A stretch of DNA of 64,000 nt from Arsukibacterium sp. UBA3155. Lineage in GTDB: Bacteria > Pseudomonadota > Gammaproteobacteria > Enterobacterales > Alteromonadaceae. Under the pieces are notes generated by a model that did no database searches, was not told the origin of the DNA, and saw only the letters and a program-made list of their open reading frames with translations. Each line of letters starts with the position of its first letter. Within the stretch, counting starts at the first letter, position 1. The DNA is taken from positions 31,277 through 95,276 of the forward strand of contig DEYP01000003.1 in NCBI GenBank assembly GCA_002364615.1. Reading direction: 5' to 3'. The position numbers and the translations under genes are program-made. Of the stretch, positions 1-64,000 are shown piece by piece.

Positions 1-115
1 TATTACTATCGAACTAAACTGGACAGCGCGACAGCAAATTCAGGCTTTATTGCGGCGTTTCTGCCTGGCTAAGCGATCATTTCTTGCCAATACAACCGCG
101 CTACAGGTAAGTTAG
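1..115 (+). other. possible 3' end of an upstream gene
   Basis: Two forward frames are open from the first base. One ends with TAA at 70-72 (23 residues), the other with TAG at 113-115 (37 residues, containing the stretch TARQQIQALLRRF). Either could be the tail of a gene starting left of the window. I cannot tell which, and neither fragment identifies a family. The sequence from 116 to 176 shows no clear feature besides the region in front of the DUF2799 gene. Confidence 0.25.
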
Positions 116-176
116 GACTTTGCAATTACGCTACAACGTGCAATACGCACGGTCTGATACTAACCATGAGATATTT

Positions 177-800
177 ATGACTGACTCAAAATGGCTTGTG
201 CTGTTAACAGCATTACTGATGACGGGTTGCGCCGGGATGGACAAATCGCAGTGCCTGACTGCTGACTGGCGTACTATTGGCTTTGAAGACGGCGCCAATG
301 GTAAGCCTGAAACGGCCATCGCTACTTATCGGCAAGAGTGTGCCGATCACGGTGTCACCCCTGAGCTGAATGCATACCGGCTGGGCCACCGCGCAGGATC
401 AGAGCGTTTTTGCACCCGGGTTAATGGCTTTAATGTGGGTAAACGGGGAACAAGTTATCAGAACAGTTGCATGCCAGATTTAGAAGCAGAATTTTTGCCG
501 GGTTACCGTGATGGCAAAGCCTTATATGACTTGCAACGTGGTTTAAATTTCGCCCGCGCGGCTGTCGATAAGCAACATCGCCTGATTAGTGCGCTGGAGC
601 AGGATATCGTGAGCAACACTGAGTTGCTGGTGGCAGACGGTTTAAGCCGTGAGGAAAGAGTGCAGCTATTATATGACATTGAAATGCTGAAAACCGAGCT
701 AGGTAATGCGATAAACCTGCTGCCTGCATTGGAGCATGATGCCTATTTGGCTGAGCAGGCTTATATTAAGGCTGAGCAGCGTTTGCGGGATCACCTTTAA
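177..800 (+). CDS. DUF2799 family lipoprotein
   Basis: Exported lipoprotein of unknown function, 207 residues from the chosen ATG. A TTG 57 bases upstream would also be in frame, but the ATG at 177 places a standard signal peptide directly at the start: a short charged head, a hydrophobic core (LVLLTALL) and a lipobox MTGC with Cys18. The body carries the DUF2799 pattern: a Trp-Arg start, a repeated Gly-rich module (YRLGHRAG, NGFNVGKRG, FLPGYRDG), and conserved Cys residues. The last 90 residues are probably helical/coiled coil, rich in Leu, Glu and Gln. Family function is unknown; similar proteins occur singly in many gammaproteobacteria. Family call is from memory of the pattern. Confidence 0.75.
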   Translation: MTDSKWLVLLTALLMTGCAGMDKSQCLTADWRTIGFEDGANGKPETAIATYRQECADHGVTPELNAYRLGHRAGSERFCTRVNGFNVGKRGTSYQNSCMPDLEAEFLPGYRDGKALYDLQRGLNFARAAVDKQHRLISALEQDIVSNTELLVADGLSREERVQLLYDIEMLKTELGNAINLLPALEHDAYLAEQAYIKAEQRLRDHL

Positions 801-833
801 ACCGCATTTATTATAAAAATATGTTTACCTTAC

Positions 834-861
834 AATAACACCAGAGTTATTATTTTAACTC
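834..861. promoter_or_regulatory. two overlapping, mutually exclusive inverted repeats
   Basis: AATAAC (834-839) pairs with GTTATT (846-851), and GAGTTA (844-849) pairs with TAACTC (856-861). The right arm of the first overlaps the left arm of the second, so in RNA only one can form at a time. They lie 24-51 bases before the start of the next gene, whose AAGGAG ribosome site is at 873-878. They could be a weak terminator for the upstream gene or an attenuator-like leader; the stems are short and AT-rich. Confidence 0.35.
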
Positions 862-884
862 GCGTTATTAGCAAGGAGCCTAAG

Positions 885-1751
885 GTGAAAAAAATAATAG
901 TGTCATTGCTATTCAGTGGCAGTGTGTTGGCCAATTCTGCTCAGCAGGAACAGCAAATTAATATGATGCTGACCATGATGGAAAGCATGGGAGAAATGAC
1001 CCGGATGGCAGAATGTATCGACCTGCCACAGGCCCGCCTGAAAAATGTCTACCAGCAAACCTTGATGGAATGCGGAGTGGGAGACATGGCAGCAGAAGAG
1101 CCTGACCCGCAACACACCGCCTGCCTGAAAAGCAGCCTGGTGAAGCGCAGCGGCGTGCCAGCGGACCGTTGGCTTGCATGTGAAAACAGTGATGAGGAAC
1201 ACGAAGACCCGTTAATGGCCGAACTGGATGCGCTAAATGAGCAGATAGGTGAACGGGAACCGACCGCCGCCGAGCAACGTCAGATGGACCAGATCATTGA
1301 GCGAATGCAACAACGTGGCGTTGCTGACATGCAGCAGATGGTAGATGCAATGATTGCAGGCAGCCAGGGCTCAGAAGCATCTGTTACCCTGCCGGTGTAT
1401 CCAGAGGCGAAATTACTGATTAATATCCCCTCCCAGGGCGACATTGAAATTGCAGAACAACGTTACATCACCTTACCGGGGGCTTCATTTGTAACAACGG
1501 CAAGCCCAGCCCAGGTATTGGAATTTTATCGTCAGCAATTACCCGGCTACCGGATACACCGTTCAGCATTATCGGCGGCAACCGATGTCGCTTATATGCA
1601 AAATATACCGGTAGATTTTGATTACAGTCGAGATTTTGGCCGGGCTTTCAGTATTCCACACATTTATATTCAGCCTGCTAAAGCGGGTTCGCAACAGCAG
1701 TTACCTGGCGCACAAACGTTGTTTTTTGTGTACTACCAACCCGCTGAATAA
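885..1751 (+). CDS. exported protein of unknown function
   Basis: 288 residues starting at GTG with a good AAGGAG ribosome site six bases upstream. The N-terminus is a signal peptide (MKKIIVSLLFSGSVLA, likely cut before Asn-Ser), so the protein is periplasmic or secreted. Residues 20-160 are rich in Met, Gln and Glu with several Cys (MAECIDLPQ, TLMECGVGD, WLACENS) and look helical. The C-terminal half has a fold-like module beginning PVYPEAKLLINIPSQGD and containing SPAQVLEFYRQQLPGY; modules of this shape occur in several exported proteins of unknown role. It converges with the RIO kinase gene, only three bases apart. I do not recognise a named family. Confidence 0.7.
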   Translation: MKKIIVSLLFSGSVLANSAQQEQQINMMLTMMESMGEMTRMAECIDLPQARLKNVYQQTLMECGVGDMAAEEPDPQHTACLKSSLVKRSGVPADRWLACENSDEEHEDPLMAELDALNEQIGEREPTAAEQRQMDQIIERMQQRGVADMQQMVDAMIAGSQGSEASVTLPVYPEAKLLINIPSQGDIEIAEQRYITLPGASFVTTASPAQVLEFYRQQLPGYRIHRSALSAATDVAYMQNIPVDFDYSRDFGRAFSIPHIYIQPAKAGSQQQLPGAQTLFFVYYQPAE

Positions 1752-1754
1752 GCA

Positions 1755-2609
1755 CTAATCGTCCTGGTCCGCGGCAACGCGGGCCCGGCGTTCTTCCTCT
1801 TCGGCAAATGCGGCTTTAATTTGCTCCAGCACCGAATCCACATCAGCAGCGCTTTCGTCAGCAATAAATTCACCGGTCAATTCGGTATCCGGGGTAAGCT
1901 CGCCGGCTTCGTACAGCGCCCAGATCTCGCCGGCGTAGTTAGTACTCAGTAATTCAGGCGCATAGAGGCCGTAGTAGTCGCGCATATTGTTAATATCGCG
2001 CTCCAGCATCCATTTGGCATTGTTATTGGCGGCGGCGTCTACCGCTTGCGGCAAGTCAATAATCACCGGGCCGTAATCGTCGACCAGCACATTAAACTCA
2101 GACAAGTCGCCATGCACCAGGCCCTCGCACAACATCATTACCACGTATTGCATCATGGTCGCGTGATCGGCCAGCGCAATCTCTTCCGCCATAGCAACAT
2201 CGCCTAAGCGCGGCGCGACCATACCTTCATCATCGCATACCAGTTCCATCAGCAGCACACCGTCATAACAGCCATAAGGTTGCGGCACCCTTACCCCGGC
2301 TTTGGCCAACTTAAACAAAGCGTCTACTTCGGCGTTCTGCCAGCTTTGCTCTTGCTGGGCCCTGCCGAATTTTGAGCCTTTTTCAATAGCACGGGCCCGG
2401 CGGCTATTGCGCCCTTTTCGGCCTTCCTGATAGAGAACTGCCTGTTTAAAGCTACGTTTGTCCGCTTCTTTATAAACTTTGGCGCAGCGAATATCCTCGC
2501 CACAGCGGACGATATATACGGAGGCTTCTTTGCCACTCATCAGTGGCCGGATAACTTCATCCACCAGACCTTCGTCGACCAGCGGCTGAATACGTTTCGG
2601 TATTTTCAT
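1755..2609 (-). CDS. RIO-family atypical serine/threonine kinase
   Basis: 284-residue RIO-type protein kinase, cytoplasmic. The P-loop equivalent SGKEASVY lies at residues 25-32, with the ATP-binding Lys at about 44 (RCAKVYK). The catalytic loop HGDLSEFN is at 166-173 (Asp168) and the metal-binding loop IIDLPQ at 183-188 (Asp185). All key residues of the family are present, so it should be active. Residues 60-90 form the basic flexible loop typical of RIO1-like proteins. Bacterial members of this type (for example PA4780-like proteins in Pseudomonas) are poorly understood; eukaryotic RIO kinases act in ribosome maturation. The C-terminal 40 residues are acidic. ATG start; stand-alone gene converging with its left neighbour. 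Confidence 0.9.
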   Translation of the reverse strand: MKIPKRIQPLVDEGLVDEVIRPLMSGKEASVYIVRCGEDIRCAKVYKEADKRSFKQAVLYQEGRKGRNSRRARAIEKGSKFGRAQQEQSWQNAEVDALFKLAKAGVRVPQPYGCYDGVLLMELVCDDEGMVAPRLGDVAMAEEIALADHATMMQYVVMMLCEGLVHGDLSEFNVLVDDYGPVIIDLPQAVDAAANNNAKWMLERDINNMRDYYGLYAPELLSTNYAGEIWALYEAGELTPDTELTGEFIADESAADVDSVLEQIKAAFAEEEERRARVAADQDD

Positions 2610-2781
2610 AGCGCCCTTATACCCTAGTTAACAACGCCAGGGAATATGCCAGCGGGGTCCAGACGTGAAAAAAGTTAGTTAATAAGTTGGTCAAGAAGCC
2701 AACGTAGCGTAGCTAAGGCCTGCAATATTTACTGCCTCCAGTAACTTTTTACGGGTCTGTGAAAGGTCGCCATAACAAAAA

Positions 2782-2804
2782 GCCAACAGCTGCAAGCAGT
2801 TGGC
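2782..2804. promoter_or_regulatory. inverted repeat upstream of the copper-storage-type gene
   Basis: GCCAACAGCT, a three-base loop (GCA), then AGCAGTTGGC: ten-base arms with one A-A mismatch. It lies 69 bases before the chosen ATG of the Cys-rich protein and is not part of a coding region if that start is right. It could be an operator for a metal sensor or a hairpin in the leader RNA. The remaining stretch 2610-2781 between the kinase and this repeat shows no strong element. Confidence 0.4.
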
Positions 2805-2872
2805 GCATTGGCATGAAGTTCGCTTCTGTTGCTTATGCAAGAGTTCAGAAACTTTTACTATCTGGAGGTTTT

Positions 2873-3202
2873 ATGTCACATGAAAAATATGATACCTGCA
2901 TTGATGCCTGTAATACCTGCGCCAATGCCTGCGACCATTGCTCTACTGCTTGTCTGCAAGAAGACAGTGTCGCAGATATGGAACGTTGTATCCGGCTCGA
3001 TATAGATTGCGCTGCGCTATGTCGTTTAGCTGCAGCAGCGATGTCCCGCAGCAGCGAGCATGTTGCTGATATCTGTCGCCTGTGCGCGACACTTTGTGAA
3101 GCGTGCGCTACAGAGTGCGGTAAGCATCAACACAGCCATTGTCTGGAATGTGCCGACGCCTGTCGTACCTGTGCGCAAACGTGTCAGGCAATGGCGGCCT
3201 GA
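2873..3202 (+). CDS. four-helix-bundle copper-storage-type protein (Csp/DUF326 family)
   Basis: 109 residues with 19 Cys (positions 9, 13, 16, 20, 23, 27, 39, 46, 50, 68, 71, 75, 78, 82, 90, 93, 97, 100, 104), spaced CxxxC and CxxC along predicted helices. This is the hallmark of the Csp family, where a four-helix bundle lined with Cys thiolates stores many Cu(I) ions. Start chosen at the ATG at 2873, after TCTGGAGG; an in-frame upstream start would add a 38-residue basic extension with no ribosome site. With this start there is no signal peptide or Tat motif, so it is cytosolic like Csp3 and would buffer or store copper inside the cell. No other copper gene is adjacent. Ends AMAA. Confidence 0.87.
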   Translation: MSHEKYDTCIDACNTCANACDHCSTACLQEDSVADMERCIRLDIDCAALCRLAAAAMSRSSEHVADICRLCATLCEACATECGKHQHSHCLECADACRTCAQTCQAMAA

Positions 3203-3229
3203 GTAGCGCCTCGCCAGTTAGCTTAGTAG

Positions 3230-3625
3230 TTAACTTAGCAGGGCTCTGCTGCCATACAGCATAAAAATGGCCAGCGCTGCCAGCAACAGTACTGCGAAGG
3301 TCAGGATCATACCAAAGACCCTGTATTTTAATGGTTCCTGTTGCTGGCTTACGCCGTAAGCGTGCGACAAGCGCCCCACAAGCAAAGCAACGCCCAGAAT
3401 ATGCAGATATACCGCGGCCAGGCCACTGTATTCAGCCAGAAACATCAGCAACAGGGCAAAAGGTACGTATTCGGCAAAGTTAGCCTGCACTCGTATTGCC
3501 CGCTCAAGTAATATCTGGCCATCACTGCCTATCGCTACCTGATACTGATTTCGTCTGTTAATAACCCTGATACTTAATACAATAAACAAGATTGCCAGTA
3601 TGCCGGCGTATAAAGCGGTTGTCAT
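3230..3625 (-). CDS. MAPEG family membrane protein
   Basis: 131 residues from the chosen ATG (MTTALYAG); an in-frame start 102 bases further upstream would add a polar, Cys/His-containing stretch unlike the family. Four hydrophobic segments give the usual four-helix topology. The MAPEG signature is visible as ERAIRVQANFAEYVPFALLL (about residues 42-61), with the conserved Glu, Arg, Asn-Phe and Pro. Family members are membrane-bound glutathione S-transferase/peroxidase-like proteins; bacterial ones of this short type are largely uncharacterised. Located between the copper-storage gene and a divergent unknown gene; no operon partner. Confidence 0.85.
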   Translation of the reverse strand: MTTALYAGILAILFIVLSIRVINRRNQYQVAIGSDGQILLERAIRVQANFAEYVPFALLLMFLAEYSGLAAVYLHILGVALLVGRLSHAYGVSQQQEPLKYRVFGMILTFAVLLLAALAIFMLYGSRALLS

Positions 3626-3824
3626 GATGCCATACCCTATTATTACAGCAGGCCCGGTGCCGTGCTGGTCGCTAGCAGTATAAGCACAATTATATGAAAT
3701 TGTGTGATACCGGATGTTTAAAATCACCTGGCCAAAGCTAGCGTAAATTTACTTCCCCGCTTGGTTGGGATAATCTCTTTGCAACAATTACTTAATTCTA
3801 ATATCTAAATCAGGGAATAAATGC

Positions 3825-4877
3825 ATGGCTGTACTGAAGACTGTGGCCCGACGCACCGTTAAACTCTTGCTCGGGTTGTTTTTGCTGGTTACCGCTTTGT
3901 ATTTAATTCTGCTGGTTATTAACTGGCAGGACGCTAAACCCAATGCCGACAGTTTGCATATGCAAAGCCTGTTGCAGCAGGATGCGATACCAGCAGAGCA
4001 AAATGGCTACCACTATTACCTTGCCCACAATGCCAAAAACGAGCTTTTATTAAGCGGACCACTAGAAGAGCTTTATCGCCAGTGCAACGAAGCAGAGGCT
4101 TGCAAAGCATCGCTAAATGCCGAAACTGACTTAGCGGCGCAGGTAGCTGAGCAACATCAGTTAATGGCGTTTTATCGGCAGTTATTGCAATACCCACAAT
4201 GGCAGGAACCGCCACCGACAATACAGAGCATACCTGCCTATCAGGGACTATTGCATGGCCAGCGTTTATTTCTATGGCAAACCTGGCTGGAAGCTCAGAA
4301 CGGCAACATTGAACAGGTTAACGCTGCCCTGCAAGCAGATTACCAGTTCTGGCATACCGTGTTGACTAACAGCAATAGTCTGATCACCAAGATGGTCAGT
4401 AGCGGCGCACTCAAGCACCATTTTCAGTTTGCTCCCGATATAATCAAGCAACTGCCCAAAGAGCAACGCCCGGCAGCGGTGCCGGCAGCCTGGGCGAGCG
4501 CCTTAAGTGATAAAGCCTTGAGCCTTGAACTGGTGATGGCGGGTGAATGGCATTACGGATCTGATATTATATACAGCGCTTGGAAAGACATTCCCCCGTC
4601 AGAGGCTGGTGATAGCAGTGTTTCGGAAATGCTGTTGGTCTGGCTATCCCGGCCACTGTGGCTACCAGAAGACACTAAAAACATTCGCGCCACACAACTG
4701 CTGCAACTACAACAGGATGAGGCTCATCAACCTGCTTCCGCCACCTGGTATAGCTGGCTGCGCAATCCGGTGGGTAAGTTGTTTATGGCAACCGGCACTG
4801 TGACCTATACAGACTATCAGCAACGACTGTTAAAACTCGAGCAGCAGCGCCAGGATGTCTTGCAGAACCTGAGTTAG
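3825..4877 (+). CDS. membrane-anchored protein of unknown function
   Basis: 350 residues. A basic head (MAVLKTVARRTVK) is followed by one hydrophobic helix at about residues 14-33 (LLLGLFLLVTALYLILLVIN) with no cleavage site, so it is anchored in the inner membrane with a large periplasmic part. The soluble part is rich in Gln, Leu and Trp, probably all-helical. No catalytic motif is recognised; proteins of this look are found in Alteromonadales and Xanthomonadales as conserved unknowns. It converges with ohrR with only four bases between stop codons. Confidence 0.6.
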   Translation: MAVLKTVARRTVKLLLGLFLLVTALYLILLVINWQDAKPNADSLHMQSLLQQDAIPAEQNGYHYYLAHNAKNELLLSGPLEELYRQCNEAEACKASLNAETDLAAQVAEQHQLMAFYRQLLQYPQWQEPPPTIQSIPAYQGLLHGQRLFLWQTWLEAQNGNIEQVNAALQADYQFWHTVLTNSNSLITKMVSSGALKHHFQFAPDIIKQLPKEQRPAAVPAAWASALSDKALSLELVMAGEWHYGSDIIYSAWKDIPPSEAGDSSVSEMLLVWLSRPLWLPEDTKNIRATQLLQLQQDEAHQPASATWYSWLRNPVGKLFMATGTVTYTDYQQRLLKLEQQRQDVLQNLS

Positions 4878-4881
4878 CAGG

Positions 4882-5346
4882 TTAAAGCTTATCAGCCGTG
4901 GCCGGGCTGCAACTGGCCGCTGCGCTAACCTGTTGCTGTAATTGCTGCGCCAGTTGCCGTAACTGCACCAGCTGATTATCTTCCATTGCTACCTGGCAGC
5001 GCAGTGCCTGCATTACCCCACTAATTTCTTGCTGCAAGGCTTTACCAGCAGGGGTTAGCACCACCTGCTTTACCCGTTCGTCATGCGCGCTTGGCAGGCG
5101 CTGCAATAATTGCTTTTGCTCCAGCTTTTTGACTAATGGCGTTAAGGTGCCAGAATCAAATAAGGTGGCCTGCCCGAGCTTACCCAAACTGATATTGTCC
5201 TGCTGCCATAAAGCCAGCAATACCACGTACTGCGGGTAGGTCAAATCGAACGGCTGCAACAGTGGCCGGTAAAGTCGCACCATCGCATTCGACACACTGT
5301 ATAGCGCAAAACATAATTGTTGATCAAGCGGTAAAGTCAGGCTCAT
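4882..5346 (-). CDS. ohrR: OhrR, MarR-family peroxide-sensing repressor
   Basis: 154 residues from the chosen ATG (MSLTLPLDQQ); in-frame upstream codons run into the promoter region. Winged-helix MarR fold: helices around NAMVRLYRPLLQPFDLTYPQYVVLLALW, recognition region FDSGTLTPLVKKLE, wing with RLPSAHDERVKQVVLT. The reactive Cys is Cys12 in QLCFALYSVSN, the position expected for the OhrR sensing thiol; a Tyr-rich segment follows as in the family. In known members, organic hydroperoxides oxidise this Cys and release repression of ohr. Here ohr lies immediately divergent across a 142-base promoter region, the classic arrangement. Extra Cys residues (about 134 and 147) could allow a two-Cys mechanism. 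Confidence 0.9.
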   Translation of the reverse strand: MSLTLPLDQQLCFALYSVSNAMVRLYRPLLQPFDLTYPQYVVLLALWQQDNISLGKLGQATLFDSGTLTPLVKKLEQKQLLQRLPSAHDERVKQVVLTPAGKALQQEISGVMQALRCQVAMEDNQLVQLRQLAQQLQQQVSAAASCSPATADKL

Positions 5347-5488
5347 ATCAGGGTCCGGGTTAGCAAAGCACTGCCGCGTAGTATAGCGACTTGCAATTAA
5401 GCAGTACACAACAAACTTGCACACAAGATTATTGCATGCTAACGTGTTGTCACTTACCGAAGCATTTATCATTAACTTAGGAGTTACC
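5347..5488. promoter_or_regulatory. divergent ohrR/ohr promoter-operator region
   Basis: 142-base AT-rich interval between the two divergent starts. Candidate OhrR half-sites are the TTGCAATTAA element near 5390-5400 and the short palindrome CTTG-CACA-CAAG near 5416-5427. The ohr ribosome site TTAGGAG lies at 5477-5483. The exact operator cannot be fixed from a single copy. Confidence 0.5.
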
Positions 5489-5905
5489 ATGGATATTCTT
5501 TATAAAGCAGTTGTTACCTCTACCGGCGGCCGTAACGGCGAAGCAAAATCAGATGATGGTTTATTGAATGTAAAATTATCTGCCCCGAAAGAGCTTGGTG
5601 GTGATGGCGGTGCCACTAATCCGGAACAACTTTTTGCCGCTGGCTATTCTGCCTGCTTTATTGGTGCATTAAAGGCCGTTTCGGCAAAAACCAAAACCAG
5701 CCTGCCAGATAACTTAAGCCTGACCGCCGAAGTGGGCATTGGCAAAATTGAAGGCGGCTTTGGGTTAGATGTAGATTTATATATAAAACTGCCGGGTATG
5801 GACCAGGCTGCCGCCGATAAGCTGGTTGAGCAGGCGCATCAGGTGTGCCCGTATTCAAATGCGACCCGTGGCAATATTGAAGTGCGGTTGCACGTTTCAG
5901 TATAA
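5489..5905 (+). CDS. ohr: Ohr, organic hydroperoxide resistance protein (thiol peroxidase)
   Basis: 138 residues from the ATG preceded by TTAGGAG; in-frame codons upstream belong to the promoter region. OsmC/Ohr fold. Catalytic residues are visible: Arg15 in GGRNG, peroxidatic Cys56 in SACFIGAL, the conserved Glu in TNPEQL, and resolving Cys120 in VCPYSNATRGN. It reduces organic and fatty-acid hydroperoxides to alcohols using lipoylated proteins as electron donors in characterised members; cytoplasmic. Paired with divergent ohrR and followed by a strong terminator, so it is a single-gene unit. Confidence 0.95.
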   Translation: MDILYKAVVTSTGGRNGEAKSDDGLLNVKLSAPKELGGDGGATNPEQLFAAGYSACFIGALKAVSAKTKTSLPDNLSLTAEVGIGKIEGGFGLDVDLYIKLPGMDQAAADKLVEQAHQVCPYSNATRGNIEVRLHVSV

Positions 5906-5919
5906 GCACTGACTGAACC

Positions 5920-5950
5920 AAAAGCGCAGGCTATGGCCTGCGCTTTTTTT
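5920..5950 (+). terminator. rho-independent terminator of ohr
   Basis: Stem AAAAGCGCAGGC / GCCTGCGCTTTT with a TATG loop, followed by a run of T. It lies 14 bases after the ohr stop. Confidence 0.9.
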
Positions 5951-5993
5951 CTTTATAGTAGTGCTCTTTACTACGGTTCTTTAATGCGGATCT

Positions 5994-7931
5994 TTACTGC
6001 GGACAGGCTCCTGTTTGCCAGAAAGTGCCGTCATCCGATGACAACGTAGTCACCCCCCAGGTAGAGCCCGCCATTGCCGCATTACTGCCGTTAGCAAAAT
6101 AGTTTGGCGTGTAAAAGTTGCCGGTACTGTAGGCCCGACCCGCCACTTTATGGCTGTAATTATTGGTAGTAAAAACAACACAATCGGTTGCAGGTGGCGG
6201 GTTGTCATTATCACCACCATCATCACCATCGCCCGGATTAGCGCTGCTACAGGTCTGAGCCGGGCCAAAACAACTGGCATCTTCATCCTGCCAGCGACAC
6301 TGGTTGCCGGTGATCACGTTTTCACGTAATACAAAGCTGGCCGTGCTGTATTCCAGATAGCAATTAGCATAATTGGTATAATCCAGCCGGCCGGCACTAA
6401 TATGTTGCGCCAGGGTGGCATTCTGACCGGCATCAATAGTAAAGCTTAGCGGCTCAGCACTGAATAAGCCGCCAACATCGGTCGCGGTGATTAAGGCTGT
6501 TTGCTCGCCCCCCGCCAGCTGGCATTGCTGTGCACTAAACCTATCACCGCTGATGTCGGCGGTAACAGTGGTGCTGTTAAATTCCACCGCTACCGTATCG
6601 AGGTTACGATTTAAGTCAAACACCCGACCGCTTATTACAGCGCACTGGCCATCTACTGCCACAGCCAGTTCTGACAATTCCGGTGGCGCAGCCGCCGGCG
6701 GCGGACCAATTAACAGCTGCTCGGTATAAGCGGTACTGACCAAACCGCCGCTGTCGGCTGCTGTGACAGTAAGTTGATACCAGTCATCTGCCAATACCGG
6801 GCTGTTAAGGCTGAAATCACCAGACGAGCCGGGCACAGTGCTTACCAGCTGTTGCTGACCAACACTATCGGTAAAGCTGGCCGTTACGGTGATAGCATCA
6901 CCATCAACATCGTTTGCATTGCCGGTTATTGTGACGATGCTGGCTTGCTGGTTTACACTAACGCCGCTAAGTTCAGGTGCACTGTTACGATTAACCCGCT
7001 GGTTATTATCCTGAAAATACTGGCCCAGATAGCTAGCGTAATTAATGCTGTTGCCATTAATGTAAGAGCCGCTGGCACCCTGGCCACCCGACCAGGCATG
7101 ATCAACATTATTAAACCACAACATGGAGACACGACCATCCTGCCACAATGATTCGTCAGCGGTGCGGCCAGCGCCACTACTGATCAGATTTTCACCACTA
7201 AGACGCGATACATTGTATAAATCGGCCAAGCCATTAGCGTTTTGCTCGTTGTAGCACAAATTAACGGTGGTATCGTTGCGCCCTTGAGCAATCGAGGCAA
7301 TCTGGCTGTCAAAATGACCAGAAAAACTGCCGGCATACTGAGCACAGCGGCTAGCGACATTGGCGGTTTCACAAGGCCCGATAGCACCGCTTGAACTGGT
7401 GCCGATGCTGGGGCCGGCGCTAATACCCATGCCAGCAAACACATCGGGTGCCAGGCAAGCGGTAGTATTGGCAAAAGCAGCACCGGAGGATAGCCCCGCG
7501 ATATACACCTGATTGGGGTCAATCTGGTAGTTAACATCAGCAACCAGATTATTGGCCAGGGTAATTAAATTTTTGTAGTCACCAGCACTGCGGGCTTTGG
7601 TGCCCTGCCAGTAAGACCAGCAACCAAAACCGGCTTTGTTCATGGCATCAGGTACCGCAATCACCAGGCCATATTGCTCTGCAGCCTGGGTTAAATTGGC
7701 AGTTAAATAAGCATCAATAGACTGAGTACAGCCATGCAGCACCAGCAGTAAACCGCGGCCCTGGCCAATGGCGGATACGCTGTCTGGCGAATACAAATGC
7801 ACTTTATTAAAACCGCCTACCCTGACATTCTGTTGCCAGCTGCCTGCTATTGCCGGGCTGGCAAGTAAGCCAGTGGCGAGCAATAAACCGGCTAGCATGC
7901 GCCTGGCCCGGCTAAGATTCTGAATTTTCAC
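5994..7931 (-). CDS. secreted PHB-depolymerase-family esterase with Ig-like and C-terminal binding domains
   Basis: 645 residues. GTG start with AAGGA nine bases upstream; signal peptide ends near Ala29 (ASPAIA). An alpha/beta-hydrolase domain fills residues 35-310: oxyanion region LHGC at 65-68, nucleophile motif GLSSG with Ser148, and a His in NVDHAWSGG. This matches the esterase_PHB family, which cleaves polyhydroxyalkanoates or feruloyl/acetyl esters. Two Ig-like modules follow (starting SAPELSGVSVNQ and PPELSELAVAVD), then a Cys-rich segment, a short acidic Gly/Asp/Asn linker, and a final module with NNYSHKVAGRAYSTG that resembles substrate-binding C-termini of secreted depolymerases. 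The true substrate cannot be told. Stand-alone gene, divergent from rlmF. Confidence 0.85.
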   Translation of the reverse strand: MKIQNLSRARRMLAGLLLATGLLASPAIAGSWQQNVRVGGFNKVHLYSPDSVSAIGQGRGLLLVLHGCTQSIDAYLTANLTQAAEQYGLVIAVPDAMNKAGFGCWSYWQGTKARSAGDYKNLITLANNLVADVNYQIDPNQVYIAGLSSGAAFANTTACLAPDVFAGMGISAGPSIGTSSSGAIGPCETANVASRCAQYAGSFSGHFDSQIASIAQGRNDTTVNLCYNEQNANGLADLYNVSRLSGENLISSGAGRTADESLWQDGRVSMLWFNNVDHAWSGGQGASGSYINGNSINYASYLGQYFQDNNQRVNRNSAPELSGVSVNQQASIVTITGNANDVDGDAITVTASFTDSVGQQQLVSTVPGSSGDFSLNSPVLADDWYQLTVTAADSGGLVSTAYTEQLLIGPPPAAAPPELSELAVAVDGQCAVISGRVFDLNRNLDTVAVEFNSTTVTADISGDRFSAQQCQLAGGEQTALITATDVGGLFSAEPLSFTIDAGQNATLAQHISAGRLDYTNYANCYLEYSTASFVLRENVITGNQCRWQDEDASCFGPAQTCSSANPGDGDDGGDNDNPPPATDCVVFTTNNYSHKVAGRAYSTGNFYTPNYFANGSNAAMAGSTWGVTTLSSDDGTFWQTGACPQ

Positions 7932-8154
7932 GTCTGTAGTTCCTTATTTTTTTAGGTTAAGTGAACACCGCAGCGACGCTACTTTTCCTTGTTTCGACCT
8001 CTGACTCCCCGTAGCAAGCTGGGGTGCCCAACAACTATAGAAGCCGATCAGCAATAACGGTTTAGTACTTTAGTGCTGCCCCCGGTTTTGCATCTGCTCG
8101 CCAGCAAACCCGGAATAACGTAAACTGCCTGCAACATAGCAAACAGCAGCTTTT

Positions 8155-9042
8155 ATGAATAAACCCGCCAAACTTCACCCGCGTAACCTGCATCACGGCC
8201 GCTATAATTTAGCGGAGCTTTGCCGCAGTTATCCGGCGTTACAAGCCTATCTGGTGTTAAATCCTGCCGGCGAGCAAACCATTAACTTTAGTGAGCCGGC
8301 GGCAGTACAAGCTTTAAATGCGGCCTTGCTTAAGCACTACTATCATGTTGACTACTGGCAGTTACCGCCGGGGTATTTGTGTCCGCCTATTCCGGGCCGG
8401 GCCGATTATATTCACACTGCCGCCGATTTGCTGGCCGGGCCGGATGGCGTACCAACGGGCAAACAAATTACCCTGCTGGATATAGGCTGTGGTGCCAACC
8501 TTATTTACCCGATAATTGCCAGTCGCAGTTATGGCTGGCGCTGTATTGGCAGCGACATTGACACGGTGGCACTCAAAGCAGCGCAGCTAATTATCGACAG
8601 TAACCCGCCATTAAAAGGCCAGATCAGCCTGCGCCGGCAGCCAGACAATAATGCTATTTTGCGCGGTATCATCAAACCGGATGACCAATTTGCTTTAACG
8701 GTGTGCAACCCGCCATTTTATGCTTCAGCGGTAGAAGCAGCGGCGGCTAATCAGCGCAAACGATTCAACCTGAAGCTGGCTGACAGCCCACAACAACGTA
8801 ATTTTGGCGGCCAGCAACACGAGCTATGGTGCCCGGGTGGTGAGTTAGCCTTTATTGGCCAGATGATCAGCGAAAGCGTGGCCTTTGCCAGCCAGGTTGG
8901 CTGGTTCAGCAGTCTGGTGTCGCAGCAAAGCCATCTGAAAACATTGTTGGCAAAGGCGCGCCAGGCCGGTGCAGCGGAGGTAAAACAAATAAACATGCAG
9001 CAGGGACAGAAAAGCAGTCACTTACTGGCGTGGCGTTTTTAA
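8155..9042 (+). CDS. rlmF: 23S rRNA (adenine1618-N6)-methyltransferase RlmF
   Basis: 295 residues, the usual length for RlmF (YbiN). The N-terminal KLHPRNLHHGRYNL block, the SAM-binding motif DIGCGAN (109-115) and the base-methylating NPPF motif (185-188) are all present; YLCPPIPGRADYIH is another RlmF hallmark. It methylates N6 of A1618 in 23S rRNA. Cytoplasmic, single gene; divergent from the esterase and convergent with the DUF2804 gene. The gap 7932-8154 upstream holds promoters but no clear element. Confidence 0.94.
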   Translation: MNKPAKLHPRNLHHGRYNLAELCRSYPALQAYLVLNPAGEQTINFSEPAAVQALNAALLKHYYHVDYWQLPPGYLCPPIPGRADYIHTAADLLAGPDGVPTGKQITLLDIGCGANLIYPIIASRSYGWRCIGSDIDTVALKAAQLIIDSNPPLKGQISLRRQPDNNAILRGIIKPDDQFALTVCNPPFYASAVEAAAANQRKRFNLKLADSPQQRNFGGQQHELWCPGGELAFIGQMISESVAFASQVGWFSSLVSQQSHLKTLLAKARQAGAAEVKQINMQQGQKSSHLLAWRF

Positions 9043-9060
9043 GCGACCCATAAAACGTGC

Positions 9061-10101
9061 TTACCAGCGCGCAAAATGATCCTCCGCCAGCCCCTGCTGA
9101 CCGCTGCAACTGATTTTCTGACCATCACAGAGGGTGATGGTGCCATGCCAGCTGCCACAATACTGCCGAAAATTACTGGCCAGCAGCCCCAGGTTAAGCC
9201 GCTCTTGGCGTTTTACCGCCGGAATAAACTGTAATTGCACCGTGCCACACTGACTGAACACTTGCCAAGATGCATCGGGTTGCTGGCGGTTAAACACAAA
9301 TTGCAGCGGTGGTAATAGATAGCGCTTACCGTTTAACCAGCAACAGTTCTCAGTACCGCCGGTTTCATTAACCCCGGCTGCCAGGTTGAAACCGATCCGG
9401 TGCTGGCCGTCATAGCCACTTAAACTGCCCCAACGCCAACTGGTTTCCCGGCGCATATAACCTGCTGAAAAATCATAGCCGCCGAGCGCACTGTCTAGCG
9501 CTATCGGCTGTTGCTTTAGTTGTATCTCGCCGCTTACCTGCAAGGCATTGTGTTTTTGGGTGTAGGTCCAGCCGCTATAACCGGTAGGCAAACACAGCGC
9601 CAGTGGCTCTGCGGCTTCGCCCGGCGTTAAGTGTAAATTAGCACTGAGCTCAGCGCTTTGTAGCGTCAGCTGCCAGCTAAAGCCCTGCGGCTGAATACTG
9701 ATACGATTCGCGCCCCCGGTAATCCGCGCCAGCCCGGCAGTGGGAGAATCACTCATCCGGCTATTGCGGGACAACGGTTGCAGCAATTTGAATTCAGTTA
9801 GGCTGGCATCTTCGCGCTGATACAAATAGGCAAAACCAGAACACAAGTAGCGAATATCGGCAATGGCTGCCGCCAGGATCCAGTCGGGGTGGCAGATACT
9901 GACAAACTGAAATTGCTTATAATGCGCCCAACGTGCCAGCCGGCTGGCGAGCTTGTCCATCGGCGTACGGTAGATAAAATCTGCCTGGTTCAGCTCGGTA
10001 ACCGGCTGCTTAAAGATACCAAATTGTGGCTGCCCATCAGGTTGGATCAGCTTAAAAGGGCGGGGTTGTGCGCTGGGATCTGAAGGAACCGTGATTGCCA
10101 T
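9061..10101 (-). CDS. DUF2804 domain protein
   Basis: 346 residues covering one DUF2804 domain. Characteristic blocks are DFSAGYMRRETSWRWGSLSG and IGFNLAAGVNETG in the centre and QYCGSWHGTI near the end. The fold is predicted all-beta (lipocalin-like), without signal peptide. Function of the family is unknown; members occur in bacteria and lower eukaryotes. The start is ATG at 10101. The 10102-10366 interval to the divergent protease gene is AT-rich and contains no gene. Confidence 0.85.
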   Translation of the reverse strand: MAITVPSDPSAQPRPFKLIQPDGQPQFGIFKQPVTELNQADFIYRTPMDKLASRLARWAHYKQFQFVSICHPDWILAAAIADIRYLCSGFAYLYQREDASLTEFKLLQPLSRNSRMSDSPTAGLARITGGANRISIQPQGFSWQLTLQSAELSANLHLTPGEAAEPLALCLPTGYSGWTYTQKHNALQVSGEIQLKQQPIALDSALGGYDFSAGYMRRETSWRWGSLSGYDGQHRIGFNLAAGVNETGGTENCCWLNGKRYLLPPLQFVFNRQQPDASWQVFSQCGTVQLQFIPAVKRQERLNLGLLASNFRQYCGSWHGTITLCDGQKISCSGQQGLAEDHFARW

Positions 10102-10366
10102 AATGCTTCCGAGAGTAACAATTCGCCGATTAATCTAAACGTTACGCCGTTACTCCGCACCCCTTTTTTAACAAAAATACCGTTTAACAAGCGTATGTTT
10201 AGATTAGATTATGAAACGGTCGATGTCGCACACAATTATCGATTGCCGATTTGCCGCAACTTTGCTAACTTTCCGATGTCAATTACTTACATTTGCCCAA
10301 CTGATTTGTTAACAACTTAACAAGCAACGTGGGCCTTCATTTTAAGCAATGGTGGTAGGGTTACCC

Positions 10367-12004
10367 ATGTTAAAACGCAGCTTGTTAATCTCTTCTGTTT
10401 TTTTACTCACTGCCTGTGGTGGTGGTGGTTCTGGCAACATCGGTAGCGGTGGTGGCACAGGCGGTGGCTCAGGTGTGACGCCGCCTACCTGGACCGCTGG
10501 CGTATTCCCGGCAGAAAGTAATTTTAAAAATTACTGTGCCACACCGCGCACCGGCACCGATCCTTTTAATAATAATCAGCCTTTCCCGGACAGGGCTGGC
10601 ACCAGCATGCATGAAAAAATGTGGCTGCGATCCTGGAGCAACAACACCTACTTATGGTACCGAGAGCTGCCTGATAATAATCCGGCAAATTTTAATACGG
10701 TAAAAGCCTTTTTTGACCAACTGAAAACCGACGAGCTGACCGATTCCGGCGCCGAAAAAGACAATTTTCACTTTTCTGAAAACACAGCCAGTTATAAACA
10801 ACGCACCCAGTCGGGTGTCAGCTCAGGTTATGGCATTAGCTGGTCGTTTGGCAGCACCACGCCACCGCGCTCATTACTGGTCGCTTATACCGAGCCAGAT
10901 TCACCGGCAGCCAATGCCAATATATTACGTGGCGCTGATTTAGTTGAAGTAAATGGTGTGGATTTTGTTAATGACAATACCAATGCTGGCGTTAATGCAA
11001 TAAATGCCGCGCTGTTTCCTGAGAGCGCCGGCGAGCAGCATGAATTTGTGTTTTTAGTAAACGGCGGTGAAACCCTTACCGTGACCCTGACCTCAGCTGA
11101 TGTTGCCAGTAGCCCGGTGCAAAATGTCCAGATACTGGATACCGATGCCGGCAAAATCGGCTATTTACAATTTAACAGCCATATCTCGCTGGCACAGGGC
11201 CAACTAATTAATGCGGTAGACAGCTTTGCTGATGCCAATGTCAGTGAGGTGGTGCTTGACTTACGTTATAACGGTGGCGGTCTGCTGGCGCTGGCCTCGC
11301 AATTTGCCTATATGGTCACCGGCGATGCCATTATTCAGGACCGGATTTTCGAAAGAACCATTTTTAATGATAAATACCCCAACCGTGATCCGGTAACCGG
11401 CCAGACCTTAAGCCCGATGCCGTTTTACGGCTTTGAAATTGACTATGAAGCAGGTCGTTTAACTAATACCCCTTTGCCGGCACTTAACCTGAACCGGATT
11501 TTTGTGTTGTCGACCGGCGATACCTGCTCGGCCAGCGAAGCCTTTATCAACGGCCTGCGCGGTATTGATGTCGAAGTTATTCTGATTGGTGACCAAACCT
11601 GCGGTAAGCCTTACGGGTTTTACCCAACCGATAACTGCGGCACCACCTACTTTACCATTCAGTTTAGCGGCGCCAATGCTAAGGGGTTTGGTGAATATGC
11701 CGACGGTTTTTATCCGACCCCGGTACCCACTTTTGCCGCAGACGTAAAGGGCTGCCAGGTAGCGGACGATTTCTCGGCCCAGCTTGGCGATCCGAACGAG
11801 AATATGCTGGCCAGCGCGTTGCACTACGCCACCTTTGATAGCTGTCCGGTAGGCGTTGCAAGCCAGAGCCTGAACAGCCAGCAACAGCGGCAAAATGACG
11901 ACAGCGGTCTGAGCATTCGCCGCCATGATCCGCGGATGGAAGCCTTTTTACTGGAAGATAAAATTAATCAGCCAATTAAACCGGCCCGGGATACCCAACA
12001 ATAA
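10367..12004 (+). CDS. S41 family C-terminal-processing-type protease, lipoprotein
   Basis: 545 residues from the ATG preceded by GTAGGG; an in-frame GTG-type start 18 bases upstream would only lengthen the head of the signal peptide. Lipobox LTAC gives lipidated Cys17, followed by a Gly/Ser-rich flexible linker. A PDZ-like module (about 165-205, with ILRGADLVEVNGVDF) precedes the S41 domain (about 262-460). Nucleophile Ser388 in TCSASE and Lys414 in DQTCGKPYG are in place, with the conserved LRYNGGG motif at 299-305. Likely a periplasmic or surface-exposed serine protease. Several Cys suggest disulfides. Role unknown; unlike Prc/CtpA it is long and lipid-anchored. Confidence 0.88.
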   Translation: MLKRSLLISSVFLLTACGGGGSGNIGSGGGTGGGSGVTPPTWTAGVFPAESNFKNYCATPRTGTDPFNNNQPFPDRAGTSMHEKMWLRSWSNNTYLWYRELPDNNPANFNTVKAFFDQLKTDELTDSGAEKDNFHFSENTASYKQRTQSGVSSGYGISWSFGSTTPPRSLLVAYTEPDSPAANANILRGADLVEVNGVDFVNDNTNAGVNAINAALFPESAGEQHEFVFLVNGGETLTVTLTSADVASSPVQNVQILDTDAGKIGYLQFNSHISLAQGQLINAVDSFADANVSEVVLDLRYNGGGLLALASQFAYMVTGDAIIQDRIFERTIFNDKYPNRDPVTGQTLSPMPFYGFEIDYEAGRLTNTPLPALNLNRIFVLSTGDTCSASEAFINGLRGIDVEVILIGDQTCGKPYGFYPTDNCGTTYFTIQFSGANAKGFGEYADGFYPTPVPTFAADVKGCQVADDFSAQLGDPNENMLASALHYATFDSCPVGVASQSLNSQQQRQNDDSGLSIRRHDPRMEAFLLEDKINQPIKPARDTQQ

Positions 12005-12036
12005 AGCGTGGGTTATTATTGAGCTGATTGGTGGCG

Positions 12037-12074
12037 AGCCGGTAAAGCTGGCAAATAGCTATTGCCAGCCGGCT
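12037..12074. terminator. hairpin between convergent genes
   Basis: GCTGGCAA (12047-12054) pairs with TTGCCAGC (12062-12069) around a seven-base loop, and outer AGCCG (12037-12041) pairs with CGGCT (12070-12074) after an asymmetric bulge. No long T run follows on either side, so it may slow rather than end transcription. Confidence 0.5.
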
Positions 12075-12092
12075 GCTATATCCGGGCAGTCA

Positions 12093-12713
12093 TTAACGTC
12101 TGACTGCTCCGGCTGAAGCAAAAAACATCAGATAGACTAGCCGGGAATCTTCAGGGGTTGAACCAAACGACTCGCCGGCAGAGTGCCATAACCAGGGCCG
12201 CAGCAAAATCAGTCGGTTAAAGCGCATCGGGATCCGGTGCGTCATCTCCCACTTGGAATCATCGTTCGAATCGGTTGCCAGCAGGTCAGAAATCCACTTT
12301 TTCGCAGAAGGCGCGCCAAATCGTTGCATGGCTTCCTGATCGTTATATGGCACCCGCTCGGTATTGGTGGCTTTATGGCGAAAAAACTCAGTACCACCTT
12401 TGCAATCTTCCGGCCGCGACATATACAAAATACCTGACCAGTGCGAGCTATCAACGTGTACTTTAGCCGTCCCAACATCATTTGCAGAAGCAAGCCGAAA
12501 CTTACCATGCGCCTGATTATGCGCCATGGCCATTAACGGCTCGCCTACCAGACGGGAAACCTGCTCGTTCAACCCTTCAAGATTTAAACGCTGCGCAGAG
12601 TTCCTGCCCGGATACGGTCCTTGCGCATCAGGATAGTTTAAGCTAAGCCCTGCATCCCGTAACTGATGCGGGTTATCCAGAAAGTCGTCTACTACAATAA
12701 ATGAGGTGGGCAC
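12093..12713 (-). CDS. DUF6445 family protein (2OG-Fe(II)-oxygenase-like)
   Basis: 206 residues. The pattern HVDSSHWSGILYMS (about 86-99), GGTEFF, and a late His in RPWLWHSAGESFG fit DUF6445, a family related to iron/2-oxoglutarate oxygenases: His86 and Asp88 (HxD) plus the later His could bind Fe(II). No signal peptide, cytoplasmic. In related genera such genes often sit near tryptophan-halogenase-like genes, but none is present here. Substrate unknown. Residue numbers are approximate. Confidence 0.75.
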   Translation of the reverse strand: MPTSFIVVDDFLDNPHQLRDAGLSLNYPDAQGPYPGRNSAQRLNLEGLNEQVSRLVGEPLMAMAHNQAHGKFRLASANDVGTAKVHVDSSHWSGILYMSRPEDCKGGTEFFRHKATNTERVPYNDQEAMQRFGAPSAKKWISDLLATDSNDDSKWEMTHRIPMRFNRLILLRPWLWHSAGESFGSTPEDSRLVYLMFFASAGAVRR

Positions 12714-12791
12714 TATAAAATCCTTTGTTATTTTTTTTGTAGTGCCAGTCTAGGCCGTTCATCCTTAGTAGATCAACCCATTTAATTTGTC

Positions 12792-13292
12792 TTAATGCAC
12801 CTTGCCGGCAACTTGCTCAATATCATGCTGTAGCTTTTTACGAAAGCCAAGGCTAAAACCAATTTCCGCCACCACAAACAACGGCCCGACAAACAGCCCG
12901 ACGATATCGTCGACAAAAGCTGGTTTTTTACCTTCGTAATAGTGGCCGATAAACTGTAACACCCAGCCAGCCATAAAAATAAGCAGTGAGCTGCTAAGCC
13001 AGATAGCAAAAGGTTGGGCGGCGAGCAAAGTGGCCAAAGCGAAGCAGCTGCCGCTAAATACCAGCATCACCAGGCCGAATCGCAGGTCGAGTCGGAAATA
13101 AAAAATGGCCGTAGCCACAAACAATAATAACGCTGGGGTAAGCATCACACCCGCCAGGCTAAACATCGGCAATGATAACAGGCTGAAAATAGCCACGATA
13201 ATAAGCGGGATGCCAACATAATGAGTTGTAACATTGCGATGGTCGCGATGGTACAACGCATACTGGCTTAAATGCTCCGTCAGGTTTTTCAT
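12792..13292 (-). CDS. Mpo1-like (DUF962/YGL010w) membrane protein
   Basis: 166 residues, four to five hydrophobic segments. Conserved features of the Mpo1 family are present: HRDHRNVTTHYVGIP at 15-29 and QFIGHYYEGKKPAFVDD near residues 113-129. Yeast Mpo1 is an Fe(II)-dependent dioxygenase that shortens 2-hydroxy fatty acids; the His residues here match that set, so a similar fatty-acid alpha-oxidation role is possible. Inner-membrane protein, single gene. Confidence 0.85.
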   Translation of the reverse strand: MKNLTEHLSQYALYHRDHRNVTTHYVGIPLIIVAIFSLLSLPMFSLAGVMLTPALLLFVATAIFYFRLDLRFGLVMLVFSGSCFALATLLAAQPFAIWLSSSLLIFMAGWVLQFIGHYYEGKKPAFVDDIVGLFVGPLFVVAEIGFSLGFRKKLQHDIEQVAGKVH

Positions 13293-13421
13293 CGTTAGTG
13301 GCTCCGATTAACAAAGGGTTGGGCAAGAATAGTTTTTGCTAACAACTGATGCTGCCGTTTTTAATAAATCACTCTGACCCATTTTTTTTATTTTAGTGTA
13401 ATTGAGGGTACTAATGCCAGT

Positions 13422-14162
13422 TTACTGGCTCACTACCAAACCATAGCCAGTGGGGCGGTAGCCAAGGTGCCATTCGCGGTTGCCGCTGATAAAGGGGTTG
13501 TCGTGGCCCATATGTTGGCGGGTACGCTGGTTAAGCTGCAACTCTGCCGGGCTTACCGGGTCGAGTTTATGCCAGGCCATAAATAATTGCTGTTGGGCGC
13601 GGGACAGGCTCAGGTTGTATTTGTCGGCCATATAAAAGTAGGTGCGGGCGATATCACCACGTACGGTTTGCGGCGGCTCGAATACCCTTTGTTTAAAGTC
13701 GACTTTTACCGGGCAGGCGCCATGCTGCGCCGGTGCAGCGGGTAGCATACCAAAACGGTAATTGCTGCGATCGCCGTTTACTTCGCCAATCGCCGGCACC
13801 AGGTTATATAAATCTGCCTCCATTGCCTTAAACGCACTGTCGGTTTTAACACAGTTTTTGCGTCCGCCGTTTTGCCAGCACTGGCGCTGATGGCCAAAAT
13901 GATGGGCCGGTACCACATGCTCCCACTCAATACGGCTCGCGCGCGGGCCATTTTTACGAACCTGATAACCGCAACCCGTAAGGTCGGGAATACCTTTACT
14001 ACCCTGCCAGCGAATGGCGCAGTCGCAATAAAAGCTTGTCGCTTCTGGCGCATGAATACGCTGTGCCAGTTTTTTCGCCTGATCAAAATTAGCCGGCGCC
14101 GCCTGGGCAACAGCTGATAACAACAGCAGTACGCTGCTGCCAACAAACATAAGAAACCGCAT
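13422..14162 (-). CDS. exported endonuclease I (EndA/Dns family)
   Basis: 246 residues with signal peptide ending AQA at 19-21 or 20-22. Endonuclease I core: EWEHVVPAHHFG (79-90; His82 catalytic), DLYNLVPAIGEVNGDRSNYRFG (split 117-138; Asn120 and Asn129 metal-binding), and paired Cys for disulfides. Periplasmic or secreted nonspecific nuclease of the type that degrades extracellular DNA. The C-terminal MGHDNPFISGNREWHLGY block is also typical. No operon partner; ComM, the transformation helicase, is about 15 kb away. Confidence 0.92.
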   Translation of the reverse strand: MRFLMFVGSSVLLLLSAVAQAAPANFDQAKKLAQRIHAPEATSFYCDCAIRWQGSKGIPDLTGCGYQVRKNGPRASRIEWEHVVPAHHFGHQRQCWQNGGRKNCVKTDSAFKAMEADLYNLVPAIGEVNGDRSNYRFGMLPAAPAQHGACPVKVDFKQRVFEPPQTVRGDIARTYFYMADKYNLSLSRAQQQLFMAWHKLDPVSPAELQLNQRTRQHMGHDNPFISGNREWHLGYRPTGYGLVVSQ

Positions 14163-14256
14163 TCACTACCACTTACTTCAGTGAAACTAACCGCCGCCAG
14201 TGTAACGCTAAACACTGAACAGCGGCTGATTAACTTTAGCCTAATTTGGGTGGGCT

Positions 14257-15624
14257 TTAGTTACCAAAAGAGCCTGCGGCACCGGGAAATACTACCGGGC
14301 TTTCAATCCCGTGCTGGCTGATGCTGGCTACGCCAAAGAAGTAGTTATCAATCACTACATTTTCCAGGGTGAATTCAGTCACCTTGCCCACTTCACGACT
14401 GAATTGCCAGTTCGGCGCATCGGTATAGCGCCAGTAAATTTTATAGCCTTTCACCAATTCAGCTTCCTGCGGCAGAGGTTTGGCCCATGACAAGGTGGTG
14501 TCGGCAGACACGGCACCTTTTATGGTTACGTCAGCCGGTGGATTTGGCGCCCAGGCCAAACTGGCCAGGGTTACCGCATTTAACGCAGTAAGTTTAGCGG
14601 CATAAGCAAAGTCGACGCCGTCGATGGTATCACCGTATACAACACCATTTTCGGTGCGCAAGTCCTGATGCTGGCGGTCATAATGCTCGTTGGTCTCCAT
14701 AATACGCACCGCCGGATACCCTAAGTCATTGAATGGCCGGTGATGGCCACCACGACCAAAACGATCCAGCCGGTATACCGGCATCACATCCAGATTAGGG
14801 ATGTAACGATCGGCAATGACATCGATGTAACGGGCCAGGTTACGGGTGGGCGAGTCGTTCTCACCACCCGTAAAACGGCGTTGCCGTGCTTCCTGCTCCG
14901 TTTCGTTAGCCCGGGTACCTTCGGCAAACACGCGGGCGGTGGTGTTATCGATTACGCCATTTATACCGGCAGTGTTACCGATCATGTCATTGTTCAGCAC
15001 GGCTTTAATTCGCCAACCCGCTTCTTTTGCCTGTGCTGCCAGAATTTTGCCACCAAACAAGCCTTGCTCCTCGCCAGACAACGCCGCATAAACAATGGTG
15101 CCATTAAACTGATACTTGCTCAGCACCCGCGCTGCTTCCAGTGCGCCGGCCACACCCGAGGCATTATCATTTGCACCTGGTGCATCGCTGGTGTAATTCA
15201 TTACATCGCTAACCCGTGAGTCGATATCGCCGGCCATAATGACATAACGGCCAGGATCAGTCTTGCCGCGCTGCACGGCAATAACACTTACCACATCGGT
15301 GGCATTAGGTATGCGGGCTTCGCCTTCGATAACTGCACTGGAGTAAGACACTTCCAGGCAGCCGCCACACTCGGCAGAAATACGCTCAAATTCAGCTTTG
15401 ATCCAGCGCCTGGCGGCACCAATACCTCGGGTATCCGACTTAGTTTCTGACAAGGTATGGCGGGTGCCGAAACTCACCAGCTTAGCAATATCGCGCTCAA
15501 TATTTTCCGCCGACGGGGCAGTGGCTATTGCATGCAGCTGCTGGGTCTTGTCGTCGCCAGGCGCAGCATAAAGTGGCAGTGCGCTAAACAACAACACGGG
15601 CAGTAATGGGTTTCTGCAAAACAT
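14257..15624 (-). CDS. secreted M28-family metallopeptidase with fibronectin type III tail
   Basis: 455 residues from the ATG that follows a CAGGA ribosome site; an in-frame start 27 bases upstream lacks one. Signal peptide ends near ALPLYA. M28 zinc-peptidase core: GDIDSR at about 132-137, bridging Asp153 in GANDNASG, catalytic/ligand Glu185-Glu186 in SGEEQG, an Asp in LNNDMIG and a late His in GGHHRPFN. The first ligand motif, usually HxD, reads DID here. A C-terminal FN3-like module (about 345-440, PADVTIKGAVSADTTLSW, KGYKIYWRYTD) may bind substrate or surface. Probably an aminopeptidase acting outside the cytoplasm. Confidence 0.88.
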   Translation of the reverse strand: MFCRNPLLPVLLFSALPLYAAPGDDKTQQLHAIATAPSAENIERDIAKLVSFGTRHTLSETKSDTRGIGAARRWIKAEFERISAECGGCLEVSYSSAVIEGEARIPNATDVVSVIAVQRGKTDPGRYVIMAGDIDSRVSDVMNYTSDAPGANDNASGVAGALEAARVLSKYQFNGTIVYAALSGEEQGLFGGKILAAQAKEAGWRIKAVLNNDMIGNTAGINGVIDNTTARVFAEGTRANETEQEARQRRFTGGENDSPTRNLARYIDVIADRYIPNLDVMPVYRLDRFGRGGHHRPFNDLGYPAVRIMETNEHYDRQHQDLRTENGVVYGDTIDGVDFAYAAKLTALNAVTLASLAWAPNPPADVTIKGAVSADTTLSWAKPLPQEAELVKGYKIYWRYTDAPNWQFSREVGKVTEFTLENVVIDNYFFGVASISQHGIESPVVFPGAAGSFGN

Positions 15625-15774
15625 AATATGTCCTGAAATAGTCAACGTCATATCTACTATACGGCTTTTTCAGCATGCTGGTGGTTGCTTCTGGCGTTAT
15701 CTGTGGCATTTTGCCAGCCGTTTATCTTATTTTGCAGGCCTTGCCGTTCCCAACATTTATAAACTGTAAACCAG

Positions 15775-15799
15775 TTGTCATATTGGCGTGAAATGACAA
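15775..15799. promoter_or_regulatory. inverted repeat upstream of the secreted amylase
   Basis: TTGTCAT (15775-15781) and ATGACAA (15793-15799) form perfect seven-base arms around an 11-base spacer, 129 bases before the amylase ATG. The wider 15625-15927 interval between the divergent M28 and amylase genes contains no convincing gene; a forward frame through it lacks a ribosome site. The repeat could be an operator. It differs from the palindrome at the other two amylase loci. Confidence 0.35.
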
Positions 15800-15927
15800 T
15801 ATTTCAGCGCAACAGCTCAGTATGCTGGTGCGGTGTTAAAGGGGTTAAGTTGTCACTAACACTTCGCTGGCGTTGCTGGCGGCTCATGCACGGATGTCTT
15901 GAAAACAATAAATTACAGGACGAAAAC

Positions 15928-17337
15928 ATGCGAGCTTTTACTTTAGGTTGTCGCAGTATGCTGCTTGGCACACTGCTGTTTATCACGCCACAGGCGCTGG
16001 CCGACGTTATTTTACATGCCTTCGACTGGCATTATAACGAGGTAGCCAACCGGGCAGAGGAAATTAAAAATCTGGGTTATAAAGCAGTACTGGTAGCCCC
16101 ACCCTTAAAATCAAACGCCGGCAACTGCGCCTGGTGGCAACGTTATCAACCGCAGGATATCCGGGTTATTGATCACTGCAAAGGCAATAAGCAATCGTTT
16201 CAGGCGATGATTAATGCCCTGAACGACAGCAATCCGGCACGGCGGGTTGAGGTGTACGCTGATATAGTATTAAACCATATGGCCAATGAGCGCAGTGCAG
16301 CTACCGACTTTCCCGGCCAGGCAGCGCTTAATAATTATGCCAGTAACCCTACTTACTGGAATAACCAGCGCTTATTTGGCAATTTAACTCAGGGGTTATT
16401 CAGCCCCTGGGATTTTAACCCCGCCAATTGCATTCAGAATTACAACGATGTCTGGCAAGTGCAGAACTGGCGTTTGTGTGGCGGTGGTGGCGATACTGGT
16501 TTACCGGATCTCAACCCGAACAGCTGGGTAGTACAACAACAACGCGCCTACCTGCAAGCCTTGAAAAATATGGGTGTGAAAGGCTTTCGGGTTGATGCAG
16601 CCAAGCATATGACTATCTGGCATATTAACCAGATCTTTACCAGCACGATCAAAAGCGGCATGTACGTGTTTGGTGAAATTATTACCAGCGGCGGCGCCGG
16701 CAATAATGAATACAACAGCTATCTGGCGCCGTATATTCAAAACACCGACCATAAGGCCTATGATTTTCCGCTATTTGAAAGTCTGCGCCGGGCATTTAAC
16801 CCCAGCGGTAGTATGAATGAGCTGGTTGATCCCGGCGCTTATGGCCAGGCACTGGCCAATAGCCGGGCGGTAACCTTTACCATTACCCACGATATTCCCA
16901 CTAATGATGGGTTTCGCTATCTGATCATGAACCCAACCGACGAGTATCTGGCGTATGCCTATGTGCTGGGAAGGGACGGCGGTAAGCCGTTGGTATTCAG
17001 TGACAGTACCGGCACCGACAATAACCGTTGGGTTAACGCCTACCGCGCAACCTCTGTGCAGCGGATGATTAACTTTCATAACCGGATGCAGGGACAGGGC
17101 ATGGAAGTACTGGCATCAAGCAACTGTGCTATTTTGTTTCGCCGCGCTCAGGAAGGGGTAGTTGGCATTAACAAATGCGGTAGTCAGGTTACCTTCAACG
17201 TCAATACCAATGGCCGCTTTTACTGGTACCGCACATATCGGGATGCACTCAGCGGTGGCGCCACGTTCAGTATTGGTGGCAGTAACCACAGCTTTAGTAT
17301 TCCGGCCCGTCAGGCCAGAATGTGGTACGCCGATTAA
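15928..17337 (+). CDS. secreted alpha-amylase (GH13)
   Basis: 469 residues from the ATG preceded by ACAGGA; in-frame codons further upstream lack coding character. Signal peptide ends QALA before DVILHAFDW. GH13 (beta/alpha)8 barrel: DIVLNHMA at 112-119, nucleophile Asp223 in GFRVDAAKH, acid/base Glu250 in VFGEI, and third acid Asp322 in THDIPTN. A small all-beta domain C follows (about 375-469). Size and the absence of extra modules match compact secreted amylases of marine gammaproteobacteria. It hydrolyses internal alpha-1,4 bonds of starch. Not next to the other maltodextrin genes. Confidence 0.93.
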   Translation: MRAFTLGCRSMLLGTLLFITPQALADVILHAFDWHYNEVANRAEEIKNLGYKAVLVAPPLKSNAGNCAWWQRYQPQDIRVIDHCKGNKQSFQAMINALNDSNPARRVEVYADIVLNHMANERSAATDFPGQAALNNYASNPTYWNNQRLFGNLTQGLFSPWDFNPANCIQNYNDVWQVQNWRLCGGGGDTGLPDLNPNSWVVQQQRAYLQALKNMGVKGFRVDAAKHMTIWHINQIFTSTIKSGMYVFGEIITSGGAGNNEYNSYLAPYIQNTDHKAYDFPLFESLRRAFNPSGSMNELVDPGAYGQALANSRAVTFTITHDIPTNDGFRYLIMNPTDEYLAYAYVLGRDGGKPLVFSDSTGTDNNRWVNAYRATSVQRMINFHNRMQGQGMEVLASSNCAILFRRAQEGVVGINKCGSQVTFNVNTNGRFYWYRTYRDALSGGATFSIGGSNHSFSIPARQARMWYAD

Positions 17338-17346
17338 ACAACATCT

Positions 17347-18438
17347 TCATAGTGCCGGCAGTATGTACTGCCGGATAAGCGCCATCGCAGCGTTAGTCTG
17401 ACCGGGTACGCCGGCCTGAAAATTCTGCAACAGCACAATTGTCAGATTTTGCTGGGGTATGGTCAGGATAAATTGTCCGCCAAACCCCCAGCCTAACTGA
17501 AAATCTCCGGCATTGACGCTGCCCAGCCACCACTGCCGACCATAGCCGGTTAAATTCAGCCCCCCCAGAGGTTGATTAAGTGGCTGACTTACTTCAGATG
17601 CCTGGATGACCCAGCTGGCAGCAATGATTTGCTGGTTTTGCCAGCGTCCTTGTTGCTGCAGCAATACTGCTATTTTAGCTAAATCCCGGGGCCTCAGTGT
17701 TAATCCGGCAGCGCCATTGGTAGTACTGTTATGCAGGGTTTCCCAATTAAACTGACTGATACCAAGCGGGCTAAACAAATATTGTTCAGTAAAGTCAGCC
17801 AGAGAGCGGCCTGTAGACTTAGTGATAATATAGGACAGTAAATGTGAAGTACCTGAATTATAGTTAAAGCTGCTGCCAGGCGCACTGACAACCGGCCGCT
17901 GCAATACATAGCCAACTTGATCAGTGGCAGTCACCCAGTTGTTGTATCCCTGGGCTGTACTCTCGTCCCAGTCAATACCACTACTCATATCCAACAGGTG
18001 CGCTATGGTGAGATCAGCCTTATCCGTCAGAAATTCGTTATAGTCTTCAGTGAAAAAATCGGTAATTGGTTGATGAACCGAGCTAATCGCACCAAGCTCA
18101 ATAGCCTTACCGATCATCAGCATAGTGATGGTTTTGGTTACAGAACGTAAGTGCTGTAATGAATCCCGCTGCTGCCCATGATAATAGGCTTCGCCAACCA
18201 GCTTGCCATTTCGCAGCACCAATAACCCATGCATTGGGCTTAGTTCAGCCGCCTGATTAAATGCTTGCTGTAGTAAAGCTGCATCCATTGCTTCAGCCGC
18301 TGCCGTACTGACAGGCCAGTCACCTGCCACGGCCGGTTGCCAGTTTACATTGGCCACAGGCATGTCGCTGACAGCGCTATCACTTCCGCCACATGCGCTG
18401 ACACAAAAGCAAAGTATTAAGCTTATAAACAGGCGCAC
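17347..18438 (-). CDS. beta-lactamase-fold serine hydrolase, lipoprotein
   Basis: 363 residues. Signal peptide with lipobox VSAC (Cys16). Class C beta-lactamase/esterase fold: SxxK motif SVTK with Ser99 and Lys102, YxN-type motif Tyr193-Asn194-Ser195 in FNYNSGT, and a Gly-rich WGFGGQF near residue 320 in place of the third (KTG/HxG) motif. Likely a periplasmic esterase or peptidase, not a true beta-lactamase. Converges with the amylase gene nine bases away and is divergent from a cytochrome c. Confidence 0.87.
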   Translation of the reverse strand: MRLFISLILCFCVSACGGSDSAVSDMPVANVNWQPAVAGDWPVSTAAAEAMDAALLQQAFNQAAELSPMHGLLVLRNGKLVGEAYYHGQQRDSLQHLRSVTKTITMLMIGKAIELGAISSVHQPITDFFTEDYNEFLTDKADLTIAHLLDMSSGIDWDESTAQGYNNWVTATDQVGYVLQRPVVSAPGSSFNYNSGTSHLLSYIITKSTGRSLADFTEQYLFSPLGISQFNWETLHNSTTNGAAGLTLRPRDLAKIAVLLQQQGRWQNQQIIAASWVIQASEVSQPLNQPLGGLNLTGYGRQWWLGSVNAGDFQLGWGFGGQFILTIPQQNLTIVLLQNFQAGVPGQTNAAMALIRQYILPAL

Positions 18439-18609
18439 AGGCAGTTCCGCAAAGTTGATTTACCGTTCAGCCTAAGCGCTGAAATAACAAATAGCAAACC
18501 CTTGTGACGTAAAGACGCTTAACAGGGATAAGCGGCATTTTACGGCGCTTTTGCTGGGCTTTTTACTGCCGCTGTGGCAGGCTGACGATACTAAATTCAG
18601 GAGCTGTCA

Positions 18610-19023
18610 ATGAAGAAAGCCTTTGCCCCCGCTAGCCGGTTTACATTATTTTCTGCTGTTATTATCCTTAGTATCAGCAGCCTCACATCCTGCTCTGATC
18701 CTAGCCCTGATGCCAGTCAGCAGCAACTTATTGCCAGCCTGAGCGAACCACAACGGCTGCTATTTGAACAGGGCCAGCTAAAAGCATACAGCTGCGCAGC
18801 GTGTCATGGCCGTAATGGTATCTCCAGCCACCCAAACTATCCCAGCCTGGCTGGCCGCTCTGCCACTGAGTTAGCCAGCGCGCTAACAGCTTATCGCACA
18901 GGAGAGCGCAAGCATGCATTGATGACGCCACAAGCAAGAGGTCTTAGCAACACGGATATCGACGCGCTGGCGTATTATTTTTCATTGCAACAACCGATGG
19001 TAGCGAGCAAGCAAGCTGACTGA
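18610..19023 (+). CDS. c-type cytochrome, lipoprotein
   Basis: 137 residues with a lipobox LTSC (Cys28). One haem-binding site CAACH (about 62-66) and a plausible Met axial ligand in HALMTPQARG, as in class I monohaem cytochromes c. The domain is about 85 residues, similar to the c4/c5 type half. Probably anchored to a membrane facing the periplasm. No oxidoreductase partner is adjacent. ATG with CAGGAG just upstream. Confidence 0.87.
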   Translation: MKKAFAPASRFTLFSAVIILSISSLTSCSDPSPDASQQQLIASLSEPQRLLFEQGQLKAYSCAACHGRNGISSHPNYPSLAGRSATELASALTAYRTGERKHALMTPQARGLSNTDIDALAYYFSLQQPMVASKQAD

Positions 19024-19058
19024 TTATTACGCCTCAGTATTAGCCCACCATTCACCAT

Positions 19059-19086
19059 AAAAAAGGGCAGCTGCTAGCTGCCCTTT
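19059..19086 (-). terminator. rho-independent terminator for the DUF3352-like gene
   Basis: AAAGGGCAGCT / AGCTGCCCTTT with a three-base loop; on the minus strand it is followed by TTTTTT (19064-19059). It lies 26 bases beyond that gene's stop and could also stop transcription from the cytochrome gene. Confidence 0.85.
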
Positions 19087-19112
19087 GGTATTGCAAAGCG
19101 AGCTTTAAACGC

Positions 19113-20837
19113 TTACTGAGCGCCACCTATAGTCATTTCGCTATTCATCACAACACCCTGATCATCAATATCCATATTAACCTGAATTTGCATATCCATA
19201 TCGGTCAGTGCCTGTAATTCATCTGGCACCGGCTGGCCACTGGCCTGCATTGTCTGGGTCATAATGCTGAAAAACCGGGAGTAATCCATGCCAATGCTTA
19301 GCATGCCGTTCTTCTCAATAGCCTGGCCTAAAGTCGCTTTTGCCTGAGAGGTACCTTTATCACCGGCATACACCACCAGATGCGAATCATTTACCTGCAG
19401 CATTGGCGTAACGCCAAACGCGTCCAGCATCGGCAATACACTGTTTAACGCCAACTCTTCACCATCCGCTGGCAGTTCAATTTCAGCCATACCCGGTACC
19501 ATCCCTTTTAAGCCTTCCAGGTAGCTACGGGCATTTTTCACGGTAACGCTAAGCATGGCATCCACTGCAGATAGCTGCATGGTGTTAGGGTCCAACACTA
19601 AATCGTTAATGGTTACCGACGCTCCGCGAACCGCATTCACCATAGCACCTGCAGCCAACATGGCCATCGGGTTTGCCTGCTGCATTTGCTGCTGCAGCTC
19701 TGCCAGTTGCGGGCACTGATAAGCCGGTTGGGTTAAACCACGCCATATTTTGGTCATCGCCGGGGCAAACTCGGCCATATCTAAACCCAGCGCCATGCTA
19801 AATACCGCACCGTTCATGCCCTGTGCCACATGGCTGGGGACAAAGCCACGAATGCCACTTAGGGTAGTCACGGTTTCGGTATTGCTGGTAGGCACCAGCA
19901 TTTTACTGCGAACATGAGTGCTCTGGCCGGCTTTGCTGTCAATCTTGCTATCCAGATAAATACCCGGCCAGCTGCTGGTAATCGCGGTAAGATCCTGCTG
20001 ACATTCAGCACTGCGCCACGGCTCCATCATGGCATTAAATTGCGGGTTAGCCATCAACTGCACATCGTTTGCCAGGCGGTTGCCATCGGTGGTGGTCAGG
20101 CCGGTTACAATTTGCTGAAAACTGATAAAACCAACAGCATTCGGATTTAACTTATACTGTGACACCATATTGGCCAGTTGGTTATCGCTGGTAATGTTAC
20201 GCTCAGGCTTGGCCGCCATTAACACCAGCTGGCGGGTTTGTTCACCCTGAATAGGCAGCACCAGCGCCATATTACCCCAACCCTCGGTAACCGACACCAG
20301 CAGCTCTGCGCTGAACTCTCCCATCGTAAAGCTGTACGAGCGGTAGCCACCGTCATCACCGGGTATAGCCTGATGACTGATACCACTGGCCTCTTCAGCG
20401 CGGTCGAATAATTGCCAGAATGCCGCCTCATTTGCCAATTCAATCCGCATCACCGGTGCCAGCCCCACCAGATAGCTTAGCGAGCGCACCTGCGGTTTAA
20501 TGCCGGTGAGCACCTCTAGCTGCTCGGGTTGTGCTACTGCCCGCATATAGTCGTGCGCTAAACTAAAAAGAAACTGAAGTTGTGGCTCGTCAGAATTCGC
20601 TGTAAGTTCTGCCAACTGTTGCAGGCTGGTTTCACTGTAATAATCCGGGCTTAAACCAAACGCATTAAGGTAGGCCACAAAATCTACCGGCTCTAATTGC
20701 GCAGATAAAAAAGCGGTGTCTGCCGGCACATATTCCAGCTCAGCGTGGTGCACAACGGCACTGTCTGTTCCGGTGAGTTTGATATAACCATAAACCGCGC
20801 CGGCAATAATAGCCGCCACCACGAGTAATTTACGCAT
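19113..20837 (-). CDS. membrane-anchored DUF3352-like protein
   Basis: 574 residues from the ATG behind AAGGAGACAGTA; in-frame upstream codons are not supported by a ribosome site. One N-terminal hydrophobic helix (LLVVAAIIAGAVYGYI) acts as an anchor or uncut signal, then a large periplasmic part. The first module starts with EYVPADTAFLSAQLEPVDF, a pattern I associate with DUF3352. There are no enzyme motifs; repeated Met- and Gln-rich segments are seen near 440-465. Function unknown. Single gene between a cytochrome c and the SNF2 helicase. Confidence 0.6.
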   Translation of the reverse strand: MRKLLVVAAIIAGAVYGYIKLTGTDSAVVHHAELEYVPADTAFLSAQLEPVDFVAYLNAFGLSPDYYSETSLQQLAELTANSDEPQLQFLFSLAHDYMRAVAQPEQLEVLTGIKPQVRSLSYLVGLAPVMRIELANEAAFWQLFDRAEEASGISHQAIPGDDGGYRSYSFTMGEFSAELLVSVTEGWGNMALVLPIQGEQTRQLVLMAAKPERNITSDNQLANMVSQYKLNPNAVGFISFQQIVTGLTTTDGNRLANDVQLMANPQFNAMMEPWRSAECQQDLTAITSSWPGIYLDSKIDSKAGQSTHVRSKMLVPTSNTETVTTLSGIRGFVPSHVAQGMNGAVFSMALGLDMAEFAPAMTKIWRGLTQPAYQCPQLAELQQQMQQANPMAMLAAGAMVNAVRGASVTINDLVLDPNTMQLSAVDAMLSVTVKNARSYLEGLKGMVPGMAEIELPADGEELALNSVLPMLDAFGVTPMLQVNDSHLVVYAGDKGTSQAKATLGQAIEKNGMLSIGMDYSRFFSIMTQTMQASGQPVPDELQALTDMDMQIQVNMDIDDQGVVMNSEMTIGGAQ

Positions 20838-21026
20838 TACTGTCTCCTTGATATTGTTGTTAAATCCTGAGTTTTCACTTACCAGTATTGTTCTGCAGCC
20901 GCCGCGGTTCTGCAACGCAGGTGGGGCAATGGCTGGCACTTGGCCCGCTAAAAACGCATCAATATTACATTCTTAACGGCTTAATAACAATGCAACGGCG
21001 CTGGCTTCAACCATTTTCTGGCAGGC

Positions 21027-24000
21027 TTATTCGTCGCTGGAGAATAACGCCAGTAAGTCTGCCGCTTCACCCTGCCATAACTGGCCTTTACTGCCGCCTA
21101 ATAACTGATCGGCAAGGCCCTGCTTAAAGCTTTGCAACTGCTGAACTTTTTCTTCAACGGTGTTGCGGGCGATCAGTTTATAAACAAACACCGCTTTATC
21201 CTGACCAATACGATGCGCCCTATCGGTTGCCTGTTGCTCTGCCGCCGGGTTCCACCACGGATCATAGTGAATAACCGTATCGGCAGCCGTCAGGTTTAAG
21301 CCGGTACCGCCCGCCTTTAAGCTAATTAAAAACACTTCGGTCTCACCATTTTGAAACGCATCAATCTGGGTCTGGCGTTGTTTGGTCTGGCCGGTTAGCT
21401 TGCTATAGCTAATGCCCATGTACTGCAATTCCTGCTCAATTAAATGTAGCATGCTGGCAAACTGACTGAATAATAATATGCGCCGTCCCTCTTCCAGCAT
21501 CTCCGGCAGCGTGTCACGCAGCCATTGCAATTTGGCGTTATGCCGCACTGTTTGCGCCTGCTCTATCGGCACTAAGCGGGCATCACAACACACCTGCCGC
21601 AATTTTAATAAGGCATCTAAAAACTCAATCTGGCTGGCCGCCACCCCTTTGCGCACAAACAACTCACGCACTTTTGTTTCCATAATTAAACGGATACTTT
21701 CGTAAAGGTTGCGCTGATCAGCTTCCAGTTCCAGCAACTGCACTATTTCGGTTTTTTCCGGAAGTTCAGTCGCTACCTGGCCCTTAGTGCGGCGCAGCAT
21801 AAACGGCGCTATTTTCTGGCGCAATACCCGGGCCCGTTCGGCGTCGCCGTGTTTCTCTATCGGCTTACGGTACACCTGGCTGAAATGTTGCTCGGTGCCT
21901 AGCAAACCTGGCAGCACAAAATCAAACAACGACTTTAACTCACCCAGATGGTTTTCCAGCGGGGTGCCGGTTAATGCCAGGCTGAAGTCGCGATGCAGCA
22001 CCCGCACGCTTTGCGCTGCCTGGCTGCCAGCGTTTTTAATGTGCTGCGCTTCATCCAGCACCACGACACTAAAGCGATGCTGACGGTACAGGGCAATGTC
22101 GCGCACCAGTAGCGGATAACTGGTGACAATAAGCTGATAATCCGCCAGCTGCTCAAATAACGGACGTCGTTTCGGCCCATACACCTGCAGTACTTTTAAA
22201 TCAGGGGTAAAACGACGTGCTTCCTGCTGCCAGTTACCCAGCAAGCTGGTCGGGCAAACAATTAATGCCGGTTGGTTAAGCTCACCCTTTTGATACTGCT
22301 TTAAGATAAAACTCAGCGTTTGCAGGGTTTTACCCAGCCCCATATCATCAGCCAGCACGCCGCCTAAGCCATACTGTTTTAAAAATGTCAGCCAGTTCAA
22401 GCCCTGTTGCTGGTATGCCCGTAAGGTTGCCTGCAGATTATCAGGCAAGGCAACATCGGTAATACCACTGAAATTATGCAGTTGCTGGTTAAGGCTGGCG
22501 AGGCGGTTAGCATTCAGGTATTGAATCTCAGCCGCACCGGGTGGCGGTAAAATCGCTGCTTTAAAGTCCGGCAATTCCAGCGTTAGCGGCGCCTTATGCA
22601 TATTCAGCAACTCGACAATCGTATCGATTAATGGCTGAATTAAGGTCATTGGCAGGGCCAGTTTACCCTGGGGCAAACTAAGCCAGATTTGCTGCTCTGC
22701 GCCAGGCAGACCATTCTGGCGCAGCCACTGGCTGATTAACGGTAGTAAGGGTACCTGCTGGCCGTCAATATCGACCTGAATACCCAGTTCAAAACCGGTT
22801 TTTTTACCGTCCTGCACCTGCAAATAAGGGGTTGCCGCCAGAATATCCAGGTTAAAGTCACTGGCCTGCTCTACCTGCCAGCCATCATCGCGCAGGCTAT
22901 CAAGTTGCTGTAACAATGGTTGCCACAACTCGGGGTTGTCGGGGCCATCGCCCACCCCAAACGCCGCTTGTTGTTCGTTCGGGGCCGGCAAAGCAGGCAG
23001 GCTTAGCAGCTCCAGCTCCAGTAACACTTCCAGCGCCGCAGTTTCGCTGGGCCGGTGTCGTTTGACAAAATAGGTACGCGAGCCTTGTTGCACCTCAGTT
23101 TGTGATGCTTGTAAATCCAGCGGCAGCCGCTGCTTGTCGTAATCAAAGCTAAGTAAGGCTACGGGCTCCTGCCGCCCTTTGCTGTGGCGTGGTAACATTT
23201 TTAACTGCAGTACCGGAGTCGGCTTAACGTTAATTTGCTCAACCCCTAAACCTGCTGGCATTGGCAGGCTTATTTTGGGCAATAATTGCTGTAACCGACC
23301 CAACCGACTTTGTAATAGTGCGGCCGGGGCCGGTGGCATTTTCGATAGTAGCTTTAATTCGCGGCCACTTAATGGCGTTACCAGTAACCCCAACTGATAA
23401 GTATCGGTATCCAGATAGCAGGGCGGATCGGTAAATACCAGCACGCTATTGTGATCATCGCCAATTTGCCAGCCTAATTGCTGACCGGCTTTGCTATTGT
23501 GCCAGCTTAATTCCAGTGGCCGTTGTTCACCCCAGCTTAGTGGGTAGCGGGCTTCGCTGAACATACAGCGTTCGGTGGCCAGCAACTGTTGCAACAACTG
23601 ATAGCCCCAGTTATCTTCCAACACCGACTGGTCGGCCAGGTTATGGCTGCGAAACAGTGTCAGCAACTGATAGTCGCTGTCATTCAGCCAGGAGGGCGGC
23701 TGCGGACTAACTAAATCGTATTTGCCAATTGTCTGGCCTTTGGTGTAGCCGCCCTTTTTCATCGGCCTAACCCGGCGCGGATACAGCTGTAAGCCGGCCT
23801 GGCCGTAGCTTAGTAAATACAGCACGGTGTCGCCACTGTCATCCCGCACCGGTTGCTGCAGCTGTTCCAGCTCGGTAAACCAGTTATCCAGTTTAAGTTG
23901 CGGCAGCTGTTTTATGCGCAATTGCTGCTGAGAATAGTCACGTTTTAAGCGTAGCAACACCGCCAGAATATGTTTGCACCTATGGCCCACCGGGCAACTG

Positions 24001-24281
24001 CAGCTGTCACGCAGCGCCCAGCCAGTGTCGGTTTGTGCCAGTACAATATTTTGCCGGTACGGCGAAAAGCCCGCCCCCCATACCTGAGCACTGATCTGGC
24101 TTAAATCATCGCTGTACTCCAGCTTCAGCACTTTGCCGGCTTGCAAATACGCCCGGGCCCGATGCAGGGTGGCACTGTCAAACCATTGCAGCAAACGGTC
24201 TTCGTCCAGGGGGAAAGCATGCTGTTCGGTGGGGTTATTCAAAATATCGTTAACTCTTACTGAAGTGACTTCTGGCGGCAA
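21027..24281 (-). CDS. SWIM-domain SNF2-family DNA-dependent ATPase
   Basis: 1084 residues. A SWIM zinc finger is at Cys94-x-Cys96...Cys102-x-His104. The middle carries a bacterial SNF2-associated region; the helicase core follows, with Walker A DDMGLGKT near residue 645, DEAQ box near 742 and motif VI QATDRAHRIGQ near 1020. All motifs look intact. Such proteins (HepA/RapA-related Swi2/Snf2) use ATP to move along DNA or displace proteins; exact role in this subfamily is unknown. Start is the TTG at 24281, the only in-frame upstream choice, without a clear ribosome site, so the true start may differ by some residues. Confidence 0.9.
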   Translation of the reverse strand: MPPEVTSVRVNDILNNPTEQHAFPLDEDRLLQWFDSATLHRARAYLQAGKVLKLEYSDDLSQISAQVWGAGFSPYRQNIVLAQTDTGWALRDSCSCPVGHRCKHILAVLLRLKRDYSQQQLRIKQLPQLKLDNWFTELEQLQQPVRDDSGDTVLYLLSYGQAGLQLYPRRVRPMKKGGYTKGQTIGKYDLVSPQPPSWLNDSDYQLLTLFRSHNLADQSVLEDNWGYQLLQQLLATERCMFSEARYPLSWGEQRPLELSWHNSKAGQQLGWQIGDDHNSVLVFTDPPCYLDTDTYQLGLLVTPLSGRELKLLSKMPPAPAALLQSRLGRLQQLLPKISLPMPAGLGVEQINVKPTPVLQLKMLPRHSKGRQEPVALLSFDYDKQRLPLDLQASQTEVQQGSRTYFVKRHRPSETAALEVLLELELLSLPALPAPNEQQAAFGVGDGPDNPELWQPLLQQLDSLRDDGWQVEQASDFNLDILAATPYLQVQDGKKTGFELGIQVDIDGQQVPLLPLISQWLRQNGLPGAEQQIWLSLPQGKLALPMTLIQPLIDTIVELLNMHKAPLTLELPDFKAAILPPPGAAEIQYLNANRLASLNQQLHNFSGITDVALPDNLQATLRAYQQQGLNWLTFLKQYGLGGVLADDMGLGKTLQTLSFILKQYQKGELNQPALIVCPTSLLGNWQQEARRFTPDLKVLQVYGPKRRPLFEQLADYQLIVTSYPLLVRDIALYRQHRFSVVVLDEAQHIKNAGSQAAQSVRVLHRDFSLALTGTPLENHLGELKSLFDFVLPGLLGTEQHFSQVYRKPIEKHGDAERARVLRQKIAPFMLRRTKGQVATELPEKTEIVQLLELEADQRNLYESIRLIMETKVRELFVRKGVAASQIEFLDALLKLRQVCCDARLVPIEQAQTVRHNAKLQWLRDTLPEMLEEGRRILLFSQFASMLHLIEQELQYMGISYSKLTGQTKQRQTQIDAFQNGETEVFLISLKAGGTGLNLTAADTVIHYDPWWNPAAEQQATDRAHRIGQDKAVFVYKLIARNTVEEKVQQLQSFKQGLADQLLGGSKGQLWQGEAADLLALFSSDE

Positions 24282-24383
24282 CGGTCAAGCCTGACACCAA
24301 CGAAAACTCCCATGCTAGCTTACTTTGCCGGCAGACCAAAGCGTCTTCGTCAGTTACTGGTCGTTTTTCAACGAAATGGGGTA

Positions 24384-26072
24384 TTAAAAATAGTAGTCCA
24401 GGCTTAACTCAATATAGTCATCACGGCGCAGATTATAGAGTACATCAGTGACATCATCGCTTTGAAACAACCAGCCATTCAGGCGAAGTCGCAGGCTGTT
24501 CGTTAACCGCATCGAGGCTTCAAGCCTGGCACTGCGGCTATCACTACGGTCCAAATCCTGCAATACCCCAAATAATAGCTCGCTGCCGGCCACATCATTC
24601 AGCGCCAGCCGCCAGCCAACAAAAATGTCATTCTGTCCGGTAACCGGCGCCTGTAAACCGCGGCTGTCATATTGATACTCTGCCAGCCAGCCTAAATCCC
24701 AGCTGCGGTTAAATACTCCTACCCGGGTATACTCATAGCCCACGGTTGTCGCCACAAACTCTTGCGGGCCACTGCGCCGGTAAATACTCTCCAGTTTCCA
24801 TAGCCAGTCACCTGCCACGTATTGGGCATCGACGCCAAATTGCTGCATCTGAAAGTAATAGGGTTGCAGTTGTTGTGCTGCAGGTTGCGGTATCAGCAGG
24901 GGCTCGCGGCTGTTGCCGGCAAAATAACTGAGTCCCAAATCCAGTGCACTGAAACGCTGCGACCAGCGCAGGGCAACATCCAGGTTGCTACGCTTTTCAC
25001 TGGACTCATACAATGCGATATCTTGTTCAACCGGCCAGGGCGTGGTCAGCCGGCCAGCGGGATCGGCAAACAAACGTTCTCTGAAATACGGCAGTAAATA
25101 TAGCTCGAGGGTACCGGCGCTATTCCAGCCTTTGAAACTGAGCATTGGCTGGCCCAACCGGGCTTCCATATCCACGCCGCCCGCCATATCTACCTGGTTT
25201 ATCACATCGACCAGGCGCTGTGATTCACTTACCCCCCAGAACACGATGTCGTTGCCGGCTTTAAACTCCCAGTTACTGGCCGCATAGCGCCAGTAAGCCT
25301 GGCGCAAATCCAGTAAGTTGCTGGCGCTGTCGCGTTGGTGCCAGCGTAAAAACGGCGTAAGCTGAAAATGCTGACTGCCATCGTCATTCTGCCATGACCA
25401 GTCTGACAACACACTAAGCAGAGTATGCGCCCGGGCCTGACCGGCAGCGCCGGTTTGGCCGAAATAGCGCTGCGCGGCGCTTAGCTGATGCTGTTGGCGT
25501 AAACTAAAGCGTGCTGGTAACGGCTCTGGCTGCGCTGCTGCGGTTGTGACCGCCGGTTCTGCGCTCTGAGCTGTGGTAGCAACAGCCGCTGGCGCCGTTG
25601 GCGCAACAACTGGCTCGCCGCTGGCTTGTGGCTGCGGCACTGGCGTTGGAAGTGCTGAGGCTGGCGGTGCTTCGGCGAGCGGCACTGTGGTTGGAGGTGT
25701 CGCAGGGACAAGCGCCGACATGCGCTGCCCTCTGATCGCCTGATAATACCAGGCCCGGGCTGCAGCAACCTCTGTTGCCAGCATATCGGCGCGGCTCGGC
25801 ACTTGCAGTACCATGCCGGTACGTAATTTATTAATGTCGCCATCGACAAAGGCCGCAGGATTACTGCGCCATAACGCATACACCACCTGCGGCATACTGA
25901 CGGTATCATCTGGCTGGGCCTGCACCGCCACCCGCCATAAGGTATCGGTCGATACCACCGGGCCAAGCTCACGGGCCTGCAATGCATAGCCTGGCATCGC
26001 TGTCGTCAGCGCTATTAGCAGCAATAAACCGGTCACCGTGGTTCGGTGCAACTGCGCAGCGAAGTTAATCAT
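24384..26072 (-). CDS. FimV/LysM-like domain fused to an outer-membrane beta-barrel
   Basis: 562 residues. Signal peptide ends near Ala30 (MPGYA). Residues 38-95 resemble the FimV N-terminal peptidoglycan-binding (LysM-like) module: DTLWRVAVQAQPDD, ALWRSNPAAFVDGDINKLRTG, MVLQVPS. A Pro/Ala/Gln-rich linker (about 120-185) follows. The last 370 residues are beta-rich with alternating aromatic/polar strands, and the chain ends in Tyr-Phe, as outer-membrane barrels do; motifs such as AGNDIVFWGVSESQRLVDVIN recall DUF1302-type porins. Third gene of an operon with a LolA-like protein and an MMPL permease (30-base gap), so it may be the outer-membrane end of the same transport path. Confidence 0.72.
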   Translation of the reverse strand: MINFAAQLHRTTVTGLLLLIALTTAMPGYALQARELGPVVSTDTLWRVAVQAQPDDTVSMPQVVYALWRSNPAAFVDGDINKLRTGMVLQVPSRADMLATEVAAARAWYYQAIRGQRMSALVPATPPTTVPLAEAPPASALPTPVPQPQASGEPVVAPTAPAAVATTAQSAEPAVTTAAAQPEPLPARFSLRQQHQLSAAQRYFGQTGAAGQARAHTLLSVLSDWSWQNDDGSQHFQLTPFLRWHQRDSASNLLDLRQAYWRYAASNWEFKAGNDIVFWGVSESQRLVDVINQVDMAGGVDMEARLGQPMLSFKGWNSAGTLELYLLPYFRERLFADPAGRLTTPWPVEQDIALYESSEKRSNLDVALRWSQRFSALDLGLSYFAGNSREPLLIPQPAAQQLQPYYFQMQQFGVDAQYVAGDWLWKLESIYRRSGPQEFVATTVGYEYTRVGVFNRSWDLGWLAEYQYDSRGLQAPVTGQNDIFVGWRLALNDVAGSELLFGVLQDLDRSDSRSARLEASMRLTNSLRLRLNGWLFQSDDVTDVLYNLRRDDYIELSLDYYF

Positions 26073-26102
26073 AATACCTCAGTATTTTCCCGGCGTGCCC
26101 AA

Positions 26103-26912
26103 CTAGCGCAGCCGATCCAGTACATTAACGTCAAAATCAGCGGCACTGCGGCCCACGTCAAATTGCAGCTCTTCTATCACCAAATCGGTACTTTTGCCGG
26201 TTTGATGGTTTTGCATCCGCAGCAGCATTGGCCGCCAGTATTTATCCTTAAATAATTTATAATCAGTGGCAACTAAGGTTTTCAGTAAGCTTTGTTTTTT
26301 ATCATAAAACTCTATTTTCTGCACCCGGTAATGCGCTTTGTCTACCCAGGCAATGGTTTTACTATAGCCCGAAAATTTGTCGGCCGGGATCCGCTCAATC
26401 ACGTAACACATGACGCCGTTGACTTCCTCATCGCGCAAATAGCGAAACTGATATTTTTCCAGTTCAAATGAAGCCATGTCCTCGTATGCAAATTCGCTGG
26501 CCATAAAAGGCCCGGACTTATTACGGCTGGCAATGCGCCGGGTACGCTTGATCGCCGGTAAAAACAACCACTGGTCGTCTTCGGCCGTGGGGTGAGAATG
26601 ACTTAAAAATGCGGAGCCCCGCACATCACGCGGCTCATCAAATATAATCAGCGATTTATCGCCATCGCCTATCACTTCCAGTGCCAGAGTGCGCATGCGC
26701 CGGATACTTTCATCACCGCCGGCGTCTCGCAAAATCATCAGTACTTTACTTTCACTGTCACCCCAGCCGGTATCCCGCTTTTTCTGTTCAGTAGCAATTT
26801 GCAGGCCTTTTTCTGCTGAGCCTTCTGTCGGATCGGCGTGAACCGGTGCAACAAGCAGCAGACTGATGGTCAGAAAAAATATGCCTAAGCGGACGGTGTT
26901 ATGGTGTGCCAT
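26103..26912 (-). CDS. LolA-like outer-membrane lipoprotein-sorting-type periplasmic protein
   Basis: 269 residues from the ATG (MAHHNTVRLG) that has AAGGAG ten bases upstream; a start 24 bases earlier would place the ribosome site inside the gene. Signal peptide ends VHA. The body matches the LolA-like family of MMPL-associated proteins: FDEPRDVRGSAFLSHSH, DQWLFLPAIKRTRRI, and AWVDKAHYRVQKIEFYDKK. The fold is an open beta-barrel that binds lipid. It overlaps the permease gene by 14 bases, so expression is coupled. In analogy to Lol chemistry it may carry a lipid or hydrophobic molecule from the permease to the outer membrane. Confidence 0.87.
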   Translation of the reverse strand: MAHHNTVRLGIFFLTISLLLVAPVHADPTEGSAEKGLQIATEQKKRDTGWGDSESKVLMILRDAGGDESIRRMRTLALEVIGDGDKSLIIFDEPRDVRGSAFLSHSHPTAEDDQWLFLPAIKRTRRIASRNKSGPFMASEFAYEDMASFELEKYQFRYLRDEEVNGVMCYVIERIPADKFSGYSKTIAWVDKAHYRVQKIEFYDKKQSLLKTLVATDYKLFKDKYWRPMLLRMQNHQTGKSTDLVIEELQFDVGRSAADFDVNVLDRLR

Positions 26913-29211
26913 CAGTTTTATACTCCTTTGCATCAAATTTTAATAAGCAGGCGGGCAGAAACAGAAAATCGATAATCAGTGCCACCAGGATCACCAGTGC
27001 GGTTAACATGCCCATATCAGAATTAAGCCGGAAGCCGGAGAGCATTAATACCCCAAAACCGGTTATTAGTACCACGGTGGTGATCCACAGCGCCCGGCCA
27101 ACCGTGGTAAAAGCATAGCGTATGGCTTGCTCGGTTGCCTGCCCTTCCAGCCTGGCGGCCCGGTATTTACTTAGAAAGTGTACGGTATCGTCGACAATAA
27201 TACCCAGACTCATGCCGGCCACTACCGATAATGCCAGATTTATTTCACCACTTAGTACTCCCCATAAACCAAACGCGACCAGCGCCGGGGTAATATTAGG
27301 AATAAGGCTGATTAACCCCAGGCGCCATGATCGTAAACTAAAGACCAGCAGCAGCGAGATTAATAGCAGCGCTAATGGCAGTGTTTGCAGCATTGATGCC
27401 ATATTTTTCTCGCCAATATGGGCAAACATCAGCGCGGTACTGGCAGCAGTTGCTGAATATGCACCGGCGTTTTCAGCCAGATACGCCAGCGCGCGCGTTT
27501 CAAAAGCAGTGAGCTGCTTACTGCCAAGGTTATGCAAACTAACGGCTACCCGGGTCGCGCTTTTATCCAGGTTTAACTGGTTATTTAAATCCAGGCCAAA
27601 GGGCAGCGACATTTCATACATTAGTAAGTACTGCGCGCTTTGCTGCCGGTTATCTGGCAACCGATAAAAGGCCGGGTCGTCCAGATTCATATTTTTATTC
27701 AGTCGCCGTATGGTATCCGTAATACTGTTGACATGCTGCACCTCTGGCTGACGTTGCAGCCAGCTGGCAAAATCGGCTACTGCCTCTAAAAATTCCGGCT
27801 CATTCACCGCACCGGCTTCATTGCCGCCGATAACAAAATCAACCGTAGTGGCGCCAGTCAGGTTTTGCTCCAGAAAATCGTTAGCCTGACGAAACTCGGT
27901 ATCGGCAGCAAAGTACTTAACCGCCTCATCGTTAATGATATTGCGACTGATTAAACTGCTGCAACCGAGGATTAGCAGGGTCATGCCCCAGAATAGCGGC
28001 TGTTGCCAGCGGATTACCTTGTTAGCCAGCCATAACATGCTTTTATCACTGCTTCCGGCGGCGCTGTGCTTACCCTGCCCGGCACTGATCGGCATAAATA
28101 ACAGCAATGCCGGCAGCAGTACCAGACTGAACAGGCACGCAAGCATCACCCCTACTGCGGTCATATTGCCCAAGTCACGCAAAATAGGGACTTCAGAAAA
28201 ATTCAGAGTTAAAAAGCCTATTGCGGTGGTGGCGCTGGTAATAAATACCGGCATACTGTTGCGCTTTAAACTGTACTGTATTGCCTGCAACCTGCTGTCA
28301 CCGCGGCGCAGGGCAAATTGCATGGCGGCAATCAGATGCACCGAATCGGCGACCGCCAGTGTCATTAAAATCGTTGGCACATTCACCGTTGCCGTACTTA
28401 AAAACAGCCCGGCCCAACCAGCCAATCCCAGGGTGCTGACTACAGTAACCACAATAATTACCAGCGTAGCCAGCGAGGCCAGTAGCGAGCGCAACAACCA
28501 GGCCAGCATCAGCAAAATAGCTGCAAACATGACTGGAATCAGAGTTTTTACGTCATTTTCGGCTTCATAGGCGAACGCATAGTTCATGGCCACCACGCCA
28601 CTAACATGAAACGCCGTATCCGGATGCGAGGCCTTAAACGTCTCCAGCATGGCCGAGATGGCCTGCCATACTTCTTTAACTTCGTGCTGCAGGTTTTGCT
28701 CTGGCAACTGCAAGGTAATATTAATTGCCGTCACACTGCCATTGGCCGATACCAGGCGCTTCTTCAGCACCGGTTCGTTTAATGCCACGCCAGCTATCTT
28801 ATTCAGCTCCGTATTATTAAGCTCAAGCGTTTCGCCAACCAGATCAGCGACCCATAAATCATCAGCAATGGCTTCGGTGTGTTGATAATTACTTAATGAA
28901 TCTACCCGGATAGAATAGGGTGTTTGCCAGGCCGCTTCTGTCAATTGCCTGACCAGATCCAGAGTTTCTGCACTGAACACCTGTTTATCGGCCGGCGCGA
29001 TAGCGATCAGGATATTATCGCTTTTATTAAACTGCTGCTGCATTTGCTCAAAGGCCTGCAGTTGCGGATTATCGTTGCTGAAAAAAATCCGGTAATCGCC
29101 ACGAAAGTATAAATTGCCTATCCCCCAGCCACTGCCAACGATTATTAGCAGGCACAACGCTGTGACAACGCGCGGATACCCCAGAATATGCTGCAGAGCG
29201 CGTTGAATCAT
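26899..29211 (-). CDS. MMPL/RND-superfamily lipid-type exporter
   Basis: 770 residues with about 12 membrane helices in two halves, each with a large periplasmic loop after the first helix: the MMPL (RND) topology. The repeated block SVHLIAAMQFALRRG in the first half and VDDTVHFLSKYRAARL in the second carries the Asp/His region typical of proton-driven MMPL proteins, with Asp at DSVHL and DDTVHF. First gene of a three-gene operon. MMPL proteins paired with LolA-like and barrel partners are thought to move lipids across the envelope; the cargo here is unknown. Confidence 0.88.
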   Translation of the reverse strand: MIQRALQHILGYPRVVTALCLLIIVGSGWGIGNLYFRGDYRIFFSNDNPQLQAFEQMQQQFNKSDNILIAIAPADKQVFSAETLDLVRQLTEAAWQTPYSIRVDSLSNYQHTEAIADDLWVADLVGETLELNNTELNKIAGVALNEPVLKKRLVSANGSVTAINITLQLPEQNLQHEVKEVWQAISAMLETFKASHPDTAFHVSGVVAMNYAFAYEAENDVKTLIPVMFAAILLMLAWLLRSLLASLATLVIIVVTVVSTLGLAGWAGLFLSTATVNVPTILMTLAVADSVHLIAAMQFALRRGDSRLQAIQYSLKRNSMPVFITSATTAIGFLTLNFSEVPILRDLGNMTAVGVMLACLFSLVLLPALLLFMPISAGQGKHSAAGSSDKSMLWLANKVIRWQQPLFWGMTLLILGCSSLISRNIINDEAVKYFAADTEFRQANDFLEQNLTGATTVDFVIGGNEAGAVNEPEFLEAVADFASWLQRQPEVQHVNSITDTIRRLNKNMNLDDPAFYRLPDNRQQSAQYLLMYEMSLPFGLDLNNQLNLDKSATRVAVSLHNLGSKQLTAFETRALAYLAENAGAYSATAASTALMFAHIGEKNMASMLQTLPLALLLISLLLVFSLRSWRLGLISLIPNITPALVAFGLWGVLSGEINLALSVVAGMSLGIIVDDTVHFLSKYRAARLEGQATEQAIRYAFTTVGRALWITTVVLITGFGVLMLSGFRLNSDMGMLTALVILVALIIDFLFLPACLLKFDAKEYKTDGTP

Positions 29212-29395
29212 TTGTTGCTACCTTTGTTCGTGTGAATGGCATGGCGTTAGCCTTTGAGCTTAGCAGGCTATTGGTAAAGTGGGGAATAAGCAACTGTATT
29301 CATGCCGCTTTTGCCGCGCGGCCACCCTGTAGCTTGCATTAAATTAACAATATGCTAAACATAATGCATTATTTAAGTAAAATATCGGAGACAGG

Positions 29396-30901
29396 ATGTC
29401 ACTGGCCGTTGTTTACAGCCGGGCTCGCCATGGCCTGGATGCACCACTGGTTACCGTTGAGGTGCACATTAGCAATGGCTTGCCGGCGTTTCAGCTGGTA
29501 GGCCTGCCTGAAACGTCGGTAAAAGAATCACGCGACCGGGTGCGTAGCGCCATGGTTAACAGCGGTTTTGCGTTTCCCGATAGAAAAATAACCGTTAATT
29601 TAGCCCCGGCCGACTTACCCAAAGAGGGCGGCCGTTTTGACCTGCCTATTGCCCTTGGCATTATCGTCGCCAGTGGCCAGCTGAATGAACAGTGTACCGG
29701 CGAGTACGAGTTTTATGGCGAGCTGGCGTTATCTGGCGAAATACGGCCCATTCTGGGTGAGATCCCGGTGGCGGTGGCCTGCCGCGATGCAGGCCGGGCT
29801 GCGCTGATGCCAATGTTAAATGCCCAGCAGGCGCAGCAGGTACCGAAAGCAAAAATTCATGGCGCCGAGCATTTATTGCAGGTGCACAGCTTTTTACTGG
29901 CACAGCAGGCGTTGCCTGCAATTCCGCCGTTGCCCGAGCGACCGGTACAACATATGGCCGATTTAGCCGATGTACGCGGCCAGGGTCATGCTAAACGGGT
30001 ACTGGAGATTGCAGCTGCCGGTGAGCACAATATGTTAATGCTGGGCCCGGCCGGTACGGGTAAGTCGATGTTGGCACAGCGCCTGCCCGGAATTTTACCG
30101 GCATTGACTGAGCAGGAAGCGCTGGCTACCGCCGCTATTTATTCCATTGCCGGCTTGCAGCGAAACCTGACCGACTGGCAACAGCGGCCTTTTCGCAGCC
30201 CGCACCACACCAGCTCGGCGGTGGCATTGGTCGGTGGCGGCTCAGTACCGCGACCGGGTGAAATATCACTGGCCCACCACGGCATTTTATTTTTAGACGA
30301 ACTGCCGGAATTTCCACGTAAAGTGCTGGACGTGCTGCGCGAGCCGCTGGAAACTGGCATTGTGCATATTTCCAGAGCCGCCCGCCAGGCCGAGTTTCCG
30401 GCGCAGTTTCAGTTAGTGGCGGCGCTTAATCCCAGCCCGACCGGCCACCATGAGGATGGTCGCGCCACACCCGAGCAGGTTATGCGCTATTTAAACCGGT
30501 TATCGGGGCCGTTTATCGACCGGATAGAATTACAAATTGAAGTGCCGTTATTGCCCAAAGGCATGCTAAGCCAGCAACACAGCACAGAGGAGAGTAGTGC
30601 CAGCGTCAAACAGCGGGTGGTGGCGGCCAGGGATATACAGCTGGCGCGCCAGGGCAAAGCCAATGCCCGGTTAAGCGGCAGCGAAATCGCTGATTTTTGC
30701 CCGCTAAAGCAGGATGATGCCCGCTTTTTAGAAGACACCATTCACCGCTTTAAATTATCGGCCCGTACCTACCATAAAATTATCAAAGTGGCGCGCACCA
30801 TCGCCGACCTGCAGCAGCAACCGAACATCAGCCGCGCCCATTTGATGGAAGCACTCAGCTACCGCGCACTGGAGCGGCTGCTGAGTTATTTAAAGACCTA
30901 A
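29396..30901 (+). CDS. comM: ComM/YifB, Mg-chelatase-like AAA+ branch-migration helicase
   Basis: 501 residues. N-terminal Lon-like S16 module (MSLAVVYSRARHGLDA, LPKEGGRFDLPIALG), then a Mg-chelatase-type AAA+ core with Walker A GPAGTGKS at 217-224 and Walker B ILFLDELPEF near 298-307; C-terminal helical lid (ISRAHLMEALSYRALERL). In Vibrio cholerae ComM is a hexameric branch-migration helicase used in natural transformation; the same family is called YifB. ATG start with GGAGACAGG upstream. Presence supports competence-type recombination but is not proof of it. Divergent from the MMPL operon. Confidence 0.93.
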   Translation: MSLAVVYSRARHGLDAPLVTVEVHISNGLPAFQLVGLPETSVKESRDRVRSAMVNSGFAFPDRKITVNLAPADLPKEGGRFDLPIALGIIVASGQLNEQCTGEYEFYGELALSGEIRPILGEIPVAVACRDAGRAALMPMLNAQQAQQVPKAKIHGAEHLLQVHSFLLAQQALPAIPPLPERPVQHMADLADVRGQGHAKRVLEIAAAGEHNMLMLGPAGTGKSMLAQRLPGILPALTEQEALATAAIYSIAGLQRNLTDWQQRPFRSPHHTSSAVALVGGGSVPRPGEISLAHHGILFLDELPEFPRKVLDVLREPLETGIVHISRAARQAEFPAQFQLVAALNPSPTGHHEDGRATPEQVMRYLNRLSGPFIDRIELQIEVPLLPKGMLSQQHSTEESSASVKQRVVAARDIQLARQGKANARLSGSEIADFCPLKQDDARFLEDTIHRFKLSARTYHKIIKVARTIADLQQQPNISRAHLMEALSYRALERLLSYLKT

Positions 30902-31038
30902 CTCAAATACAGAGACTACAGCAACCGGTTTGCTCACATCAACACGCCGTAAATACTTCCCTGTAGGCTCGATTCGGCCATCCAGGCCTGCAACGGTCGA
31001 CTTAGAGCAAGCCGATTACTGTCTTTGAAAACTAAGCG

Positions 31039-32070
31039 CTATACCAGCTTCCAGTTTAACATCTGGCCGGCATAAAACGGTACTATCGGCAGGCCATTAG
31101 GCAGGGTAATTTCTGCAGGCACCTGCCACTGTTGGCGCTGCAAAGTTACCGTACCTTCGTTACGTGGTAAACCGTAAAAATCCGCACCATAGTGGCTGGC
31201 AAAACCTTCCAGTTTGTCCAGGCAACCCAGCTCGCCGAACACCTGAGCATATAGCTCTATTGCGCTATGCGCACTGTAGCAACCGGCACAACCACAGGCT
31301 GACTCTTTGCGATGCTTCTCATGCGGCGCTGAATCCGTACCGAGGAAAAACTTGGCAGAGCCACTGGCTACAGCTGCGCGCAGCGCTTCCTGATGGGTGC
31401 GGCGCTTTAATACCGGTAAACAATAATTGTGCGGACGCACCCCGCCGACCAGTAAGTCGTTGCGATTGAGCAGTAAATGTTGCGGGGTAATGGTGGCGGC
31501 CACGTTGCTACCCGCTTCGCTGACAAAACTAGCCGCATCGGCGGTCGTAATATGCTCAAACACCACTTTTAACTGCGGCAGCCGGGCGACAATATGCTGC
31601 AGGTAGCGGTCGATAAAGACTTTTTCCCGATCAAAAATATCAATATCATGGTCAGTGACCTCGCCATGTACCAACAGCAACATACCGTGTTCTGCCATTG
31701 CTTCAAATACCGGATACAGTGAGTCCAGCGCGCTGACTGCGGCGCTGGAATTGGTGGTGGCGCCAGCGGGGTATAACTTAGCTGCGACTACGCCGGCAGC
31801 CCTAGCATCAATAATTTGCTGGCGGCTGGTTTTATCGGTCAGGAACAAGGTAAGCAACGGTTGAAACTCGCTACCAACGGGCCGGGCTGCCAGAATACGC
31901 TCACGGTACGCCACAGCCATCTCGGCGGTGGTAACCGGCGGCACTAAGTTTGGCATAACAATAGCGCGGGCAAACTGACGGGCCGTGGCGGGAACCGTTT
32001 CCAGCAACATATCGCCATCACGAAAATGCAAATGCCAGTCGTCTGGGGTTTGGATAGTTAAGTGGCTCAT
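31039..32070 (-). CDS. pyrC: dihydroorotase (class II)
   Basis: 343 residues from the ATG following CCCGGAG; the usual length of enterobacterial-type PyrC. Zinc ligands His13 and His15 in HLHFRD, the carbamylated Lys98 in [11 protein letters not shown] near 135, and GTDSAPH near 245 are all present. It converts carbamoyl aspartate to dihydroorotate in pyrimidine synthesis; cytoplasmic. Single gene. The intervals on both sides (30902-31038 and 32071-32279) hold no further gene. Confidence 0.95.
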
Positions 32071-32279
32071 CAGCAGCTCCGGGCAGGTCAGGTAAAAAAT
32101 AATGGTCGCTATAATAGCAAGGAATCCGCAGTGGTGAAATCGACCGCGATTGGAAATAACCAGCGGGCAGCGGTTTTTATTCAACGTCGGCGGTTTAAAC
32201 CAGCCACTGCTGTTTGCTACACTGGTAATAGAACTTATAGCAGTCACCACGAGCACTGCCGCAAACAGGAGTTAACAGC

Positions 32280-32444
32280 ATGTCTGATTTTGATTCTGAA
32301 CTGGATTTTGATTTAAACAACCTTGATTTTGACGGTGCTGAAGCTGCGCTGGCGAAACAGCAAGCAGAAGCCGAAGCAAAAGCCGCCGAACCACAATTTG
32401 GTGATGACGACGACGAATGCAGCGGCGGCGCATGTAAAATTTAG
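32280..32444 (+). CDS. small, highly acidic protein of unknown function
   Basis: 54 residues, ATG preceded by CAGGAG at a good distance. Composition is striking: an N-terminal Phe/Asp pattern (FDSELDFDLNNLDFDG), a central Ala/Glu/Gln/Lys helix, then an Asp run and a C-terminal pair of Cys in DECSGGACKI. It is strongly acidic and lacks a signal peptide. No family recognised. It lies 54 bases before the CheX-like gene on the same strand and may be cotranscribed. Short enough to be missed by routine gene calling. Confidence 0.7.
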   Translation: MSDFDSELDFDLNNLDFDGAEAALAKQQAEAEAKAAEPQFGDDDDECSGGACKI

Positions 32445-32498
32445 TGTTTGTTGTTGATAAGGGCTTATACTGTCAGAAAATAGTCCCTGGATAATAAA

Positions 32499-33173
32499 AT
32501 GAAGAAAACCCGTATTATTACGACTGATGACATCCTGCTAACGCTGTGTCAGGCAGTTAACGGTGTGCTGTCGGCCGCTGGCAACCCGGCGATCAGCCAC
32601 TCACCCATGGTGCAGAAAATTCAGAAAACCTGCCTGCGACCTGATCTTGGCTGCTTTGTGTTATTTGACGGCGGCTTTTCCGGGCTGGTTATTATTAACT
32701 TCACAGCACCCGCCGCGCTGGAAATATACCGTAAATACATGATGAGTATGGGTATGCCTGAAAATGAGCTGGCGCAGTTTCATACTTCTGATGAAGTAGG
32801 CAACGTGATGGGCGAACTGATGAATCAGATCGTCGGTGACTTCACCAACAAGGTACGCCTTGATTTACACACCTCGATTAATCAAAGCCAGCCGAAAATG
32901 ATGGCGATTAATAAACAAGTACAAATTCTGATTAATACCCAGCTTGATCAACCTCAGGCCCGGCGCGTTACGTTCAGCACACCAGAGCATAATATTTTTT
33001 ATATGGAACTGGCGATGGATAAAACTGAGTTTATTCAATTGCAGGAGTTTGAAAAATCCGAACAGGAACACCCGGACGATATTCTGGCTAATGCCCAGCA
33101 ATACCGCCAGGAGAATACCGTGGATGTTGAGCCAGCAGTGGATGATGACTTTCTGAAAAACCTCGGTTTCTGA
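32499..33173 (+). CDS. CheX-like protein (DUF3334 family)
   Basis: 224 residues. The centre has DEVGNVMGELMNQIVGDF (98-115), giving two ExxN motifs, Glu99-Asn102 and Glu106-Asn109. The first resembles the CheX/CheC active site that dephosphorylates CheY-P. The N-terminus (TTDDILLTLCQAVNGV) and C-terminal acidic tail ending DDDFLKNLGF match a family found in Shewanella-like genera (DUF3334 from memory). Probably a cytoplasmic response-regulator phosphatase or derived regulator. No chemotaxis gene is adjacent, though a chemoreceptor lies 23 kb away. Confidence 0.72.
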   Translation: MKKTRIITTDDILLTLCQAVNGVLSAAGNPAISHSPMVQKIQKTCLRPDLGCFVLFDGGFSGLVIINFTAPAALEIYRKYMMSMGMPENELAQFHTSDEVGNVMGELMNQIVGDFTNKVRLDLHTSINQSQPKMMAINKQVQILINTQLDQPQARRVTFSTPEHNIFYMELAMDKTEFIQLQEFEKSEQEHPDDILANAQQYRQENTVDVEPAVDDDFLKNLGF

Positions 33174-33214
33174 TTAACGTCAACGCTGCAGGCCAGGGTT
33201 GAGCCTGAGCGTTT

Positions 33215-34411
33215 TTACTCTGCCGCAGTTGCGGCAGCGCCAGAGTGCAAAACCTGGCGCCACAGCTGGCTCAGGCCTATAGCCAGCACCCCAGCTAACA
33301 TCAGCATTGAAAACGGCAAGGCATCACCGGTGTAAAACCAAGCCAGTAAGGGCCCGGCTAAAGCGCCGCTGCCAAAGCGCAGGGTACCAATAACTGCAGT
33401 CGCCGTGCCGCTGTTATCCGGAAACTGCATAATAATCATGGCGTCGGCATTAGTGGCCATTAGCCCCAGACTTGCCATCAGTGGCGCTATGGTAAATACC
33501 GTGTACCACAGCCCCATTTCTGAATAGTTAAAAACACACAGTAACGTGGCACAAACTATAGCTACTATCAGGCCAAAGCGCAGCATACGCTGCGGCCCAA
33601 ACCGCACCACCAGCCGGCTGTTCAGCAGGTTTGCACTCATTAGCGCCAACACGTTAAAAGCAAACAGCAGACCAAACATTTGCTCGCTTACCCCAAAATA
33701 GCCGATATACACAAAGGATACGGCCGTTAGAAAACAGAAAAAGGCGAAGGACGCAAACATGGAACTGGCAATATCAGGCCAGGCCGCTTTATGCCGGAAC
33801 ACTTTACGGTAGCCACTGAAAAATGCCGGCCGCTGCTGGACGTGAGGACTGGTGATCTCCGGTAAAAAACGCCAGCTGAAAAATACCACCACCAAACCGT
33901 ACAGCGCTAAAAACAGAAATATGGCCTGCCAGCTTGCCAGCCAGATAACCCCACTGCCCATCGCGGGCGCCACCAGCGGTGCCAGCATCATAATCATAGA
34001 GACATAAGACATGCCTTTAGCGGTATGCTGCTGATACAAATGGCGGATAATACCTGGCACCACTACCGAAGCCGCCGCCCCTGCCAGTGCCTGCACCGCA
34101 CGCCAGCCTAAAAACCACTCAATACTCTCTACCTGGCTTAAGGCGACACTGGCCAGAATAAAACCCGTTAAACCCAACACTGCCAATGGCCGGCGGCCCA
34201 GCATATCGGCCAACGGTCCAAACACCAGCATGCCGGTACCATAAGCCGCCAGAAAAATACTCAGCGACTGCTGCACCAAACCAATATTGGTGTCCAGCTG
34301 CACGGCCATCATTGGCATGGCTGGCAGATACATATCTATAGCCAACGGTGTCGTCGCGACAACCGCTGCCAATAACATCAGCAACCAGATAGAAGGCTCG
34401 GAACGGGACAT
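33215..34411 (-). CDS. Bcr/CflA-family multidrug efflux MFS transporter
   Basis: 398 residues, 12 membrane helices. Start MSRSEPSIWLLMLLAAVVAT and the block PLAIDMYLPAMPMMA are typical of the Bcr/CflA drug:proton antiporters; motif A reads GPLADMLGRRPLAVLG between helices 2 and 3. It would export drugs or metabolites such as bicyclomycin or sulfonamides, or Cys-dipeptides, using the proton gradient. Single gene with the DUF3334 gene convergent on the left. Confidence 0.92.
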   Translation of the reverse strand: MSRSEPSIWLLMLLAAVVATTPLAIDMYLPAMPMMAVQLDTNIGLVQQSLSIFLAAYGTGMLVFGPLADMLGRRPLAVLGLTGFILASVALSQVESIEWFLGWRAVQALAGAAASVVVPGIIRHLYQQHTAKGMSYVSMIMMLAPLVAPAMGSGVIWLASWQAIFLFLALYGLVVVFFSWRFLPEITSPHVQQRPAFFSGYRKVFRHKAAWPDIASSMFASFAFFCFLTAVSFVYIGYFGVSEQMFGLLFAFNVLALMSANLLNSRLVVRFGPQRMLRFGLIVAIVCATLLCVFNYSEMGLWYTVFTIAPLMASLGLMATNADAMIIMQFPDNSGTATAVIGTLRFGSGALAGPLLAWFYTGDALPFSMLMLAGVLAIGLSQLWRQVLHSGAAATAAE

Positions 34412-34425
34412 AACAGGTACTCTTA

Positions 34426-34500
34426 TTTGCTGACTTAATTTGCTGACTTAATTTTCCGGCTTATTTTTACCGGCTTAGTTTTCCGGCTAAGTATAGCCGG
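34426..34500. repeat. degenerate short tandem repeat with hairpins
   Basis: Two identical 13-base units TTTGCTGACTTAA (34426-34438, 34439-34451) run into three related TTTNCCGGCTTA-type units (34452-34463, 34464-34478, 34479-34491). CCGGCTA and TAGCCGG (34483-34500) can form a seven-base stem with a four-base loop. It fills the space between the bcr-type gene and the end of the histidine kinase gene, upstream of bcr on its coding strand. Confidence 0.6.
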
Positions 34501-34537
34501 ATAACCTGCAGCGGCAGATCGTGCGTTGGTAATATTA

Positions 34538-35752
34538 TTAACTGAGCGGCAGCAGCAGTTGCAAACTGGCGCCTCCAAGCGGACTGGTACCGATAATCAG
34601 CTTGCCCTGGTGCCATTGTACAATACGCTGGACTATGGCCAGCCCCAGGCCAAAACCACCCTCTTCGCGGTTGCGACTTTGCTCCAGCCGGTGAAAGGGT
34701 TTCAATACTTCCGCCCGACGCTCCACCGCAATGCCCGGGCCATCATCGTGCACGTTAATCCGCCACTGCCCCTGCTGAGCTTTAAGATCAATCACAATTT
34801 TCTGGTTAGCATACCGCTTGGCATTGACCAGTAAATTCTGAATTGCCCGCTCCAGATAGTGCGCATCACAATAAAACAATGCGCGGGCGGGGAGTTGCAA
34901 CTCAATCGTTGCCCCTGGCAATGGTGCCAGTTTTTCAGCCACATTATGGATTAACTCGGTTAAATCTACTTGTTGTTTTTTCAGATTAAGCTGATGACTT
35001 TGCAATCTGGCATAGTCCAGCATTTCATCAACTAATTGCTGCAACTCCCGTACATCCTGCAGCATCAGATTTTTGTCATTTTCCGGCAATTGCGCTGCCA
35101 TTTCCAGCGCAAATTTCAGCCGGGCGATAGGGGTACGTAACTCGTGCGACACGGCATGGGTCATTTCCCGCTGCAGCTCCAATAAAGAGATAATTTGTTG
35201 GCTCATGTGCTGAAAACTATCGGCAATCGGTGCAATAAACGAGCGGGCGGGTAACTGCAATTCAGCAGGTTGCCCTTTGCCAAATCGCTGCAGGCCTTGC
35301 TGTAAGAAACGAATATCCCGCGCAACCGGCCACAGCCACAATGCTACAGCAACGGCCAGCAGGCTGAAAAACAAAATGCTGAACCAGTCAAAACCCGTGC
35401 GTTCATTTAATTGCAGCGGCCCCAGTAGCCACAACTGCTCGTTGCGCAGGCCATAAAAATACACACTGTTATCCTGAAACAACGGTAATAAATGATTTTG
35501 TTGTAATAGTTGCCACTCTGCAGGCTGCCAACTGACACTGTCCATTGCCACCGCCTGATAAGGCAGTCCCAAATGAGTGGCCCACTGCGCTTCAGGTAAA
35601 CGCATAACCAGCGCCATTTGCTCGGCCAGGGTATCAACCAGCGCCGGTAGCTTGTCACCTTGTGCATATTGCCACAACTGGTCAACCGTCCAGCCCAGGC
35701 CAATGAGTACCAGAAATAAAAACAAATAGAAGTGCAGAAACAAGCGATGCAT
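34538..35752 (-). CDS. sensor histidine kinase (RstB/CpxA-like)
   Basis: 404 residues. First membrane helix at 3-20, a periplasmic sensor loop of about 100 residues (with Trp-rich patches), second helix at about 124-142, then HAMP, dimerisation helix with phospho-acceptor His203 in HAVSHELRTP, and an ATPase domain with N box (NLLVNAKRYA), G1 (VHDDGPGI) and G2 (GGFGLGLAIV). Intact. Paired with a response regulator two bases upstream in the same operon; the regulator is preceded by DUF3019 and MipA genes. Probably senses an envelope signal. Confidence 0.9.
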   Translation of the reverse strand: MHRLFLHFYLFLFLVLIGLGWTVDQLWQYAQGDKLPALVDTLAEQMALVMRLPEAQWATHLGLPYQAVAMDSVSWQPAEWQLLQQNHLLPLFQDNSVYFYGLRNEQLWLLGPLQLNERTGFDWFSILFFSLLAVAVALWLWPVARDIRFLQQGLQRFGKGQPAELQLPARSFIAPIADSFQHMSQQIISLLELQREMTHAVSHELRTPIARLKFALEMAAQLPENDKNLMLQDVRELQQLVDEMLDYARLQSHQLNLKKQQVDLTELIHNVAEKLAPLPGATIELQLPARALFYCDAHYLERAIQNLLVNAKRYANQKIVIDLKAQQGQWRINVHDDGPGIAVERRAEVLKPFHRLEQSRNREEGGFGLGLAIVQRIVQWHQGKLIIGTSPLGGASLQLLLPLS

Positions 35753-35754
35753 AG

Positions 35755-36444
35755 TTACCAGGCGTCTGCGACAAACAAATAACCTTTACCCCAGACCGTT
35801 TTAATCCGAAACGGCACTTCGGCATTGTCACCCAGCTTGCGCCGTAAATGCGACACCCGCACATCGACCGTGCGGTCAAGGCCGTCATATTCACGACCGA
35901 TAATTTGCTGATGAATAGCTTCACGTTTTACAGTTTGGCCCGCATGGCGCGCCAACATCCATAATAAATCGAATTCATAGCTGGTCAGTTCCACCAGCTT
36001 GTTGTCAAACCAGGCTTCACGGGACCGCTGTTTTAACATTAAACGGCCAAATGCCAGCTCCTGCTGATCGGCTTGCGGACTAGCCTGGGTGCGCCGCAGT
36101 AAAGCATTAATCCGGGCCAGCAACACTCTGGGTTCAACCGGCTTAATCACATAATCATCGGCGCCCAGCTCCAGTCCCAACACCTGGTCAATATCACTCT
36201 GCCTGGCGGTGAGCATTAATACCGGCCCTTTAAACCACGGCCTTATTTGCCGGCAAACGCCAAAGCCATCCAAACCGGGTAGCATGAGATCCAGCACAAT
36301 TACATCAGGTTGAAACTGTTTACATTGCTCAGCCACCAGGTCGCCCCGGCTTTGCTGCTGCACGGTAAAACCATGTTGCACCAGAAAGCTCTGCACCAAC
36401 CCGGCCAGCCGGGCATCGTCTTCCACTAACAAGATCTTGGCCAT
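35755..36444 (-). CDS. OmpR/PhoB-family response regulator (RstA-like)
   Basis: 229 residues from the ATG that overlaps the previous stop codon as TAATG; CGGAG lies about ten bases upstream. Receiver domain with Asp9-Asp10 acidic pocket, phospho-acceptor Asp52 in VLDLMLPGLDG, Thr in MLTARQ and Lys in YVIKPVEPR; C-terminal winged helix with the loop RTVDVRVSHLRRKLGD. Expected to be phosphorylated by the adjacent kinase and to bind promoters, likely including that of its own operon. Start two residues or more upstream is possible but lacks support. Confidence 0.92.
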   Translation of the reverse strand: MAKILLVEDDARLAGLVQSFLVQHGFTVQQQSRGDLVAEQCKQFQPDVIVLDLMLPGLDGFGVCRQIRPWFKGPVLMLTARQSDIDQVLGLELGADDYVIKPVEPRVLLARINALLRRTQASPQADQQELAFGRLMLKQRSREAWFDNKLVELTSYEFDLLWMLARHAGQTVKREAIHQQIIGREYDGLDRTVDVRVSHLRRKLGDNAEVPFRIKTVWGKGYLFVADAW

Positions 36445-36836
36445 TAAAAAATACTCCATGCGCCGGAGATACGGCGACGTTTTGCGGGTTGCCGGGTTAA
36501 CACCTGCAATTCGATGCTAAGCAACACCTGCTGTTGCTGGCGCAAGCTTAACCAACCCGTTTGCCAGTTGACCTGTTGCTGCCACTGACCACTGGTGGCT
36601 TCCTGCCAGCAACGCTCTGGCTGCTCTGCCAGATATAAACAAACGGTACGGGGGGTGTCACTAAACCATATCACCCGCAGTGCGGCTTCACAGCCCTGCT
36701 CCAACTTATCGGCAACACAAACTATCGGGCTGACTTGCCAGCACAGGGGTTCCGTGCAATCTTCGGCACCAACCTCGGCCTGACTGCAAAACGCCGCGCC
36801 AAGGAACAAGGTGAGTGCGCACCGTGCTAACCACAT
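36444..36836 (-). CDS. DUF3019 family exported protein
   Basis: 130 residues with a signal peptide (MWLARCALTLFLGAAFCSQA). Four or more Cys (in EDCTEPLCW, VCVADKLEQGC, TVCLYLAE, ERCW) suggest periplasmic disulfides. The beta-rich body resembles DUF3019, a family almost always found beside a MipA/OmpV gene and a two-component system in Alteromonadales (from memory). Starts one base inside the mipA stop (TGATG) and ends overlapping the regulator start, so translation is coupled along the operon. Role unknown; may be a periplasmic partner or a signal modulator for the kinase. Confidence 0.8.
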   Translation of the reverse strand: MWLARCALTLFLGAAFCSQAEVGAEDCTEPLCWQVSPIVCVADKLEQGCEAALRVIWFSDTPRTVCLYLAEQPERCWQEATSGQWQQQVNWQTGWLSLRQQQQVLLSIELQVLTRQPAKRRRISGAWSIF

Positions 36837-37708
36837 CAGAAAAACCGGTAACTCACGCCACCAAACCAGGTTGTTACATGGTCGGAGCGAACCAACGCAC
36901 TGTCAGTCATTGCATTGTCCAGCTGTAAATACCGAAGAAATATCAACACACTGAGTCGCTCTGTTAATGGTTTGTTCCAGTTTAACCGAAGTTCGGCCTG
37001 CCAGCTATCCCGGCCTTGATATTCCTGCCCCGGCGCCACTTCTAATGCCGTTAAACCATAGTAGGTGTCTATTAGCTGGGCGCTTTTCCAATGCAGCCTG
37101 GCAGCCAACTGCCAGTTGCCATAGGCGCTTTGCCAACCCCGCCTTGCCCCTATACTGGCGTACTGGCCATGATGTTGCTTACTGGCATCGGTCCAGTAGG
37201 CCAGTTGCCATAAGGTGTTATGGCGGACAGTATCTAGTTGCAGCCCGACATCAAAGGCGGTCGGTCTTTTTGAAACCTGACTGAGCGCGACTTCAGAAGG
37301 GGCCTGCCGTTCAAAAGCAATACTAAACTGAGGCATCATTACTGTACTGGCTTCAAATTGCAGCAAATTACCACTAAACCATTGCTTAAAATAGCCTTTT
37401 TCCTGATTAAACTGGCCAATAATACTGAGCTGCGTATGCTCGCTCAGCGCAATGCTGCTACCAAGCCGACCATTGTCAAAAAACCAGTATTTGCTGTAGT
37501 AATAAATTTCAGGCAAGACCACCAAATCAAGATTCTTCCCGCCATTTAATGGGTTGCTGCGTTGGCCGTAGCCCAGTGCCCAGCTTAAATACAGCTTTTG
37601 TTGTTCAATACAATCATTGCCCTGACAAGTGGGAGGGTTAGCCGAAGCCGCCATGCCGCTTAGTAACAAGCTCATTAATAACACTATTTTTAATGACGTT
37701 TTGAACAC
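36836..37708 (-). CDS. MipA/OmpV-family outer-membrane protein
   Basis: 290 residues, signal peptide ending ASA, beta-barrel pattern with C-terminal Tyr-Arg-Phe-Phe. Blocks such as DLVVLPEIYYYSKYWFFDNGRLG and a final TTWFGGVSYRFF fit MipA/OmpV. E. coli MipA scaffolds MltA with PBP1B; OmpV proteins are linked to envelope stress. First gene of the four-gene operon with DUF3019, response regulator and kinase. The 37709-37953 region shared with the divergent lacI-type gene is AT-rich and holds promoters; a direct repeat TTGCTGCAG/TTTGCTGCAG lies near 37904-37922. Confidence 0.88.
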   Translation of the reverse strand: MFKTSLKIVLLMSLLLSGMAASANPPTCQGNDCIEQQKLYLSWALGYGQRSNPLNGGKNLDLVVLPEIYYYSKYWFFDNGRLGSSIALSEHTQLSIIGQFNQEKGYFKQWFSGNLLQFEASTVMMPQFSIAFERQAPSEVALSQVSKRPTAFDVGLQLDTVRHNTLWQLAYWTDASKQHHGQYASIGARRGWQSAYGNWQLAARLHWKSAQLIDTYYGLTALEVAPGQEYQGRDSWQAELRLNWNKPLTERLSVLIFLRYLQLDNAMTDSALVRSDHVTTWFGGVSYRFF

Positions 37709-37953
37709 AAATGCTTACCTGATAAGAGTGACAAACTAGTTTAGCAAGGGGCAGGCCTGCACCGAAACAGAAATAACATAGTTTCACAAATTTACCTTAA
37801 CTGTCACATAAGTTCTGGTTAAAAACAGATACCGACGCCGAAATTGAATCTGCTAACAAATCCATCTATGATGAGCCGACTATAACGATAATGCGCTGAT
37901 CAGATTGCTGCAGTTTGCTGCAGGGCTGTACCGCTGGATAAGCAGAGCACAAG

Positions 37954-38979
37954 ATGAAAGACAAAGCGACATCCTTTGATATTGCCTATCTGGCCGGGGT
38001 ATCTCAATCCACGGTGTCACGGGCACTGCGCGACAGCCCGCAAGTAAACAAAGAAACCCGGGAACGGGTGCATGCCATTGCTAAACAGCTGAATTACAAA
38101 GTGGATAAAAACGCCAGTAATTTACGCAAGCAGCGCAGCAGCACCCTGGCCTTGTTGTTGTTTGAAGACCCTACCTCTGACGAGTCATTAATTAACCCTT
38201 TCTTTCTGTCGATGCTCGGTAGTATTACCCGCGCCTGCGCTAAGCGCGGTCAGGATTTGTTGGTTTCTTTTCAGCAGCTTAGTGATGACTGGCATGCCGA
38301 CTATGAAGACAGCAACAAAGCCGATGGTATTATTCTGCTAGGATATGGCGACTACGTCGATTACGAGGAAAAACTGGAAAAACTGCTGGCACAGGAAACC
38401 CATTTCGTTTGTTGGGGGGCAGAGGTGCATGGCCATCCCGAGTTTACCATCCGCAGTAATAACCGGGAAGGCGGCAGGCTGGCAGGTGAACACTTGCTGG
38501 CAAATGGCTATAAAAACTTTGCCTTTGTCGGCAATGCTTCAGAACACAGCCCTGAGTTTTTTGAGCGATATCAAGGCTTTACTGACGCACTGCATGTGGC
38601 TGGCATTTTGCCAGCAGACATTACCCAGTGTGATGCAATTTCCACAGAAAACGCTGGTGACCATGCCATCCGCCATATAATGCAGCAGGGCAAAGCTGTC
38701 GATGCGGTATTTTGCGCCAGCGACATTATTGCCATTGGAGTCATGCGGGCCTTGCATCAGCTGGGTCATAAAATTCCGGCCGACATCGCGGTAATGGGCT
38801 TCGACGATATTCCGGTAGCGTCGTTTGCTACCCCGGCACTTAGCACCATTCAGCAGGACACCTCACTGGCCGGTGAAATGCTGGTCGACAATGTACTGCG
38901 ACTTATTAACAACCAGGCTATTGTCAGCACCCATATCCAGCCAAAACTCATTATCCGCCAATCCTGTGGTAGCCGCTGA
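37954..38979 (+). CDS. LacI-family transcription regulator, probable maltodextrin regulator
   Basis: 341 residues. N-terminal helix-turn-helix SFDIAYLAGVSQSTVSRALRD (split: FDIAYLAGVSQ then STVSRALRDSP), hinge with NYKVDKNASNLRKQRS, and a periplasmic-binding-protein-type effector domain (GIILLGYGDYVD, VGNASEHSPEFFERYQGF, VMGFDDIPVASFATPALSTI). Adjacent to a GH13 amylase and a sugar carrier, so it most likely binds maltose or a related sugar and controls them. The palindrome TGNATACGTATGCA found in front of those genes and of the GH13-GH31 operon is the best candidate operator. Effector and operator assignment are inferences. Confidence 0.85.
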   Translation: MKDKATSFDIAYLAGVSQSTVSRALRDSPQVNKETRERVHAIAKQLNYKVDKNASNLRKQRSSTLALLLFEDPTSDESLINPFFLSMLGSITRACAKRGQDLLVSFQQLSDDWHADYEDSNKADGIILLGYGDYVDYEEKLEKLLAQETHFVCWGAEVHGHPEFTIRSNNREGGRLAGEHLLANGYKNFAFVGNASEHSPEFFERYQGFTDALHVAGILPADITQCDAISTENAGDHAIRHIMQQGKAVDAVFCASDIIAIGVMRALHQLGHKIPADIAVMGFDDIPVASFATPALSTIQQDTSLAGEMLVDNVLRLINNQAIVSTHIQPKLIIRQSCGSR

Positions 38980-39035
38980 AACGGCTACCACAGCCTGCAC
39001 ATTCTTACTCTGCAACCGAATTGCCCGGTGACTTT

Positions 39036-40742
39036 TTAGCGACTTTGCAGCACCAACAGGCCATAAGCCGCTAAGCTGTCGCCATCAGTGTCAAACGCCC
39101 AGCTGGCACTAAGACCACTGCGGCTAATGGCACTGATATCCTGAGCACTGTCGGTTAAATTCAGCACAAACAGGGTTTTACCGCCGTTCAGCTCGCGGGT
39201 TATTTGCACTACGCCATTTTCCAGCTGGCTGACGTCATAACTGCCGTCGGTGCCAAGTTCCGGACGCTGCTTTTTTTGAGCAATTAAAAATTTATACAAC
39301 TGCCATACCGAATCCGCCTCAGCTTGCTGGGCAGCCACGCTGCGATCGGCTGCGGCCAGTTGCTGGGTTAGAAAATCCGGCCACCAGTCAGGGAAGCCAT
39401 CACCAAACAATTCCAGTTGCTCGACCCAGCTGTTGTCACTTTGGGTAAATCCCGCCTGTTTACTGTTGTCCCATAGCATCGGAGCCCGTTTAAACACATC
39501 GTGGCCGCTTCGATCCTGCGTTAAGCCAATTTCCTCACCATAGTAAATGTAAGGCGTACCCGGTGAGCTAAACAACATGGCCGCAGCCAGCTTGGCTTTG
39601 CTATCGTGCTGTTTTAACTGAAAGGCTACCCGCTCCTGATCATGGTTGGTTAAAAACGGCGCGAAGAAATTAAGTGGCGCCACTGAGTCTGCCCGTTGTT
39701 GCACATTCTGGCTAAGCACTGCCGCATCAGCGACCTGCTGCTGATTGGACTGCATGGTACCAAACTGTGCTTCGCCTGCCGTATTTTGCTGCAACAAGCC
39801 GAGAATTTTGTAGCCCACTTCAAAGTCAAAGCCCTGATCCAGCCCCTGACCCTCACCGAAATAGCGGGCTGCTACCGGAATATCCACCCAGGCCTCACCC
39901 ACTAAGTAGGCCTCTGGGTTGACGCTTTTTACAAACTGATTAAAGGTTTGCCAGTAAGCAATAGTCTCAGCAGTATCAGCCTGGGTATCCGGGCCACCTT
40001 CCATTGCAAAACGCACCGCGTCTAACCGAAAGCCGGCCACCCCTTTATCCAGCCAGAACTTGGCCATTTTTTCCATTTCTGCAACCACATCCGGGTGACG
40101 TAAATTCACATCCGGCTGGCTGGCACCAAAGGCGGCATAATAATATTGCTGGCGGGTTTCGTTCCAGTGCCATACCGCATCGGGTTTATCGTTGTCGCTC
40201 CAGGCGTGGCCCCAGCCACTGCCCGCTGCAGGCATATCGTCACGCCACATAAAATAGTCTTTATACGGTGCCTCGCCAGCCGCCGAGCGGACAAACCATT
40301 CGTGCTCGCTGGAAATATGGTTAATTACCAAATCCAGAATAACTTTCATGCCGTTCGCATCAGCGGCCTGAACAAAGGCCTCAAACTCGGCCATGCTGCC
40401 ATAGTCACTCTCTACCTGATAAAACTGCGTAAAATCATAACCATGATAAGACGGCGCTTCAAACATTGGTGTTAACCACAACGCATTAATGCCCAGCTCC
40501 TGCAAGTACGGCAGTTTGGCCGTCATACCATTAAAATCACCATGGCCATCGCCATTGGTATCGTAAAAACTACGGGGCCAGATTTGATAAAATATGGCAT
40601 CGTCCCACCAGGCGTTTTGCTGTGTTTCGCTGGCCTGACTTGGCGCTGCCGGTTGCGGCACATTGCTATGCTCTGACGGCGCCGGCTGGCAGCCACTTAA
40701 TAGTAGCGCCAGGGCCAGCGAACTTAACGTAAAGGCTTTCAT
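39036..40742 (-). CDS. GH13 alpha-amylase-type lipoprotein
   Basis: 568 residues. Lipobox LSGC gives lipidated Cys18, then a Ser/Pro/Gln-rich linker. GH13 catalytic domain: QIWPRSFYDTNGDGHGDFNG (split 53-72, with an EF-type Ca site), DLVINH at 137-142, nucleophile Asp241 in GFRLDAVR, acid/base Glu283 in VGEAW, and NHD at 366-368 in FLTNHDQER. The DTNGDGHGD motif and length fit oligosaccharide-acting members (oligo-1,6-glucosidase or neopullulanase-like). Lipid anchoring suggests action at the outer or inner membrane facing outward or periplasm. Divergent from the sugar carrier across a region with the shared operator. Confidence 0.92.
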   Translation of the reverse strand: MKAFTLSSLALALLLSGCQPAPSEHSNVPQPAAPSQASETQQNAWWDDAIFYQIWPRSFYDTNGDGHGDFNGMTAKLPYLQELGINALWLTPMFEAPSYHGYDFTQFYQVESDYGSMAEFEAFVQAADANGMKVILDLVINHISSEHEWFVRSAAGEAPYKDYFMWRDDMPAAGSGWGHAWSDNDKPDAVWHWNETRQQYYYAAFGASQPDVNLRHPDVVAEMEKMAKFWLDKGVAGFRLDAVRFAMEGGPDTQADTAETIAYWQTFNQFVKSVNPEAYLVGEAWVDIPVAARYFGEGQGLDQGFDFEVGYKILGLLQQNTAGEAQFGTMQSNQQQVADAAVLSQNVQQRADSVAPLNFFAPFLTNHDQERVAFQLKQHDSKAKLAAAMLFSSPGTPYIYYGEEIGLTQDRSGHDVFKRAPMLWDNSKQAGFTQSDNSWVEQLELFGDGFPDWWPDFLTQQLAAADRSVAAQQAEADSVWQLYKFLIAQKKQRPELGTDGSYDVSQLENGVVQITRELNGGKTLFVLNLTDSAQDISAISRSGLSASWAFDTDGDSLAAYGLLVLQSR

Positions 40743-40882
40743 TGCATCCCCATTTTCTATTTAAACGCCGGTTGGCGGTTATCCGGTTGTCTGTTGCATC
40801 ATAGCGTAGCAAAAAGCTACTGCTGTTCGCGCTAAAGTGTGCTATTGCTTGGTAATAGCGCCAAAATAGTGCAACAACAAGA

Positions 40883-40896
40883 TGAATACGTATGCA
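40883..40896. promoter_or_regulatory. candidate LacI-family operator between GH13 gene and sugar carrier
   Basis: TGAATACGTATGCA, a near-perfect 14-base palindrome, 141 bases upstream of the GH13 start and 87 upstream of the carrier start. It differs at one position from TGCATACGTATGCA at 55097-55122. Probably the binding site of the adjacent LacI protein. Confidence 0.65.
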
Positions 40897-40982
40897 CCCT
40901 TTTGCGCCAAATAGCGGCTTTCGTGTAGTTTAAGCTGACTCATGTTGTAGCTAACGATAATAACAACCTCCGGGGACGTGAA

Positions 40983-42449
40983 ATGAAACAACCTAAGCTC
41001 TCTTTCTGGCAGATCTGGAACCTCAGTTTCGGCTTTCTTGGGGTGCAAATTGGCTTTGCCCTGCAAAACGGTAACGTCAGCCGTATCCTGTCAGATTTAG
41101 GTGCGGATCTGTCGTCCCTGTCATTATTCTGGCTGGCAGCCCCTATTATGGGGCTGTTAGTACAACCCATTGTTGGTGCCGCATCTGATCGCACCTGGAA
41201 TAAAATGGGCCGCCGCTTACCCTTCATGTTTGGTGGCGCGGTTATTGCTGCCGGCGCCATGATGTTATTGCCAAATGCCTCTATGGTGGTGGCGTTTATT
41301 CCGCCAATGCTGTTTGGTTTAGTGATTTTTGCTATTAAAGATGCCGCCTTTAACGTTACCTTTCAGCCATTCCGTTCTCTGGTATCCGATATGGTGCCGC
41401 CAGAGCAACGTAATCTGGGTTATTCGGTGCAAACGCTGCTGATCAACATTGGTGCAGTATTTGGCTCTATTTTGCCCTTTGTGCTAACCAACGTAGTCGG
41501 CCTGGATAACGCCTCCCGCGCTGGTGAAGTGGCACCATCAGTTATCTGGGCGTTTTATATTGGCGCTACAGTGCTACTAGGCAGTGTCTTGTGGACAGTA
41601 TTTCGTACCAAAGAATACCCGCCAGAGCAATATTACGCATACAAAGGGCTGGATTCAGAAGCGCAGGCTTTGGCAGAACAGGTGCGCAAGTCGCGCAGTC
41701 TGGGCGAGAAACTGGCCGATTTCTGGCAAACCATGAAAAGCATGCCGCGCATAATGAAACAGTTGGCCGTGGTGCAATTTTTCTCCTGGTTTGCGTTGTT
41801 TATTATGTGGACCTATTTTCCGGCGGCTATTGCCCAAAATGCCTGGGGGGTCGGGGTAGAATGGTACGATGGCGCTTATATTGCCCAGATGGGCGGCGTA
41901 CCGGCGAATATCGCTGCCGCTAAAGGTGCCGCCGGTGACTGGGTCGGTATTTTGTATGCTGGTTACTCTTTATTTGCCGTAATATTCTCACTAATGATGG
42001 CCAAATTAGCCAACCTGTTTGGTCGTAAGTTTGTTTACTCAGCATCACTGCTGGCAGGCGGCCTGGGCTACTTAAGCTTTGTGCTGTTTACTGACCCCAC
42101 CATGACCCACGTCAACCTGCTAATCACTCAGGTCGAAATCCCTAAAGGGGCACTGGGCCTGATGATCCCAATGATAGGCGTCGGTATTGCCTGGGCCGCT
42201 ATTCTGGCCATGCCTTATGCGATATTGGCCGGCGCGCTGCCAGCCAATAAAACCGGGGTGTATATGGGTATATTCAACTTTACCATCGCCGCGCCGCAAA
42301 TTATCTCCGGTTTAATTGCCGGCTGGATTTTAGGTTCGATATTTGAGAATCAGGCGGTTTATATTGTAATGCTGGCCGGCGGCGCTATGGTGCTTGGTGC
42401 ATTATCTGTGTGGCTGGTAAAAGAGCAGGAAGTGACCGAGGCAGCCTGA
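40983..42449 (+). CDS. SLC45/MalT-type sugar MFS transporter
   Basis: 488 residues, 12 membrane helices. Motif A variant DRTWNKMGRRLPFMFGG lies between helices 2 and 3. The blocks FWQIWNLSFGFLGVQIGFAL and LLVQPIVGAASDR fit the maltose/sucrose MFS carriers seen with alpha-glucosidase genes in Caulobacter and Alteromonadales (from memory). It would import maltose or maltodextrins across the inner membrane. ATG with CCGGGGA upstream. The gene is followed by a strong symmetric terminator that reaches into the next, opposite-strand gene. Confidence 0.9.
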   Translation: MKQPKLSFWQIWNLSFGFLGVQIGFALQNGNVSRILSDLGADLSSLSLFWLAAPIMGLLVQPIVGAASDRTWNKMGRRLPFMFGGAVIAAGAMMLLPNASMVVAFIPPMLFGLVIFAIKDAAFNVTFQPFRSLVSDMVPPEQRNLGYSVQTLLINIGAVFGSILPFVLTNVVGLDNASRAGEVAPSVIWAFYIGATVLLGSVLWTVFRTKEYPPEQYYAYKGLDSEAQALAEQVRKSRSLGEKLADFWQTMKSMPRIMKQLAVVQFFSWFALFIMWTYFPAAIAQNAWGVGVEWYDGAYIAQMGGVPANIAAAKGAAGDWVGILYAGYSLFAVIFSLMMAKLANLFGRKFVYSASLLAGGLGYLSFVLFTDPTMTHVNLLITQVEIPKGALGLMIPMIGVGIAWAAILAMPYAILAGALPANKTGVYMGIFNFTIAAPQIISGLIAGWILGSIFENQAVYIVMLAGGAMVLGALSVWLVKEQEVTEAA

Positions 42450-42466
42450 CACTTATGATTTAATAA

Positions 42467-42496
42467 AAAATAAGGCACTTTAAAGTGCCTTATTTT
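42467..42496. terminator. symmetric bidirectional terminator
   Basis: A 30-base perfect palindrome: AAAATAAGGCACTTT then its complement, with A and T tracts at both ends. It sits 18 bases past the carrier stop and covers the last codons and stop of the small lipoprotein gene on the other strand. Confidence 0.88.
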
Positions 42497-42698
42497 CTAT
42501 AACCTGCTTGCGTTGTCGCTCGTACTCTTCATAACTTTGCGCCATGTCACGCATACAATCGTCATATTGTGTCACCGGCAAGCGCCTGCATTCCTGCTTC
42601 TTGTTAAGTTGTAGGTTCTGGTATACCGCTTTATTACTGCAGCCGGAAACGGTAATTACACCCACCGCCAATGCTATTAGAAAAAATTTTGTTTTCAT
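42480..42698 (-). CDS. small lipoprotein
   Basis: 72 residues. Signal peptide with lipobox VSGC (Cys20), mature part of about 52 residues with two more Cys (QECRRL, DDCMRD) likely forming a disulfide, and a charged helical tail YEEYERQRKQ. No family name recognised; small lipoproteins like this are common in Alteromonadales. Its 3' end lies inside the shared terminator. ATG with TAACTATGAGGCGTT upstream. Confidence 0.78.
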   Translation of the reverse strand: MKTKFFLIALAVGVITVSGCSNKAVYQNLQLNKKQECRRLPVTQYDDCMRDMAQSYEEYERQRKQVIENKAL

Positions 42699-42722
42699 AA
42701 CGCCTCATAGTTACAGCTGAAC

Positions 42723-43094
42723 TCAGCGATGCTGGTCTAACATAATCTGGTTGCCATCCGGGTCTTCCAGTACAATATGAGCGGGACCAGAGCTCGCCTC
42801 ATCAGCCGCTTTAATCAGCGTTATCCCTTGCGCCTGCAACTGGCTTTGGATCTTTCTAACGTCAGTAAATTCATCCATGTTCTGCGCGTTTTGATCCCAG
42901 CCCGGATTAAAGGTAAGAATATTTTTATCGAACATTCCCTGAAATAAACCAATTACCGTGCTGCCATTTTTTAAAATAAGCCAGCCCTGCGCTTGATCGC
43001 CGCCCATGGTGGTAAAGCCCAGTTTTTCATAAAAAGTTTTTGACGCGGCAATATCTTTTACCGCTAAACTTACTGAAAATGCACCTAATTCCAT
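42723..43094 (-). CDS. VOC-superfamily (glyoxalase-like) protein
   Basis: About 123 residues. Three ATG codons in a row begin the gene; the third (43094) has the best spacing to AAGGA, the first is at 43100. Single VOC domain: [39 protein letters not shown], and [14 protein letters not shown], which contains the usual final metal-site Glu/Asp block. Likely a metal-binding lyase, dioxygenase or resistance protein of unknown substrate. Last gene of the ArsR-SRPBCC-DUF5655-VOC operon (24-base gap to its neighbour), which points to a stress or detoxification role. Confidence 0.82.
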
Positions 43095-43124
43095 CATCAT
43101 ATCCTTGCCGATTTTTCAATCAGT

Positions 43125-43691
43125 TTAGCTGTGGTTATAGGCTTCTGCCAGCCAATGCTTAACGGTGTCATCAATATCTGCTGCACTGGCTAAGCGGATA
43201 CGGTGGCTGCACATTGCGCTAAAGCTGCCCGACGCCTCCAGAATACCGTCAGGTTCCACGCCCTTTAAATTCAGGCCCAAATCCAGTCGGGTTGCGGTTG
43301 ACGGTTGAATTAACGCAAATTGTTTATTGCGCCGCACACTGACATAGGCTTTTTTCGGGCTAAGCTCAACATCACTGCCCAGACTATTGATATAACCGAC
43401 CAGTTCGTCATATAACGGCTTTAATGCTGATTTAGCACCGCTGTATTGTGCTGCCAGTAAGTCATCAGCAGCGGGTTCACCGCCTGCTGCAGCTTGTTTG
43501 GCGCAATGCGCTATCAGGTTAGCATTGCCATGGCCAAGCGCAAATTCACTTTTCAGCCAGTTTACCAGTTCACTGTGTTTAGCAAAGTTTTTGCTATTAG
43601 CCAGAGTCAGCCACTCGGCCTGGCTTTTGCCACTGCTTTGTTCCAGGTTTCGCCACTGGCTTGCCGCGGCATCTTTTGGATCAATACTCAT
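43125..43691 (-). CDS. DUF4287/DUF5655 domain protein
   Basis: 188 residues. Residues 10-70 fit DUF4287 (SGKSQAEWLTLANSKNFAKH, LKSEFALGHGNANLIAH); residues 95-187 fit DUF5655 (PKKAYVSVRRNKQFALIQPS, RLDLGLNLKG, RIRLASAADIDDTVKHWL). Cytoplasmic, unknown function; commonly linked to SRPBCC and ArsR-type genes. Third gene in the ArsR operon, 15 bases after the SRPBCC gene. Confidence 0.8.
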   Translation of the reverse strand: MSIDPKDAAASQWRNLEQSSGKSQAEWLTLANSKNFAKHSELVNWLKSEFALGHGNANLIAHCAKQAAAGGEPAADDLLAAQYSGAKSALKPLYDELVGYINSLGSDVELSPKKAYVSVRRNKQFALIQPSTATRLDLGLNLKGVEPDGILEASGSFSAMCSHRIRLASAADIDDTVKHWLAEAYNHS

Positions 43692-43706
43692 AGTGCTGCT
43701 CCTTGC

Positions 43707-44219
43707 TTATAGTGGCCAGTGCTCGCTGCGGGTCCGCTTGGGCAGAATAAAACCCATTTTACTGAACATCGCATACATAATCCGAATGCCAAGGGTAGGC
43801 TTACCAGTTTCAACCACGGCTTTTAATGTATTCAGGATCATCTTACTGCCACTGGTCATTTCTTTGGCCGTGCGGCTGCCTACCGGCAAGTTATCAACAA
43901 TTAAACTGACTTCTACACCCTGCTCCAGCTGCACGAGCTGGTAACTTACGGTGCATTCGGGGTCATCGTATTGCGTAAACCGGAAAGTATGGACAAAGCG
44001 GTGCGGCGGCTCAAACTCGACAACTTTACCAATTACCAGCACATTGCGACCTTCGCCGGTGCGCATTTGCAGGGTGGCACCCGGTATTAAAGCCTGCGTA
44101 TGCAGCCAGGCATTATACACAGCGGCCTGAGGCTCATCACTTTTGGTTAGCTCACGCCAAATAGCTTCCAGCGTGCCGTTAATCACTATTTTTGATACCA
44201 GCCGGGTTGTCTCAGTCAT
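43707..44219 (-). CDS. SRPBCC (AHSA1-type) domain protein
   Basis: 170 residues. START-like fold: RLVSKIVINGTLEAIWRELT at the start, GATLQMRTGEGRNVLVIGKVVEFEPPHRFVHTFRF in the middle (the strand pattern of AHSA1 proteins; quoted in two parts across residues 47-80), and a C-terminal helix GSRTAKEMTSGSKMILNTLKAVV. Such proteins bind hydrophobic ligands. The ATG overlaps the ArsR stop as ATGA, so the two are translationally coupled, a frequent pairing in bacteria. Confidence 0.82.
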   Translation of the reverse strand: MTETTRLVSKIVINGTLEAIWRELTKSDEPQAAVYNAWLHTQALIPGATLQMRTGEGRNVLVIGKVVEFEPPHRFVHTFRFTQYDDPECTVSYQLVQLEQGVEVSLIVDNLPVGSRTAKEMTSGSKMILNTLKAVVETGKPTLGIRIMYAMFSKMGFILPKRTRSEHWPL

Positions 44220-44578
44220 ACCTTTTCCTTTTTTCTGACCTTTGTTGTATCTGCTGAGTTGCTCTCAACGGCATATTTCAGGCGAGTTAGCTGACCAGCC
44301 CAAAAGTCACGATATTGATCACTCCAGCGTTCATGAATCAGCTGCAGCGGCACTGAATTTAAGTATAACGGCCGCTCGCGACCCCGCTTTTCGGCAATAA
44401 CCAAATTTGCGTCGAGCAGCACCTGCAAATGTTTCATCAGGCCAATACGGCTGATGTCGAATTCACTAAGTAACTGGCTAAGCGTACAACCGGGACGGGC
44501 CGCGACTAAATCCATCAATTGCCGGCGGCTGCTGTTGGCAAGCGCCAGAAACACCCTATCAAGTTGTTGATCATTCAT
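44216..44578 (-). CDS. ArsR-family winged-helix regulator
   Basis: 120 residues. Winged-helix fold with MNDQQLDRVFLALANSSRRQ at the start, recognition region CTLSQLLSEFDISRIGLMKHL, and wing LVIAEKRGRERPLYLN. No metal-binding CxC motif is visible, so it is probably not an arsenic sensor. It begins a four-gene operon with SRPBCC, DUF5655 and VOC genes and likely represses that operon; the SRPBCC partner may bind the signal. The gap 44579-44686 should hold the promoter. Confidence 0.87.
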   Translation of the reverse strand: MNDQQLDRVFLALANSSRRQLMDLVAARPGCTLSQLLSEFDISRIGLMKHLQVLLDANLVIAEKRGRERPLYLNSVPLQLIHERWSDQYRDFWAGQLTRLKYAVESNSADTTKVRKKEKV

Positions 44579-44686
44579 GGCACCCCCAATAAGTAACCTA
44601 ATGGTTACCTATTAAGTTAAAACTGTCAAGTACGACCAGTACCGGCAGCTAACTGCCCTTTGGGGAGTAAACGTAAGAGAAGGAAG

Positions 44687-44968
44687 TTACAAAAGCGTCA
44701 CGCCGGGTATTTCGGTTACCGTTCTGGCATCCGCCCGATCAATAATTCTAATCAGGACTGATTGAATTGCTTCATCTTCGCGAACATCCTGCTTGCTAAC
44801 AAAGCGTTGCTCTTGTGCAGCGGCACCGGCTTCCATCACAAAGCCGATCACCACTTCCGTAGCGCAATCAGCACTGGCACCAAAATACGCTAAGGTTATT
44901 TGCGGATAGCCGTCGAAGCCTTTGTTAATTTGTTTTGCGATGCGTTTCTTTGCTTTATCCAGGTTCAT
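44687..44968 (-). CDS. small protein of unknown function
   Basis: 93 residues, no signal peptide, starts MNLDKAKKRIAKQINKGF. One Cys. Mixed alpha/beta composition (ITLAYFGASADCATEVVIGF, SVLIRIIDRADARTVTEIPG). I do not recognise a family. Read as a real gene because of its codon use, length and a plausible start; it lies alone, upstream of the thrE-type gene with a 141-base interval. Confidence 0.55.
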   Translation of the reverse strand: MNLDKAKKRIAKQINKGFDGYPQITLAYFGASADCATEVVIGFVMEAGAAAQEQRFVSKQDVREDEAIQSVLIRIIDRADARTVTEIPGVTLL

Positions 44969-45109
44969 ACTAAAGCCTTGCCGTGAGTTTGCGATGGTGG
45001 GATATCAAAAAACTATAACACCAAACCATCACAAGTTAGCGGTAAGCTTTTCGGCTTTTTTATATTAAGTCGGTCAACTACAAACTATTCAGTATAGTGC
45101 TACAACGTG

Positions 45110-46336
45110 CTACAAACTCTTTTTCGGTGGCAGCGCCACATTAGCAAAAATAAGGCCGCCGACCAGCGCCATTAAAATCATAAAGGTTTGCTGGCCTACC
45201 CGGTCTGACACAACAAAATCCTGACCGGAGATCAAGGAATTTAAACCAATATAGGTTTTACTGCCGGGCACCAGCACAATTAACCCGTGCATCGCCACAA
45301 TAACTGCCGGTGCCTTGGCCAGCCGGGTAAACAAGTTACTGTAAATGCCCACTGCAAAGGCACCCAGAAACGCGCCCATGGTGTAATCGACCAGGCTGGC
45401 ACCGGTAATGCTGACACCATAAGCAATAAAGCCCGCGGCCAGTGACCACAGGGTGTATTTACCACGACTTCTGAACAATACAATTAGCGAGCTGACCAGA
45501 ATGCCTACGGCCAGCCAGGCAAAATGGCGGGATATTGGCTCGGGTTTAACAAAATCAACGATGCCAAACAGGGTAAAACCAATAGCAATGCCGAGAAATG
45601 CGCCGAAATACAGCTTAAACAGCATCATCAGGGCGTCCATAATCCGGGCATTACCCGACACCAGATGACGCGCGGCTAATTCGGCAAAGCCAATGGTTAA
45701 CGCTAAGCCGGGTATAAACGAAATAATCGCTGACAGCACAGTCAGCCGGATATTAATACCCGGATCAATGTAACTGCTGATCGCGCAAGCACCAATTGCC
45801 GCCGCCATCGCCACCAGCGGCTCCAGCATGTTAGCCACTCGGCGCGAGCGCTGAGCCCACAGCACAAACAGATAGACCAGCAACGACAACACTGCCGACC
45901 ACAGCACATCATTCCAGCTGGTGGCCATTAACATGGCAAAGGCACCACCCGAGGCCATCATCGCCACTGCAGTAGCTAACTTGCCGTAAGAGCTGGGGCG
46001 GGCATCAATGGCATCGAGCAACGCATCGGCTTCATGAATACTGACCTGGCCCTGCAATACCTGATCAACCAGTTCGTCAGTGCGCGATAATGCCCCTAAA
46101 TCCAGATCGCCAGGGTTAACCCGCGAAGCATGGGTGTATTCCTGCTCATGACCTTCGGTCCATAACACAAAAGTCATAGAAGTAGGCGATATAATAAACG
46201 AGCCCTTCAGAGCAAGGTGGGTGGTCAGTTCGGTAAGGTGCGCTTCCAGCCGGTACGCCGGGGTGCCGTACTTATGTAACATCTTGCCCAGTTTGACGAT
46301 AAATTTCCGTTTATGATTAAAATCAGCGGTATACAC
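45110..46336 (-). CDS. thrE: ThrE-type threonine/serine exporter
   Basis: 408 residues. N-terminal cytoplasmic part of about 125 residues (FIVKLGKMLHKYGTPAYRLEAHL, PTSMTFVLWTEG), then about ten membrane helices in two groups. This is the fused form of the two ThrE domains (DUF1212 and the ThrB-like DUF3815 type). Corynebacterium ThrE exports threonine and serine using the proton gradient; other members transport other solutes. Conserved blocks are LVSGNARIMDALMM and LVPGSKTYIGLNSLISG. Single gene. Substrate by homology only. Confidence 0.9.
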   Translation of the reverse strand: MYTADFNHKRKFIVKLGKMLHKYGTPAYRLEAHLTELTTHLALKGSFIISPTSMTFVLWTEGHEQEYTHASRVNPGDLDLGALSRTDELVDQVLQGQVSIHEADALLDAIDARPSSYGKLATAVAMMASGGAFAMLMATSWNDVLWSAVLSLLVYLFVLWAQRSRRVANMLEPLVAMAAAIGACAISSYIDPGINIRLTVLSAIISFIPGLALTIGFAELAARHLVSGNARIMDALMMLFKLYFGAFLGIAIGFTLFGIVDFVKPEPISRHFAWLAVGILVSSLIVLFRSRGKYTLWSLAAGFIAYGVSITGASLVDYTMGAFLGAFAVGIYSNLFTRLAKAPAVIVAMHGLIVLVPGSKTYIGLNSLISGQDFVVSDRVGQQTFMILMALVGGLIFANVALPPKKSL

Positions 46337-46705
46337 AAGCGGTTTCCTGCAGTTCTGTCTGGTATTTAAATAGGCAGCTAATTGTAAAGCAAAAGCCTAC
46401 CGATAGCAGCGCTGCCTTCAGTAATTTACATGAATAGGTCTGTGACGGGCAGCATTAAAGACCGCTATACCAAACATCAGGCACAAACCGGGCTGGAACT
46501 ACGCCAACCACAGTACGGGCATTCGCCGCTGTAGAACTTACCCAACACCCTGAAGATATTGCACTGATTTTGTAATTCCTGAGCCTGCTTCAATGAAAAC
46601 CCATTAATAACAATATGATAGATATAAAAAGCCTGGCACCATGTTTGCAACCCTACCTTTGTTCGCCAAGAACCTTAATGTTCAACCTTACATAAGGAGG
46701 CAGTA
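46337..46705. other. 369-base intergenic region without a gene
   Basis: No ribosome-site-supported frame, tRNA-like fold or clear repeat was seen between thrE and the EF-hand gene. The right end holds TAAGGAGG at 46692-46699, the ribosome site of the EF-hand gene. The AATAACAATATGATAGATATAAA area near 46604-46628 is AT-rich and could be a promoter. Confidence 0.4.
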
Positions 46706-47080
46706 ATGATTAAGCACACAACGTTATTCACCACTTTGTTGCTGGCAAGTAGTATGGCATTCGCTGCGAATACATTTGAAACCGCCGACACTAACCGCGA
46801 TGGCATGTTGTCTGCACCTGAATATCAGCGTTATGTCTTTGATTACGATGTATATACTAACCGGGACACCAACAATGACAGCTTATTAGATGAAGAAGAG
46901 CTGGGTATTTCAGTATTTGACGCCGATGATTTCGCCAGTTGGGATGCCGACGGCGATACCTATCTGACCTATGATGAGCTTAACATCTCCCTGTTTGACT
47001 ACTACGATGAAGATGACAATGGTTATTTGGATAATGATGAATGGAACAAGGCCGGCGATGACGGCTGGTTTGATATGTAA
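46706..47080 (+). CDS. exported EF-hand calcium-binding protein
   Basis: 124 residues. Signal peptide ends AFA before ANTFE. Four EF-hand-type loops follow with Asp at the first positions: DTNRDGMLSAPE, DTNNDSLLDEEE, DADGDTYLTYDE and DEDDNGYLDNDE (each ends with Glu at the twelfth position), spaced roughly 22-28 residues. Very acidic mature protein. Periplasmic or secreted calcium buffer or sensor; partner unknown. Strong AAGGAGG site and its own terminator. Confidence 0.88.
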   Translation: MIKHTTLFTTLLLASSMAFAANTFETADTNRDGMLSAPEYQRYVFDYDVYTNRDTNNDSLLDEEELGISVFDADDFASWDADGDTYLTYDELNISLFDYYDEDDNGYLDNDEWNKAGDDGWFDM

Positions 47081-47104
47081 CCACCCTTCAGTTTTAAATA
47101 TAGT

Positions 47105-47132
47105 AAGGCCTGGCACATGCCAGGCCTTTTTT
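47105..47132 (+). terminator. rho-independent terminator of the EF-hand gene
   Basis: AAGGCCTGGCA and TGCCAGGCCTT around CA, followed by T4; 24 bases after the stop. Confidence 0.9.
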
Positions 47133-47434
47133 ATGCCGTTTATTTTGCCATTATGTTCGTAACTTAAAAACAGGGTTTAACGATGCAACTGCGCGATTTA
47201 AGGCAACAACCGCTGACGAGTCGGCTTGCAGCAATAAGTTGTACAAACCACAGATCTCATGCCAGTCAGTACCTGCTGCTGTGCTGGCATACTGATTAAC
47301 CCTATAAAAGATTGGGGGTCAGATAACGAAAATTGGGGCAGATAACACTTAAACGGCAAGCGCTACTGGCGCAGTATCTTTGCCATGGCTTTCGTTCCTT
47401 GTTTGCAATTTAAGAGGTTGTCAGTCTTAACTTA
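47133..47434. repeat. gene-free stretch with short-repeat remnants
   Basis: ATGCCAG (47259-47265) and CTGGCAT (47284-47290) form a seven-base inverted repeat with an 18-base spacer. Two near-copies of a short motif, ATTGGGGGTCAGATAAC (47311-47327) and ATTGGGGCAGATAAC (47332-47346), follow. The GGGGTCAG core is like the ends of the 82-base repeat beside it and of REP elements linked to Y1-type (RAYT) transposases. A short frame NGKRYWRSIF near 47350 is too small to name. Probably debris of REP-type elements. Confidence 0.45.
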
Positions 47435-47516
47435 GGAATCGATGAGATCAGTATCAACGATATTTGCGCCACTAAGCTTACCTTATATCAGATCAATGAC
47501 ACTGACCCTTTTGATC
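47435..47516. repeat. REP-like repeat, copy 1
   Basis: 82 bases, direct repeat of 49021-49102 (13 mismatches, no gaps). Inner arms GATCAGTATCAACGAT and ATCAATGACACTGACC can fold into an imperfect hairpin. It lies just right of the ParE gene end and marks the left edge of the toxin-antitoxin/trypsin segment. Confidence 0.75.
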
Positions 47517-47538
47517 TGCCAACAAGTACTAGGGCGTG

Positions 47539-47838
47539 TTATATGTCAGCTTCAGGAAGCAACAGTATTCTTTCACTGCGCCATACCCGGACTAAACTGA
47601 CGACCGAAGCATGTCGCAAGTAAACAATGCGGAACGGCGGGTAAATAAGCTCGCGAATTTGCTCTTGATAAAACTCAGGCACTTTCCTGCCTGAGTCGGG
47701 GTGATCTGCCAGCTTTTGCGCCTTTTCCAAAATAGCGCTGACAAACCGCTGGCCAATTTCCGAAACGCCCTGTTCAGTATAGTAAGCCTTAATATCCAGC
47801 AAATCATTTAGCGCAGACCGCGCAATAACAAGCTTCAC
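47539..47838 (-). CDS. parE: RelE/ParE-family toxin
   Basis: 99 residues. ParE fold: MKLVIARSALNDLLDIKAYY, FVSAILEKAQKLADHPDSGRKVPE, and IRELIYPPFRIVYLRH with the conserved Arg and Tyr near the C-terminal strands (VVSLVRVWRSERILL). ParE toxins poison DNA gyrase; RelE relatives cut mRNA, so target is not certain. GTG start directly after the antitoxin stop with no gap. Intact. Sits next to a REP-like repeat. Confidence 0.88.
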   Translation of the reverse strand: MKLVIARSALNDLLDIKAYYTEQGVSEIGQRFVSAILEKAQKLADHPDSGRKVPEFYQEQIRELIYPPFRIVYLRHASVVSLVRVWRSERILLLPEADI

Positions 47839-48108
47839 TTACACCACGCCAAGTATCTTTTTCGCCTCATCCAGAGTAACTGTATCGCCTTCACGAATAT
47901 CAGCCAACCCTTTAGCTACAGCCTTAACAAAAAGAAGCTCTTCAGCCATTTTTTCATAATCGTCAAGACCTTGCACTACAGCAACACCGCGTCCCCGGCT
48001 CGTTAACAGAATCGGCCGATGGGTTTCATTGGCACGGCCCACTACTTTGCCAGGATTGACTTTCAGATCAGACAGAGGAATAACATCCTCAGAAAATTTG
48101 GTTTGCAT
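47839..48108 (-). CDS. Phd/YefM-type antitoxin
   Basis: 89 residues. N-terminal DNA-binding Phd fold: SEDVIPLSDLKVNPGKVVGRANETHRPILLTSRGRGVAVVQ read in two parts; the last 35 residues (EELLFVKAVAKGLADIREG, TLDEAKKILG) form the toxin-neutralising tail. First gene of a two-gene operon with the ParE-type toxin, preceded by a clear promoter with inverted repeats, so likely autoregulated. ATG with GAGGTGG upstream. Confidence 0.88.
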   Translation of the reverse strand: MQTKFSEDVIPLSDLKVNPGKVVGRANETHRPILLTSRGRGVAVVQGLDDYEKMAEELLFVKAVAKGLADIREGDTVTLDEAKKILGVV

Positions 48109-48136
48109 TTTGCCACCTCGGCTATTAACAGGGCCA

Positions 48137-48179
48137 TTGATAGCACCTGTATAAAGGTGCCGTCAACAACAAAGTTGAC
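48137..48179 (-). promoter_or_regulatory. antitoxin promoter with two inverted repeats
   Basis: On the minus strand: -35 TTGACG (48166-48161), 18-base spacer, -10 TATCAA (48142-48137). The spacer is a perfect inverted repeat, GCACCTTTATACAGGTGC (48160-48143). A second, GTCAAC-TTTGTT-GTTGAC (48179-48162), overlaps the -35. Binding there would block RNA polymerase, so these are likely sites for the Phd-ParE complex. Confidence 0.75.
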
Positions 48180-48200
48180 CATTCGCAACACTCTAAGCCA

Positions 48201-49007
48201 CTACGGCTGCGCCGAAATAACACTTTCAATCCAGTATTGATAATGGCTCAGCCGAACATTGCAACTGACTTGACCATACCGTCCGGGAGTTCTGTCAGTG
48301 CTTTGCAAGTCGCTCCATGAAGTGAGCCCCGCCAGCAACCACTCCTGCTCAGCTTCAATCAGAACTGGCCCGCCACTGTCGCCACTACCTGATCCGCCTT
48401 CAAGCGGTAAAGCATCCGCTGGGTTGTCGAACACATAGCAAAACCAGCGACCATCGGCACTGCTGACTGTGTTGTAAGCCCGACGAAGTTCTGTGCGGTG
48501 AGAACTACTGAATCCATAACCGCCCACGCCGTTACCGGTTGCGCCTTTGCCTATAACTTTAACAGTTTGGCCGAACTCATTGTTACTAGTGTAGATAGCC
48601 ACAGGCGGGATATCAGTAATGGGTTGTGCCAATTTCAGCAGTGCAATGTCATCTGACGAAGCAAGCAGAGCCCTGAAAAGCGTCCAGTCCCAGGTAGCCA
48701 GCGCTTGCTGTAGTAGCTGTTGAGGTGGAGCTTTGTAGCCGGAATGGATCTCGATGCGTTCAACAGCTCTGGTTATACCACCAACCGTTATCTGTTTTAT
48801 TTCAGATTGCCAACTAATCGCATGAGCGGCGGTAATAACCCACTGCGGCGCGATCAATACGCCATGCCCCTCACCAGGCATGTCGGCCAGAGCAGAAAAC
48901 TCAGTAGCCTGTACCCGATACTCTGAATCATCAATATCGTGACGAATAACGATGGCGCTCGCACTGAAAGACAGGACAAGCAGGGTGAAAAACAACATTC
49001 GAGGCAT
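48201..49007 (-). CDS. secreted trypsin-like serine protease (S1)
   Basis: 268 residues, signal peptide ending near Ala18 (SFSASA). Catalytic triad: His62 in TAAHAIS, Asp120 in SSDDIALLKL, and Ser211 in GSGSGDSGGPV. Three Cys (WFCYVF, VSCNVR and signal). The usual Ile-Val-Gly-Gly N-terminus is not clear (IVIRHDIDD instead), so activation may differ from classic trypsin. Bacterial S1 proteases of this type occur in marine gammaproteobacteria. It is flanked by a REP-like repeat on the right and the toxin-antitoxin operon on the left. Confidence 0.88.
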   Translation of the reverse strand: MPRMLFFTLLVLSFSASAIVIRHDIDDSEYRVQATEFSALADMPGEGHGVLIAPQWVITAAHAISWQSEIKQITVGGITRAVERIEIHSGYKAPPQQLLQQALATWDWTLFRALLASSDDIALLKLAQPITDIPPVAIYTSNNEFGQTVKVIGKGATGNGVGGYGFSSSHRTELRRAYNTVSSADGRWFCYVFDNPADALPLEGGSGSGDSGGPVLIEAEQEWLLAGLTSWSDLQSTDRTPGRYGQVSCNVRLSHYQYWIESVISAQP

Positions 49008-49020
49008 TTATGTTTCCTTT

Positions 49021-49102
49021 GGTATCGATGGGGTCAGTATCAACGATATTTGCGCCACTACTCTTTTCCTATGACTGATCAATGACACTAACCCTTTTGA
49101 TT
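49021..49102. repeat. REP-like repeat, copy 2
   Basis: 82 bases, same orientation as 47435-47516; 69 of 82 positions agree. Inner arms GGGGTCAGTATCAACGAT and ATCAATGACACTAACCC are imperfect complements. It sits between the trypsin start and the next gene. Confidence 0.75.
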
Positions 49103-49108
49103 AGTTAG

Positions 49109-49804
49109 CTATAAGCTTATGTCCAACTGTTTAAGCTCGCCTGTTCCCACGTTAAAAATATAATATAATGTCTCGCCGCCCGGCACGGTATAAATCAGGA
49201 CCGTGTCATTATCGACAATTCGATAGCCTTCAATATCATCCATAACTGGCGTTAAATTGGCGCCATCATACTCAGAAACCAGTAATTCTTTTTTGTCATT
49301 CTGGTTTAAAAAACCATCGTTGTTTGTGTCTTGCCTGGCTACTGAATAGATATTTTTACTTAAGGTTTTGTCGTACTGAGTTTGCTGCTCGCGCACAGGA
49401 GAAAAATCCACTATTAAAGCATTGTTTTGAAATAGTAAGGTCCGTTGTTCACCCACTTTGGCGAACATCAGATTTACTGCATTACTGCTTAAACTGAACG
49501 ACGATAAAATTGCAATCTTCTCCGCACCTGAACTATACGGTAGCTGTTGCACAACTTTATCAGACGTTACTTCGAAAATATGTACATCCTTAAGCAAGCC
49601 TACATACTGCGTTTTAAGTTTTATTTTTTGCTCTGTTGCCAATGCATCATCGTGTGTGATCACTTGCACCGTTGGGTCTGAATAATCCTGCCGGAAAAGG
49701 TCTTTGAGCAGCTCCTTACCCACAGTAATAATCACAACTATTGCAGCGAGAAACAGCAGTACCTTATTAGATTTTTCAATGAAACTCATAACTCGATTGC
49801 TCAC
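49109..49804 (-). CDS. membrane-anchored protein of unknown function
   Basis: 231 residues. One hydrophobic helix near residues 14-28 (VLLFLAAIVVIITVG) then a soluble periplasmic part. A calcium-loop-like stretch DTNNDGFLNQNDKKEL is visible near residue 165. No family recognised. Begins the right flank of the REP-bounded segment. Confidence 0.6.
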   Translation of the reverse strand: MSNRVMSFIEKSNKVLLFLAAIVVIITVGKELLKDLFRQDYSDPTVQVITHDDALATEQKIKLKTQYVGLLKDVHIFEVTSDKVVQQLPYSSGAEKIAILSSFSLSSNAVNLMFAKVGEQRTLLFQNNALIVDFSPVREQQTQYDKTLSKNIYSVARQDTNNDGFLNQNDKKELLVSEYDGANLTPVMDDIEGYRIVDNDTVLIYTVPGGETLYYIFNVGTGELKQLDISL

Positions 49805-49974
49805 ATAAAACTCCTTGTGTTGCTTTCCCCGTTTAATGGGTGATCTAATCTGGTGACACTAAAGCCTTTCGCAATTGTGACTGGATTCCGTTAACCCATT
49901 GCTATCCGTCCAAAAGGCGACACATGGAGGCCACTTTAGCGGCAATAACGAAATTAATTTACTTATTCAGACCT

Positions 49975-50382
49975 CTATTTAACCGAGCCATTTTCTAGCT
50001 TCAAGTTCTCTTTAACTTTGTCGTTTAGTTTCGCGTACTCGTTAAAAAGCTTGGCGAAAGGCGCTTCTTCACCTGCAAAGTAACCTATCTGGGCAATATT
50101 AACGGAGTCGTTGTTTTGAGTGACATACCGGGTCACCCAGGCAGGATGCGCAGCATGATTTTCTGTGGTGAAAGCAATATTTGCACGCAGTTGATCGTTT
50201 GAAAAAACGACCAAATTCTGCTCTTCAAAAATTCTTTTTGTATCGCCAAATTCGTTGCTTACATCACTAAAGTACTCCTGCCACTGCTCAACTGTTATTT
50301 TCGCCTTGGGAAATGGTTCTATTTCAACAGCATTAATGCCAAATGAAATTGATAAAAACGCCAGAAATATATATTTGCTCAT
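49975..50382 (-). CDS. small exported protein of unknown function
   Basis: 135 residues. Signal peptide ends INA before VEIEPF. Acidic/polar body (KITVEQWQEYFSDVSNEFGD, TRYVTQNNDSVNIAQIGYF). No family recognised. The 49805-49974 interval upstream and 50383-50537 downstream contain no gene. Called real because signal peptide and codon use are consistent. Confidence 0.6.
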   Translation of the reverse strand: MSKYIFLAFLSISFGINAVEIEPFPKAKITVEQWQEYFSDVSNEFGDTKRIFEEQNLVVFSNDQLRANIAFTTENHAAHPAWVTRYVTQNNDSVNIAQIGYFAGEEAPFAKLFNEYAKLNDKVKENLKLENGSVK

Positions 50383-50537
50383 GTAGTTACCTGTTGCGTG
50401 AGTGAAGCTGCACTTTACACTTTGCTAAATTATCCAACATTTTTCTCTACATCAACTACATATTGCCAGAGTGTGCCAAATATCTCGGGTATTGAGCCTA
50501 AGCGGCTTAAGGACAGGAGCTACAGTGAAACAACTGC

Positions 50538-50574
50538 CCAAACAACAACCCTAAAAACTCAGGTTGTTGTTTGG
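50538..50574. terminator. 13-base-pair hairpin downstream of the GH31 gene
   Basis: CCAAACAACAACC (50538-50550) pairs perfectly with GGTTGTTGTTTGG (50562-50574), loop of 11. It lies 35 bases past the GH31 stop on the minus strand. No T run follows, so it may be a weak terminator or RNA-stabilising stem. Confidence 0.5.
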
Positions 50575-50608
50575 CACAGCTAATTGATAAAAGGAAGTTG
50601 TTCGTGGC

Positions 50609-53059
50609 TTAGCGCACCTGGAATTGCAGTTTATCACCTTGCCAGTCGGTTTTAATTTTTAACTGCTTGCTGGCTTTGTCGTAGTACGCCACATTTTGCT
50701 GGCGGGCGAAGCGCTGGGGCTGAGCAACAATGGCGATAAACTGGCCATTTACCGTAACCCGACCGGCTTTAGCGCTTTGGTTATGCAGCACAACCGTAAG
50801 CTCGCGGCTCTCCGGTTTGCCGCTGTAATCGCCGCCATTCTCACCGGCACTGCGGCTAAATTCCAACTTTAAGCCGCTTTCACTATCCTGCCCGTTAGAA
50901 TCCAGCGCATAGAAATTCAGCAGCTCATAGTTACCATTTTCGATACTATTGGCGCTAATACCATCGTCTTCATACATCTGGCCTTTGCTGCAGCTGACAG
51001 TACTGTCGGCATAATAGTGCACGGTTAAGGCTTTTGAACTGTAATCGCGGGTACTGGTCATCGGTTCAACCATCGGCACAAAGCTGCCGGCCTTTACCAG
51101 CACTGGTATGGTATCGATGCTTACCGGCACTTCGGTCAGCTCACCGCCCTGATAACGCTTACCGCTGAAAAAGTCGAACCAGATGCCATCGGGCATATTG
51201 ACTGGCCAGCTGCGCACGCCGGGCTTCGTGACCGGTGCCACTAAAAACGCATCGCCCCACAGGTAGCTGTTGGTTTCGTCCATAAAGCCGGTATTGTCTT
51301 CATCGAGGAAAAACAACGGCCGCATTAATGGCATACCGGTCTGGCTGTGCTGCCAGGCCATGGTATACAGGTAGGGCAGCAACTGATACCGCAGGTTCAG
51401 GTAGGGTCGCAGGGTGTCTATTACCTGCTGGCTGTGAAATACCGGCTCCGGTGCGATATGCTCCTGAGCATGCGGCCGGTATACCGGCTGAAACACGCCA
51501 TATTGCAACCAACGGATATACAGCTCCGGATCGAAGGTTTCGCCACCGGCAAAACCGCCTAAATCAGAGTGAATATAGCCAAAGCCGAACAGGCTCATTT
51601 GCAGCGCGAGTTCTACCTGCGGCTGCAGGCCACCCCAACTGCGGTCGACATCGCCGGTCCACGGCACCATGCCATAGCGCTGCGAACCTAAGCTGCCAGC
51701 CCGCATCATAATAAATGGCCGGGTGTCGGCAAAGTTACGCTTGTAACCGCGATACACCAGTTCGGCCCAGCGATGGCCGTAGGCGTTATGAATTTCATCA
51801 GCAGTGCCCAGCATATGTTGGGTATCAGAGGGGTGCACTTCCGGCTCACCTAAATCGCCCCATACCCCAGCCACGCCCTGCTCGGCCAGATCTTTATAAA
51901 TTTGCCAGAACCAGTCGGCGGCGACCGGGTTAAACACATCTATTAAGCCGGTATTACCAAAATAAAAATCAAAGGTTTTCGGACTGCCATCCGCTGCTTT
52001 GGCCAATACTCCTGCCGCTGCAGCTTCCTGCCAGCGCCTCGAGCTGGTTAACACAAAAGGTTCTGTGACTAAAATGGTGTTAACACCATCGGCTTTAAAA
52101 TCGGCCAGCATTTGCTCTGGCTCTGGAAAGGCCTCGCGATCCCATGCAAGGTTACCCATATGGCCCTTAATGTCCGGGCCAAACCAGTATAAGTCGAGCA
52201 CGATCGCGTCGAGTGGCAGGCCTAGTTCGCGGTATTTTTGTACCACCTCCCGCGCTTCTGCCTCAGTGCGATAGCCAAAACGTGAGGCATAACTGCCCAG
52301 CGTCCAGCGTGCTGGTAGCAAAGGCTTGCCACTTACTGTCAGGTAGTTATCAATCAGCTGCGGAAAGCTATCCGCGGCAACCACAATATAAGCGCTTCGT
52401 CCGCCCATCGCACTGAACTCCAGCGTATCGGCGGCGGTTTTACCTAAATCGATATGGCCTGCGGCCGAGTTATCAAACAACAACATATATTTGTTGCTCG
52501 ACATGACGCCAGCCAGGCTGAAATACATTTGGGTAGATTCGGTGCTGTAACCGTAGTGTGCTTTGTTATACAGCGGCAGGCGGTGACCACGCCGGTCCAT
52601 ACCCAATACGCGCTGACCGGCGCCAAACAGTTTTTCCTGCGCCGTTAACGCAAATTTAAAGCCTAGTTGTTCCTTGTCGCGAAAGAAACCCGGTTGCTCG
52701 GTGGTGATCAACTCGCCATCTTTGTAAAAGCTCAGTTTCAGCGGGGATTTGGCTATTTTTACGCTCATTTGCTCTGAGCGGTACACTAAGTGATCGTCCT
52801 GATTCACGACCGTCAGGGTAAGCGGTGCTGGCTTACTGCCAATGGCAAATGACGGTAGCTGAGTGTGGCCGCCTGGCAAATAATGGACTTCTGCTACCTG
52901 TGGTTGAAAAAAGGTAATGGCCAGCTCGCCATCGCTGGTTTTTAACAATAATTGATTGCCCAGCTGACGGTGTGACTGATAATCGGCCGCGGCCGTCGCA
53001 AAAACGGTCAGCAGGCCAAAGGCCGCCAGCAAGCGGCTTATGGAAATTAGATAGCGCAT
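50609..53059 (-). CDS. GH31 alpha-glucosidase or 4-alpha-glucosyltransferase
   Basis: 816 residues, signal peptide ending TAAA. GH31 barrel with nucleophile Asp402 in GVWGDLGEPEVHP and acid/base Asp470 in WTGDVDRSWGG; DLYWFGPDIKGHMG is the substrate-loop block. The WGDLGEPE form and the 68-residue spacing between the two acids match the Cellvibrio Agd31B-type oligosaccharide 4-alpha-glucosyltransferase (recalled, not checked), so transglycosylation is as likely as hydrolysis. C-terminal beta domains follow. Two bases after the GH13 gene, with its ribosome site AGGAG inside that gene's end: one operon for maltodextrin processing in the periplasm. Confidence 0.9.
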   Translation of the reverse strand: MRYLISISRLLAAFGLLTVFATAAADYQSHRQLGNQLLLKTSDGELAITFFQPQVAEVHYLPGGHTQLPSFAIGSKPAPLTLTVVNQDDHLVYRSEQMSVKIAKSPLKLSFYKDGELITTEQPGFFRDKEQLGFKFALTAQEKLFGAGQRVLGMDRRGHRLPLYNKAHYGYSTESTQMYFSLAGVMSSNKYMLLFDNSAAGHIDLGKTAADTLEFSAMGGRSAYIVVAADSFPQLIDNYLTVSGKPLLPARWTLGSYASRFGYRTEAEAREVVQKYRELGLPLDAIVLDLYWFGPDIKGHMGNLAWDREAFPEPEQMLADFKADGVNTILVTEPFVLTSSRRWQEAAAAGVLAKAADGSPKTFDFYFGNTGLIDVFNPVAADWFWQIYKDLAEQGVAGVWGDLGEPEVHPSDTQHMLGTADEIHNAYGHRWAELVYRGYKRNFADTRPFIMMRAGSLGSQRYGMVPWTGDVDRSWGGLQPQVELALQMSLFGFGYIHSDLGGFAGGETFDPELYIRWLQYGVFQPVYRPHAQEHIAPEPVFHSQQVIDTLRPYLNLRYQLLPYLYTMAWQHSQTGMPLMRPLFFLDEDNTGFMDETNSYLWGDAFLVAPVTKPGVRSWPVNMPDGIWFDFFSGKRYQGGELTEVPVSIDTIPVLVKAGSFVPMVEPMTSTRDYSSKALTVHYYADSTVSCSKGQMYEDDGISANSIENGNYELLNFYALDSNGQDSESGLKLEFSRSAGENGGDYSGKPESRELTVVLHNQSAKAGRVTVNGQFIAIVAQPQRFARQQNVAYYDKASKQLKIKTDWQGDKLQFQVR

Positions 53060-53061
53060 GA

Positions 53062-55029
53062 TTACTCCTGATAATACTGCACGCGATACACCACCGAATC
53101 CAGCGGCTGCAGCGCAATAGTAACCCGCCCTATACCATTTGTAACCTGCAGCACGTTAGCCTCTTCGCCTAACTGTCCAGCCAGACCATGGCTGCCATCG
53201 GCTAATTGCCACTCGCTTACCAGTTCCGATGGCAGTATCAGCTCAAACTCACTGGCTTGTTCGGCATTAAAATTACTGACCACAATTAACTGCTGCGCAT
53301 CCTGCTGTTGATGATCAGTGTACCGGGCAAAAGCCAGTTGCTGTTCGCTGTAGGCACTATCAGCAGCCAGGTTTGCGCTATGCAACGGATAGTAATCGCC
53401 CAGTAACGCCGGTGCTGTGGCACTGAACTGCATTAACCGCACATAAAAATCGCGCAGCGCTGCTTCATCTTTAGTCAGGGCGCCGCCATCAAATTTGCCA
53501 CCGTTCATCCAGCGTTGATGGTGTGGCACGCCAACATAATCAAAAATGCTGGTGCGGGTCGGCTGGCCAAAACCGGCGTTCTGTGCGCCAGGCTCGCCAA
53601 CATCCTGACCAAAATACAGCATAGTCGGCGAGGTACTGATTAACGCCGATACCACCATAGCGGGCATACCTTTACGGGCATCACCGGCAAAATCCGGGCT
53701 GGCAATTCGCTGCTCGTCATGGTTTTCCAGAAAGTGCAGCATGTGGTGCTCTATATCTGCCATCCGTTGCTGGGTCTCTACCAGAGCCGAGGCAGGCCCG
53801 CTGCCCTGCATCACCCGCTTTAAGCTGTCGTAAAATTCTACTTTGTCGTACAGGTAGTCCATTAAGCCCAGTTTTATATAATCCCGGTATAAATCAGGCT
53901 GATACACCTCAGCCAGTAAAAAGGCATTGGGGTTAACCTGTTTAATATGCGAGTTTAAATAGCTCCAGAACTCCACCGGTACCATTTCCGCCATATCATA
54001 ACGGAAACCATCGACGCCAAAATCTAGCCAGTATAGCGTAATATCGCGGAATTTTACCCAGGAGTCCGGTACGTCCTTACCCTGCCAGAACTGATAATGC
54101 GCCTGCCAGTCTTTTTCAGCATACTCTGAGGGCAAGCGGTCAAAATCGTAGCTGCCGTCCGGTCGCACGCCATAGTTAATTTTTACCGTTTCGTACCAGT
54201 CATCAAATGCCGGCTGAGCAGCGCGGGCGCCGTTACCGGTCCATTTTGCCGGGGTTTCACTAAACTGGCCATCGGCCAGCGGGTGTGGCTCGCCGCCTAA
54301 AACCTGATAATTGTCTGGCCACTGTGGTACCTGAAACGCCTTACCCGGCACATAGTAAAAGTTATTGTTGCGGGCATATTCAACCGTGCTGTCGTCATTC
54401 GCGCCAAAATCGCTTACCCCGTCGGGCTTAGCGAGTGACTGGTAATCCCGCGCTACATGGTTAGGCACAATATCAATTATCACCTGCATATCATGCCGAT
54501 GGGTGAGCTCAATTAAAGCTTTAAACTCTGCCAACCGATTCGCCGGGTTAACCGCTAAATCGGGATTAACACTGTAATAGTCTTTTACCGCATAGGGCGA
54601 GCCGGCACGGCCTTTTACCACATCGGGGTCGTCCAGGCTAATGCCAAACGCCGTGTAATCATTAATAACCGCATGATGCGGCACCCCGGTATACCAGATA
54701 TGACTGGTACCCAGCGCTTTAATACCGGCCAGCGCGTCATCGGTAAAGTCGTTAAACTTGCCTACGCCGTTTTCTTCTGTGGTGCCCCAGGGTTTGTTAG
54801 TGCTATTAGTATTACCAAACAGCCGGGTAAATACCTGATATACCACCGGCTTGCCGTGACGTTCAGGAGTGGCCTGCACTGGCTGCGAAGAAGGTTTAGT
54901 CGCAGACTGTGTTGTCGTGGCCGGGTCGACTGGCGGCTGGCCGCAGCCTGCCAGGCCAAGCATCGCTAAAGTGGCCAGCAAAAGAGTAATGCGGGGACGA
55001 AAAATATCAGTTGTAGGTTGAGTCGTCAT
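53062..55029 (-). CDS. GH13 alpha-amylase-type lipoprotein
   Basis: 655 residues from the ATG (MTTQPTTDIF); a GTG 18 bases upstream is also in frame. Lipobox LAGC gives Cys29. GH13 core: IIDIVPNHVARD, nucleophile Asp near 343 in GFRYDMAEMV, acid/base Glu near 372 in LLAEVYQ, NHD near 436 in LENHDEQR. The long insert after VPNHV (FYYVPGKAFQVPQWPDN and more) and large size fit amylases acting on oligosaccharides in the periplasm or on the cell surface. C-terminal beta domain. First gene of the GH13-GH31 operon; a 26-base palindrome lies 68 bases upstream. Confidence 0.92.
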   Translation of the reverse strand: MTTQPTTDIFRPRITLLLATLAMLGLAGCGQPPVDPATTTQSATKPSSQPVQATPERHGKPVVYQVFTRLFGNTNSTNKPWGTTEENGVGKFNDFTDDALAGIKALGTSHIWYTGVPHHAVINDYTAFGISLDDPDVVKGRAGSPYAVKDYYSVNPDLAVNPANRLAEFKALIELTHRHDMQVIIDIVPNHVARDYQSLAKPDGVSDFGANDDSTVEYARNNNFYYVPGKAFQVPQWPDNYQVLGGEPHPLADGQFSETPAKWTGNGARAAQPAFDDWYETVKINYGVRPDGSYDFDRLPSEYAEKDWQAHYQFWQGKDVPDSWVKFRDITLYWLDFGVDGFRYDMAEMVPVEFWSYLNSHIKQVNPNAFLLAEVYQPDLYRDYIKLGLMDYLYDKVEFYDSLKRVMQGSGPASALVETQQRMADIEHHMLHFLENHDEQRIASPDFAGDARKGMPAMVVSALISTSPTMLYFGQDVGEPGAQNAGFGQPTRTSIFDYVGVPHHQRWMNGGKFDGGALTKDEAALRDFYVRLMQFSATAPALLGDYYPLHSANLAADSAYSEQQLAFARYTDHQQQDAQQLIVVSNFNAEQASEFELILPSELVSEWQLADGSHGLAGQLGEEANVLQVTNGIGRVTIALQPLDSVVYRVQYYQE

Positions 55030-55096
55030 TGCGTATTGTCCAGCCACTGTAGTAACCCATTAAGTTACCCCAGAATTGCCAGCGCTGGCTGGTTTT

Positions 55097-55122
55097 TTTT
55101 ATTGCATACGTATGCAATAAAA
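55097..55122. promoter_or_regulatory. perfect 26-base palindrome, candidate LacI-family operator
   Basis: Core TTGCATACGTATGCAA with A/T arms, fully symmetric over 26 bases. It lies 68 bases before the GH13 start and 77 before the divergent diguanylate cyclase start. Its central 14 bases match the site at 40883-40896 except for one base. A short GCCAGCGCTGGC palindrome (55078-55089) adjoins it. Confidence 0.75.
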
Positions 55123-55198
55123 CCCTACAATCGGACCAGAAAAACACTATTATTTAAGCCTGACGCTGGCTATAGTAGGCAGCGGAAGGAGATATGAA

Positions 55199-56392
55199 AT
55201 GGACGCAACCACCGAAGCCCCGCTCTTAATTTTATTTATTGCGTTACTGTCTTGCGTGGGCTGCCTATCCTGGTGCGTAATGAGCTGGTTAGTTCGTATT
55301 TGCCCTCTGGCCAGCCGTCACTTTGCATTGTCTAATTTGTTGATTTTTATTGGTACATTTTTAATTTATATCCGGATAGAGCCGCCCACATTCTGGTATT
55401 GGTTTTCCTCGAATGCATCGATGTTAGTGGGTTTTTATTTCATTTACACCGGCTTGCTTCATTTATTCAAATTATCCTGGTCGACCCGGCGTGCCCGGAT
55501 AATCCTCACTCTGGCACTGATTATTTTATTCTTTTCCAGCCATAATACTAACAATGCCTGGCTGGTTGGGATCGTGTTCTCAATTGTGGCATCCAGCTTA
55601 TTTGCCTATGCTGCCTGGGCCAATTTCCGGGGGATCAGACAGGAGTTTGATGCTGTTGCTGCGGGTTCTGTCAGTTGTCCATTTGCGCTAGTTTCGCTGT
55701 TTTTTTTAATCCGGATAGCATTTATCATTCAGGAGCAAAGTGCTGCAAACGCTTATGTCTCAATTAAGCATCCGGATTCACTGTTGCAGTTGTGGTTTTT
55801 GGTGGTACTGACTGTCGTTATAAACTTAAGCCTTGTCGGCAATGCCTTTGCACGGCTAGTAAGCAAAATTCGCTCACTTGCTGATCGCGATAGCCTAACA
55901 GGCTTATGGACCCGGCGTATCATTGATCAACAATTATTAAATCAAGCTAGAATATGTGAGCGCCACCATTCAGTATTTAGCATCCTACTGATCGACCTGG
56001 ACTACTTCAAAAAAATTAATGATAAATACGGCCATCAAATTGGCGATCAAGCGTTAGTTCATGCCAGTAACTGCTTTAAAGACGCACTTAGAGACGTAGA
56101 CTGGCTGGCTCGTTATGGTGGTGAAGAGTTTCTGGCTTTATTACCTGATACTGGCCAACCTGAGGCGGTTACAATCGCCGAACGGCTACGGCAACAGCTG
56201 AGTGCACAACCATTTACTGAAGCCGCCGAGCTGCAACTTACCGCCAGTATTGGTATTGCAAGCTTTCAGGCAGGTGACCACATTGACCAGTTGATTGCAT
56301 CAGCCGACCAGGCGTTATATCAGGCAAAAGCCAGGGGGCGCAATCAGGTATCGTATCTGGCTGGCAACGACAAAGTTTTTGCTATCGATTAG
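55199..56392 (+). CDS. membrane diguanylate cyclase (GGDEF)
   Basis: 397 residues. The first 220 residues hold about six or seven hydrophobic helices, then a GGDEF domain: SLTGLWTRRIIDQQL, LLIDLDYFKKINDKYGH, and active site GGEEF in ARYGGEEFLALLP. An inhibitory-site motif RDVD lies five residues before GGEEF. All catalytic residues present, so it should make cyclic-di-GMP. The membrane part does not match a named MASE domain with certainty. ATG with AAGGAG upstream. Divergent from the GH13-GH31 operon across the shared palindrome. Confidence 0.9.
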   Translation: MDATTEAPLLILFIALLSCVGCLSWCVMSWLVRICPLASRHFALSNLLIFIGTFLIYIRIEPPTFWYWFSSNASMLVGFYFIYTGLLHLFKLSWSTRRARIILTLALIILFFSSHNTNNAWLVGIVFSIVASSLFAYAAWANFRGIRQEFDAVAAGSVSCPFALVSLFFLIRIAFIIQEQSAANAYVSIKHPDSLLQLWFLVVLTVVINLSLVGNAFARLVSKIRSLADRDSLTGLWTRRIIDQQLLNQARICERHHSVFSILLIDLDYFKKINDKYGHQIGDQALVHASNCFKDALRDVDWLARYGGEEFLALLPDTGQPEAVTIAERLRQQLSAQPFTEAAELQLTASIGIASFQAGDHIDQLIASADQALYQAKARGRNQVSYLAGNDKVFAID

Positions 56393-56512
56393 CTGCCGCA
56401 CAGCACTTAACTTAAGTGCTATATCGTTACAATCATACAATTACTACACTGGGCGATAATAACCAGATGCTGCAATAAATATGGCATTGATTTCGGTGTG
56501 TCGGAGATGATG

Positions 56513-58192
56513 ATGTTTAACTTTTCGCTAAAAAATAAAATGTTATTGTTAGCGGTGCTGCCCATGATAGCAATTGTTCTGGCACTAATAGTGATGATAT
56601 ATCACCAAATGCATACTATGGGTACGGAGGAGATACGCCAATTTCGTGTTGATATGCTGCAGGAGAAGCAAGATGCTTTAAAGCATCATATTGAGATAGC
56701 GATAACTGCGGTTACGCCACAGCTTTCAGGCAGTAAACCAACTGAAGCACAGCAGGAGGAAGCTAAAGCGCAGATTCGAGCTATGAGATTCAGTGACCAT
56801 GGCTATATGTTTATTTATGACCTTAACGGAGTCGTGCTTGTTCATGGTTTCAATGAAGCGCTGGAGGGTCGGAATCTTACACAATTAACCGACCCGAATG
56901 GTGTATTTCTGGTAAGAGAACTGGTTAGTGCCGGCAAAAAGGGCGGCGGTTTTGTCAACTATATGTGGGAAGAGAAGACTCGCGGCGGCTTAACGCCAAA
57001 ATTAAGTTATGCCAAAAGCATGTTTAATGATCGCTGGATCATCGGCTCAGGTTTTTATATTGATGATATTGAACGGCGGGTAGAACAGAAACAGCAGCAA
57101 ATAGACCAGCGTATTCGAACTACCTTGTTAATGATGGTCGGTGGTGCGGTATTAATGCTGGTGCTAGTGGTTGGGCTGGCACTATTTATTGCTGATTTAG
57201 TGGTTAAGCCGCTGCAAAAAGCGTCAACAGCATTAATTAATATTAGCGAGGGTGAGGGAGACTTAACAGAGCGGCTGCGGGTAGAAACTTCGGATGAAGT
57301 AGGAGAAGTTGCACGGGGTTTCAATGATTTCGCTGAAAAAATACAACAGCTGGTAATAGAGGTAAAGCAAGCTGTATTAGCACTGAGTCACAGCGCAGTG
57401 AGTATGCAAAATATTGTCAGTCTTACCACCAATGATGCTGTTAGGCAAAAAACAGAAACGACTCAAGTAGCTGCGGCAATTTATCAGATGTCTACCGCCG
57501 TGCAAGATGTCGCAAATAGCGCACGTTTAGCAGTAAGTACAGCCGAAGAAGCCGATAAAGAGGCCGTAGGCGGTCAGAAAAGTGTCGCCCAAACCATAGC
57601 TTCAATTCAAACATTGGCAGCAGAGGTTAATACCGCTGGCGATACCATTGAAAAACTGGGCGCTGACGCCGACCAAATTGGCTCGGTAGTTAATGTGATC
57701 CGCAGTATTGCCGAGCAAACTAACTTGCTCGCATTAAACGCGGCTATAGAAGCAGCACGAGCAGGTGAACAAGGTCGGGGGTTTGCAGTGGTGGCAGATG
57801 AGGTGCGCACTCTGGCGACACGCACTCAGCAAAGTACTAATGAAATACAGCAAATGATTTCTCAATTCCAACAAGGTACTAAAGCTGCGGTACAAGTAAT
57901 GCAGCGCAGCCGCGAGCAGTCACTGCAGACGGTGCAGCAAGCCGACAAAGCCAGCGGATCGCTTAAAACCATTACAGGTTCTGTCAGTACTATTACGCAA
58001 ATGAATATTCAGATTGCCAGCGCAGCTGAGCAGCAAACTTCGGTAGCAGGAGATATCAGCCACAGTATTAATCAAATAGCACAACTGGCTGATCAAGCAA
58101 CTAAAAATGCAGCCGATTTGTCAGCTGCAACCGGTCAACTTACAGAATTGGAGCAGCGTCTGATTGACTTGGTACAGCGCTTTAAAGTGTAG
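56513..58192 (+). CDS. methyl-accepting chemotaxis protein with Cache sensor
   Basis: 559 residues from the ATG that has GGAG six bases upstream; in-frame GTG and ATG codons just before it are less well placed. Membrane helix 1, periplasmic single-Cache (sCache_2-type) domain with [20 protein letters not shown] and [15 protein letters not shown], membrane helix 2, HAMP, and a long coiled-coil with the conserved tip [20 protein letters not shown]. Typical class of about 36H-40H length. No C-terminal pentapeptide for CheR. Ligands of this Cache type are often small carboxylates. Located between a cyclase and an EAL-HDOD gene. Confidence 0.94.
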
Positions 58193-58249
58193 TTGTTGTC
58201 GGTAGCGTGGTTGCAATAACCGGAGAGGTATCGAATTAACTTTTAATTG

Positions 58250-59458
58250 CTAGCGAATCAGGATTGTATCTGCCCAACGCACAGCTTGCTGATATACGTC
58301 GGCCAGTTTGGCAATACCACTGATTTGCTGCTCCAGGTCGATGGTGGTTTCCCAGTCACCGCGTTCGAACGCCAACGCTAATTGCAACATTTTTCCAAGC
58401 AGGCCTGACTGGCTCAGCAATGCCTGCTTAATTTCGGTTTGCAGTGGCAGCTGCTCGAGCATGACCAGTTGGGGCTGTTCGATAATTTCATGCACGTTAG
58501 AGAATAAACCGGTTAAAAACGCACTGGGGGGGTTGTTCGACAGGTGTTTTTGTTCAGCCAGTAGATCACAAAACCGCGCCCGGATTAATGCCACGGTTAG
58601 CCGGTCATCCTGTTCGCCATCTGCTAAGTTAGCCAGTGCCAGCAACGCGATAAACTTTTTCAGCTCAGGCTCGCCCATTGATACCATGGCCAGTTTTAGT
58701 GAGCTAATGGGCTGACGTGCAGCAAACTGACTGTTATTTACAAACCGCAATAATTTATAGGACAGTCCGACGTCCCGCTGACAAATACCCGCCAGCAAAT
58801 CAAAATCGAGTTCGGCTTTTGATGACTCAGCAATTAACGACAACAAATTCGCTTTGTTAGAACTAAGCTGCTTTTGCTTCATCATTTCCGGCCGGGCAAA
58901 TAAGTAGCCCTGAAACAGCACAAAGCCCATCATTTTCAGCTTTTCAAATTGCTCAGCGGTTTCTACTTTTTCAGCGAGCAGTATTAAGGGAAAATCGGCA
59001 ATTCGTCGCAAATAACGGCTAATTTGCAGCAAGTTAAACTGTAGTACGTCTATTTTCACATAAGTAATATAGGGTAGAAACTCATCCCATTTCGGGTCAA
59101 AGTCGTGGTCATCCAGCGCCAGTTTATACCCCTGGCTATGCAAATTCTGACATACCTCTAATAGCTCCGGACTTGCCGGTACCGTTTCCAGTATTTCAAT
59201 GACCGTGCTGGCCGGGTTAATAGAGGTTGGAAAACGATGCAGCAGGGTATCAGCAGAAAAATTAATAAAAGCAGGTTTGTTACCGGTAATGCTTTCAACA
59301 CCCAGCAATAAGTGATGTTGCAGTAATAACTTACTGGTTGCTTCGTCGGCATCAATATTTGGAAAGCTATTCGCTTCGCCATCCCTGAACAATAGCTCAT
59401 AGCCACATACTGATTTGTTAGCATCGAAAATAGGCTGACGGGCAATATAACCGTACAT
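58250..59458 (-). CDS. EAL-HDOD (YuxH-type) signalling protein
   Basis: 402 residues. EAL-like half (1-200): ELLFR at 21-25 (ExLxR), Asn66, Glu88, Asp116-Asp117, Lys135, Glu163 and Gln183 are all present, although loop 6 reads DDHDFD not DDFGTG. HDOD half (about 200-400) has RDVGLSYKLLRFVNNSQFAARQ. Most family members are thought inactive as phosphodiesterases, but here the metal and substrate residues are largely kept. Could degrade or sense cyclic-di-GMP and regulate motility or biofilm. Converges with the chemoreceptor gene. Confidence 0.88.
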   Translation of the reverse strand: MYGYIARQPIFDANKSVCGYELLFRDGEANSFPNIDADEATSKLLLQHHLLLGVESITGNKPAFINFSADTLLHRFPTSINPASTVIEILETVPASPELLEVCQNLHSQGYKLALDDHDFDPKWDEFLPYITYVKIDVLQFNLLQISRYLRRIADFPLILLAEKVETAEQFEKLKMMGFVLFQGYLFARPEMMKQKQLSSNKANLLSLIAESSKAELDFDLLAGICQRDVGLSYKLLRFVNNSQFAARQPISSLKLAMVSMGEPELKKFIALLALANLADGEQDDRLTVALIRARFCDLLAEQKHLSNNPPSAFLTGLFSNVHEIIEQPQLVMLEQLPLQTEIKQALLSQSGLLGKMLQLALAFERGDWETTIDLEQQISGIAKLADVYQQAVRWADTILIR

Positions 59459-59532
59459 AATTGCGCAACTCCTTTACTTCCCGTTCATCAGTATATTCGG
59501 ATTTACATCAATAACAACCAAAAGCCGCCGTG

Positions 59533-62500
59533 CTAAAAGTTATAGCTCAATCCCAGCATCACACTATCAGCTTTATTACCGCTTAAGTTGTAGCGGGTGT
59601 ATTGCAATTGCAATGTTAGCGGCTCAGTTAACGCATAGCCTGCGCTTGCACCCCAGTAAATATCAGTATCAGAATCGCTGCTGCGAATAATAGTATTGCC
59701 ATACTGACTACTGCTATTGCTCCACCAACTAAATACCCCGGCCTGCACAGCCATTGACCAGCCTTCGGCTTGCAATAAAGTAAAGCTAAAACCGCTGCGA
59801 ATACCTTTGGCCAGTAACGGACCAACATCGGATACCTGTTGATGTAACTGCTCAGCACTGAGTGTATCACCCGCAATACTCAGCGAGGCCTCACCCAAAT
59901 CAACATAATGCGCTTCTATTTCCAGCGTATTTGTCAGCGCAAAGCTAGCGCCCAGCGCAAAGCTGGTAGCGCTATCGTCGTAGCTTAACAACGTCGCTTC
60001 TGCCGGCAAACCTGCCCCGATATCACTGGCAGATTGGCTTGCTTTGCTCTGGCCGATATAGCCCTCCAGCGACAAGCCTGCTGCCTGTGCCGTTGGCGCG
60101 CTCATTAGCAACACCGAACTCATTAGCACCAGCAGCATGGCGGCTGCGCCTTTGTTAAACAGCACTGCAGCGCCTTTAACCCGGCGCAGTAACAGCACGC
60201 TTAACAACAGCAAGCTCCAGGCTCCGGTTGAGCCACCAGAGGATTTATTCACCACCGTAATCACCTCGTAGGCTTGAACCGAGACTAATACTTCACCTTG
60301 CACAATACCACCGCGGCCATCGCTAATAACAAAACTTACCGTATCACTACCGTCAAAACCAAATTTAGGCACATAACGCAACATGCCCTTAGACACTGTC
60401 ACCGTGCCTTGCTCTGCACTGGCTGCAGTAACACTGAGTGCATCACCGTCTGCATCGCTGGCATTCGCTAACACATTAATGGTTATCGGTGTGCGATCAT
60501 CTGTGTTAACAGTGGCTATCGGGCTAATTTGTGGTGCCTGATTAAAGTAAACACTAATGGCAACCTGCGCACTTGCGGTACCACCATTACCATCAGTAAC
60601 ACCATAAACCAGGGTGTCGCTGCCAATAAAGTCTGTAGCCGGGGTATAAATGATCTGAGTCATATCAGCACTGATACTCACCTGACCAAAGTTAGCCGAT
60701 ACCTGGGTAAGGCTAAGGGCGTCACTATCGGCATCACTATCGTTACTTAATACATCCAGCTCATGGCTTTGGTTCCATTGCAGGTTGAAACTATCTGCCG
60801 CCGCTTGCGGTAAGGCATTGCCTGAGAACGGCACCGCCACACCACCCGGGTCAACAATAGCGCTATTAACGATAGCATCAGCATCGTTCGGGCCACCATC
60901 TTCTATTTGCAACTGCACACACCAATGACCTTCAGTCAAACCGGCTTGCCATTCACTTGCACCCGGCGTCGGGCAATAGCCTGGTTCGCCCGCAGCACTG
61001 TATAGCTGGTTATTACTGTCAATTACAAAATTAGCCCAGCCATCAGCGGCCGTGTATTTACGATAAACCGCATTAGCAGGTACCGGTTGCGTTTGGGGTA
61101 GTACAACCCGATTACTCTGCCCAGGCTGAGGTAATTCAGTTAAAACGAAATCGAATAACCCGCCGGTATGAGTAGCCTGCATATCCGGCTCCAGCATGAT
61201 CACCACATCGGTACCAAGCTCAATGCCACCCGTGTTGGTCAGTAAGGCAGCTGCACCTTTGGATAAACACACGCCAGGCTCACTTTCAGCCAGGTAACGG
61301 TCTACCTGTGCTAAACGCTCTGGCATCGCCTGACAAGACAGGCCCGGATCCAGATAGTCCGGTATGCCGTTGCCATTGCTGTCGCCTGCACCTTCCTCAC
61401 TATCGGGGATTAGATTATTGTTGCTATCTGCATCACCCAATACCGGCAGCGTATTGACCACTAGCAGCGTAATGCGTCGCGTCGTGCTGAGTGCCGGCGT
61501 ACCATTATCCGTTGCAGTTGCGTTAAGCTCATACACTCCGGTAGCAAGCGCTGCCGGGTCAAACATGAACTGGTCCGCTGCAGTTGCGGTATTTTGCAAT
61601 GCCTCATCTGCACGCCACATCAGGCTTACATCATCTGCGCTGTTGGCATCAGATACCATTGCGCTTACGGTTACCAGCCCGCCAGCTTTACTTACCTGAA
61701 TGCTTCGCTGGCCATTTTGTGAGGCCTGCAGCGCAACTTCCGGCGCCAGATTATCCTGGTTAATGCTAATCCGGGTTTGAGCATTGCTGCCATTATTCTG
61801 GCCATCGTTTAACGTTATGATAATGTCTTTGCTGGCCACATCCGTTAGATCTGCAAACACAGTGAATTGCAGCGGCGCTGCTAAACCACTGTTAATCTGC
61901 ACGGTTCCGCTCGTCAGATCATGATCAGACATCGGTAGCGCAGAGCCACTCACGGTATAGCCTATTTCCACCGGGTACTCGGGCGCAGGACCATTTAATA
62001 ACACCTGAACCGTCACGGAACTGCCGGCACTTACCCGTTGAGATTTACTCAGCGAAATCAGCGGCTGAACGCTTACTGTTTGCGATTCAGTGCTGCTAAG
62101 GCCATTGCTATCCGTCGCAGTCCAAAACGCCTGGTGTTTACCCGGGGCAAAGAACGGCCTGCCATTTTGCAAGCTGACCGCTAAACGATTACCGTCTGCA
62201 TCTGTGGCAATGACATTACCCAAATTAACTCTGGTAAATAAACCAGTAGCGTTAACGTCGATATCCTGTGGCACAATGATTGTTGGCGCTAGCGGGTTGG
62301 TACCGGTAATATCGATTTCAACATTCGCTGACGCACTGAACTCACCATCGCTGATCCGATATTGTAAGCTGGCTGGCCCGCTGAAGTTATCGCCCGGTTT
62401 AAAACTAAGCGCATTATCAACAATCGTAACCTGGCCAACACTGCTGCTTGCTGCCGTTATACTTAGCGTATCTTCATCAGCATCCGTATCGTTAAGTAAT

Positions 62501-64000
62501 ACATCCAGTATATAGATACTATCGGACGCCATAGGCAGAGTGTAATTATCGTCATTGGCAACCGGAGCTTCGTTTACATTTATCACTTCAAGCTTAAAGG
62601 CGGGCAGGCTGGCTGATAATTCACCATCGGATACGCTAATCACAATACCGGTAGTTTCACCCACATGTTCTTTATCCGGCGTACCCGTTAAGGCACCGGT
62701 TGAGGTGCTAAACGTCGCCCAGCTTGGTTTATTGGTAATACTGAACGTCAACGTGGTATCAGGGTCGATATCCTCGGCGGTTGGCTCAAATACATAAGCC
62801 GCATCTTCGTCAATAGAAGTCGCAGGAGTGCCGCTGATGGTAGGCGCATCATTAGTGTTAGTCACGCTCAGGTTAAAGGCTGGTAATACCGCACTTAAAC
62901 TGCCATCGGATACGCTAATCACAATCGCATTGGTCACACCAACATCGCTGTTAGCCGGCGTACCGGTTAAGGCGCCAGTAGCACTGTTAAACATTGCCCA
63001 GCTTGGTTTATTGGTGATGCTAAATGTTAATGTGGTATCAGCATCCACATCGGCTGCGGTTGGTACAAAGTTGTAGGCAGCATCTTGTGCCACAGTTGTC
63101 GCTGGTAAACCGCTAATCGTTGGCGCATCGTTGGTGTTGCTTACCGTTAAGTTAAACGCCGGTAATGCTGCACTTAAACTGCCATCCGTGACACTGATCA
63201 CAATCGCATTGGTCACCCCAATATCATCATTAGTTGGGGTACCGGTTAACGCACCGGTCGTTGTGTTAAAGCTGGCCCAACTCGGTTTGCTGACAATGCT
63301 AAAGGTCAGCGTGGTATCCGCATCCACATCCGCTGCCATTGGCACAAAGCTATAAGCCGTATCCTGTGCGATAGTGGTCGCGGGTGTGCCACTAATGGTA
63401 GGGGCATCGTTAGTGTTGGTGACGCTTAAGTTAAAGGCTGATAATGCCGCACTTAAGCTGCCATCTGACACGCTAATGACAATACCGTTTGTCACGCCCA
63501 CATCACTGTTAGCCGGCGTACCGGTTAAGGCGCCAGTAGCACTGTTAAACATTGCCCAGCTTGGTTTATTGGTGATGCTAAAAGTCAGCGTGGTATCCGC
63601 ATCCACATCGGCTGCGGTGGGTACAAAGTTGTAGGCAGTGTCTTGTGCCACAGTTGTCGCTGGTGAACCGCTAATCGTCGGGGCATCGTTAATGTTAGTG
63701 ACGCTTAAGTTAAACGCTGGTAGCGCCGCACTTAAGCTGCCATCCGACACACTAATTACAACTGCATTAGTCACGCCCACATCACTGTTAGCCGGCGTGC
63801 CGCTTAAGGCGCCAGTTGCACTGTTAAACACGGCCCAACTTGGCTTGTTGACAATGCTAAAAGTCAGCGTGGTATCCGCATCCACATCGGCTGCGGTGGG
63901 TACAAAGTTATAGGCAGTGTCTTGTGCCACAGTTGTCGCTGGTAAACCGCTAATCGTCGGGGCATCGTTAATGTTGGTGACGCTTAAGTTAAACGCTGGT
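59533..64000 (-). CDS. giant Ig/cadherin-repeat protein with GlyGly-CTERM-like segment and C-terminal beta-barrel (partial)
   Basis: Open minus-strand frame from the stop at 59533 to the window edge, at least 1,488 residues; the start is outside. Order: five or six 93-residue Ig (He_PIG-like) repeats with NDAPTISG starts; a NEAPVANDD cadherin-like module; HYR/Calx-beta-like modules; a Ca-binding GDADSNNNLIPDSEEG, GDSNGNGIPDYLDPG stretch; two more tandem-95-type modules (LDVLSNDSDADSD, INVLANASDADGD); SGGSTGAW, a hydrophobic helix and Arg-Arg (60179-60240); FNKGAAA; a signal-like helix with AQA (60082-60090); and a barrel of about 182 residues ending LGLSYNF. Adhesin or scaffold with an attached outer-membrane part; may be a polyprotein. 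Architecture is read from sequence; module names are from memory. Confidence 0.82.
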   Translation of the reverse strand, partial: PAFNLSVTNINDAPTISGLPATTVAQDTAYNFVPTAADVDADTTLTFSIVNKPSWAVFNSATGALSGTPANSDVGVTNAVVISVSDGSLSAALPAFNLSVTNINDAPTISGSPATTVAQDTAYNFVPTAADVDADTTLTFSITNKPSWAMFNSATGALTGTPANSDVGVTNGIVISVSDGSLSAALSAFNLSVTNTNDAPTISGTPATTIAQDTAYSFVPMAADVDADTTLTFSIVSKPSWASFNTTTGALTGTPTNDDIGVTNAIVISVTDGSLSAALPAFNLTVSNTNDAPTISGLPATTVAQDAAYNFVPTAADVDADTTLTFSITNKPSWAMFNSATGALTGTPANSDVGVTNAIVISVSDGSLSAVLPAFNLSVTNTNDAPTISGTPATSIDEDAAYVFEPTAEDIDPDTTLTFSITNKPSWATFSTSTGALTGTPDKEHVGETTGIVISVSDGELSASLPAFKLEVINVNEAPVANDDNYTLPMASDSIYILDVLLNDTDADEDTLSITAASSSVGQVTIVDNALSFKPGDNFSGPASLQYRISDGEFSASANVEIDITGTNPLAPTIIVPQDIDVNATGLFTRVNLGNVIATDADGNRLAVSLQNGRPFFAPGKHQAFWTATDSNGLSSTESQTVSVQPLISLSKSQRVSAGSSVTVQVLLNGPAPEYPVEIGYTVSGSALPMSDHDLTSGTVQINSGLAAPLQFTVFADLTDVASKDIIITLNDGQNNGSNAQTRISINQDNLAPEVALQASQNGQRSIQVSKAGGLVTVSAMVSDANSADDVSLMWRADEALQNTATAADQFMFDPAALATGVYELNATATDNGTPALSTTRRITLLVVNTLPVLGDADSNNNLIPDSEEGAGDSNGNGIPDYLDPGLSCQAMPERLAQVDRYLAESEPGVCLSKGAAALLTNTGGIELGTDVVIMLEPDMQATHTGGLFDFVLTELPQPGQSNRVVLPQTQPVPANAVYRKYTAADGWANFVIDSNNQLYSAAGEPGYCPTPGASEWQAGLTEGHWCVQLQIEDGGPNDADAIVNSAIVDPGGVAVPFSGNALPQAAADSFNLQWNQSHELDVLSNDSDADSDALSLTQVSANFGQVSISADMTQIIYTPATDFIGSDTLVYGVTDGNGGTASAQVAISVYFNQAPQISPIATVNTDDRTPITINVLANASDADGDALSVTAASAEQGTVTVSKGMLRYVPKFGFDGSDTVSFVISDGRGGIVQGEVLVSVQAYEVITVVNKSSGGSTGAWSLLLLSVLLLRRVKGAAVLFNKGAAAMLLVLMSSVLLMSAPTAQAAGLSLEGYIGQSKASQSASDIGAGLPAEATLLSYDDSATSFALGASFALTNTLEIEAHYVDLGEASLSIAGDTLSAEQLHQQVSDVGPLLAKGIRSGFSFTLLQAEGWSMAVQAGVFSWWSNSSSQYGNTIIRSSDSDTDIYWGASAGYALTEPLTLQLQYTRYNLSGNKADSVMLGLSYNF
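60082..60240 (-). other. internal GlyGly-CTERM-like tail followed by second signal-peptide-like helix
   Basis: From 60240 downward: SGGSTGAW, a hydrophobic run LLLLSVLLL, then Arg-Arg-Val-Lys: the tripartite form of a GlyGly-CTERM (rhombosortase) signal. It is followed by AAVLFNKGAAA, a new hydrophobic helix MLLVLMSSVLLMSAPT and AQA, an ideal signal-peptidase site. An ATG at 60138 with an AAAGGCG-like ribosome site could also start a separate barrel protein. All in the same frame as the giant protein. Confidence 0.75.
62557..64000 (-). repeat. 279-base tandem repeats encoding Ig-like modules
   Basis: Repeat starts fall at about 62557, 62836, 63115, 63394, 63673 and 63952, each 279 bases (93 residues), in frame, with high DNA similarity between the four right-most units and a more diverged one at 62557. 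The array continues past the window edge, so the copy number is unknown. Confidence 0.9.

What the first reader, a model, noticed from the sequence alone, without database searches (positions are those of the whole stretch)
59533..60300. Internal GlyGly-CTERM sorting tail followed in frame by a second signal peptide and outer-membrane barrel: possible polyprotein
A GlyGly-CTERM signal is normally the last 20-25 residues of a protein. Here the tail (SGGSTGAW, hydrophobic helix, Arg-Arg) is followed, with no stop, by a short positively charged linker, a new hydrophobic helix with a clear AQA cleavage site and a complete beta-barrel ending in Phe. The topology is self-consistent: helix one out-to-in with Arg-Arg inside, helix two in-to-out, then signal peptidase release. 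Cleavage by a rhombosortase and by signal peptidase I would yield a surface repeat protein and an outer-membrane protein in 1:1 ratio, perhaps its anchor or secretion pore. Known: GlyGly-CTERM/rhombosortase and signal peptidase specificity. Inferred: the polyprotein idea. Alternatives: recent loss of a stop codon, or a separate internal start at 60138.
Basis: partly seen in the sequence, partly recalled or inferred. Interest (0 to 1): 0.8.

Follow-up and report, generated by a model that had tools for sequence, protein, structure and literature searches.

The report
Self-splitting surface protein plus barrel
In this bacterium and many of its relatives, one gene appears to encode a giant surface protein and an outer-membrane barrel joined end to end, with sorting and export signals placed so that the cell's own membrane proteases could cut them apart, which would be an unusual bacterial 'polyprotein'.

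Summary
Window ORF 59533-63999 (-) runs without a stop from a repeat protein through a GlyGly-CTERM tail (60175-60240), an Arg/Lys loop, a second signal-peptide-like helix ending AQA, and an OmpA-like barrel. I read the same in-frame order in 35 genomes: 15 of 15 same-genus genomes with a strong barrel match, and 20 others. In 12 genomes the two parts are separate adjacent genes. Fused and split forms are intermixed on the barrel tree. Thirty of 30 readable ordinary GlyGly-CTERM tails end 0-6 residues after the motif. All 35 fused genomes have a rhombosortase (common anyway: 126 of 147 relatives); in one, its gene directly follows the fused gene. Best reading: a bacterial polyprotein, cut by rhombosortase and signal peptidase I into a surface protein and a partner barrel. 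Cleavage is inferred. The tag model is weak in most fused relatives: in two searches it found the fused tail in 2 of 21 fused genomes. The barrel looks too small for a secretion pore; an anchor or receptor is likelier. An internal start at 60138 cannot be excluded in this species, but it is not conserved. Known parts, new arrangement.

The parts
60268..63999 (-). Surface passenger: He_PIG, cadherin-like, Big_9 and tandem-95 repeats (5' part lost at the contig end)
   Evidence: Pfam and NCBIfam matches; contig C16 ends at 95276, the last base of the window
60832..61170 (-). choice-of-anchor U domain
   Evidence: NF041766 47.1 bits, cut-off 32
60175..60240 (-). Internal GlyGly-CTERM: SGGSTGAW, helix 1, Arg-Arg
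   Evidence: TIGR03501 over its cut-off; helix in the AF2 model, low confidence there
60148..60186 (-). Positive loop RRVKGAAVLFNKG (predicted cytoplasmic; overlaps the end of the GlyGly-CTERM match)
   Evidence: alignment A1; 2-6 positive and 0 acidic residues in the 14 same-genus loops examined
60082..60147 (-). Second hydrophobic helix ending AQA: internal signal peptide (predicted)
   Evidence: alignment A1, hydropathy, AF2 helix 41-54
59536..60081 (-). Mature OmpA-like outer-membrane beta-barrel ending in Phe
   Evidence: PF13505; Foldseek best match OmpA 9fzd, TM-score 0.75 by target length, 0.55 by query length
60136..60138 (-). Possible internal ATG, weak ribosome site, not conserved
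59533..59535 (-). Stop codon of the joint frame

Best explanation
The gene makes one precursor that holds two exported proteins. Several full-length relatives start with a hydrophobic N-terminal segment that reads as a signal peptide, so the repeat passenger would enter the periplasm through Sec (inferred). The GlyGly-CTERM helix then stops transfer and leaves Arg-Arg in the cytoplasm (inferred from the motif). The second helix reinserts and carries the barrel part across; signal peptidase I cuts after AQA, and the barrel goes to the outer membrane by the usual barrel-assembly route (inferred). Rhombosortase cuts at the GlyGly site and the new C-terminus may receive a lipid moiety, as reported for VesB of Vibrio cholerae; the type II system would then carry the passenger to the surface (inferred by homology). 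What is left is a short helical hairpin. The fusion arose by loss of the stop between two neighbouring, sometimes overlapping genes (or such genes arose by its splitting), and it is tolerated because both tags process in series. The barrel most likely is a cognate outer-membrane partner (anchor or receptor) of the passenger, made in equal amount. Shown: the joint frame, its conservation, the split relatives, the presence of rhombosortase and of a type II secretin. Inferred: both cuts, the topology and the partnership.
For: Joint frame in 15 of 15 same-genus genomes with a strong barrel match (of 31 same-genus genomes searched) and in 20 further genomes of other genera, families or orders. Split adjacent genes in 12 genomes; in 5 of the 11 measured the start overlaps the stop by 1-4 bases or lies 1 base after it. 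Loop between the helices positive with no acidic residue. Rhombosortase over cut-off in 35 of 35 fused genomes, and starting 41 nt after the fused gene in G453. Type II secretin in the own genome, 548.8 bits. Purifying selection on every segment: pN/pS 0.23 passenger, 0.23 GlyGly tail, 0.39 loop plus helix 2, 0.16 barrel (21 pairs of 7 sequences). GlyGly-CTERM is a transferable rhombosortase tag in V. cholerae (PMC13393428, passages; PMC6219818, passages).
Against: No protein data. The papers whose passages I saw describe the tag as C-terminal, and the 2011 paper suggests that this position helps recognition (PMC3237569, passages). The tag model is weak in the fused relatives: the fused tail is matched at E 0.001 in 1 of 12 fused genomes searched (the window's own), in 1 of 9 others (G308), and 8 of 18 aligned fused rows match at E 1. 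Rhombosortase is common anyway: 126 of 147 relatives. One split genome, G058 (81% complete), shows none. An ATG at 60138 with an upstream AAAGG could start the barrel alone in this species (duplex energy -3.4), and a few other fused rows have moderate sites (L025 TTG -6.6; L009, L011 and L013 ATG -5.0). Three relatives join passenger to barrel with no helix seen, so processing is not needed in every lineage.
Confidence: 0.7

Rival explanations
1. Two proteins from overlapping translation: the passenger frame runs on into the barrel, but the barrel is made mainly from an internal start with its own signal peptide.
For: Split relatives are made this way. The window has ATG 60138 (-3.4) and L018 an ATG in the same place (-4.4); L009, L010, L011 and L013 have an ATG just after the Arg cluster (-5.0 in the three computed). 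The contrast with split genes is moderate: their best starts range from -3.4 to -11.9, and only 5 of 11 are stronger than the 5th percentile of background, -6.1.
Against: No start is conserved among 19 fused loci examined. In L017, L020, L021 and L023 the stretch after helix 1 has no ATG, GTG or TTG that would leave a signal peptide; only TTG codons inside helix 1 (-3.3 or weaker) or an ATG at the tag (-4.3 in L020, -6.5 in L023), whose product would carry both helices, remain (background median -1.9). All 28 fused rows of the tree keep the frame open through the junction, which is under purifying selection.
Confidence: 0.18
2. One uncut protein: a C-terminal barrel anchors the repeat passenger covalently, like an autotransporter or intimin-type adhesin, and the helices are vestigial.
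For: Direct passenger-barrel joins without helices are seen in L060, L067 and L075.
Against: Two hydrophobic helices with a positive loop would stop the chain in the inner membrane, and they are present in the fused rows examined. The barrel resembles OmpA; the autotransporter model matches 2 of 18 rows, best E 0.0032.
Confidence: 0.08
3. Recent stop loss or sequencing error, without function.
For: A stop is gained or lost here within one genus (G093 and G806 fused, G835 split).
Against: Assemblies of 15 genomes of the genus are all open, the junction is under purifying selection, and fused forms are spread over many families.
Confidence: 0.02

Closest known systems
GlyGly-CTERM / rhombosortase sorting (VesB of Vibrio cholerae)
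   Same: Same tripartite tag, rhombosortase and type II secretin in the genome
   Different: Tag is internal: 213 more residues follow, with a second signal peptide and a barrel
OmpA-type barrels (PF13505, PF01389)
   Same: Best solved match is OmpA; PF13505 in 18 of 18 and PF01389 in 7 of 18 rows; in G117, G045 and G308 an OmpA-like C-terminal domain follows the barrel (read by eye)
   Different: Made as the tail of a giant surface protein, with an internal instead of an N-terminal signal peptide
TIGR04219 OMP_w_GlyGly barrel family
   Same: Outer-membrane barrel whose model name mentions GlyGly
   Different: Own genome has a true member elsewhere (C21, 241.1 bits); the fused barrels match it only weakly (2 of 18, best E 0.041)
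Dedicated GlyGly-CTERM plus rhombosortase gene pairs (PMC3237569, passages)
   Same: In G453 and G432 a rhombosortase gene directly follows the GlyGly-CTERM gene
   Different: In G453 the substrate is the fused polyprotein, and the genome has a second rhombosortase elsewhere
Cytochrome b-c1 polyprotein of Bradyrhizobium (fbcH), recalled from memory; one search found no paper on it
   Same: A bacterial polyprotein with an internal signal sequence
   Different: Respiratory proteins; no sortase-type tag

Membership tests
GlyGly-CTERM proteins (TIGR03501) | Gly-rich motif, hydrophobic helix, basic cluster over the curated cut-off | tested here: met
   Window: 19.0-24.8 bits against 15.5. Many fused relatives do not reach E 0.001
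GlyGly-CTERM proteins (TIGR03501) | Tag at the extreme C-terminus | tested here: not met
   213 residues follow; 30 of 30 others read have 0-6. Hence filed as a variant, not as an ordinary member
Rhombosortase substrates | Rhombosortase (TIGR03902) in the same genome | tested here: met
   156.5 bits against 84
Rhombosortase substrates | Cleavage at the Gly-Gly site | not testable with these tools
   needs protein data
Type II secretion clients | Type II secretin in the genome | tested here: met
   TIGR02517, 548.8 bits against 351; actual dependence not testable
Signal peptidase I substrates | Positive n-region, hydrophobic core, small residues at -3 and -1 | tested here: met
   RRVKG...NKG, core 2.62 Kyte-Doolittle mean, AQA; no signal-peptide predictor was available
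OmpA-like barrels | OmpA-type fold, terminal aromatic residue | tested here: met
   ends in Phe; strand count of eight is my reading of ten DSSP segments
Type V autotransporters | C-terminal translocator barrel (12 strands, recalled) | tested here: not met
   Best matches are OmpA, autotransporter barrels rank lower; PF03797 in 2 of 18 rows, best E 0.0032
TIGR04219 barrels | Score over the curated cut-off of 105 bits | tested here: not met
   window row has no match at E 1 and 2 of 18 rows only weak ones; true member is elsewhere

The most novel reading that the evidence does not exclude
A widespread class of bacterial polyproteins in Gammaproteobacteria: one precursor with two export signals in series, in which an internal rhombosortase tag and an internal signal peptide release a lipid-capped giant adhesin and its own outer-membrane receptor in strict 1:1 stoichiometry. 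It would show that rhombosortase does not need the tag at the chain's end.
Probability: 0.4. Interest if true: 0.86.

Novelty: new variant of a known kind. Interest (0 to 1): 0.73.

Why it matters
Bacterial polyproteins are rare (recalled), and the rhombosortase papers whose passages I saw describe its tag as C-terminal. If this arrangement is processed as proposed, it gives a natural substrate that tests whether the tag must be at the chain's end, names a candidate outer-membrane partner for GlyGly-CTERM surface proteins, and offers a way to ask how these proteins stay on the surface. The pairing (fused in 35 genomes, adjacent in 12) is itself functional linkage evidence for a barrel of unknown role.

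Tried and rejected
Sequencing error or recent stop loss: rejected by 15 same-genus genomes. Secretion pore: disfavoured by the OmpA-like fold. Autotransporter: not met. RNA element at the junction: no Rfam match at gathering scores in 59000-61000. Member of TIGR04219: not met. A first scan of named genomes with one long query found nothing; a closer alignment gave 13 loci: 11 from records titled Rheinheimera (two on one R. hassiensis contig), one Arsukibacterium and one unnamed gammaproteobacterial MAG. Literature: searches showed no title, abstract start or passage about an internal GlyGly-CTERM followed by a barrel; I saw passages of five papers (PMC3237569, PMC13393428, PMC6219818, PMC11389362, and one reference-list line of PMC12802150) and only listings of the rest, so this is no proof of absence. 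Outside the class: five 'same phylum' genomes had barrel matches at E 1e-8; of these I looked at G525, G549 and G579 and saw no GlyGly junction, G630 and G655 were not read.

Ribosome-site contrast: my first four split starts (-5.9 to -11.9) looked clearly better than fused ones; with eleven the range is -3.4 to -11.9, so the contrast is only moderate.

Rows dropped before counts: the tree used 56 barrels; L012 and L018 (cut by contig ends), L081 (stop inside), L052, L141 and the loci were not in it. The terminal-tag control used 30 of the 42 non-window matches, those for which a locus was given. In one search the automatic placing of helix 1 failed for most same-genus rows and was redone with a fixed anchor (14 rows, L012 not included). 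The split pair of G068 had its true start outside the range and is not among the eleven.

Full report
What is there. On the - strand of the window, one frame is open from 63999 (the contig end) to a stop at 59533. It encodes Ig-like, cadherin-like and tandem-95 repeats, a choice-of-anchor U domain, a GlyGly-CTERM tag, a loop rich in Arg and Lys, a second hydrophobic segment that ends AQA, and a barrel of 182 residues that ends in Phe. AlphaFold2 on an 18-row alignment gives two helices and a barrel (mean pLDDT 81.9, low in parts of the junction; ten strand segments that I read as eight strands). The best solved match is OmpA (9fzd, E 2.8e-9, TM-score 0.75 by target and 0.55 by query length). 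Named relatives are Rheinheimera and Arsukibacterium. The own genome has a rhombosortase (156.5 bits) and a type II secretin (548.8 bits).

It is not an accident of this assembly. The barrel was searched in 147 genomes: 36 had a match at E 0.001. Of 31 genomes of the genus, own included, 15 have a strong match (E 1.5e-49 or better), and in all 15 the frame runs unbroken from the GlyGly tag into the barrel (in G024 and G028 a contig end cuts the gene but not the junction). Fused forms also occur in eight relatives of other genera (G093, G067, G088, G047, G142, G065, G117, G045), in eight of the 29 class-level genomes whose loci I read (G223, G277, G274, G218, G312, G421, G314, G453), in G308, found with the GlyGly model alone (381 residues after the motif, a barrel with an OmpA-like C-terminal domain by eye), and in G806, G725 and G680: 35 genomes in all.

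Ordinary tags end the protein. In 41 genomes, one search lists 42 GlyGly-CTERM matches besides the window's, in 26 genomes; I could read 30, and all end 0-6 residues after the motif. Of 17 class-level matches outside the own genome, 16 end within 33 residues and one is the fused G308. Against this stands that the model finds few fused tails: of 12 fused genomes only the window's own fused tail is listed, of 9 others only G308's, and 8 of 18 aligned rows match at E 1. The fused tags are thus atypical by score, although all 18 aligned rows keep the Gly and the Arg that one search lists as invariant.

The two parts also exist as neighbours. In G045 (C405), G083, G046, G058, G068, G301, G155, G417, G308 (C2), G509, G326 and G835 (two tandem copies) a gene ending in a GlyGly-type tag is followed on the same strand by a barrel gene: 12 genomes, two of which (G045, G308) also hold a fused gene. 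Of 11 pairs measured, five have touching ends: G045 (TGATG), G046, G301 and G835 (ATGA-type, 4 bases), and G083 (1 base apart); the rest, with the start that best fits a signal peptide, lie 14 to 195 bases apart. G093 and G806 (fused) and G835 (split) are of one genus. On the barrel tree (56 rows: 28 fused, 11 split, 3 direct, 14 without a GlyGly partner found) the fused label needs 10 changes, at least 3 on well-supported branches, and one clade of fused rows is rejected (p-AU 1.06e-5; the quick tree needs 9). The groups were named after the data had been seen and the columns are few (188), and the count cannot tell fusion from fission.

Joint translation or internal start? No start codon is conserved among 19 fused loci. 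The window has ATG 60138 with a weak site (-3.4), L018 one in the same place (-4.4), L009, L011 and L013 an ATG after the Arg cluster (-5.0), and L025 a TTG at -6.6; these could give some barrel on their own. Split genes have -3.4 to -11.9, 5 of 11 stronger than the background's 5th percentile of -6.1, so the contrast is moderate. The clearest cases are L017, L020, L021 and L023: after helix 1 they have no ATG, GTG or TTG that would leave a signal peptide; only TTG codons within helix 1 (-3.3 or weaker) or an ATG at the tag itself (-4.3 in L020, -6.5 in L023) remain, and the ATG products would carry both helices. Passenger, tag, loop plus helix 2, and barrel have pN/pS of 0.23, 0.23, 0.39 and 0.16 over 21 pairs of 7 sequences, so the junction is kept as coding sequence.

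How it would work. The loop between the helices has 2-6 positive and no acidic residues in 14 same-genus rows, and no acidic residue in the rows, which fits helix 1 out-to-in and helix 2 in-to-out. Signal peptidase I would release the barrel, rhombosortase the passenger. For VesB, rhombosortase cleaves to expose the second glycine, a glycerophosphoethanolamine-containing moiety is attached there, and the type II system carries the protein to the surface (PMC6219818, passages; see also PMC11389362, passages); the tag is transferable (PMC13393428, passages). Rhombosortase is over cut-off in all 35 fused genomes: 23 of the genus and other relatives, own included, 9 class-level and G806, G725, G680. 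Of the 12 split genomes 11 have it; G058, 81% complete, does not. In the 29 class-level genomes, 14 of 14 with a fused or split pair have it, against 9 of 15 with a direct join or no partner found. Because 126 of 147 relatives have one, co-occurrence among relatives is weak evidence. The strongest link is local: in G453 a rhombosortase gene starts 41 bases after the fused gene (the genome has a second one elsewhere); in G432 a rhombosortase overlaps the end of a GlyGly-type gene, with an unfused OmpA-like barrel gene beside it on the other strand. Adjacent dedicated pairs were described in 2011 (PMC3237569, passages).

What the barrel does. A small OmpA-like barrel is unlikely to pass a giant protein, so I do not favour a pore. 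The repeated pairing, fused or adjacent, argues for a cognate partner: an anchor, a receptor for the lipid-capped passenger, or an assembly factor. This is inference. Direct joins without a helix (L060, L067, L075) fit an anchor role but also show that processing is not universal; in L060 the upstream part looks like an OmpA-type peptidoglycan-binding domain by eye, so that passenger may be periplasmic.

Limits. No protein data exist here. The window gene itself lacks its 5' end; that the precursor has an N-terminal signal peptide rests on relatives such as L041 and L046, judged by eye.

Novelty. Each part is known; I saw no description of the serial arrangement in the listings and passages of the searches named. 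I file it as a new variant of GlyGly-CTERM sorting, because the window's tag meets the model but not its terminal position.

Noticed in passing
L041:14695-16312, L038:3376-3963, L045:2631-3942, L048:1609-3918, L152:11632-12216: Upstream of fused giant genes lie proteins of the phage-tail-collar type (PF07484 tested in L041 only; the others by likeness of their N-termini), with a sulfotransferase (L041), a GNAT acetyltransferase (L045) or a formyltransferase (L048) near by.
   Followed up: partly
L060, L067, L075 (barrel at 1501 in L060 and L067): Passengers joined directly to the same barrel family with no transmembrane helix seen between them.
   Followed up: partly
L148:4470-5105 (G432): Rhombosortase gene overlapping the end of a GlyGly-type gene, with a convergent OmpA-like barrel gene beside it.
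   Followed up: partly
L155 and L174 (G835:C1:173008-173535 and 164618-165145): Two barrels with the same score 8.4 kb apart, each after a GlyGly-type gene with the same tail: probably a recent tandem duplication.
   Followed up: no
   Followed up: no
window 64000: The contig ends inside the repeat array, so the start of the giant gene is missing from this assembly.
   Followed up: yes
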